Source: Methanobacteriota archaeon
GTDB lineage: Archaea > Thermoplasmatota > Thermoplasmata > RBG-16-68-12
Assembly: GCA_005878985.1 (NCBI GenBank)
Contig: VBMA01000089.1
Coordinates: 1-35,762 of the forward strand
Reading direction: 5' to 3'
Length of the DNA stretch: 35,762 bases
The position numbers and the translations under genes were made by a program. Below the pieces are notes generated by a model. The model worked only from the letters and a program-made list of their open reading frames with translations, was not told the DNA's origin and searched no databases. Shown piece after piece: positions 1 to 35,762 of the stretch (within the stretch, counting starts at the first letter, position 1; every line of letters begins with the position of its first letter).

Positions 1-67
1 ACGTCTGCGCCTTGAACGGCTTCTGGGCCATGGGACTCTCCACGAAATCGAGGGGCCACACGTATAA

Positions 68-787
68 GTGAGTTCTGGTTTACCTGTCAACCGGTCCCCG
101 ATGAAGCGGCTCGAGCTCACCGTGCCCACGTCCCTCCTCGACGACCTCGAGATTCTGAGCGACCGCTTCTTCCGACACAACCGGTCCGTCCAAGTCCTAC
201 AGTCGTTTTCCGTGCGCCCGCAGACGAACGCCCTGATCGTCCGGGTGCATCGGAAGGGCCCATTCAAAGACGAGGCGACGGTTCGGCGGGAGGCCCGCGC
301 GATCGCGCGTCGGTACCGGGTTGCCCGCTTCGAACTCCTTTCCACGGACCGGACGCACGGAGAATACGTCGCGTGGATCGAATGGCACCTGCCCGAACGA
401 CTTCGGGGCCTCCTCGGCGAGGAGTGGTCCGGAGCGGTGCCGCTCGAGGTCGCCGCGGTCGGTCCCGGCGAGGCTCGGGTGGTCCTCCTGGCCTCGGAGA
501 AGGTCCTCCCGGCCCTGAGCCGGTTCCTCGATGACGTGGAGGCCCCTTATCGGGTCCGCGCGATGAAGAGCGCGTCCTTGGAGGCCTGGCAACCACTCGC
601 GTCGCTGACCCAACGCCAGCGAGATCTCCTCGAGCTCGCGTACCATCTCGGCTATTACGCGAGCCCGGCGAAGGCAAGCCTGCGACAGATCGCCGGCCTG
701 GTCGGGATCACGCGCGCCGCGGTCTCGAAGCACCTCCGAGCCGCGGAGCGGAAAATCTTTGCCGCCGCGTTGGGCGCGAACCGCTGA
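68..787 (+). CDS. HTH-10 (bacterio-opsin-activator-type HTH) transcriptional regulator; alternative ATG start at 101
   Basis: ORF with C-terminal LTQRQRDLLELAYHLGYYASPAKASLRQIAGLVGITRAAVSKHLRAAERKI, typical of the archaeal HTH_10 family. Confidence 0.85.
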   Translation: MSSGLPVNRSPMKRLELTVPTSLLDDLEILSDRFFRHNRSVQVLQSFSVRPQTNALIVRVHRKGPFKDEATVRREARAIARRYRVARFELLSTDRTHGEYVAWIEWHLPERLRGLLGEEWSGAVPLEVAAVGPGEARVVLLASEKVLPALSRFLDDVEAPYRVRAMKSASLEAWQPLASLTQRQRDLLELAYHLGYYASPAKASLRQIAGLVGITRAAVSKHLRAAERKIFAAALGANR

Positions 788-924
788 CGCTGGTCGCGGA
801 GCCGAGATCCTCCAGTTCGAGATCGTTTCGTTCTTTCTCGCGGGGTTAGGGCGTTCCGTCTGTCCTGAGTATCAAGTTCGAGAAGGAATCGTTCAACGAA
901 ATGTTCCATCTTCCATATTCTTAA

Positions 925-3615
925 GTGGACTGCGCCCAATCCCTTCGCGTGGCCAGGGGGTACCGGCGCAAGCGCTTTTACTCTACGGCCAACCGAATCT
1001 TAGCCCATCTGTCGGCGACGGCATCTCACGAGCCTCCGACCCTCAGCGGTCTCACCCAGGAGGGAATCGCCGCCGCGACGCATTCCGGGCGCACGACGGC
1101 GACGAAGTGGCTCGCGCGCATGGAAACGTCCGGGCTCGTCGTCGGGGAACGGGCGCATGTCCCGGGCCATCGGGTGCGAAAGACAGTCTACCGGCTGTCG
1201 CACGAAGGATGGATCCAGGCCATGAAGCTTCGCGGACGCCTCCACTCGGACATCGTGGAGGTCCTGGCACCCGGCCTCGATCCCACACCGATGCGGGTCG
1301 CCGAGATCCCGGAGATCTTCCCGGCGTACGTCAACATGACCGCTGCCGTCTCTCTCGTGCGACGCGGCCGGCTCGACTTCACGCGGCTCCACGGCATCGG
1401 TTCCGGAGCCGTCGCGCCGCTGCTGTGGGGCGATACGCTGCGGAGGCTCGGCCGCATGTTCGGCCGCACGGAGGAATTCATGGAGCTCGACGCGTGGTCC
1501 GCCTCGCCGTCGTCCCTCCTGATCGTCACCGGCATCGCGGGGATCGGGAAGAGCACGCTCGTCGCGAGCTGGCTCGTCCGGCAACGTCCGCGGCCCTACA
1601 TCTACTGGTTCGAGGTCAACGAGAGCACGACCCGGGCGATCCTGCTCGAGGATCTCGCGGCCTTCCTCACCCGTCTCGGACGTCGGGGCCTCAAGAATCT
1701 CCTCGGGGAGCATCGGGCGGCGGACCCACAGGTCGTCACCCGCGTCCTGTCCCACGATCTTCGGGAGGTCCCGATCCTCGTGGTCCTCGACAACTACCAT
1801 CGCGCGTCTCCCGACCTCGTTCGATTCGTCACGGGGCCGCTCCTTGGGCTCGTGCACGAGGCTTCGACGAAGCTCCTCCTCATCTCTCGTACGCGACCCG
1901 CCACGCTGATGCGGCGCAAGGTCGCGAAAGACGCGCGGGCCGAGGTCCTCCAGGTCCACGGCCTCGACCTCGAGGCGTCGCTCTCCCTCCTCCGCGCGAA
2001 GGGTTTCGCGGGCGACGACGTCGCGCTCCAGCGAGCCGCGAGTTCGGCGCGAGGCCATCCGATCCTCCTGTCGTTCGCGGCGCAGACCGGCTCGAGCGTG
2101 AGCGGGAAGATGACCCGCTATCTGGAACGCGAGATCTGGCGCACCCTGTCGAAGGACGAGCGGACGATCCTCGAGGCATCCTCCCTGTTCCGCGGTCTCA
2201 TCCCGGCCGATTCGCTCCATTGCTTCTCCGACGAATGGCAGGCCGCGATCCACGGGCTCCAGGCGAAGAATCTGCTCGCCCCGACGATCTCCGGCGGCGT
2301 CGTCGTGCACGACACGATCCGCGAATACATCCGGGAGCGTCTGCCGCAGGCGCGGCGACGGTCGTTCCACTCCCTCGCGGCGGTGTACTTCATGGACGGC
2401 TCCGAGATGCGGGACCGCCTCGAAGGGATGTACCATCTGATCGAAGCCGGCGACATGAAGGCGTTCGGCGGGTACCTGGCCGACGCAAGCGCAGCGCTCT
2501 TGGACTCCGTGCCGGCATCGGAGCTCCTGACCGTGCTGCGCAAGATCGACCGCACGAGCCTCGACCCGCTCTCCGCGTGCATCCTCCCGGAACTCATGGG
2601 CGACACACTGCGGGCGCTGGGAGATCTCCAGCCCGCCATCCTGGAATACCGCCACGCGGTCCAGCAGTCCGAGGCGAATCGTCGGTCCGACCGGGCCCCG
2701 CGGCTCCTCCGCAAGATCGCGTCCATCGAGCGCTGTCGGAAGGAGAACGCGAAGGCACTCGGCCATCTCGTCGAGGCGCAGGCTCGCCTGGAGTCGCACC
2801 CGGACCCGGCGGAGCGCGGCGAAGTCCTTCGGGAGCTCGCCCTCCTGGAGGGCGCTCAGGGTACCCTCGGCGAGGCGGTCGTCCACATGAATCAGGCGGT
2901 CGACCTCGCGACGGAAGTCTCCGAGCCCGGGGCGCTCGCCCGGAGTCTGACCGCGCTCGGAAGCATCGAGAGCATCCGGGGGAACTTCGAACGGGGCTTG
3001 GACGTCAAGCTTGAGGCGCTTCGGATCGCCGAGCGGGGCGGCAACCTCACGGAAATCGCGCGGGCGTGCATCTCCGTCGGCGTGTCCCTCCACGAACTCC
3101 GTCGGTACGAGGAGAGCCTCAAGTATTACGATCGGGCGCTCCAGATCAGCCGGCTCGTCGGGAACATCCGCCTCCAGGGCTACGCGCTCATGGATCGGGC
3201 GGCCGCGATGATGGACATCGGACAGTTCGAGGCGGCCGGTCCGGTGATCGAGGAAGCCAAGCGGCTCGTCTCCGTCCTCGAGGAAAAGGACTCTCTTTTT
3301 GTGATCGACATCTCGGACGGGCAACGAGAGATGGGACTGGGCCGATGGACCCGCGCGACCCGTTTATGGGATCGCGGCCTCCGCGGGCTGAAGGACCTGG
3401 GCGGCATCTCCGACTATGCCCGCGCGCTCACATACGTCGGCCGGTTCTATCTCGAGAAAGGGGAAACGGAGCCCGGATTGCGGTTTCTCGAAGAAGCGCG
3501 GGGAATCGCCAAGACGGTTGGCCTTGAATCCTTGCTCTCCGAGATCCAAGCGTTGGAGACGCGGCGCGGGGCCAAAGATCTCAATCCGCCTCCGGCGCGG
3601 CTGACAGACGGTTAG
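925..3615 (+). CDS. Winged-helix / STAND-type P-loop ATPase / TPR regulatory protein
   Basis: N-terminal wHTH-like region (GIAAATHSGRTTATKWLARMETSGLV), Walker A GIAGIGKST, Walker B ILVVLDNYH, C-terminal helical TPR-like repeats. Confidence 0.8.
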   Translation: MDCAQSLRVARGYRRKRFYSTANRILAHLSATASHEPPTLSGLTQEGIAAATHSGRTTATKWLARMETSGLVVGERAHVPGHRVRKTVYRLSHEGWIQAMKLRGRLHSDIVEVLAPGLDPTPMRVAEIPEIFPAYVNMTAAVSLVRRGRLDFTRLHGIGSGAVAPLLWGDTLRRLGRMFGRTEEFMELDAWSASPSSLLIVTGIAGIGKSTLVASWLVRQRPRPYIYWFEVNESTTRAILLEDLAAFLTRLGRRGLKNLLGEHRAADPQVVTRVLSHDLREVPILVVLDNYHRASPDLVRFVTGPLLGLVHEASTKLLLISRTRPATLMRRKVAKDARAEVLQVHGLDLEASLSLLRAKGFAGDDVALQRAASSARGHPILLSFAAQTGSSVSGKMTRYLEREIWRTLSKDERTILEASSLFRGLIPADSLHCFSDEWQAAIHGLQAKNLLAPTISGGVVVHDTIREYIRERLPQARRRSFHSLAAVYFMDGSEMRDRLEGMYHLIEAGDMKAFGGYLADASAALLDSVPASELLTVLRKIDRTSLDPLSACILPELMGDTLRALGDLQPAILEYRHAVQQSEANRRSDRAPRLLRKIASIERCRKENAKALGHLVEAQARLESHPDPAERGEVLRELALLEGAQGTLGEAVVHMNQAVDLATEVSEPGALARSLTALGSIESIRGNFERGLDVKLEALRIAERGGNLTEIARACISVGVSLHELRRYEESLKYYDRALQISRLVGNIRLQGYALMDRAAAMMDIGQFEAAGPVIEEAKRLVSVLEEKDSLFVIDISDGQREMGLGRWTRATRLWDRGLRGLKDLGGISDYARALTYVGRFYLEKGETEPGLRFLEEARGIAKTVGLESLLSEIQALETRRGAKDLNPPPARLTDG

Positions 3616-3764
3616 CTCGGATCCTTGGGCGGCCCGTCCATTCGTTCACCTCTGGGCGGGCCAGCGGTCGGCTATCAGATTAAGAATGACGGGACTTGTT
3701 CCGTTTTGGCCTCGGCCGAGGTCACCTCCCGTCGGAATTAAGGTCGCCCCTGCGATGCGCGGAC

Positions 3765-4820
3765 ATGGTCGCTTTTCCCGATCCGCGGCGCCGCCACCCG
3801 TTCCACATGCACGACATGATCCTCGGCCAGCCGGCGTTCGTCGCGGAGGCATTGCGGCGGACCGCCGCGGCCGATGTGAGTTCCTTCCTCGGGACGCCTC
3901 GCCGTCTCGTCCTCACGGGGTGCGGCACGTCGTTCCATGCCGCGATTTACGCGGCGCGGGTGTTCCAAGAAGTCCTGCCGTTCGTTCCGGTGCTCGCGAT
4001 CCACGCGTACGACCTCGCCTACGGCTCATCCGTTCCCGCAAACGCAACCGTGCTCGGTGTGAGTCATAGCGGCTCGACGCCGTCGACGAACCGGGCCCTT
4101 CGCCGCGTCCGCGCCCGGGGTTGTCGCACGATCGCGATGTGCGGACTCCCGGATTCCCCGATGGAACGGGTGGCCGACCAGACGCTGGTCATCGGCTCGA
4201 CCCACGACCGTTCGTGGGCCAACACGATGAGCTACACGACGCAGCTCACGGCATTCGCCGGAGTTGCATCGCGACTGAAATCACACGTCGCACCTTCGAT
4301 TGAATCGTCGCTTCGAGGAATCCCGCGGTCCCTCGAGAAAACGTTGGCTTCCGAATCGCAGGTCCGACGACTCGCGACCCGGATTGCGCGTGTTGAGCGT
4401 GTTACATTCCTCGGCAGCGATCTCGACGAGATCACGGCGTTCGAGGCCGCCCTCAAGATCCGCGAGACGTGCAGTCTGCCGGCGAGCGGCTATCACATCG
4501 AGCAGTTCCTCCACGGCCCGTATCTCTCGATCGATGATCGGGAATCCATCGTCGTGTTGCGTTCTCGAGACGACGGGCCGCGCAGTCTTGCGATCGTCCG
4601 TGCCTTGAAGGCTTCGGGGGCGCCCGTCGCGACGATCGGCGAATCCCCGCGCGCTCAGATTCGGCTGCCTGTGACGGCTCGCATCCTCCGGCCGATCCTC
4701 TCGATCGTGCCGATGCAGTTCCTTGCGTACTATGCGGCCCTCGCCCGTCGGGCGAACCCGGACATCATGCGGACGGATATTCCCCGACTTCGTGCGGGGG
4801 TGGAGGCGCTCTTTCACTGA
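3765..4820 (+). CDS. SIS-domain protein (GlmS isomerase-domain-like sugar isomerase)
   Basis: MHDMILGQPAFVAEAL..LTGCGTSFHAAIYAARVF..GVSHSGSTPSTNRAL; two SIS repeats; ATG at 3765 preferred over the track start at 3696. Confidence 0.8.
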   Translation: MVAFPDPRRRHPFHMHDMILGQPAFVAEALRRTAAADVSSFLGTPRRLVLTGCGTSFHAAIYAARVFQEVLPFVPVLAIHAYDLAYGSSVPANATVLGVSHSGSTPSTNRALRRVRARGCRTIAMCGLPDSPMERVADQTLVIGSTHDRSWANTMSYTTQLTAFAGVASRLKSHVAPSIESSLRGIPRSLEKTLASESQVRRLATRIARVERVTFLGSDLDEITAFEAALKIRETCSLPASGYHIEQFLHGPYLSIDDRESIVVLRSRDDGPRSLAIVRALKASGAPVATIGESPRAQIRLPVTARILRPILSIVPMQFLAYYAALARRANPDIMRTDIPRLRAGVEALFH

Positions 4821-5226
4821 CACCGACGTCGGGCGGGACGCCGACGACCGTCTTCGCCTCCGTCCCGTTTCGCAACAGCAACTGGAGATGCATCTTCCCG
4901 TTGCCGTACATGATCTGGAAGCGGTCCACCTCCGACTTGTACAGACGCGCGGGCCTCCGGCGGCCCTCCGTGACGAATCCGGCCTCGGAAATCAGGGCCA
5001 AGGAGACGAGACGCCGGATCCGGCGGTAGCAGGCGGCGATCGGCACGCGGTAGCGGGTCGCGATCTCCTGCGCCGTGAGGCTCTCTTGGTGCAGCGCGAT
5101 GAGGATCCGGAGCGCGTGGTCGTCGAGGAGCGACTGCCCGTCCGAGTCGTACAACAAGAGGTCTTCGGCTAGGAGTGGCGGCCGGGGGGCGGGAGAACCT
5201 CCGTTGGGCGGTCCCATCGATGCCAC
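4765..5226 (-). CDS. Winged-helix transcriptional regulator
   Basis: DHALRILIALHQESLTAQEIATRYRVPIAACYRRIRRLVSLALI; wHTH pattern; converges on and overlaps the SIS gene by 56 bp. Confidence 0.7.
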   Translation of the reverse strand: MASMGPPNGGSPAPRPPLLAEDLLLYDSDGQSLLDDHALRILIALHQESLTAQEIATRYRVPIAACYRRIRRLVSLALISEAGFVTEGRRRPARLYKSEVDRFQIMYGNGKMHLQLLLRNGTEAKTVVGVPPDVGVSERAPPPPHEVGEYPSA

Positions 5227-5313
5227 GCGGCCGATTCGCGCTCTCCTCTCTAAAAGCCCTAGCCTCCCGTTATCACGGTTGAGCGAGAGGCAGGCACGAG
5301 CCTCCGAGATGCG

Positions 5314-5742
5314 TCAGCCTTCGATGGACTTCTTGAGATTCGTTGCGAACTCTTCCGTCTGAGCTTTCAGCCGGGTCCTCATGAAATTGTCCATGATTCG
5401 CGCGAGCGGCCCCTTCGCTTGGACGGCCATCGTGTAGGTGATCTTCGTGGATTTCCCGTCGGGGGTCAGATCGATGGTCCCCGTGATGTCCATGTTCTCG
5501 GCCTGACCGCGGAACTTCCCATGTTTCAGCGGGACCTGCTCGAGCGTTTCCGTGAGGACCTCGATATCTTGGGACAGGGGGCCGATCTTCACCTTCAGAT
5601 TCCAACGCGCGCGCGTTTCGTCCAGGATCTCGACGGATTGCACGCCCGGGACGCAGCCGCCGATCTTTCGCATGTCGCTGACGAACGCCCAGACTCGATC
5701 GACGGGCGCTCGGACCTCGAATGTTGCGGTGCCTTCGGGCAT
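5314..5742 (-). CDS. SRPBCC / CoxG-family protein
   Basis: MPEGTATFEVRAPVDRVWAFVSDMRKIGGCVPGVQSVEI..; typical CoxG/SRPBCC N-terminus; ATG at 5742. Confidence 0.8.
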   Translation of the reverse strand: MPEGTATFEVRAPVDRVWAFVSDMRKIGGCVPGVQSVEILDETRARWNLKVKIGPLSQDIEVLTETLEQVPLKHGKFRGQAENMDITGTIDLTPDGKSTKITYTMAVQAKGPLARIMDNFMRTRLKAQTEEFATNLKKSIEG

Positions 5743-5914
5743 ACCGCGTCGGCAATGCACGGGTCGTAAAGAACTTTGCAGCGCGGCCTACGCGCGAACG
5801 GATCTTGCGGGTGTGGACGACGGGCATCGCACCGGATCCGAAATCCAATCAATAAGAGAAAGGGCCGAGGTCCTCCCCATTTTGCCTCGGCGGGTGGGGT
5901 TCGCGAGGTTGGAC

Positions 5915-6103
5915 TCAGCCCTTGCGGAGAAACGGAAGGCCCGTGCGCTTGTTGACGCCGACCTTTCGGTTCTTCGGCATTTCGTCCATCGGTTTGCCGC
6001 TCTTCGGTTTCCGCTTGCTGAAGAAGTAGATCGTTACTTTCGGTCCCTTCTTCAGTTTCACGTCTCGCGAGTACAGCGTCCATCCCTGGTACGTGTACGG
6101 CAT
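5915..6103 (-). CDS. Small conserved basic protein, 62 aa
   Basis: MPYTYQGWTLYSRDVKLKKGPKVTIYFFSKRKPKSGKPMDEMPKNRKVGVNKRTGLPFLRKG; TATA-like element upstream on the minus strand. Confidence 0.75.
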   Translation of the reverse strand: MPYTYQGWTLYSRDVKLKKGPKVTIYFFSKRKPKSGKPMDEMPKNRKVGVNKRTGLPFLRKG

Positions 6104-6127
6104 GTTTGACCTCGTGCCTCCATGCAG

Positions 6128-6142
6128 CTAGGGTATAAAAAA
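6128..6142 (-). promoter_or_regulatory. Archaeal TATA box for the 62-aa gene
   Basis: gggtataaaaaagcg (TTTTTTATA on the minus strand), about 30 nt upstream of the ATG at 6103. Confidence 0.5.
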
Positions 6143-6346
6143 GCGTTTCCCTCCGGAGAATTGTCAGACACGGCGACGACCATAGCTATTCTATGGCCGT
6201 AACATAGCGCATCCTGGGCCCATGGAGGCAACGCGGCCCGAAAGCGGTACGATGTCTCCGACGGGCGGGACGGCCGCGAAAAGAGGTCCGGAGCGTTCAC
6301 GATAATCACGTGCGAGAACAGGTCCGAAAGACCTTTCACATCCCCC

Positions 6347-6514
6347 ATGAACGGCGATGCGGTCTTCATGAAAGCGAAGCTCCACACCCTCGAGTGCGAC
6401 GAGGAAGATCTCATCGAGCTGCCGGACACCTGGATCCCCGTGCGCCTGGAGCACAACAGCTACGCCACCCCGAGCCGCAAGGCGTACACTTTGTACTACC
6501 TCGTGCGGGCATGA
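6347..6514 (+). CDS. Small hypothetical protein, 55 aa (absent from the ORF track)
   Basis: ATG at 6347 to TGA at 6512-6514: MNGDAVFMKAKLHTLECDEEDLIELPDTWIPVRLEHNSYATPSRKAYTLYYLVRA. Confidence 0.45.
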   Translation: MNGDAVFMKAKLHTLECDEEDLIELPDTWIPVRLEHNSYATPSRKAYTLYYLVRA

Positions 6515-6556
6515 TGTGCCGCGCGAGTTGAATAGGGCCACCGCGTTTCCGCTCGC

Positions 6557-7966
6557 GTGAGTGGAACACTCTCGGAGCTCGCGCGGCATCTCGACCCGGG
6601 CCAGATCGCGACGGGTTCGGCCATCCCACCCCGCTACCGGCTCGATGCATTCCGCGCCCACCGCGGGTCCACGCTCCCCGAAGCCGGGGTGAATCCGGCC
6701 GCCGTCGTCTGGCCTGGCAGCACGGAGGACGTCTCCTCGGTCGTCCGCTTCGCCGCGGACGCAGGCCTGTCGATTGTCCCGTGGGGCGGCGGGACGGGAC
6801 TCATGGGTGGCGCACGGCCTTCGACCGACTCGATTGTCCTCGACATGCGGCGGATGCGCCGGGTTCGCTCGATCGACCGGGCCTCGAACCGCGCGACTGC
6901 GGAGGCCGGCATCGTGCTGGAAGCGCTGGATCGCCGCCTCCGAACGAGAGGGCTGACCCTCGGTCACGATCCGTGGTCCCGGCCGCGCGCGACCCTGGGC
7001 GGAGCGATCGGGACGAACGGGATCGGATATGGCGGATACCTCCGCGGCACGATGGGCGACCAGGTGCTCGGCCTCGAGGCGGTCCTCGCGGACGGGAGCA
7101 TCGTCCGAACGCGTCCCGCGGTGCGGTCGACGACGGGCCTGGACCTCAAGCGCCTGTTCATCGGAACCGAAGGGACGCTCGGCGTCGTGACGGCGGCAAC
7201 CGTGCGCGCGTTCCCGGTCCCGGAGCGCGAGGAGATTCACGCATTCTCGATTCGTGATTTTCCGAAAGGCCTCGCCTGCCTCGCCCGAGTATATGACGAC
7301 GGGCTCGCGCCCTTCGTGATGGATTTCGAGGAGACGTTCCCATCATCGTCGATCCCTTGGCGATCCGACGACGGGCCGCCGGTCCTGTACCTTGGGTTCG
7401 CCGGATCCCGTGAGCTGGTTGCCGCCTCGTGGCGAGTGGCGGCTCGGCGTCTGCGCGCCGCGGCCGCGCGGCGCCTCGCAGACCGAGAAGCGCGGGCGTA
7501 CTGGAGGACTCGACATGACATCATCTACGTTCACGACGAGGTGGCTCCGGGGGTGACGCGCGCAGACCAGTTCCTGAAGGACGTCATCTTCGACTATGTC
7601 CACACTGCGTTGCCGCGGTCGAAGATCCTGGCCTTCCGTCGGTCCAGTCTCGCGATCCTCCAACGTCACCGCGTCCAGCCGATTGGCTTCGGCGTGTGGA
7701 CGCAGCCAGAACTTGTCTCCCTCGAAATGGTGCGGTCGGTGGGTCCGGACCGCGCGGCCGCGCGCAGGGCGGTCGCAGCTGCCGTCGATGAGGTCATCCG
7801 CCGCGCGATGTCGCTCGGCGGCTCGATGGAATACGTGCACGGCGTCGGCGTGAAGCTCGCGTACCTCCTGGGCGATGAGCTCGGGGCGGGCCTCGCGGTC
7901 GCACGCCGCGTGAAAGCCGCCCTCGATCCCGCGAACACGCTCAACCCGGGGAAAGCGGGATTCTGA
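6557..7966 (+). CDS. FAD-binding oxidase (GlcD / D-lactate dehydrogenase / alkyl-DHAP-synthase-like)
   Basis: VVWPGSTEDVSSVVRFAADAGLSIVPWGGGTGLMGG..NGIGYGGYLRGTMGDQVLGLEAVLADGSIVRT..LDPANTLNPGK. Confidence 0.9.
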   Translation: MSGTLSELARHLDPGQIATGSAIPPRYRLDAFRAHRGSTLPEAGVNPAAVVWPGSTEDVSSVVRFAADAGLSIVPWGGGTGLMGGARPSTDSIVLDMRRMRRVRSIDRASNRATAEAGIVLEALDRRLRTRGLTLGHDPWSRPRATLGGAIGTNGIGYGGYLRGTMGDQVLGLEAVLADGSIVRTRPAVRSTTGLDLKRLFIGTEGTLGVVTAATVRAFPVPEREEIHAFSIRDFPKGLACLARVYDDGLAPFVMDFEETFPSSSIPWRSDDGPPVLYLGFAGSRELVAASWRVAARRLRAAAARRLADREARAYWRTRHDIIYVHDEVAPGVTRADQFLKDVIFDYVHTALPRSKILAFRRSSLAILQRHRVQPIGFGVWTQPELVSLEMVRSVGPDRAAARRAVAAAVDEVIRRAMSLGGSMEYVHGVGVKLAYLLGDELGAGLAVARRVKAALDPANTLNPGKAGF

Positions 7967-8037
7967 GCGTCGAGTCGGCGGGCACTCCTCCGGGGGTGGT
8001 CTATCTTGCGAAAGCTATATGAGTGGCGCATTCAGCG

Positions 8038-8052
8038 TAATATATATAAATC
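8038..8052 (+). promoter_or_regulatory. TATA-box promoter upstream of the membrane protein gene
   Basis: aatatatataaatc, about 35-45 nt upstream of the ATG at 8087. Confidence 0.5.
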
Positions 8053-8086
8053 AGAACATAACTGCTCCTGCCAAGGTAGGGATTGG

Positions 8087-8434
8087 ATGCGTGAACCACC
8101 GCCCCCGATGATGAGTGCGCCAATGATGATGGATCGAAAGAGAATGCTGGTGATTGGTTCGATCGTCTTCGGACTGTTTCTCCTTTTCTTGGGAGCCGCG
8201 ATCGTCGACTCCAGTCATCTCACGGCGGACCTAAACACGCCCGCTGGGGCCGATCGGGCCAACGTCTGGGGGCCCGTGGTCGCCCATGCGGGTATCTTCT
8301 TCTTCGTCGTTGGCCTCGTCGGTGCGGCCATTCTCCTCGAAGACTTGGACATCTTCGTGCGCCTCTTCTTGCTGATCGTCGCGTTCGTCGCCCTCTTGCT
8401 GGTCCTTGCGAACTCCCCCACGATCTTCGGGTGA
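8087..8434 (+). CDS. Small integral membrane protein (3 predicted TM segments)
   Basis: Hydrophobic stretches MLVIGSIVFGLFLLFLGAAIV, AGIFFFVVGLVGAAILL, VRLFLLIVAFVALLLVLA; ATG at 8087. Confidence 0.7.
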   Translation: MREPPPPMMSAPMMMDRKRMLVIGSIVFGLFLLFLGAAIVDSSHLTADLNTPAGADRANVWGPVVAHAGIFFFVVGLVGAAILLEDLDIFVRLFLLIVAFVALLLVLANSPTIFG

Positions 8435-8443
8435 GGTGGCACG

Positions 8444-8755
8444 ATGGCGGGAATGGGCGATAGACTCTGGGACATCGGCCGGTCGCCGGCCCAGCACATG
8501 ACCGTCTTGGTCTTCGGCCTCCTCGCGCTCCTGACGGGGATCGTCGCGACATCGATCCTCGCCGTCGCGGGGGGCGGCGGAGGGGCCACGTCGATCATCA
8601 TGGCGGCGCTGATCCTTCGAGGGGTCGGCGGCTTCTTCGTGACGCTGGCCCTCTTCCTCGGGGCCTACGCTGCCTCGGGCGACTCTTGGACGACGACCGT
8701 GTGGCGAGTCGCGCAACTCCTGGCGGCCGTCCTGGTCCTGATCTTCGTGTTCTGA
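8444..8755 (+). CDS. Small integral membrane protein
   Basis: Starts 10 nt after the preceding stop; TM segments VFGLLALLTGIVATSILAV, GGFFVTLALFLGAYA, LLAAVLVLIFVF. Confidence 0.7.
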   Translation: MAGMGDRLWDIGRSPAQHMTVLVFGLLALLTGIVATSILAVAGGGGGATSIIMAALILRGVGGFFVTLALFLGAYAASGDSWTTTVWRVAQLLAAVLVLIFVF

Positions 8756-8839
8756 GTCGGGCCGAACCGTGGGGCGGCGCAGACCGCGCTGCCTCCACCT
8801 TTCCTCTTTCGCGGTTTCTTCCGAGGACTCGTCGAGAGA

Positions 8840-9943
8840 CTATCGTGCTTCTCCGGCGCTCACGGAGAGAATCGGCGGAAGGAAGTCGCTGATCATCTTC
8901 CACGACTCACCTTCGTCGCGGCTGGCAAAGAGCTGCCCCGTGTTGGTCCCGACGTAGACTCCGAGGGGGTCCGCGGCGTCAACAGCCATCCCCTCGCGCA
9001 GCACGCCCAGGTAGGCGCGGGGGCCGGGCAGTCCTTTCGTGTGACTACGCCACGCCTTGCCGCTGCTCGTCGTCTTCCACACGGCCATCTGGCCCTTCGG
9101 GAACACGCGGTTCTCGGCGCCGATCAACGGGGTGACGAACGCGGTGTGTTTCTGCTCCGGATGCGCGGCGATCGGGAATCCGAACTCGGACGGCAGGCCT
9201 TTCGTGACTTCCGTCCACGCGCCTCCGTCCGGTCCGCGGTGGTAGGTCCCACAGTGGTTCTGCTGGAAGATCGCCCCGTCTCCCGAGGCGTCCCAGGCCA
9301 GCTTGTGCACGCACTGGCCCCACTCCGGATATTGGTTCGGCATGAATCCGGCCCGCACGCCGCGGTTTTCCGTGGTCCAGCTTCGTCCGCCGTCCCGCGT
9401 CTCGAACGCGCCGACCGCGCTGATTCCGATCATGAGGTGCCGCGGATTCTTTGGATCGACGAGCACGGAGTGGAGGCACAGACCACCGTTGCCGGGTTGC
9501 CAGTCTTTCCGCGTCGGATGGTAGTTCAGCGACTCGACGTCGTGCCACGTGTCGCCGCGGTCGTCGCTGCGGAACAACGCCGCGGGCTCGACCCCGGCGT
9601 AGATTGTTTCGGGGGCGTCCGACGGTCCCGGCTCGATGTGCCAGACTCGCGACACGCTGAGATCGGAACCTTCCTTGAACTTCGGCGCGGTCTTCGTGGC
9701 TTTCGGCGCCTCGCCCGCGCGACCGCGGTAGACGGCGGGGCCCCACGGCTCGCTGCCCATCGGTGCGGCGGCGTAGACGGTTCGTCCATCCCGCGGATCG
9801 AGCGTCATATGATACACCGCGCCGCCCGCATTGAACGGTCCCTCGACAGACCATTTCCTCCGGTCCAGAGAATGGAAAAGGAATCCGCCTTTCTTCGTCC
9901 CGACCGCGACGACCACACTGCCCTTCTTGATCGAACGAGCCAT
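8840..9943 (-). CDS. BNR/sialidase-like beta-propeller protein
   Basis: Repeated GDTWH, GRSWT, GKAWR, GESWK Asp-box-like motifs; ATG at 9943 directly after the MoaD-like stop. Confidence 0.85.
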   Translation of the reverse strand: MARSIKKGSVVVAVGTKKGGFLFHSLDRRKWSVEGPFNAGGAVYHMTLDPRDGRTVYAAAPMGSEPWGPAVYRGRAGEAPKATKTAPKFKEGSDLSVSRVWHIEPGPSDAPETIYAGVEPAALFRSDDRGDTWHDVESLNYHPTRKDWQPGNGGLCLHSVLVDPKNPRHLMIGISAVGAFETRDGGRSWTTENRGVRAGFMPNQYPEWGQCVHKLAWDASGDGAIFQQNHCGTYHRGPDGGAWTEVTKGLPSEFGFPIAAHPEQKHTAFVTPLIGAENRVFPKGQMAVWKTTSSGKAWRSHTKGLPGPRAYLGVLREGMAVDAADPLGVYVGTNTGQLFASRDEGESWKMISDFLPPILSVSAGEAR

Positions 9944-9944
9944 G

Positions 9945-10211
9945 TCAACCACCCGCAACGCTAGGGAGGATATGGACGACATCTCCGGGATTCAGTTTCG
10001 CCTCCGGCAACGACGCTCCGATCAGTTCCTCGTTCACGAAGACATTCACATACGGCCGGCGTCGGCCCGCCTCGTCGACGACCCGATCGCGGATTCCCGG
10101 AAAATTCGCATCGAGCGCGTGGAGCATCGCGGCGACATTCGACGCCTCGAGGACGACTTCGTCCTGCCCGTCGGTGTACGAGCGGAGCGCCGGTGGGATC
10201 CGCACGAGCAC
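9945..10211 (-). CDS. MoaD/ThiS-family ubiquitin-like protein with C-terminal Gly-Gly
   Basis: MLVRIPPALRSYTDGQDEVVLE..YVNVFVNEELIGASLPEAKLNPGDVVHILPSVAGG. Confidence 0.85.
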   Translation of the reverse strand: MLVRIPPALRSYTDGQDEVVLEASNVAAMLHALDANFPGIRDRVVDEAGRRRPYVNVFVNEELIGASLPEAKLNPGDVVHILPSVAGG

Positions 10212-10366
10212 CCCCGCGCGGGCGAGCTCCCTCGGAGAAAAGTCAGCGGCGATGATTCCTTCCCCCGCACCTCATCGGCGGAGAGATGAAAAGCCTTTGG
10301 CCGGCGTCCGCGAATGGACGACGGCACTCGGAAGCCCTTATCTCATCCGAATCGCTCCGGCCGTCG

Positions 10367-11197
10367 ATGGATACCCAGGACATCCTGGACGTCGCGCTCC
10401 GCCTCGCGAGCCAGTCCGAGATCCCCGCGGACACGACGATCAACGTACCCGCGCGGAATGTCCGCCGGGCCCTGATCGGCATCGACGTCGAGGCGGCGGA
10501 CCTCCTCATGGCCAAGGAGAAGGGATATGACGCCGTCATCGCCCACCATCCGACGGGAGGGTCGGCGACCCTCGACTTTCCGAAGGTCCTCGTCAAGCAT
10601 GCGGACATCTTGGCCCGCCATGGGGTGCCACGAGCCGTCGCCGACGCGGCCGTGCGGGAGATACAGGAGGAGCGAGAGCCGCGGGCCCACGCGGAGAACT
10701 ACGACCGACTCCCGTCGATCGCGCGTCTGATCGGGATCGGCCTGATGTGCATCCACAACCCGTGCGACGAGATCGGCCGGCGGGTGATGGACGAGACGCT
10801 CCGGGAGAAGTTGAAGCCGGATCCGCGCGTGCGCGACGCAATCGATACGCTCTACGGAATCCCGGAGTTCCAAGCGGCGAAGACGCGCATCGCCGTGCGC
10901 ATGGGGAAAATCGACAATCCCCTAGGAAAATGGGCGGTCCACCACGGTGCCGGGACGAACGGAGGGGTGCCGGTGGCCCGGGCGGCCTTCGAACACGGCA
11001 TCGACACGGTTTTCTACATCCACATCGATGCGGGGGCCCTCCGGCGGTTGTGGGAGCTCTTCGGCCGCGAGGGCTCGAAGAACCTCGTGGTCACGGGGCA
11101 CGTGGCTTCGGACAGCATCGGCATCAACGCGCTCGTCCGCGAACTTCGCAAGCGGGGACTTCGGGTCGACACGTACAGCGGAATTGTCGATGTCTGA
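10367..11197 (+). CDS. NIF3-related (NGG1p-interacting factor 3-like) protein
   Basis: LIGIDVEAADLLMAKEKGYDAVIAHHPTGG..VVTGHVASDSIGINAL; ATG at 10367. Confidence 0.75.
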   Translation: MDTQDILDVALRLASQSEIPADTTINVPARNVRRALIGIDVEAADLLMAKEKGYDAVIAHHPTGGSATLDFPKVLVKHADILARHGVPRAVADAAVREIQEEREPRAHAENYDRLPSIARLIGIGLMCIHNPCDEIGRRVMDETLREKLKPDPRVRDAIDTLYGIPEFQAAKTRIAVRMGKIDNPLGKWAVHHGAGTNGGVPVARAAFEHGIDTVFYIHIDAGALRRLWELFGREGSKNLVVTGHVASDSIGINALVRELRKRGLRVDTYSGIVDV

Positions 11198-11218
11198 GCA
11201 TTATTATTATCATAATGC
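11198..11218. repeat. 7-bp perfect inverted repeat with 7-nt loop directly after the NIF3-like stop
   Basis: GCATTAT-TATTATC-ATAATGC. Confidence 0.6.
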
Positions 11219-11302
11219 CGTATAAAATTCAATGGGAAGCCTTAACTACGCATCCCCGTTACGGAAGCGAAGGGGTTCCTTCTGCCGTTCGAGATCGTCA
11301 TC

Positions 11303-11737
11303 GTGAGCAACACCCCCCTCACGCCGCTCAAGGACATTGACGATGTCGCGCTCCTGTTCCTCACGCAGATCGGATACATCCCGAAAGGCTACGATCCGAA
11401 GACGGATGCCAGTTCCGTGCGGGATTCGGTCCCGTATCGGTTGTTCGTCGAGTGTTTGCTCGGCCGGCTCGACAAGGGGTGGACCGTCGAACAGCTCGCC
11501 GCGAAGTTGAAGACGACCAAGGCGACGATCTATCGGCACATCAACAAACTGAAGGAGATGGACCTGCTCGACGAGGTGAACGTGCCGGAGCGAGGCACGG
11601 TCCGGAAGGGCTACCGCATCCGATACGGGAATCTCTCGAAGGCATGGAACTTCGTCGAATCCAACATCGAGATCGCGATCGAGAACTATCGCAAGACGGT
11701 CGACCATCTCGAGAAGCTCGCGGAGCAACGGAGGTGA
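11303..11737 (+). CDS. HTH transcriptional regulator
   Basis: GWTVEQLAAKLKTTKATIYRHINKLKEMDLLDEV; GTG start. Confidence 0.75.
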   Translation: MSNTPLTPLKDIDDVALLFLTQIGYIPKGYDPKTDASSVRDSVPYRLFVECLLGRLDKGWTVEQLAAKLKTTKATIYRHINKLKEMDLLDEVNVPERGTVRKGYRIRYGNLSKAWNFVESNIEIAIENYRKTVDHLEKLAEQRR

Positions 11738-11743
11738 CCGGGG

Positions 11744-12019
11744 TTGGCAGAAGACATCGTCTCGCTCACGAAGGGGTCGCGCTATCGGATCGAGTCCATG
11801 GAGACCCGCGAACGGACCAAGGTGACGAAGGGGATCTTCCGAGGATACGCGACGATCGGGACGGACGACGCGATCGTCGTGGAACTCGATGAGAGCCATC
11901 AGGAGCTGAAGGGAAAGTTGCGTCTCATCCCGTTGCACGTCGTGCTCGCCGTCGACATCCTGGAACAAGTGGCCGGCGACGCGCCGAAAGTCGAGAAGCA
12001 CGGCACGATGTACGGTTGA
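11744..12019 (+). CDS. Conserved archaeal hypothetical protein, cotranscribed with the HTH protein
   Basis: TTG start 6 nt after the HTH-gene stop; MAEDIVSLTKGSRYRIESMETRERTKVTKGIFRGYATIGTDDAIVVEL, small beta-rich. Confidence 0.6.
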   Translation: MAEDIVSLTKGSRYRIESMETRERTKVTKGIFRGYATIGTDDAIVVELDESHQELKGKLRLIPLHVVLAVDILEQVAGDAPKVEKHGTMYG

Positions 12020-12068
12020 TTGGTCATCCAGGGCAAGGTTCTTGCCGAGGAAGGCGGTTGGCGGAGGC

Positions 12069-12602
12069 ATGGATTCTCCTCGGTTCGCCCGCTCGGGCCT
12101 GCAATCCCCTCGCGGTTGGCTGTTCCTCGCCTTCCTCGGAGTGTGGCTCTACCTCGCATCGCAGTTGCTCCGCCTCTATCCGGCGCGGGTCGCTGAGGTC
12201 GTCGTCCTCCCGGTGTCGGAGGTGAGGGAGCTCCTCGCGCTCTCCGCCGGCCTGGGTCAGCTCCTGTTCTTCGGCGGCCTGGTCGCGGCGCTCTGGCGTG
12301 CGAACCTGGCCGCGGGCGTATCGAACGCCGGGATCCGCGGCATCGCGTTCGGTGTCGCCGGGGTCGGCATCCTCGGCGTGTTCGAGTTCGCCCTCTTCCT
12401 CGATTGGCTCGGAGCCGCGTTCAATCCGATGGCCGTGTTCGCGCAGAGCCCTGTCCTGGACACCGGCGTCATCGCGGGCACCGCCCTCGCCTTCGCGGGT
12501 CTGGCCTCCCTCGTCGTCGGCTTCGCGCAATCCACCGACCTGTTCGGGCGCAGGGAACGCATGGTCTCCCAACGCCGAGCGCAGAGGGAGGAGACCGGCT
12601 GA
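12069..12602 (+). CDS. Integral membrane protein
   Basis: ATG at 12069; TM segments GWLFLAFLGVWLYLASQLL, GQLLFFGGLVAALW, GIAFGVAGVGILGVFEFALFL, AGTALAFAGLASLVVGFA. Confidence 0.65.
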   Translation: MDSPRFARSGLQSPRGWLFLAFLGVWLYLASQLLRLYPARVAEVVVLPVSEVRELLALSAGLGQLLFFGGLVAALWRANLAAGVSNAGIRGIAFGVAGVGILGVFEFALFLDWLGAAFNPMAVFAQSPVLDTGVIAGTALAFAGLASLVVGFAQSTDLFGRRERMVSQRRAQREETG

Positions 12603-12618
12603 GCCGCAGAGCGGATGA

Positions 12619-14214
12619 ATGGGAGGACCTGTGTCGTCCGGGGCCGTTGACGTGACGCTCGAGCTGCCTCCCTCTCCCGAGGACCGCTTCCTCGCGTCGT
12701 TCCTCGCCGAACTGCGCGAGCGGATTCCGGCGTCGAAGGATGAGCTCCAACAGCTGAAGCGGCGCATCGCGCGATCCCACGGGGTCTCCGGGATCCCGAG
12801 CGATTCGGACGTCCTCGGTCGTCTCCCTCGTCCGATCCGCGATGAATTGGTGGATCTTCTGCGGGTCAAGCCCGCGCGCACCGCGAGCGGCGTCGCCGTC
12901 GTGACCGTGATGACCGCGCCGCACGCCTGCCCTCACGGCGTGTGCACCTTCTGTCCGGGTGGACCGAAGTTCGGTACGCCACAGTCGTACGTCGGCACGG
13001 AACCGGCGGCGCGACGCGCGTCGGCTCACGGCTACGATCCGGGCGCGCAGCTCGTCGCCCGGCTCCGGTCTCTCGAGGAAATCGGTCACCCCACGGACAA
13101 GGTCGATCTGATTGTCCTCGGAGGGACCTTCACCGCGCTCGACCGCGGGTACCAGGAATGGTTCGTGAAAGGATGTCTCGACGCGATGAACGGGTTTGTC
13201 TCGGATTCGATTCGGGCGGCGCAAGCCGCGAATGAGACCGGAGCGGCCCGGTGCATCGGCCTCACGATTGAGACGAAGCCCGACTGCTTCCTCGGGTCGG
13301 AGGTCGACGCGTGCCTCGCGCTCGGCACGACCCGCGTGGAACTTGGAATCCAATCGACCCACGACGATGTCCTCGAGGCGGTGCACCGCGGCCACACGGA
13401 TGCCCAAAGCAGGGCCGCAATTCGCGGAGCGAAGGCCGCCGGGTTGAAAGTCGGCGCGCACATGATGCCGGGGCTCCCGGTTTCGGATTGCGATCGCGAC
13501 CTCGAATCGTTCCGGACCCTGTTCGACAATCCGGACTATCGTCCGGATTTTCTCAAGATCTATCCGACGTTGGTCCTGCCTGGGACGGCGTTGTACGGAC
13601 TCTGGAGATCCGGTCGCTATGCGCCGATGACCACGGAAGAGGCCGTCGAACTGATCGCGCGCGTGAAGGCGTTCGTCCCGCGGTGGTGTCGGATTCAGCG
13701 GGTGCAACGGGAGATCGGTGCGCCGGAAATCCAGAGTGGGCCGAAGAAGGGAGACCTCCGCATGCTCGCGCGTGAGCGGCTTCGGGCGGCCGGCCAGCGA
13801 TGCGTGTGCGTTCGATGCCGCGAGGTCGGCTTCCGAGGAATCGCACCCCGTCCGGAAGCCCTCACGATGCTCCGCTCCGACTACGCGGCCTCCGGTGGAA
13901 TCGAGGTCTTCCTCAGCGTCGAGGACCCGGGACTCGACGTGCTCGTCGCGTACGCACGGCTCCGGATTGACCCGGCCGGGGCCACCGTGCGGGAGCTGAA
14001 GGTGTTCGGTCCCATGGTGAGGATTCATGAGGCCGCGAACGACCGGTGGCAGCATCGCGGGTTCGGCCGTCGACTCATGGACGAGTGCGAGCGCCTCGCG
14101 CGCGACGAATTCGACGCGCGTGTCGTCCGGGTCACGGCGGGCGTCGGGGTGCGGGGTTACTACCGAACCTTGGGATACGACCTGCAAACGCCGTACATGG
14201 TCAAGGCGCTTTGA
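12619..14214 (+). CDS. elp3: Elp3: tRNA U34 carboxymethyltransferase (radical SAM + GNAT)
   Basis: CPHGVCTFCPGGP radical-SAM cluster, YDPGAQLVARLRSLEEIGHPTDKVDLIVLGGTF, C-terminal GNAT RGYYRTLGYDLQTPYMVKAL. Confidence 0.95.
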   Translation: MGGPVSSGAVDVTLELPPSPEDRFLASFLAELRERIPASKDELQQLKRRIARSHGVSGIPSDSDVLGRLPRPIRDELVDLLRVKPARTASGVAVVTVMTAPHACPHGVCTFCPGGPKFGTPQSYVGTEPAARRASAHGYDPGAQLVARLRSLEEIGHPTDKVDLIVLGGTFTALDRGYQEWFVKGCLDAMNGFVSDSIRAAQAANETGAARCIGLTIETKPDCFLGSEVDACLALGTTRVELGIQSTHDDVLEAVHRGHTDAQSRAAIRGAKAAGLKVGAHMMPGLPVSDCDRDLESFRTLFDNPDYRPDFLKIYPTLVLPGTALYGLWRSGRYAPMTTEEAVELIARVKAFVPRWCRIQRVQREIGAPEIQSGPKKGDLRMLARERLRAAGQRCVCVRCREVGFRGIAPRPEALTMLRSDYAASGGIEVFLSVEDPGLDVLVAYARLRIDPAGATVRELKVFGPMVRIHEAANDRWQHRGFGRRLMDECERLARDEFDARVVRVTAGVGVRGYYRTLGYDLQTPYMVKAL

Positions 14215-15033
14215 TCAAGCGATTTCCTTGATCCAACCGAGGCGTCGGAGCTTGCTCGCCTCGACGTCGGCCGCATTGCGGAACGACGACTCGACCTCCG
14301 CGAGGTACTCGATCGCCAGGCGCAGCCCTTCCTTCGTCGGCGTCTTGACATCGATGCCCGCACGCGTGAGTTGCTGGCGGACGATCGGCATCGCGGCTTC
14401 CTGACCTCCCATGAATTCGCAGAAATCCACGATGATCTGATCGGTGACCGCGATGAACGGATTCCAGGGCTCTTCGACCGCTTCTCCCTTCGTGACCTTC
14501 GCGTCCGCCTCCGCGATCATCGCCTTCGCGAGACCGAGGAATCCCGCTTCGACATTGAGTCCGGTCTTCGCGGAGCTCACGAAGCCGTCCACCTGGAGTA
14601 CGTCTTTCAGATCATCCAGCTGTTCCTGGACCGTTCGACGGGAGTCGGCGAGGTCCACCTTGTTCGCGACCAGGACGAGTGGAATCGGGTCCGTGACGGA
14701 AAGGAGATGCGGGATCCAGTACTCGTGCAGACTCTCGGCCGTCTCCGGGCGCGTCACGTCGTAGACAAGGAGCGCGCCTTTCGCCCCTTGGAAGGAGCTC
14801 TCCTGGATGCCGCGGTACCCTTTTTGTCCGAGGACGTCCCAGATCATGAACGTCATGTCGGTCGCCTTGCTCGGCGACTCGATCCGCAGGTCCTTCTTCG
14901 TGACTTTCGTGCCGATGGTCGTGATGTAGTCGTCCGAAAACTTGTCGACCACGAAGCGCCGGATCAGACTCGTCTTGCCCACGGCTCCGTCGCCGAGGAG
15001 CAAGATCTTTCGCTTGACGTGGTCATCGACCAT
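14215..15033 (-). CDS. Rab/Ras-like small GTPase with a C-terminal extension
   Basis: KRKILLLGDGAVGKTSLIRRFVVDKFSDDYITTIGTKV..FMIWDVLGQ..VANKVDLA..SSAKTG; ATG at 15033 lies about 28 nt downstream of TATA at 15061-15068. Confidence 0.9.
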   Translation of the reverse strand: MVDDHVKRKILLLGDGAVGKTSLIRRFVVDKFSDDYITTIGTKVTKKDLRIESPSKATDMTFMIWDVLGQKGYRGIQESSFQGAKGALLVYDVTRPETAESLHEYWIPHLLSVTDPIPLVLVANKVDLADSRRTVQEQLDDLKDVLQVDGFVSSAKTGLNVEAGFLGLAKAMIAEADAKVTKGEAVEEPWNPFIAVTDQIIVDFCEFMGGQEAAMPIVRQQLTRAGIDVKTPTKEGLRLAIEYLAEVESSFRNAADVEASKLRRLGWIKEIA

Positions 15034-15107
15034 GACGACCTCGCTCCATGCAGGCGCCACTCATATAACGCTTGCTGGCTCAATGTCAGCGATGCGAATA
15101 CGGACCG

Positions 15108-16073
15108 TCAGTTCGGATGAAACCGGAGCCGCGGACGGATGAAGCGCGCCGCAATCAGGTCGGCTTGCGGCAGCAGCGCCACGTCCCCGTCCCACTTCGC
15201 GAGGATGTCCGAATGCGACCGTTCGAATTCCCACACCGCGATCTGGAGCTTCCGAGGGAGGCTGCTCAGGTACCGGCCCACGATCACGGCGGCGAGGACG
15301 GTGTGCTGGCCCCGGAGCATGAGGACCTGGCGTTGACCGAACCGCAGTTGCTCGAGCGTCCCGCCTCGGTCATCGAACGAGTCGCGAACGAACTCCTGGA
15401 GCACGATGAGCATCCCGCTCATGATGTCGCTGTCGTGGACCATGCCCCGCGTGCGGGACCAGTGGCGGATCAGCATGCCGCTGTCGTGCATCAGGTAGAG
15501 CTCCTCGAGACGCGCGCGTCGGGTCACGTAGACACCGAGGCCGATCACGCCCGCGGCGCCGAATCCCGCAGCCGCGGCCCAGAACGGATTCACGGGAGCG
15601 GGCGGGGGGCTGTACTTCACCGCGAAGGTGAGCGACCGATAAATCGTCCGGGGGTTCTGATCGAAATTATCGGTGTATGTCACGGTGACGTCGACCGTCG
15701 TGAAGACGGGACTCGCGGTCTGCGACGTCTCGGTCGTGTTGGCGTAGAACGACCAGTCTCCGATCCGGTTCTGAGTGACCTCGGTGTAGGTGCCGCCCGC
15801 CTGCTGCTTGTAGGCGAGTTCGGGACCGAAGACCGCCGTGATGCTGATCGTCGCGGCCATCGTGTCGCTGTAGCTCACATTGTTCGGGTACGGCGAGTCC
15901 AACCAGAATGTGAAGTCCACGTCGGGCGCATGGGAATCGTTGAGGATGACCGCGAGCTGATAGTACGAACGGCGAGGGACTGCGGCAGCGAGCGACACCG
16001 TGAGCGTCAGCGCGAGGAGAGTGAGCGCGACGGCAGGGATGAAGCGTGGTACGCGTGAGGTTCGATGTTGCAC
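15108..16073 (-). CDS. Membrane protein: signal/TM, extracytoplasmic beta domain, TM, cytoplasmic alpha/beta domain
   Basis: FIPAVALTLLALTLTVSLAAAV..NPFWAAAAGFGAAGVIGLGVYV..LEELYLMHDSGMLIRHWSRTRGMVHDSDIMSGMLIVLQEFVRDSFDD..; GTG at 16073 downstream of TATA-like ttaaatag. Confidence 0.7.
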   Translation of the reverse strand: MQHRTSRVPRFIPAVALTLLALTLTVSLAAAVPRRSYYQLAVILNDSHAPDVDFTFWLDSPYPNNVSYSDTMAATISITAVFGPELAYKQQAGGTYTEVTQNRIGDWSFYANTTETSQTASPVFTTVDVTVTYTDNFDQNPRTIYRSLTFAVKYSPPPAPVNPFWAAAAGFGAAGVIGLGVYVTRRARLEELYLMHDSGMLIRHWSRTRGMVHDSDIMSGMLIVLQEFVRDSFDDRGGTLEQLRFGQRQVLMLRGQHTVLAAVIVGRYLSSLPRKLQIAVWEFERSHSDILAKWDGDVALLPQADLIAARFIRPRLRFHPN

Positions 16074-16247
16074 TGGTTGGAGCCCCCCCAACCGATTGTC
16101 CGCCACGCGGACGCCGACCGGCGCGACCATTCGTGAGCCGTCTATTTAATCTTGCTATCGATGCGTCACATCGTGCACCAACGCGCGTTTCGTGATTCTC
16201 ACAAACGCGATTGAGTGCAGGCCGTCCCATCGGTGACGGTCCCAACT

Positions 16248-16838
16248 TCAGAAGAGTTCTCGGAGACCTGCACCTTCCGCCGGAGAACGGTGAGCCACAT
16301 GAGCCCACGTCGCCGGGAGGCCCAACAGCATCGCCGCGTCGCGGAGCATCGTGCGCGACGGGGTGGCACCTCGCGCAACCGCATGGATCGGGAAGGTCAC
16401 GTCAAGGCGCCGAAGCGCGGCGACCATCTTAGCATCGAACCGCGACGGTCCGAGTCCGGAAAGCATGGGACCACGATCCGCAGTCCCGAGAGCCGCATGA
16501 AGGGGAACGAGGTTCTCGACGTCACTGCGAGGCAGTCTCGGATGCGCCGTCGCGATCTGCGTCCGGATCCGGATCGCCTCTGCTCGATTCAGCATGACAT
16601 ACTCGACGCGATAGTCGAGATGCGTCTTCGCCGCCCTGGCGGCTAGGAGGTCGGGTGAGCCTTCGACGCCCGCGACCACGCACACCAACGCGCACCGTTT
16701 TCGCGCGATCATCGCGAGGAGCGTGCTCGCGAGCCCGCCCGAGTAGGCGAGCGCACTTCGGGGCCGTCCCTTGACCTCTTGCGCAACCCGATGTTCGAGT
16801 CGGCGGACGAACACGTCGACGTCGCGCGACGACGCCAT
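16248..16838 (-). CDS. PP-loop / asparagine-synthase-C-terminal-like ATPase
   Basis: ALAYSGGLASTLLAMIARKRC PP-loop (SGGxxS), GLGPSRFDAKM; ATG at 16838, 5 nt from the glyS stop. Confidence 0.65.
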   Translation of the reverse strand: MASSRDVDVFVRRLEHRVAQEVKGRPRSALAYSGGLASTLLAMIARKRCALVCVVAGVEGSPDLLAARAAKTHLDYRVEYVMLNRAEAIRIRTQIATAHPRLPRSDVENLVPLHAALGTADRGPMLSGLGPSRFDAKMVAALRRLDVTFPIHAVARGATPSRTMLRDAAMLLGLPATWAHVAHRSPAEGAGLRELF

Positions 16839-16842
16839 CGGC

Positions 16843-18327
16843 TCACGCGCCGAATGCGACTTCGCCCGCGAGGAGTCGGTCGAGCGTTTCCGTGAGGTCC
16901 GCCTCCCTGACCCGGATCTGCTTTTGCGAATCCCGCTCGCGGACCGTGACGCCTTTCCCTTCGAGCGTCTCGTGGTCGACCGTGACGGAGAACGGCGTGC
17001 CGATTTCGTCCATTCGAGCGTACCGTCGGCCAATCGATCCGGACTCGTCGTACGATACGGTGAGCCGTTTCCTCAGGTTCGCGTGGAGCGACTCGGCCTT
17101 CTCCGGCAGTCCGTCTTTGTTCACGAGCGGGAAGACGCCGACGCTCACCGGAGCGATTCGGGGCGGGAGCCGCAGGATGACCCGGTCGGCTTTGCCATAC
17201 GACAGGTCCAGCAACGCCCAGAGGTTGCGGTCCACCCCGAACGACAGCTCGAGCACATGGGGGATGAGCCTCGAGCCGCCGAACGTAACGGATTGCTTCA
17301 CGTGTGACATCGCTTCATGGCCTTTGAGGTCGTGGTCCGTCCGATAGTGGACCCCTCCGACCTCTTTGAAACCGCCCAGACTTTCTTGCTTCACCTGGAT
17401 GTCGAAGTGGATCTTGTTGTAAAACGCGCGCTCCTTTTCGTCGAGCTCCGCGAATCGGAACGCGTCGCGTGGGACTCGGAGTCCCTCCAAGTAGAACCGC
17501 TGGACCGCGGCGAGGTGATAGACATACCAGGGCGGGAGATCGCGGGCGACGAGATCTTTCGCGGCAATGTCATGGGCGCCCGGCTGGTTTTTCTCCGCCG
17601 CCCACGCAATGCGAATCGGCGTGGACGCGACCGCGTCGAATCGCAGGCCGTCCGCGAAGGTCGCGGGGTCGAAGAAAATCTGGAGTTCCGCCTGGAGGAA
17701 CTCCCGCATGCGGTATGCGCCCTGTCGCGGGCTGATCTCGTTTCGGTAGGCCCGCCCGATGATCGCGAGGCCCAGCGGAAGTCTCCGGCGAAGCGCCTCG
17801 AACTCCCGTTTGAAGTTCAGGTACACGCCCTGAGCGGTCTCCGGCCTCAGGTACGCGCGGTCTTTGCCGGTCGGCCCGACCTCGAGCGGGAACATCATGT
17901 TGAAGGGCCGCGCCGGACCGAGTTCGCCCTTGCAGTTCGGGCATCGGATCTTCAGTTCGCGGATCCGCGCGTCGATCTCGGCGGGCGTCAGGCCCTCCTC
18001 TTCTTCGTGGGTCGCGGCTTCGAGTAGCTGGTCCCCACGATACGATTCGCCGCACCGGGTGCATGTGACCAGGATGTCGGTGAAGTGATCCACGTGGCCG
18101 GAGGCCTTGAGGGCCGGCTCCGGGAGGATCGTCGTCGTGTCGATCAGGTGGTAGTCGTCGCTCAGCCCGAGGAAGGTCTCGATCCAGAGGTCCTCCCAGC
18201 GCCGGCGCATCAGGACACCGTTGTGGCCGTAGTCGTAGAAACCCGCGAAACCTCCGTACAGGTCGACCGCGGGCCATAGGAACCCGCGACGAACGGACAG
18301 GGACATCACGTCATCGTAGGAGGCCAT
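16843..18327 (-). CDS. glyS: Glycyl-tRNA synthetase (class II, archaeal/eukaryotic alpha2 type)
   Basis: GGFAGFYDYGHNGVLMRRRWEDLWIETF..MFPLEVGPTGKDRAYLRPETAQGVYLNFKR..SFGVDRNLWALLD. Confidence 0.95.
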   Translation of the reverse strand: MASYDDVMSLSVRRGFLWPAVDLYGGFAGFYDYGHNGVLMRRRWEDLWIETFLGLSDDYHLIDTTTILPEPALKASGHVDHFTDILVTCTRCGESYRGDQLLEAATHEEEEGLTPAEIDARIRELKIRCPNCKGELGPARPFNMMFPLEVGPTGKDRAYLRPETAQGVYLNFKREFEALRRRLPLGLAIIGRAYRNEISPRQGAYRMREFLQAELQIFFDPATFADGLRFDAVASTPIRIAWAAEKNQPGAHDIAAKDLVARDLPPWYVYHLAAVQRFYLEGLRVPRDAFRFAELDEKERAFYNKIHFDIQVKQESLGGFKEVGGVHYRTDHDLKGHEAMSHVKQSVTFGGSRLIPHVLELSFGVDRNLWALLDLSYGKADRVILRLPPRIAPVSVGVFPLVNKDGLPEKAESLHANLRKRLTVSYDESGSIGRRYARMDEIGTPFSVTVDHETLEGKGVTVRERDSQKQIRVREADLTETLDRLLAGEVAFGA

Positions 18328-18379
18328 CGCCGCCAGAAAGTGAGGGGTTCGGATAAAGGATGGGGTGCGAGCCGATTCT

Positions 18380-19516
18380 TCATCGGGTCGAACGTGTGAT
18401 GCGGCGTCGAGGTCCTCGAATCATCGATGCGTCTCGCACCGACGGGCTCGGTGCCGGCCAGAGTCGTCCCCCCGAGACGACAAGCCGGACATCGCTCGCG
18501 GAGGCTCGCAAGATCGACGCAAACCCACTCCGTCCTCCCGGAAGATCCAGGATAACGAGGTCCGCGCGCGCCCCGACGCGAATCGCCGACGTGGCATGCG
18601 GATCAGCGAGACGACGTCCTCGCAACGCCATCTCGAGGATCTCGCGCGCCGGGACGCCGCCTTTCATCCGCGCGACCCGGTACGCGAATTCCATTTCCCG
18701 CAGCAGGGACGGCGTGTTGATCATCGCGTTGTCGGTCCCCAGGTGAAGCTCAACCCCTTGTCGCAACATGCCAGGGATGTCCGGGGTCATCCCAAAGAAT
18801 GCGTTCGACCTCGGACATACGACGATCGGCACATGCGCATCGGCGCAGCGCTCGAGGTCCGCGTCCGTCGCGTGGAGCATATGGACCAGGAATGCGGGAC
18901 TCAGATCGAGGACCGCATCGATCTCCTCGCGCACTCGTTCGGAACAGTGGATCGCGAAGATTTTCTTCGCCCGTCGGGCGTCCGCGGCGAGCTTCTCAAT
19001 CGCATCGCGCGGCCAATCGATGTATGAGCTCACCGCGATCCCGTCCGAGGCCCGCAAGATCGCCGCGACTTCTCGGGGATCGTAGGATAACCCGACGGGC
19101 CGTCCGAGGGCGAGACCTTGCATGGGCATCGCCGCAAGGGCGGCGTACAGCAATTTGAGTCCATTCAGTCCTCCTTCCCGGAAGTCGGAGAATCCCGTGG
19201 TCCCGGTTCGGATCATCGTTGCCATCGCGCGTCGCATCGCGGCGATGACCGCGGCGTCCTTTGCCTTCGCGAGGACCCGGTGCTTGAGGCCATGCGGTGG
19301 GGCGACGAGCTCCTCGATCGTCCCTTTCAATTCCTGGGTCACGATCGCGTCGCCGAGGTGCGTGTGCGCGTTCCACAATCCCGGGAGGATGAGGCCCTCG
19401 GCGAGCGGGCGACGCGTCCGTCCGGAACGAATCTCCACGACGACATCTTCCTCCCATCCGACGGTCCCTTCCCGGAAGCGCTGGCCGTCGTAGAACCAGC
19501 CCGAGACGCGTTGCAC
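18380..19516 (-). CDS. Amidohydrolase-family metal-dependent hydrolase
   Basis: ILPGLWNAHTHLGDAIV, KIFAIHCSE, LGTDNAMINTPSLLREM; GTG at 19516 with TATA-like tttaaacg about 25 nt upstream. Confidence 0.85.
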   Translation of the reverse strand: MQRVSGWFYDGQRFREGTVGWEEDVVVEIRSGRTRRPLAEGLILPGLWNAHTHLGDAIVTQELKGTIEELVAPPHGLKHRVLAKAKDAAVIAAMRRAMATMIRTGTTGFSDFREGGLNGLKLLYAALAAMPMQGLALGRPVGLSYDPREVAAILRASDGIAVSSYIDWPRDAIEKLAADARRAKKIFAIHCSERVREEIDAVLDLSPAFLVHMLHATDADLERCADAHVPIVVCPRSNAFFGMTPDIPGMLRQGVELHLGTDNAMINTPSLLREMEFAYRVARMKGGVPAREILEMALRGRRLADPHATSAIRVGARADLVILDLPGGRSGFASILRASASDVRLVVSGGRLWPAPSPSVRDASMIRGPRRRITRSTR

Positions 19517-19679
19517 GGCGCGCGATGGTTGGGTCGCGTTTAAACGTTCTTCGCTTCCGGCAGATATCCTCGGAATGTTTATGGCGTGGAAGCTTTTCCT
19601 TCCGTCGGCACCACCGGAACGCAGCGGGTTGGAGCGGGAACCTCCGCCGAGCCGCCTGTGGGAAGGCGGTCGCACAAAT

Positions 19680-19722
19680 GCCGCCATAGCTCAGCCCGGC
19701 AGAGCGGCAGTTTCGTAAACTG
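19680..19722 (+). pseudogene. 5' half of tRNA-Thr(CGU), interrupted at the anticodon stem-loop; putative attL
   Basis: GCCGCCA TA GCTC AGCCCGGCA GAGC G GCAGT TTCGTAA ACTG; following sequence is not a tRNA 3' half; missing half is at 21315-21360. Confidence 0.8.
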
Positions 19723-19770
19723 TCGGGACGACCCTACAGATTCTTCACGTCTCTTCGGGCTTTCGCCGCA

Positions 19771-20568
19771 TCATTGCACTGAGCTCGGTTGAAAGTCTGT
19801 CGAGTTATTCGCCGACTCAATCCGCGCCAACCATGTGCCGAGCAGCGAACTATCCCCTTTGCGGATCATGTCTTCGATTACCCCGTAAGGGATGACTTTG
19901 ACGGGTGGGAGAAGACCGCGGGGTATGAGAATGACGTTGCCCAGTCTGGGATCCATGAACCACCGGCCCCCATAGTCGTGAATGAGAGACTCCCCAAAGT
20001 AGCTGCCCCACATCGCGAGCAACCGACCGAGCTGAACGAAAGGGGGCACGCCGGACTTTCCAACCTGGGTTAGGATGTCCGCTGCTTTCTCAAGGGACTT
20101 GACGGTGAATTCCAGGTCGACGGAGAAGTCTAGCTTCGCCAGCGTAATGACCTGCGCGGCGTCATACGCGTGGGCGGAATCCGGTATCTCAACAAGCTGC
20201 TGTCCCTCCCGAGCGAGAACCTCCGCGGTCCCGAGGTACCGGGTGAACCGGGATGAATCTGGCAGACCTCCTCCGGTCGGGTTGCCGTACAACGTGACGA
20301 AAGCACCCCCTATGTACTGACGCATACCCGGAAGCCGTGAGGGCGGAAGTGTTTCAAGGTCCACCAAAACGAACCTCGGATCTGCCGCGTGGACCCTAAG
20401 TAGATCCTGTGACGGGTCGTCAAGTTCGACAAAAAATGCCGTCCCTCCATCGATCTTCGATTCTGTCGAGTCACGCCAAGCTCCTCTGAGGAGGACGCCC
20501 CCAAGCTGGCTCTCGCCTGGAAGGGGGGCTAAAATAGTGTTCCCATGTGGGACATCGGGTGAGGTCAT
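19771..20568 (-). CDS. Hypothetical protein, sole clear ORF of the putative element (no recognisable integrase)
   Basis: 265 aa, e.g. QLGRLLAMWGSYFGESLIHDYGGRWFMDPRLGNVILIPRGLLPPVKVIPYGVIEDMIRKGDSSLLGTWL; frame open further upstream without a clear start codon. Confidence 0.6.
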   Translation of the reverse strand: MTSPDVPHGNTILAPLPGESQLGGVLLRGAWRDSTESKIDGGTAFFVELDDPSQDLLRVHAADPRFVLVDLETLPPSRLPGMRQYIGGAFVTLYGNPTGGGLPDSSRFTRYLGTAEVLAREGQQLVEIPDSAHAYDAAQVITLAKLDFSVDLEFTVKSLEKAADILTQVGKSGVPPFVQLGRLLAMWGSYFGESLIHDYGGRWFMDPRLGNVILIPRGLLPPVKVIPYGVIEDMIRKGDSSLLGTWLARIESANNSTDFQPSSVQ

Positions 20569-20813
20569 CCTACTCGCTACTGGGTCGTCAAGGACCTCAA
20601 CGAACCGCCGCCGGATATTGATTTCTAGCTCGCCGACAACTGACGAGTAGCCCTAAGCATAGTCCCGTAGGACTCTTCGAGCTCAATGAGCTGGTAGCCT
20701 CCTCACGCGACCAGTCATCACCCCAGATAGGTTTACTCGGGGCCCGGTCCACTGGTGCCAGCATCAAACTCATGGGCTATTTTTGGCCCGCTGATCTCTC
20801 CGCTAATGGGTCG

Positions 20814-20885
20814 ATCTGATCGCCCCGCCAGAGGGCGTTCAGAAGAAAAGTAGGCAATCTGATCGTCCCGCCACGAGGCGTTCAG
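20814..20885. repeat. Two 29-bp imperfect direct repeats (43-bp period), each with a CGCC-NNNN-GGCG stem
   Basis: ATCTGATCGCCCCGCCAGAGGGCGTTCAG (20814-20842) and ATCTGATCGTCCCGCCACGAGGCGTTCAG (20857-20885). Confidence 0.7.
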
Positions 20886-21178
20886 GCCGGGACTAGGCCT
20901 CTGGCACGACGGTGGCGAGTCCCCGCCCTTGAATCGTGTAGTCCTGACGGGTCGTAATCCGAAAATCGGTATTGAACGGGACTCGATAGTGGGCAAGTCT
21001 GGTCCCCACTCGGTCCATACTTCCCGAGTATCGAAACTAGGTCGACCCCCGTGGGAGCCCGCCAAGGACCTCGGCGTTCTGGTCTCGGACGGCCCCGCGT
21101 CGTGGAGAGCAGCGCCCTGGTCCAGCGGCTCCTCGTGCCGTAGCCTTGATAACCACCGCAGGATTCTGGGCGACTTGC

Positions 21179-21282
21179 GCCGCCTTAGCTCAGCCCAGCA
21201 GAGCGGCAGTTTCGTATGCGCAGGCGGAAGACGCTTGCACCGAAGGAACTGCAGGTCGAGGGAGCAAAGCCCTCAGGCGGCT
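21179..21282 (+). tRNA. tRNA-Thr(CGU)-like gene with a 30-nt BHB intron (21217-21246) at position 37/38
   Basis: Acceptor GCCGCCT/AGGCGGC, D stem GCTC/GAGC, anticodon stem GCAGT/ACTGC, T stem GAGGG/CCCTC all pair; BHB: helix TTCG/CGAA, bulges TA^T and GG^A, intron hairpin GCGCAGGCG-GAAGA-CGCTTGCAC. Confidence 0.85.
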
Positions 21283-21314
21283 CCTCTCAAACTTGTGGGT
21301 GCGCGGCCAAACGA

Positions 21315-21360
21315 CAGTTTCGTAAACTGCATGTCGGGGGATCGAAGCCCTCTGGCGGCT
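21315..21360 (+). pseudogene. 3' half of tRNA-Thr(CGU); putative attR
   Basis: CAGTTTCGTAA ACTGC ATGTC GGGGG ATCGAAG CCCTC TGGCGGC T; TGGCGGC pairs with GCCGCCA of the half at 19680. Confidence 0.8.
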
Positions 21361-21409
21361 CCCCACCTTCTCGCGCTTGCGGCCAGGACCGCCATTCGAT
21401 CAATCTTTC

Positions 21410-22048
21410 TCATTTCACTTCTTGGCGTCGCCAGAGCCGATCGATCCGACCGGGCAAGATGAAGAACACCGGATAGAGCACGTACGCCCCGAGGCTGAGG
21501 ACGGGGTCGACGAAAGCGAGCAGGATGGCCGCCGCAGAGAAGCCCGGTCCCATGAGCATCCGGCGGCGGGCCAGCCAGATGAAACGGTCGTTGAGGCCGG
21601 CTTCCACGAGGTGATGATGGAACGTGGCGTACCAGATCGCGAGGAACATGAACATCTGGATTGCCAGGAGGTTGAGCCCGTAGGCCACGATGGTCACTGG
21701 CAGGAACGGGTGATGTCCCAGGAGGGCCGTCGTGAGCGGAAGCAGGCCGACGAAGAGGAGGAAGACGTTGTTCAACCAGATGAACGTCCGATCCGTGCGC
21801 TTCACGACTTGGAATCCAACGTGATGGCCGACCCAGAAGACCCCGAGCGTGACGAAGCTGAGCGCGTAGGTCAGGACGCCGGTCACGACGTCCTCCAGGG
21901 CCGGAAGGTCCTGTTGTGCCGGTCCCGTGATGTAGGGGATCGTCAGGCTGAGCCCGAGGACCGTCATCACGGCTCCGAAGATGCCGTCCGTCAGGGCCTC
22001 GACCCTTGTTTTTCCGAGTCCTGTGACCGAGCCGCTTCGCGCGCTCAT
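21410..22048 (-). CDS. TMEM175 / DUF1211-family membrane protein (potassium-channel-like)
   Basis: TRVEALTDGIFGAVMTVLGLSLTIP..YALSFVTLGVFWVGHHVGFQVVKRTDRTFIWLNNVFLLFVGLLPLTT. Confidence 0.9.
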   Translation of the reverse strand: MSARSGSVTGLGKTRVEALTDGIFGAVMTVLGLSLTIPYITGPAQQDLPALEDVVTGVLTYALSFVTLGVFWVGHHVGFQVVKRTDRTFIWLNNVFLLFVGLLPLTTALLGHHPFLPVTIVAYGLNLLAIQMFMFLAIWYATFHHHLVEAGLNDRFIWLARRRMLMGPGFSAAAILLAFVDPVLSLGAYVLYPVFFILPGRIDRLWRRQEVK

Positions 22049-22160
22049 GAGGCTGCCGCGCGATAGTCACGGTGGGCTATAAGTCCGGCCCACCTCCGGT
22101 GACGGACGTCCATCTCGGTCGTGGCGCACGAGCCCGCGGCGCAGGATGCCGTGCCTTGAG

Positions 22161-22463
22161 TCAGCGAACCTCAGGCCCTCCGCCGGACGGCCGGGTCGGT
22201 GGCATTGCCCCACCGGTCGGCGTTCCACGGATCTTTTTCGGCGCGTTTGCTTGAATCACGGTCTGGCTCGATACGACGTAGATTGGGTTGCCGCTCTGGT
22301 CGTACTCGCCTTCGATCCGCAAGACCCCGGTCAGGATCACCCGGACCTTCAGGGTCGTGCCATCCGACAATTCGTACGTGGACCACGGTTCGGCTTTGGC
22401 CTCAAAATCGATCTGCTCTGCTTCCACTTGGCGCTGCGTCACGGGCGAGATGATTTTGACCAT
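22161..22463 (-). CDS. Hypothetical protein, 100 aa
   Basis: MVKIISPVTQRQVEAEQIDFEAKAEPWSTYELSDGTTLKVRVILTGVLRIEGEYDQSGNPIYVVSSQTVIQANAPKK; ATG at 22463. Confidence 0.65.
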   Translation of the reverse strand: MVKIISPVTQRQVEAEQIDFEAKAEPWSTYELSDGTTLKVRVILTGVLRIEGEYDQSGNPIYVVSSQTVIQANAPKKIRGTPTGGAMPPTRPSGGGPEVR

Positions 22464-22696
22464 ACGTTGCGACACCTTCTTCCGAATCTTAAGCGCTCCG
22501 GCCAAGCATCGGAACGGCTGTGCTACAGCCAGACGCAGTTGTCGAGAAACAGCTCGCCTAGGGCCACAGGTTGATTTTCCAAGCGACAGAAGTTTACAAC
22601 GGCCACGCAACCGTTTCGTGATGTCCTCCACTCGGGATGCCTGCGTCGGCGCCCTCCCGGATACCTTTATGGCGGAGCCGTCTGCTTGTCGCCTGT

Positions 22697-23041
22697 ATGG
22701 TTGGGAACACCGAGAGTGCCGAGCATGGACGGATGCGAGAGGCACTCGCCGCCTGGTTCACGACCCAGGGTCTCTCGAATGTCAAGTCGCCCGCGGATCC
22801 GGTCGCCGACTTGGTGCCGGACGTTCAGGCGGACTACTTCGCAAAGATCGTCTACGGCGAAGCAAAACTGTGCGAGGATTTTGCTTCCTCAGATACGAAA
22901 GACGAGTTGTTGAGCTATTGTGGGAGCCTCCCTTCCGAATACAAGCTCGTCCTCGGGATCCCGAAAGCCTGCGAGCCGCTCGCTCAACGGGCGCTCACGG
23001 AGTGGGGGTTCACGCACCGGATCCAGCTCGTCGGGCTCTGA
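22697..23041 (+). CDS. Small protein with PD-(D/E)XK-nuclease-like signature
   Basis: DLVPDVQADYFAKIVYGEAKLCEDFASSDTKDELLSYC (D..GEAK); ATG at 22697 about 27 nt after TATA-like cctttatgg. Confidence 0.5.
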   Translation: MVGNTESAEHGRMREALAAWFTTQGLSNVKSPADPVADLVPDVQADYFAKIVYGEAKLCEDFASSDTKDELLSYCGSLPSEYKLVLGIPKACEPLAQRALTEWGFTHRIQLVGL

Positions 23042-23176
23042 AAACGCGGGCAGCCACGGTTCGGATTGGATCCGCCGGTCTCATTTCCGATAACGCGAGA
23101 TCTCTCTTCCGTCTCTTGGGGAAAGGTATTTGGTGGGCATTCGCCTTCGCGCTGCCGCCCGGAGGAGGGCGCTGTC

Positions 23177-24535
23177 ATGGGATACAAGTTGATTGGAGTG
23201 ATCGGTTTCGCCGTGGCGTTTTCGTTGCTCGTCTCGTCGGTGAGCGCCGCGAGACCGGGTGGCACGACCTCGACGATCACGTTCTCGAACAGCGCGTTGC
23301 TGTTGAACAGTGGAAGTAGCGAACCCGCGGTGACGATCGGTCCGGACGGGACCACCGTCTTCACATCGCTCTCGTGGATCACGTTCGGGACGAACGTCTG
23401 GAAGACGTCGTTCGGCGGATCTCCGGCCTACCAGGGAATCCCCGACAACGGGATTGTATCCGGACAACTTGGGGGGGAGGACGCGGACGCGGACATCGGG
23501 TCGACCGGCACCCTTCATCTCACGAGCCTCGTCGCATTGATTAACCCGCCGTTCACCGCCGCCCGCCTTGGAGTCTCCGCGATTACATGCCGAAACGCGG
23601 ACACCTCGAACAACTTCGCGAACTGCAAAGCGCAGATCATCGACACGACGCAGGCGGACCGCCAGTGGATCACCTCAGACGGTGCCACTGTCTACATTTC
23701 GTACCACGACAGCGGCTCGAGCACGCTGATTCACGTGCAGCGATCGGATGACGATGGGTTCACCTGGACCCGGGTCAGCGACCCGATTCCGGGCCACGAC
23801 GGCCTCACCGGGATGTCCACGTTCAACAACGACCAAGGCCCGATCGTCGCGGATCCGACCACGCACTCCGTGTTCGTCGTTTACGCGGCGGGTCAGGGTG
23901 GGCTCCAGAAGGGCACGAACGCGAACTTCAACAACATTGTCGTGTCCCGGAGCACGGACAAGGGATTGACCTGGACCCCGTCGCTCGTGTACCATGCGCC
24001 GGTGAACACCGCGCTGAACAACGTGTTCCCGGCTCTCGCGGTCGACCCGGCGAATGGAAAGCTCTACGCCGCATGGTCCGACGCTCACACCGTCTGGTTA
24101 GCGGCATCCTCGGACCACGGGTCAAGCTGGAGTCCCGCCGTCACGGTGAACACCAGTCCCGCGACGACCGCCGTCTTCCCATGGGTCGCAGCGTTTGCCG
24201 GCAAGGTCGATGTCGTGTACTACGGTACTACGGCGACGAGCAAGGACGATCCCACGGCGGTCTGGAACACGTACATGGCCCAGACCACCGACGACGGTTC
24301 GCACTTCGTCCAGACGGCCGTGTCTGCGCACGCGAATCACGTCGGGGTGATTTGTACGTTCGGCACCGGCTGTGCCCGGGGCACCCGCAACCTGCTCGAT
24401 CTGTTCGAGGTCGCGATCAATCCGCAGAGCGGCAAGGCAGCGATCATCTTCACGGATGACACGCTGACCACGTACACCCGGAGTGACGGGACCGTGGCCC
24501 CGTTGCCTCAGGTCGTCGTCGCGTGGGAGTCCTGA
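23177..24535 (+). CDS. Secreted sialidase/BNR-like beta-propeller protein
   Basis: Signal peptide MGYKLIGVIGFAVAFSLLVSSVSA; Asp-box-like motifs SDDDGFTWTRV, STDKGLTWTPS, SSDHGSSWSPA. Confidence 0.8.
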   Translation: MGYKLIGVIGFAVAFSLLVSSVSAARPGGTTSTITFSNSALLLNSGSSEPAVTIGPDGTTVFTSLSWITFGTNVWKTSFGGSPAYQGIPDNGIVSGQLGGEDADADIGSTGTLHLTSLVALINPPFTAARLGVSAITCRNADTSNNFANCKAQIIDTTQADRQWITSDGATVYISYHDSGSSTLIHVQRSDDDGFTWTRVSDPIPGHDGLTGMSTFNNDQGPIVADPTTHSVFVVYAAGQGGLQKGTNANFNNIVVSRSTDKGLTWTPSLVYHAPVNTALNNVFPALAVDPANGKLYAAWSDAHTVWLAASSDHGSSWSPAVTVNTSPATTAVFPWVAAFAGKVDVVYYGTTATSKDDPTAVWNTYMAQTTDDGSHFVQTAVSAHANHVGVICTFGTGCARGTRNLLDLFEVAINPQSGKAAIIFTDDTLTTYTRSDGTVAPLPQVVVAWES

Positions 24536-24554
24536 GCGCCGGAGCGGCGCCGCC

Positions 24555-25901
24555 TCACGGATCGCCGCCCGAAGCCGCCGACGTTGGCCGCGTGAACGAG
24601 GATTCGAGTCGCGAGAAGACGACCTGAAGGCCCGCCGCGAGGGCAAAGGAAGGGAGGGTCGCGCCGACCGGAAGTGCGAATATCACGATCACAAAGTAGA
24701 GGGCGGCTCCCGGAATCCAGCTTGCGAACGCGGACCATCGCCAAAGTCGCGCGCCGTTAAAGAACTCCTCCGCCGCGTAGTTCCCTCGCCGCACGACGAA
24801 CGAATCAGCGATGACGACTCCGAGAAGCGGGACGAACAAGCCGCCAATCAGTAGAAGGAACCACTCGTAGGAGCCTCCGATCCCTTCGCCCCGGCTCCAG
24901 AGGAACGCGGCCCCCGCCATCGCAATCAGGGTTGCGGCGACGATGAACCCAAGTTGACGTCGCTTCGGTGCCAGGTTCTGGATTGATACCGCCGTCGAGT
25001 AGACGTTGGCGAAGGCATTGTCCGTCTCGTCGACGAGGATGATCAACAATGGGAACGCGCCGAGGCCGAGCAGGCCGATGACCGCGAGAAAATTCGGTTG
25101 ACCGAAGACGATTCCCAGCGCCAGGAGCCCCGCGCCGAGCATATAGAACACGGTGTTCGCGATCGTGTAACCGGCCGTGGTCCCGACCCACGAGTCCTTC
25201 GAGGACCGCGCGAACCGGTTGTAGTCCGAGATCAGCGGCCACCAGGAAATCGGCATCGCGATCACGATGTCGAGCGCCAACAGGAGGGACGTCGTCCCCG
25301 AGAAATATTGCGGCGCGTACCGCAGGCCGAGGTCGGGGCTTTTCAAGATGAGCGCGATTCCGATCGCCGCCGTCGACGCATAGACGAGCCAGATCGCGAA
25401 CTTTTCAAGCCAAGCCCGGATGACCGCGAGCGGACCTCCGAGGGCCAGGGCCGCGACGATCGCCCCGAAGACCGGGACGAACACGAGCGCCGTGGACGGT
25501 CCGAACACGTTCCCGGTGAGGGTCGCCGCCGCAATTCCCATCACGAGCAGTTCGAACGTCGCCCATCCAAGGAGTTGGAACACATTCAGGGCTGTCGGGA
25601 TGTAGGAGCCCCGTCGACCGAGGATGGGACGGAGGCTCACCATCGTCGGGACTCCGGCGCGACTCCCGTGGTGGGCGGCGGCCGCGAGCATCAGGCTCCC
25701 CAAGACGGAACCGACGAGGGCCACGATCGCGGACTCGGCAAGCGTCAGCCCGAGTCCGATGAGCAGCGTCCCGGCAGCGAGGACGAGGAGCCCGATCCCG
25801 AGGCTCGACCAGAGGACAAACAGATCGAAAGTCCGGAGGACCCGCAACCCATGCGGGACCGGTTCGACGCCCCATTCCGGCGGCCTTCGCACCCGGAACA
25901 T
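24555..25901 (-). CDS. NCS1-like cytosine/purine permease
   Basis: MFRVRRPPEWGVEPVPHGLRVLRTFDLFVLWSSLGIGLLVL..; many TM helices; SWWPLISDYNRFARSSKDSWVGTTAGYTIANTVFYMLGAG; ATG at 25901. Confidence 0.85.
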   Translation of the reverse strand: MFRVRRPPEWGVEPVPHGLRVLRTFDLFVLWSSLGIGLLVLAAGTLLIGLGLTLAESAIVALVGSVLGSLMLAAAAHHGSRAGVPTMVSLRPILGRRGSYIPTALNVFQLLGWATFELLVMGIAAATLTGNVFGPSTALVFVPVFGAIVAALALGGPLAVIRAWLEKFAIWLVYASTAAIGIALILKSPDLGLRYAPQYFSGTTSLLLALDIVIAMPISWWPLISDYNRFARSSKDSWVGTTAGYTIANTVFYMLGAGLLALGIVFGQPNFLAVIGLLGLGAFPLLIILVDETDNAFANVYSTAVSIQNLAPKRRQLGFIVAATLIAMAGAAFLWSRGEGIGGSYEWFLLLIGGLFVPLLGVVIADSFVVRRGNYAAEEFFNGARLWRWSAFASWIPGAALYFVIVIFALPVGATLPSFALAAGLQVVFSRLESSFTRPTSAASGGDP

Positions 25902-25954
25902 CGAGAAGCCAAGCCCTCCGCGTATATATCGGATTGGCGGCGACGCGCGGCCGT

Positions 25955-27208
25955 TCACTTGTTCGTCTTCGCGAACTTCTTGTACGAGTGCTTCAACGCG
26001 GTGACGAGCGGGAGTTCCTTTCCCGCCAGGAAATTGATGAGGGCACCTCCTCCGGTGCTCACGTGATCGATGCGGTCCGAGAGCCCGAGTTGTTCGACCG
26101 CCGCGACCGTGTGTCCACCACCGACGATCGAGAAGGCGTCCGCTTCGGCGATCGCGGTGAGCAACTCGCGCGTGCCGACCGAGAAGGGCTCGAGTTCGAA
26201 GACGCCCGCGGGACCGTTGAAGAAAATCGTCTTCGCGCGGCGGATCTCCTCGACGTAGTGGGCGATTGTGTCCAGTCCGATATCGTACACCGGCCACTTC
26301 GCCGGGAGCGCGGACACCGGGACGGGCCTCCGTGTGCCCTCGTCGTCGAGGACGACATCCGTCGGCCGAAAGATCCGCCCGGGGAAACGCGCGAGGAGTT
26401 CTTTGCACATGGCGCGGTGGGCCTCGTAGTCCTCGACCTCGCGTCGCATGAAGTCGGTCGTCGGCTTGCCCGGATCGATTCCGGCGGCGTCGAGGAACAG
26501 GTTCGCCACGCCGCCCGAGGTGAGCACGCTGTCGACCAGATCCTTCTCGAGCATGTGGCGGGCGACCGCGATCGAGTCGTCCGCCTTCACGCCGCCGAGG
26601 AGCGCGATCTTCGGCCGCTCGGGCTGCTGGACCGCCTGGGCGAGCATCGTGAGCTCCCGCTCCATCACCCGGCCGGCGAGGGAGGGGAGGACCTCGCAAA
26701 ACCCAACGAGGCTCGGTTGCGCCCGGTGGGCCGCGGCGAACGCGTCGAGGACGAAGTAGTCCGCGTGCGGCGCGAGCCGGCTCACGATGTGGGTCTTCGC
26801 CATCTTCTCGAGCTTGGCGTCCGCGAGCGCGTCTTCCTCCGAGTAGAAACGCGTGTTCTCGAGGACGATCACGTCCCCGAGGTGCATCGCGTCGATCGCA
26901 TCGATCGCGGGTCGACCGAAGAGGCTCGGCACATACTGCACGGGACGTCCGAGGAGCGCCCCGATTCGATCCGCATGGACCTCGAGCGTCGTGAAGTCGT
27001 CTTTCCCCGGTCGCGACTGGTGCGCGAGCAACACGACCTTCGAACCCCGCAGCTCGCGGATCGTCGTCAGGTGCTCCCGGATTCGCGCGTCGTTCAACAG
27101 CTCGCCAGTCGCGGGGTCGATCGGAGAGTTGATGTCCACTCGCAGGAGGACCGTACGACCCGAGAGGTCAAAATCATCCATCGTGAAGAAGTCCCGGGCC
27201 ATCAGCAT
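25955..27208 (-). CDS. pgk: Phosphoglycerate kinase
   Basis: VLLRVDINSPIDPATGELLNDARIREHLTTIREL..VVLLAHQSRPGKDDF..LLGGVKADDSIAVA..FFNGPAGVFE..VGGGHTVAAVEQLG. Confidence 0.95.
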   Translation of the reverse strand: MLMARDFFTMDDFDLSGRTVLLRVDINSPIDPATGELLNDARIREHLTTIRELRGSKVVLLAHQSRPGKDDFTTLEVHADRIGALLGRPVQYVPSLFGRPAIDAIDAMHLGDVIVLENTRFYSEEDALADAKLEKMAKTHIVSRLAPHADYFVLDAFAAAHRAQPSLVGFCEVLPSLAGRVMERELTMLAQAVQQPERPKIALLGGVKADDSIAVARHMLEKDLVDSVLTSGGVANLFLDAAGIDPGKPTTDFMRREVEDYEAHRAMCKELLARFPGRIFRPTDVVLDDEGTRRPVPVSALPAKWPVYDIGLDTIAHYVEEIRRAKTIFFNGPAGVFELEPFSVGTRELLTAIAEADAFSIVGGGHTVAAVEQLGLSDRIDHVSTGGGALINFLAGKELPLVTALKHSYKKFAKTNK

Positions 27209-27333
27209 ACGACGCAGAATACCGGAGCATAATAGTCCTTTCGCATCGCGAGGGCGCGTCCTCCGCCGCGCCGCATGCCTCCCGTTCTCAAACGAGGAAA
27301 CTGGGTTGGAACCTTTTTAGAGGGACCTCGGGA

Positions 27334-29493
27334 ATGGGCCGAGGCCACCGAGGGAGCCTCACGCCTCAGGACCTCCTCCTGCCAGAGGGAAAACTCATCC
27401 GCACTACGCGGGGCGGTCCTAGCGCGCTCAAGCAGCTCCTCCTCGACCTGAAGAAATATTCATTTTCCGGCTACGTCCGAACGGTTCGGAGCGGGGCCGG
27501 CAGGCGGGCCGAAGGGATCGTGCTCCTGCGCGGCGGAAACCCGGAGGCCAGCTTGTACCATCGGGACGGCACTCAGGACCGGGGCCGGAGCGCCCTGAAG
27601 AAGGTGTGGCAGGACTCGTACGACGAGTCGTGCGTCTTGGAGCTCCACGCCCGCGTGGACATGGACGGCCTCGTTCGGGAATACGCGAATGCGATCCTCG
27701 AGCGGCCCGCGAAGGTCGTCAAGAAGACGAAGATCCCGCAGACGATGGAACGATCCGAGATCGAGAGGCAGATTCGGTCGTGGAAGGACCGTGGGTACGA
27801 CGTGTCCTCCGTCGACTCGAACCTCGATGCCGAGCCGTCCATCCTCGCGGCGTCCGTCGTCGCGATGCGCGACGGGGTGAAGAAGGCCGAGGCGGTGGGC
27901 GAGATCCTCTCCGGTCTCGATGTGTCCGGGTTCGAGTCGCGCGCCGCGATCCTCCGAGAGAAACTCAAGGATCCCGTGCGACACCCGGACATCGACACGG
28001 AGGTCGAGAGCCTCCGCGATGCCGTGGAAAGCCTGCGCCAGATCGAGGCGCGTCGCCAGGCCGAGATGGAGCGAGGCCGGGATTCCCAGGCGCGGACACG
28101 AAAGGTCTTGGACCTCGTGATGAAACAGCAGCAGGCGCTGCGCCCCGAGGGTGGTCCGTATTCCACGGAGGACGTCGCGCGGAAGGTGCTCGAAGAATCG
28201 ATGCCGGCCCGGGATGCGGCGACGAACCTCGTCCAGATGTGCACGTTCGAGTCGTTCATCGTCGGCGAGAGCAACCGGTTCGCGCACGGCGCAGCGGTCG
28301 CGGTCGCGAAGCAACCCGCGAAGGAATACAATCCGCTCCTCATCACCTCGGGTCCGGGCCTCGGGAAGACGCATCTCCTGCACGCCATCGGGAACTACAT
28401 CCTGGCCCATTCGAACGAATCGAAGGTGCTGTACCTGACCTGCGAATCGTTCGCCTCAAGCTATACGAGCGCGAAGGAAGTGGGGACCCTCTCCGCGTTC
28501 CGGGACCGCATCCGTGGCATGGATTGCCTGATGATCGATGACATCCAGTTCCTGAGCGGCATGCCGGAGATTCACGAGGAACTGTTCCACACGTTCAACG
28601 ATCTGCATGACAAGGAGAAGCAGATCGTCCTGGCAAGCGATCGGCCCCCCAAGGCGATCCCGAACCTCGACGACCGCCTCGTCTCCCGGTTCGAATCGGG
28701 CCTCGTGGCAGGCATCGAACCTCCGGACCTCTTGATGCGGGTCACGATCCTCGAACGCCGCGCCCGCGACGAGAACGTCTCCATCGAAGGCGAAGTCTTG
28801 ACATGCATCGCGAATCTCGTCGACAACAATGTCCGAGAGCTCGGCGGGGCGTTCAACCGAGTCGTCGCGTTCTCCTCCTTGATGAATCGTCCGATCACGC
28901 AGGATCTCGCCCGCGAAGTCTTGTCCGGGGCGACCGTCGAGCCGTCGGCGGAACCGATCCCGTCGCCGGTGTCAGAGCGGACCGCGCCGGAGGAGAGAGT
29001 CCGGCAGGAAGTTCCCACGACGGCGAACCACGAACTCACACCAGGCCGCAGCTACCTGATAGAGGAGGAACGACCCGCGAAGGCGTTCCGGCTCTTGACG
29101 GATTTCCTCGGTGGCGGGGGCGGCGGCCTGGTCATCAGCCGGACGAACCCGAAACGCGTCCGGCAGGCGCACGACCTCGCGACCGCGCGCGTCCTGTGGC
29201 TCACGGACCGCGAGGGGTCGGCGGAGGAGACGATCGCGCCGGCCCTGGAGCGGCTCGTCTACGAGATCGAGGACTTCATGGGCAAGCAGCCCCGGGGCGC
29301 GATCCTCCTGGACGGGATCGAGTACCTTGTTTCGAACAATTCGTTCGACGCGGTCCTGATGTTCGTCCGGCGGCTGCTCGACGCGATCTCCGAGAGCCGA
29401 TACGCGTTCATCATCTCCCTCGGCCCTGCGACGCTGAAAGACCAGGAGCTCAAGGTGCTCGAGCGGGAGATGGAAGTGATCCGCTATCCGTAA
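27334..29493 (+). CDS. DnaA-type AAA+ ATPase fused to a C-terminal DUF835 domain
   Basis: TFESFIVGESNRFAHGAAVAVAKQPAKEYNPLLITSGPGLGKTHLLHAIGNYI, CLMIDDIQFLSG, IVLASDRPPKAIPNLDDRLVSRFESGLVAGIEPPD, VRELGGAFNRVVAFSSL; C-terminal RSYLIEEERPAKAFRLLTDFL..LLDGIEYLVSNNSFDAVLMFVRRLLDAISESRYAFIISLGPATLKDQELKVLEREMEVI. Confidence 0.9.
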   Translation: MGRGHRGSLTPQDLLLPEGKLIRTTRGGPSALKQLLLDLKKYSFSGYVRTVRSGAGRRAEGIVLLRGGNPEASLYHRDGTQDRGRSALKKVWQDSYDESCVLELHARVDMDGLVREYANAILERPAKVVKKTKIPQTMERSEIERQIRSWKDRGYDVSSVDSNLDAEPSILAASVVAMRDGVKKAEAVGEILSGLDVSGFESRAAILREKLKDPVRHPDIDTEVESLRDAVESLRQIEARRQAEMERGRDSQARTRKVLDLVMKQQQALRPEGGPYSTEDVARKVLEESMPARDAATNLVQMCTFESFIVGESNRFAHGAAVAVAKQPAKEYNPLLITSGPGLGKTHLLHAIGNYILAHSNESKVLYLTCESFASSYTSAKEVGTLSAFRDRIRGMDCLMIDDIQFLSGMPEIHEELFHTFNDLHDKEKQIVLASDRPPKAIPNLDDRLVSRFESGLVAGIEPPDLLMRVTILERRARDENVSIEGEVLTCIANLVDNNVRELGGAFNRVVAFSSLMNRPITQDLAREVLSGATVEPSAEPIPSPVSERTAPEERVRQEVPTTANHELTPGRSYLIEEERPAKAFRLLTDFLGGGGGGLVISRTNPKRVRQAHDLATARVLWLTDREGSAEETIAPALERLVYEIEDFMGKQPRGAILLDGIEYLVSNNSFDAVLMFVRRLLDAISESRYAFIISLGPATLKDQELKVLEREMEVIRYP

Positions 29494-29504
29494 TCGCGAC
29501 TGGG

Positions 29505-31175
29505 CTACCCGAGGCCCTGAACGGCCTTGTGGAAGTCGCGGATCTGCCGGAGCGCGTCGCCCCACGCCTCGCGCTTCACGAACGCGCTCGCCTCTTTGAG
29601 GATGCCGATGGGTCGGGAGAGGTCGTTGCCGCGCACCTTCAGGTCCAACAGTTCGTTCCGGGCCTTCCGCATCTGGTCCTGGACGAACGCCGGGACGTCC
29701 CGGTTCATCCGTTCCTGCGCCTGCTGCCCGAGCCGGAGGGCGCCTGCGACATCCCGACGGTCGAGCGACTCACGCCCTTGCCGGAGGAGTCGCTCCGGAT
29801 CGCGGAGGTCCATGCCCATCGACCGGACCTCGCGCGCGAGCCGATCGCCATCGTCGATGATCTTGCGGGCCTCGTGGAAGTCTTTCGCCTCCGTGTGGAA
29901 CGTCCCGAGCGCCCCTTGGAACCGGTCCCACGCGGCATCGTAGTCGCCCGCCTCCAGCCGGCCGACCGCCTCTTGGAGTTTCGGCGTGGCCGCCTGGACG
30001 CCCGCGTCCCCTTTGGCGGCGCGGAGTTCCTGGATGAAGGTGTCGATCTCTCCGCCGATGAAATCGACGAACGCGACGTCCAAGGTTCGACGGGCGTTCG
30101 CGATGAGCGTGACCGCGCGTTCGATGTCGCGTCCCTTGCCGGCCTGGATCGCGTCGTTGATGATCCGCTTCCCCTCCTCGATCTCGAGCCCGATGCGCTT
30201 CGCGGAGACCAGGAGGGGCTTCACCTCGTTCACCAATTTGGGGAGTTCGCGGTAGAGGAGCTTTCGGTCTCCCGTCGGGATCCGACGTTCCGCTTCCCGT
30301 CGGGTCCGGCGGAGTTGGTCGATCCGGTTTTGGAGGGGAGACCGAGCAGGCTTGCCGCCGGCCGCGGGCGCGGCGAACGACCGGATGGGAGGGGCCTCCG
30401 CCGCGACGGCCGCGACGATCGGCGGCGGTTCTCGGATCTTCCCCATCCGCGCGGTCGCCGTCTGCGGGTCCTCGGCGAAGCGGACCCCGCAGCTCGGGCA
30501 ACGATCCGCGTCGGCCGGGACCGAGCTCTTACAGACCGGGCACTCGTACTCGGTCGCCTCGCCCTCGGAGAATTCCGCGCCACAACCCGGACAGACGGTC
30601 GCGTCCGCGGAGACGAGCGTCTCGCAGACCGGACACAGGAATTGCTCGCCGAGATCGGCCGCGGCCTCCGTCACAGCGCGGGGTTTCGCGGCGGCGTCGA
30701 CGTCGGCCGATTCCGGCGTTTCCCGAGCGACGTTCTTCAGCGTTTCGAAGATTTCTCGATGGTCCTCCTTGCCCTCCATGATCGAGGCGAGGATCTCGTC
30801 GATGCTGCGTCCGTCTTTGACGGGCGTGTCGATCGGGTCGAGGCCTCCACCGATGTCGAACAAGGTGAGGTCCGTCTGGCACGAAGGGCACACCCGCGCG
30901 TTCGCGTCGATCGGTGTGTCACAGACGGGACAGACTTTCGTTTCCTTCGCTGGCGTAAGCCGACACCTCGAATTCGTCGACGCGTTTCTATCTTGAATGA
31001 GCGTACAAAGACTTTCCGGACTCAGTTCAGAGAATGATAAGTCCTCAGCCCAGATAATCAGCGCAAAACGATTAAGTGAGCCCTGCCCCCGTGTGATGCG
31101 TATCCGGCGCGGCCATGGCATTTCGCAGTGCAATCGAGGGTCTGGACAAAGTGATTCGGAGCGACATCCTCCCAC
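29505..31175 (-). CDS. Zinc-ribbon (three CxxC..CxxC modules) plus coiled-coil protein; start uncertain, probably near 31000
   Basis: CPVCDTPIDANARVCPSC, CPVCETLVSADATVCPGC, CPVCKSSVPADADRCPSC followed by long helical segments. Confidence 0.75.
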   Translation of the reverse strand: MGGCRSESLCPDPRLHCEMPWPRRIRITRGQGSLNRFALIIWAEDLSFSELSPESLCTLIQDRNASTNSRCRLTPAKETKVCPVCDTPIDANARVCPSCQTDLTLFDIGGGLDPIDTPVKDGRSIDEILASIMEGKEDHREIFETLKNVARETPESADVDAAAKPRAVTEAAADLGEQFLCPVCETLVSADATVCPGCGAEFSEGEATEYECPVCKSSVPADADRCPSCGVRFAEDPQTATARMGKIREPPPIVAAVAAEAPPIRSFAAPAAGGKPARSPLQNRIDQLRRTRREAERRIPTGDRKLLYRELPKLVNEVKPLLVSAKRIGLEIEEGKRIINDAIQAGKGRDIERAVTLIANARRTLDVAFVDFIGGEIDTFIQELRAAKGDAGVQAATPKLQEAVGRLEAGDYDAAWDRFQGALGTFHTEAKDFHEARKIIDDGDRLAREVRSMGMDLRDPERLLRQGRESLDRRDVAGALRLGQQAQERMNRDVPAFVQDQMRKARNELLDLKVRGNDLSRPIGILKEASAFVKREAWGDALRQIRDFHKAVQGLG

Positions 31176-31834
31176 CGAAGGTCATCCTCGTCACGGGCCC
31201 GCCCGGGTCGATGAAGACGTCCTTCTGCTACACGCTCATGTCGCGCTACCTGAAGGACACCGGCGAGTTCGGTCTGTACACCACGCTCGAGGAGACGGTC
31301 CAGTCGCACCTGCGGAACATGGAGTCCCTCGGGGTCGAGCTCTCGATGAACATGCAGATCAGCGACTTCACGGATCTGCGGGAGATCGATGCGGTCGTCG
31401 GCCCAGAGGACCAGACGGACTACCTGGCGTTCATCGAGCGGATGATCGGCCACTATCGCAAGGTGCACGGTCAGAAGTTCAAGCTGTTCGCCCTCGATTC
31501 GCTCGGGGCGCTCTACTCGCTCATGGAGAACACGAGCAACATGCGAAAGCGGATGTTCTACTTCTTCAAGATGCTCCGCGACAACGAACTCACCTCCCTC
31601 GTCGTCATGGAACGCGCGCCGAACGGCGAGAGCCAGCTCCTCGGGAACGAGGGGTTTCTCGTCGATGGCATCGTGATACTGGGCCTCGACCGATCCCGCG
31701 GCAAGCTCGTCCGGTACCTCCAGGTGGAGAAGATGCGATCGGTCGATCACTCGATGGAGAAGCACGCGATCGAGGTTCGGAAAGGCGGGCTGACCGTCCT
31801 CGGACCGATCTTCGAGACGGGAGGGAATTCATGA
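31115..31834 (+). CDS. KaiC-like RecA-superfamily ATPase
   Basis: GLDKVIRSDILPPKVILVTGPPGSMKTSFCYTLMSRYLKDTGEFGLYTTLEETVQSHLRNMESLGVEL..FKLFALDSLGALYSL. Confidence 0.85.
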   Translation: MAFRSAIEGLDKVIRSDILPPKVILVTGPPGSMKTSFCYTLMSRYLKDTGEFGLYTTLEETVQSHLRNMESLGVELSMNMQISDFTDLREIDAVVGPEDQTDYLAFIERMIGHYRKVHGQKFKLFALDSLGALYSLMENTSNMRKRMFYFFKMLRDNELTSLVVMERAPNGESQLLGNEGFLVDGIVILGLDRSRGKLVRYLQVEKMRSVDHSMEKHAIEVRKGGLTVLGPIFETGGNS

Positions 31835-31899
31835 GACACGTTTGCACGCCGACGCCTGGGAGGCTCGGCGCCATGCACCGACATCGGAGGGCACCGTAG

Positions 31900-33039
31900 A
31901 TGGCCGAAGGATCGATCCTTGACGCACTGGACGCACTGAAAAAGCTCGAAGAAAACCTGAAGTCCCGGGACGCGGAGTTCCGAGAGCGCGAGGCCGCGCT
32001 CCAGGAACAAGGGTCCAAGGTCGAGGAAGACCGGCGGGTCCTCGATCAGGAGCGGACGTCCCTCGCGGACGAGCGGGATTCGCTCGTCGGTCGGGAGAAA
32101 GGAATGCGCGCCCGCGAGAAGGAGCTCGAGCAGAGTGAACGGAGCATCGCCGACCGCGAGCAGGAATTCGACGCGACGAGACAACAGGTGCTCGCCAAAG
32201 AGAACTCGCTCGTCGCCCGCGAGCAGGAACTCGCGAAGCGCCTCGACTCCCTCGTGAGGCGGGAAGAGGAATTCGCGCGGCGCGACACGGAGGCGGTCAC
32301 GCACGCGAAGGACATCGCAGCGCGCAAGACCGAGATTGCCTCGCGGCAAGAACAGATTGTCAAGCTCCTCGAAGACCAGAAGGCGACGCTCGATGCGCAG
32401 ATTGGTCGGAACCGGGAGCTCATGGAGCGCGAGAGGAAGCTCGCCTCCGAGGAGGAGAACTTCGCCGCAGCCCGCGCGAAAATCGCGGAAGAGGGGAAGC
32501 GACTCCTCGATCGCGAGAAGGCGCTGCTCGCGCAGGAACAGTCGATCAAGTCCATGGCGGCGGCACCCGCCTCGATGCCCGCCGTTTCCGTCAAAGCGGT
32601 CCCGACGACGCCCGCACCCCAGGTGGTACTTCGGCCCCAGCCTGTTCCGTCCAACCCGGCACCCGTTGCGGCGAAGCCCGCCGCCCAGATGCCGGTCGCG
32701 GTCGCGCAGGTAGCGAAGCCCGTCGTGAAGGTCGCGGTCCAAGCCGAGCCCGCTGCGGGCAGCGAGTCCGAGATTCCCTGTCCCGCCTGCGGAACGATGA
32801 TCTCTTCCGATGCGATCATGTGCTACGCGTGTGGCCACCGTCTCCAGGATGAGGCGGCCGCGGAGGAGACGTCCGAGACGGAGGGCGAGTCCGAGATTCC
32901 CTGTCCCGCCTGCGGAACGATGATCTCTTCCGATGCGATCATGTGCTACGCGTGTGGCCACCGGATGGCGTCCGATGACGACAAGGGAAAGAAGGTCCCG
33001 GTGAGCGTGAAGAAGGTCATGAAGAAGAAAGTGATCTGA
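31900..33039 (+). CDS. Long coiled-coil protein with two C-terminal duplicated zinc ribbons
   Basis: EREAALQEQGSKVEEDRRVLDQERTSLADERDSL.. heptads; twice SEIPCPACGTMISSDAIMCYACGHR. Confidence 0.8.
   Translation: MAEGSILDALDALKKLEENLKSRDAEFREREAALQEQGSKVEEDRRVLDQERTSLADERDSLVGREKGMRAREKELEQSERSIADREQEFDATRQQVLAKENSLVAREQELAKRLDSLVRREEEFARRDTEAVTHAKDIAARKTEIASRQEQIVKLLEDQKATLDAQIGRNRELMERERKLASEEENFAAARAKIAEEGKRLLDREKALLAQEQSIKSMAAAPASMPAVSVKAVPTTPAPQVVLRPQPVPSNPAPVAAKPAAQMPVAVAQVAKPVVKVAVQAEPAAGSESEIPCPACGTMISSDAIMCYACGHRLQDEAAAEETSETEGESEIPCPACGTMISSDAIMCYACGHRMASDDDKGKKVPVSVKKVMKKKVI
32762..32840 (+). repeat. 79-bp exact direct repeat, copy 1 (copy 2 at 32885-32963, offset 123 bp)
   Basis: gcgagtccgagattccctgtcccgcctgcggaacgatgatctcttccgatgcgatcatgtgctacgcgtgtggccaccg, identical in both copies by eye. 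Confidence 0.9.
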
Positions 33040-33229
33040 GCCGGCGGTCGGAGCGAGGCGAGCGTGCGCGGAGCCTCCGTCCACCCGGCTTCTCATGCAT
33101 TTTTCGGGCCATTTTCATCGACGTTTGCTCATTTCTATATCCGCGAAATGATAAAATGTTTTCCTCCATATTCCGGCGTTATTCTTTCGCGTGAGAACAG
33201 GTGCGTATCGGGATAGATAATCGCGCGGT

Positions 33230-33244
33230 AACCTATTTATAAAG
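33230..33244 (+). promoter_or_regulatory. TATA-box promoter in an AT-rich intergenic region
   Basis: acctatttataaaga, about 50 nt upstream of the ATG at 33293. Confidence 0.5.
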
Positions 33245-33292
33245 AGGCCCCGGATGGCCCGCGCAACATGCCCACCGGTCGTAGTCCTCCGG

Positions 33293-35762
33293 ATGCGTTC
33301 GGCCGACTCGACCTCAGGAGGTCTTGGGTTGTCTAGCCGATCCGAACGGAATGCTAAGGCCCTGACGTGTTTGATCGTTTGGTCTGTCGCCCTGGGTGGC
33401 CTCTTCGCCGCCGTCGTCGCTCTCAGCCCGGCCGCGCGGGCCGGAACCTGTGACCAGGTCGGTGGCGTCATCACCGGGGACTGGACGATCACGACGACTC
33501 AGGTGTGCACGGGAATCGTCTACTCCGTGGACGGTTCGATCAACATCAACGCCGGGGGCAGCCTCACGCTGGTCAACGGCGGTTTGAGTTTCTCCAAGGA
33601 TACGTCTCACGAAGGCTACGCGCTCAACGTGAACGCGGGCGGCGAACTCGTCCTCGACAACTCGGTTGTCACGACGCAAACGGATGCGATCAATCCGTTC
33701 CTCAAGCTCGCATTCACCGTCTCCGGAGCGAACAGCCACTTCGCGATGAAGAATGGCGCGATCCTGAAGTTCCCCGGTTGGTTCAACGCGACCGGCACGA
33801 CGATCGACGTGACCGGTTCGACGATCACCGGTTTCTCGTCGACCGAGCTCTTCGGCCTCGGGGTATACAGCGATGACAACGACGACAGCCCGCTCATCTC
33901 GTGGGCGTCCACGACCGCGAGCCTGTACGGATCGCGGATCGAGCGCATCTACGAGAACGGCACCGCGAGCGGCGGCAATGCCACGGGTCCGATCGAAGGC
34001 AACGTGGCCCTGACCGCCTCGAGCAACCTCTACGCATACGACTCGTACATCGGTGTCGACTTCTCGAACGTCGTCGGGTTGCACAACGCGCTACGGGTCG
34101 ACGGGACCTCGAACGCGTACCTGTACGCCGTCACAATCGACCGGTCGCAAGACCCGGTCCTCAAGTCGACCTGGCAGCCGGCCTACGAGCCGCTGGCCGC
34201 GGGCGGGAACATCTTCCTCCTGCGGTGGCTCCGCGCCTCCGTGGTCGACTCGACCGGATTCCCGGTGAGTGGCGCCTCGATTTGGTCGACCCTCAGCCCG
34301 AGCGCGACGACGGCCCAGTATCCGGATAACGGTCTCTCGTCGACGCCCAGCGCGCGGACCCTCGCCTACCTCGGGCGGGCCGCGAGCGGGGCGAACGCGT
34401 GGAACCACACGGATTCGAGCGGCCTCGCCGTGATTCCGCTGTATACCGACGTGATCACGACCGCCAGCCTGCCGAACGCGGAATCGTTCGGTAACTACCA
34501 GCTGACCGTCGCCTTCGGGGCGGCGACCGGCCCGAGCGGCGTGGACTTCGACCCGTATCCGGCGATCAGCGCGGCCAACAACACGAAGTTCGTCAGCGTG
34601 GGCCTCGCGGTCCAGGTCCGGACGGGTCCGGACCTCACGGTTGCGCCGGCGAGCCCCACGATGACCGTCCTCCAGAACCAGCCCTTCACCGTGTACGCCT
34701 TGATCTCGAACCAGGGCCAGACCACGGCGACCGGCGTCTCCGTCGCGGCGTACCTTGATGGAAGCCGCGCGGTCACGTACGGCCGGGTGGACAGCCTCAC
34801 GGTCGCCACGTCCCTGAATCAGACGATGACCATTCAGGGCGTTGCCACCGTCGGCGCCCACACGCTCGAGCTCATCGTCGACCCGGACAACACGATCAAC
34901 GAGGGCGGCTCCGCTCAGGAGAGCAACAACTTCGCGAACATCACCTTGAACGTCCAGCCGCCTCCGGCCGGGTTCACGGCGATCCTCACGCCGACGAGCG
35001 GCCAGTCCGTCGTATCCGGAAACGCTCTGAGCGTCACGGGATACGTCCGGGACTCGGGCTCGAACGGCATCGGAGGCGTCGTGTTGGCGATCGAACTGCG
35101 CAGCGGCGCCACGGTCCTCGCAACGAACTCGACGATGTCCGCGAGTGACGGCTTCTTCATCGGGACGATCGTCGTGCCCTCGAACACCCAGGATGGGCAG
35201 TACTCGATCGTCGTGACGCCGGCAACGACGCTGATCCAACCGGACACGGCCAACATCGCGGTGCAGAGATCCTCGTCCTTCTTGTTCCAGAAGGTCCCGG
35301 TCCTCGGCATCGAATGGTGGCTGTTCCTCGTCATCCTGGCGGCCGCCGCGGCCGTCGCGATCGGCGTGTCGCTGTATTGGAAGGTCTACGGCCTCGGCAA
35401 GATGGTCGAGTGCGGCGAGTGCGGCGCCTTCATCCCGGAGGACGCGACGACCTGCCCGAAGTGCGGCGTCGAGTTCGAGCGGGACATGGCGAAGTGCTCG
35501 AACTGCCAGGCCTGGATCCCGGTCGACGTGAAGCAGTGCCCGGAGTGCGGCGTCGAGTTCGCGACCGGTCAGCTGGAGATGGCGGACTACAAGGAGAAGA
35601 TGCGCCTCCAGTACGACGAGGTCATCGCCCGCTTCAAGCAGGAAGCCTCCCGACAGCTGGGCCGCAGCCTGAGCGAGACCGAGTTCCAGGAATGGTGGCG
35701 CAAGCAGCCGACCTTCCTCACCTTCGAAGACTGGCTCCGCGAGGAAGAGGAGATGCGCAAGA
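33293..35762 (+). CDS. Secreted/membrane protein: signal peptide, beta-rich ectodomain with CARDB-like repeats, TM, cytoplasmic double zinc ribbon; runs off the window edge (absent from the ORF track)
   Basis: Open frame from ATG 33293 (or TTG 33329 after GGAGGT): LTCLIVWSVALGGLFAAVVALSPAARAGTC..; C-terminal MVECGECGAFIPEDATTCPKCGVEFERDMAKCSNCQAWIPVDVKQCPECGVEF.. Confidence 0.85.
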   Translation, partial: MRSADSTSGGLGLSSRSERNAKALTCLIVWSVALGGLFAAVVALSPAARAGTCDQVGGVITGDWTITTTQVCTGIVYSVDGSININAGGSLTLVNGGLSFSKDTSHEGYALNVNAGGELVLDNSVVTTQTDAINPFLKLAFTVSGANSHFAMKNGAILKFPGWFNATGTTIDVTGSTITGFSSTELFGLGVYSDDNDDSPLISWASTTASLYGSRIERIYENGTASGGNATGPIEGNVALTASSNLYAYDSYIGVDFSNVVGLHNALRVDGTSNAYLYAVTIDRSQDPVLKSTWQPAYEPLAAGGNIFLLRWLRASVVDSTGFPVSGASIWSTLSPSATTAQYPDNGLSSTPSARTLAYLGRAASGANAWNHTDSSGLAVIPLYTDVITTASLPNAESFGNYQLTVAFGAATGPSGVDFDPYPAISAANNTKFVSVGLAVQVRTGPDLTVAPASPTMTVLQNQPFTVYALISNQGQTTATGVSVAAYLDGSRAVTYGRVDSLTVATSLNQTMTIQGVATVGAHTLELIVDPDNTINEGGSAQESNNFANITLNVQPPPAGFTAILTPTSGQSVVSGNALSVTGYVRDSGSNGIGGVVLAIELRSGATVLATNSTMSASDGFFIGTIVVPSNTQDGQYSIVVTPATTLIQPDTANIAVQRSSSFLFQKVPVLGIEWWLFLVILAAAAAVAIGVSLYWKVYGLGKMVECGECGAFIPEDATTCPKCGVEFERDMAKCSNCQAWIPVDVKQCPECGVEFATGQLEMADYKEKMRLQYDEVIARFKQEASRQLGRSLSETEFQEWWRKQPTFLTFEDWLREEEEMRK

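What the first reader, a model, noticed from the sequence alone, without database searches (positions are those of the whole stretch)
21179..21282. The insertion carries its own intron-containing tRNA-Thr(CGU): a candidate integration-proof replacement of the destroyed target
Inside the putative element lies a second tRNA-Thr(CGU)-like gene with all four stems paired. A 30-nt intron sits at 37/38, with the canonical bulge-helix-bulge: helix TTCG/CGAA, bulges TA^T and GG^A, and an intron hairpin. The intron falls exactly in the 15-bp recombination core, so this copy no longer contains the att site. It has been proposed that archaeal tRNA introns protect tRNA genes from integrative elements. Here the intron-bearing copy would be cargo of the element that disrupts the intronless copy, which would be a compensation or addiction strategy making element loss or target loss costly. 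The specific configuration is, to my knowledge, not described.
Basis: partly seen in the sequence, partly recalled or inferred. Interest (0 to 1): 0.88.

Follow-up and report, generated by a model that had tools for sequence, protein, structure and literature searches.

The report
Mobile replacement tRNA gene with intron
In a soil archaeon, a small piece of inserted DNA has cut the cell's only tRNA-Thr(CGU) gene in two and brought its own complete, intron-interrupted copy to replace it; near-identical copies in other species show that this replacement tRNA moves between genomes.

Summary
A 1.6-kb insert splits tRNA-Thr(CGU) in the anticodon loop, with a 15-bp direct repeat at its ends. A complete tRNA-Thr(CGU) with a 30-nt intron at 37/38 lies just inside the right end. 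It is the only intact Thr(CGU) gene in the 91%-complete assembly, and ACG is 57% of Thr codons in six genes checked. Sister genome G015 has the intact, intronless, empty site. The intron-bearing copy is mobile: G001 carries it inside another insert that splits a different host allele, and G016 holds an identical copy beside a decaying 3' half of that other allele. Flanks there are only about 75% identical to the window. G008 has a third insertion. An older layer exists: remnants of the ancestral allele flank the present allele, so the gene has been replaced at least twice. The best reading is an archaeal counterpart of bacteriophage tRNA-dependent lysogeny, with an intron splitting the att site in the cargo gene. 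Compensation is well supported. Protection by the intron is plausible but untested, since 10 bp of the core remain. 'Addiction' is not supported: clean excision would restore the host gene. No integrase was found.

The parts
18380..19630 (-). Amidohydrolase-like gene, left chromosomal flank (conserved neighbour of the tRNA)
   Evidence: PF01979 hit; adjacent to tRNA-Thr(CGU) in most genus genomes; start codon taken inside the longer ORF, inference
19578..19584 (+). TATA-like box of the native tRNA promoter (TTTATGG)
   Evidence: aligned across G005, G018, G002, G006, G010, G015 and own; the same box scores 11.1 in G016/G001 on the tRNA promoter matrix
19611..19637 (+). Decayed remnant of the ancestral (allele B) tRNA-Thr(CGU) 5' half, an older replacement layer
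   Evidence: local alignment score 34, best of 300 shuffles 26; alignment
19680..19722 (+). 5' half of the split resident tRNA-Thr(CGU) (allele A)
   Evidence: identical to the intact gene of G015, G010, G006 and G002
19708..19722 (+). attL core CAGTTTCGTAAACTG (anticodon arm)
19723..21314 (.). Inserted DNA between the two core copies (1,592 bp)
   Evidence: absent from the empty site of G015, flanks 92-93% identical
19771..20568 (-). ORF of 265 aa (P0001), cargo of unknown function
   Evidence: no Pfam or PHROGs hit; one 34% relative, in G003; fold not predictable, pLDDT 41
21096..21178 (+). Leader shared with the G001 insert: end of a truncated ORF (..ALVxRxLVP*), then a promoter-like region
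   Evidence: 90% identity to G001; translation
21144..21154 (+). TATA-like box of the cargo tRNA (CCTTGATAACC), weak
   Evidence: score 4.8; reached by 1.5% of random 60-mers of the window; just below the weakest of 35 chromosomal tRNAs
21179..21216 (+). Cargo tRNA-Thr(CGU), 5' exon
21217..21246 (+). 30-nt intron at position 37/38
   Evidence: 29 of 30 bases shared with the resident intron of G012; BHB evaluated
21247..21282 (+). Cargo tRNA-Thr(CGU), 3' exon
21283..21314 (+). Right end of the insert up to the core, shared with G001 and G016; with the left end it would form the palindrome CGACAGTTT-CGT-AAACTGTCG
21315..21329 (+). attR core CAGTTTCGTAAACTG
21315..21360 (+). 3' half of the split resident tRNA-Thr(CGU) (allele A)
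   Evidence: one mismatch to G015; match 21301-21360
21410..22048 (-). TMEM175-like channel gene, right chromosomal flank
   Evidence: PF06736, E 6e-22

Best explanation
A small integrative element recombined by a short core (11-15 bp) into the anticodon arm of the host's single tRNA-Thr(CGU) gene. Because the core is so short, neither junction rebuilds the tRNA. The element instead brings a whole tRNA-Thr(CGU) gene of its own just inside its right end, which takes over decoding of ACG. A 30-nt BHB intron in that copy separates the two half-sites of the core, so the copy is a poor target for another round while archaeal splicing still gives a normal mature tRNA. Later the insert can collapse by recombination between the like 5' halves, leaving the intron-bearing gene behind the native promoter, as in G016. 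The host tRNA is thereby replaced and an intron is gained. Shown by sequence: precise insertion, mobility of the cargo tRNA, sole intact copy, collapse product, older replacement layer. Inferred: expression, splicing, a tyrosine integrase acting in trans or since lost, and protection by the intron.
For: Empty site in sister G015. G001: the same cargo tRNA (one intron change) at the same end of a different insert splitting a different host allele; rejoining its halves gives the G005 gene exactly. G016: identical cargo tRNA and right end, followed by the allele-B 3' half with two mutations. G008: left end 99% identical to G001 although flanks are 95% identical to G005, which has the empty site. 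No other Thr(CGU) among 35 other tRNAs of the assembly. ACG is 57% of Thr codons in six window genes. Cargo versus relatives: paired changes 7-66 and 50-64 keep the stems. Earlier layer: allele-B remnants around allele A in five genomes. Other intron-bearing tRNAs in the genome imply working splicing.
Against: No integrase in the 1.6-kb insert nor a PF00589 hit in the own assembly. Left ends and cargo ORFs differ between own and G001, so no complete element has been seen. The cargo promoter is weak. The cargo tRNA lacks the near-universal G18 and U55 (A18 and G55 instead). The BHB is not the minimum-energy fold of the isolated arm. G008 appears to have lost the gene altogether, so it may be dispensable; that genome is 74% complete.
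Confidence: 0.8

Rival explanations
1. Same insertion and compensation, but the intron is incidental: the element captured whichever Thr(CGU) allele its donor host had, and the intron gives no protection.
For: G012 and G014 carry nearly the same intron as resident genes without any insert; the cargo keeps 10 bp of the core; an older replacement (allele A) was intronless.
Against: The intron displaces the right half-site by 30 bp, and an intronless cargo gene would itself be a full attB next to attP. No intron-bearing copy was found split in the genus, but only six are known.
Confidence: 0.4
2. Conventional archaeal intron gain as proposed for Caldiarchaeum: recombination between an intron-bearing attP and an intronless attB rebuilds one intron-bearing tRNA and displaces a fragment.
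For: 5' fragment, insert of similar size and intron-bearing tRNA-Thr in the same order as in PMC3293823.
Against: Both host halves are present, one on each side, each continuous with its own flank; the cargo tRNA is a third, complete gene inside the element.
Confidence: 0.04
3. The outer halves are a working split tRNA, joined by trans-splicing.
For: The 5' half trailer and 3' half leader can pair (AAACTGTCG/CGACAGTTT).
Against: That pairing follows from a palindromic core duplicated at both ends; no bulge-helix-bulge forms (a 3x3 CGT/CGT internal loop instead); in G016 the 5' half is gone and the 3' half is decaying.
Confidence: 0.03
4. The cargo copy is a decaying pseudogene and ACG is read by tRNA-Thr(UGU).
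For: A18/G55 instead of G18/U55; weak promoter; G008 seems to lack the gene.
Against: All stems paired with paired changes; 100% identity own/G016 across species whose flanks are about 75% identical; in G016 it is the only copy found and sits behind the native promoter, while the adjacent host half decays.
Confidence: 0.1

Closest known systems
Bacteriophage tRNA-dependent lysogeny (mycobacteriophage Fionnbharth and others; PMC10865867)
   Same: Integration in the anticodon region of a host tRNA gene with a core of about 10 bp, no tRNA rebuilt at either junction, complete tRNA of the same isotype carried by the element
   Different: Bacterial temperate phages with an integrase and an intronless cargo tRNA; here an archaeon, a small insert without integrase, a BHB intron in the cargo gene, and collapse products that leave the cargo as the resident gene
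Rhizobium phage vTRX32-1 group (PMC8631192)
   Same: Host tRNA-Leu interrupted at a 12-bp motif and replaced by a phage tRNA-Leu lacking that motif, suggested to prevent super-integration
   Different: Motif simply absent from a bacterial phage tRNA; here the core is interrupted by a splicable intron
Caldiarchaeum tRNA-Thr(GGU) intron gain by a mobile element (PMC3293823)
   Same: Archaeal tRNA-Thr locus, insert of about 1.8 kb between a 5' tRNA fragment and an intron-bearing tRNA; protection against further invasion suggested
   Different: There the intron comes within attP and one gene is rebuilt, with a recombinase in the insert; here both host halves are stranded and a third, complete gene is cargo
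Archaeal tRNA-targeting integrative elements with SSV-type or other tyrosine integrases (PMC8371274)
   Same: tRNA target, anticodon-arm dyad symmetry as recombination core
   Different: Those restore the target gene at one junction
Randau and Soll hypothesis that archaeal tRNA introns and splits protect against integration (as cited in PMC4390854 and PMC3293823)
   Same: Intron interrupts the target
   Different: There a host defence; here the intron-bearing gene is delivered by the element

Membership tests
tRNA-dependent lysogeny (temperate phages) | attB overlaps a host tRNA gene; short core; neither junction rebuilds the tRNA | tested here: met
   Core of 15 bp (own) and 11 bp CAGTTTCGTAA (G001); halves stranded on both sides
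tRNA-dependent lysogeny (temperate phages) | element carries a complete tRNA of the same isotype | tested here: met
tRNA-dependent lysogeny (temperate phages) | element encodes a tyrosine integrase | tested here: not met
   no integrase in the insert or in the own assembly by PF00589; remnant status possible
tRNA-dependent lysogeny (temperate phages) | element is a temperate virus | tested here: not met
   no viral gene in the insert; no match in IMG/VR patterns or phage records
tRNA-dependent lysogeny (temperate phages) | cargo tRNA required for establishment | not testable with these tools
   needs genetics
Reconstituting tRNA islands (SSV-type, pNOB8-type and others) | target tRNA restored at one junction | tested here: not met
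Caldiarchaeum-type intron gain by attP | intron lies in the rebuilt tRNA at a junction | tested here: not met
   intron lies in an inner third gene
Split (trans-spliced) tRNA | bulge-helix-bulge between the two half transcripts | tested here: not met
   sequence of both halves gives a 3x3 internal loop, no TTCG/CGAA helix
Archaeal intron-containing tRNA (canonical 37/38) | BHB at 37/38 and a standard tRNA after splicing | tested here: met
Archaeal intron-containing tRNA (canonical 37/38) | spliced RNA observed | not testable with these tools
   no RNA data
Integration-protective tRNA intron | intron separates the half-sites of the recombination core | tested here: met
   right arm AACTG displaced by 30 bp; left 10 bp kept
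Integration-protective tRNA intron | integrase fails on the intron-bearing gene | not testable with these tools
   integrase unknown

The most novel reading that the evidence does not exclude
A lineage of archaeal integrative elements competes for one tRNA gene by destroying it and supplying a substitute. Successive substitutes replace one another at the locus (ancestral allele B, then intronless A, then intron-bearing E), and the intron is the latest step because it makes the substitute resistant to the next invader. Archaeal tRNA introns would then spread as by-products of competition between elements rather than as host defence.
Probability: 0.4. Interest if true: 0.87.

Novelty: new variant of a known kind. 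Interest (0 to 1): 0.74.

Why it matters
It gives a multi-genome case in which a complete intron-bearing archaeal tRNA gene moved between species on an element that destroys the resident gene, with empty site, filled site, collapse product and older layer all visible. It extends a principle known from bacterial phages to archaea. It also makes the old question of what archaeal tRNA introns are for directly testable with two DNA substrates and one integrase.

Tried and rejected
Rfam at gathering scores and ARAGORN on the raw window found no tRNA, because of the intron and the odd T loop; the spliced form is recognised. In G001, ARAGORN joins the cargo 5' exon to the host 3' half over a 108-nt intron: rejected, since the proper 3' exon and BHB are present. 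A cmscan match at 21303-21360 (21.9 bits, below cut-off) is the host 3' half with an unrelated leader. A search for a complete element with integrase by att, intron and P0001 patterns in IMG/VR and phage records found nothing. Integrases elsewhere in the genus are not next to this tRNA. The P0001 fold had pLDDT 41 and was not used. P0001's only relative, in G003, has no integrase or tRNA near it among the ORFs checked. Trans-splicing of the halves and a pseudogene were considered and ranked low.

Full report
What is there. At 21179-21282 lies a complete tRNA-Thr(CGU) gene with a 30-nt intron (21217-21246) at position 37/38. Unspliced it escapes ARAGORN and Rfam. Spliced it is called tRNA-Thr(cgt), and every stem is paired. 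The intron has the described bulge-helix-bulge. In the isolated arm that fold has -19.3 kcal/mol, against -23.4 for the free minimum, so the structure is plausible but not proven by energy. The gene sits inside a 1,592-bp insert. On the left is the 5' half of another tRNA-Thr(CGU) (19680-19722) and on the right its 3' half (21315-21360), each bearing the same 15 bp CAGTTTCGTAAACTG.

The insertion is real. The genome is an archaeal MAG of 2.1 Mb in 200 contigs, 91.1% complete. The nearest relative, G015 (flanks 92-93% identical), has one intact, intronless tRNA-Thr(CGU) at this place; rejoining the two window halves gives that gene with a single difference. G010, G006 and G002 have the same allele intact.

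The cargo tRNA moves. G001 carries the same cargo tRNA (one change, in the intron) at the same end of a different insert of about 1 kb. There the host halves belong to another allele (B: GCCACCG...CGGTGGC), and rejoining them gives the gene of G005 exactly. In G001 the element and host share only CAGTTTCGTAA, so strand exchange lies within 11 bp around the anticodon. G016 has an identical cargo tRNA directly behind the native promoter, followed by the same right end and by an allele-B 3' half with two mutations. This is what a collapse of the insert by recombination between the two like 5' halves would leave. Own and G001/G016 flanks are about 75% identical, so 99-100% identity of the tRNA means recent transfer. 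G008 has the G001 left end at 99% identity although its flanks are 95% identical to G005, which is empty; its right end, the tRNA and the 3' half are deleted. That makes at least three separate insertions at one gene.

An older layer. In own, G015, G010, G006 and G002 the native promoter is followed not by the present allele A but by a decayed 5' half of allele B (19611-19637 in the window; alignment scores 34-48 against shuffle maxima of 25-30). G010 also keeps a decayed allele-B 3' half downstream (38 against 27). Related GCCAC[C/T]G genes occur across the order and class, so B is probably ancestral. Allele A therefore looks like an earlier, intronless replacement, itself hit later in the window's lineage.

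Is the cargo tRNA in use? No other Thr(CGU) gene was found in the assembly; Thr(UGU) and Thr(GGU) are present, as are 33 further tRNAs, three of them with predicted introns. ACG makes up 57% of Thr codons in six window genes. Compared with G012 the cargo shows two paired changes that keep the acceptor and T stems. It has a TATA-like box at the right distance, though weaker than those of the 35 chromosomal tRNAs; in G016 it sits behind the native promoter, which scores 11.1. Against this, G18 and U55, which normally pair, are both changed (A18, G55), and G008 may live without the gene.

Origin and role of the intron. G012 and G014 have nearly the same intron (29/30 and 27/30 bases) in a resident gene at the native place, with no insert; G009 has an unrelated 25-nt intron at the same position, and its sister G003 has none. 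The element probably captured its tRNA from such a host. The intron leaves the left 10 bp of the core intact and pushes the right arm 30 bp away. It is therefore likely, but not shown, that an integrase needing both half-sites would not use it. In own the two insert ends would form the palindrome CGACAGTTT-CGT-AAACTGTCG in a circle, as expected of a tyrosine-recombinase core, but no integrase was found in the insert or in the assembly. The element must be non-autonomous or degraded, or its integrase lies in the missing part.

The addiction idea fails on simple grounds. Both host halves and both core copies are present in the window, so clean excision would restore the host gene, and G016 shows the reverse outcome, loss of the insert with retention of the cargo tRNA.

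What is known. Temperate phages of Actinobacteria integrate through cores of about 10 bp into tRNA genes without rebuilding them and carry the same isotype, which is needed for lysogeny (PMC10865867). In a Rhizobium phage group the carried tRNA lacks the att motif, and prevention of super-integration was suggested (PMC8631192). For archaea, a Caldiarchaeum locus led to the proposal that elements bring introns within attP and that this keeps out further elements (PMC3293823), repeated in a review (PMC8371274). The present case differs: a third complete gene is cargo, both host halves remain, and replacement has happened in layers. It works like tRNA-dependent lysogeny but is not filed as a member, because integrase and virus were tested and not found. 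I found no earlier description of this archaeal form in the library searched, which lacks most subscription papers.

Noticed in passing
21179-21282; same in L053 (G001) and L068 (G016): The cargo tRNA replaces both partners of the near-universal G18-U55 tertiary contact at once (A18 and G55), while G19-C56 is kept; allele A already has A54 instead of U54.
   Followed up: partly
L060 (G008) 861-1147: Left end of a G001-like insert is followed directly by a truncated TMEM175 gene; no tRNA-Thr(CGU) was found anywhere in this 74%-complete genome, suggesting loss of the gene after insertion.
   Followed up: partly
L017 and L027 (own genome C167 and C113): Fragments of the 3' ends of tRNA-Ala(GGC) and tRNA-Leu(CAA) lie 0.6 and 0.9 kb downstream of the intact genes, as left by ordinary integrations that rebuild the target.
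   Followed up: no
20891-20924: A 34-bp stretch of the insert is 91-97% identical to a site found once or twice in most genomes of the genus (C73:11004-11037 in the own genome), seemingly the 3' end of a coding gene (..GLATVVPEA*).
   Followed up: partly
20814-20842 and 20857-20885: A 29-bp direct repeat (86%) in the insert upstream of the cargo tRNA.
   Followed up: no
L194 (G006) about 450-2650: G006 has a 2.2-kb insertion with a 623-aa secreted-looking ORF between the intact tRNA and the TMEM175 gene.
   Followed up: no
27334-29493: A 719-aa protein joining a DnaA-type ATPase domain to DUF835, in an archaeal genome.
   Followed up: no
L061 (G009) 2162-2260: A second, unrelated 25-nt intron at the same position of the same tRNA gene in a close relative whose sister has none.
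   Followed up: partly
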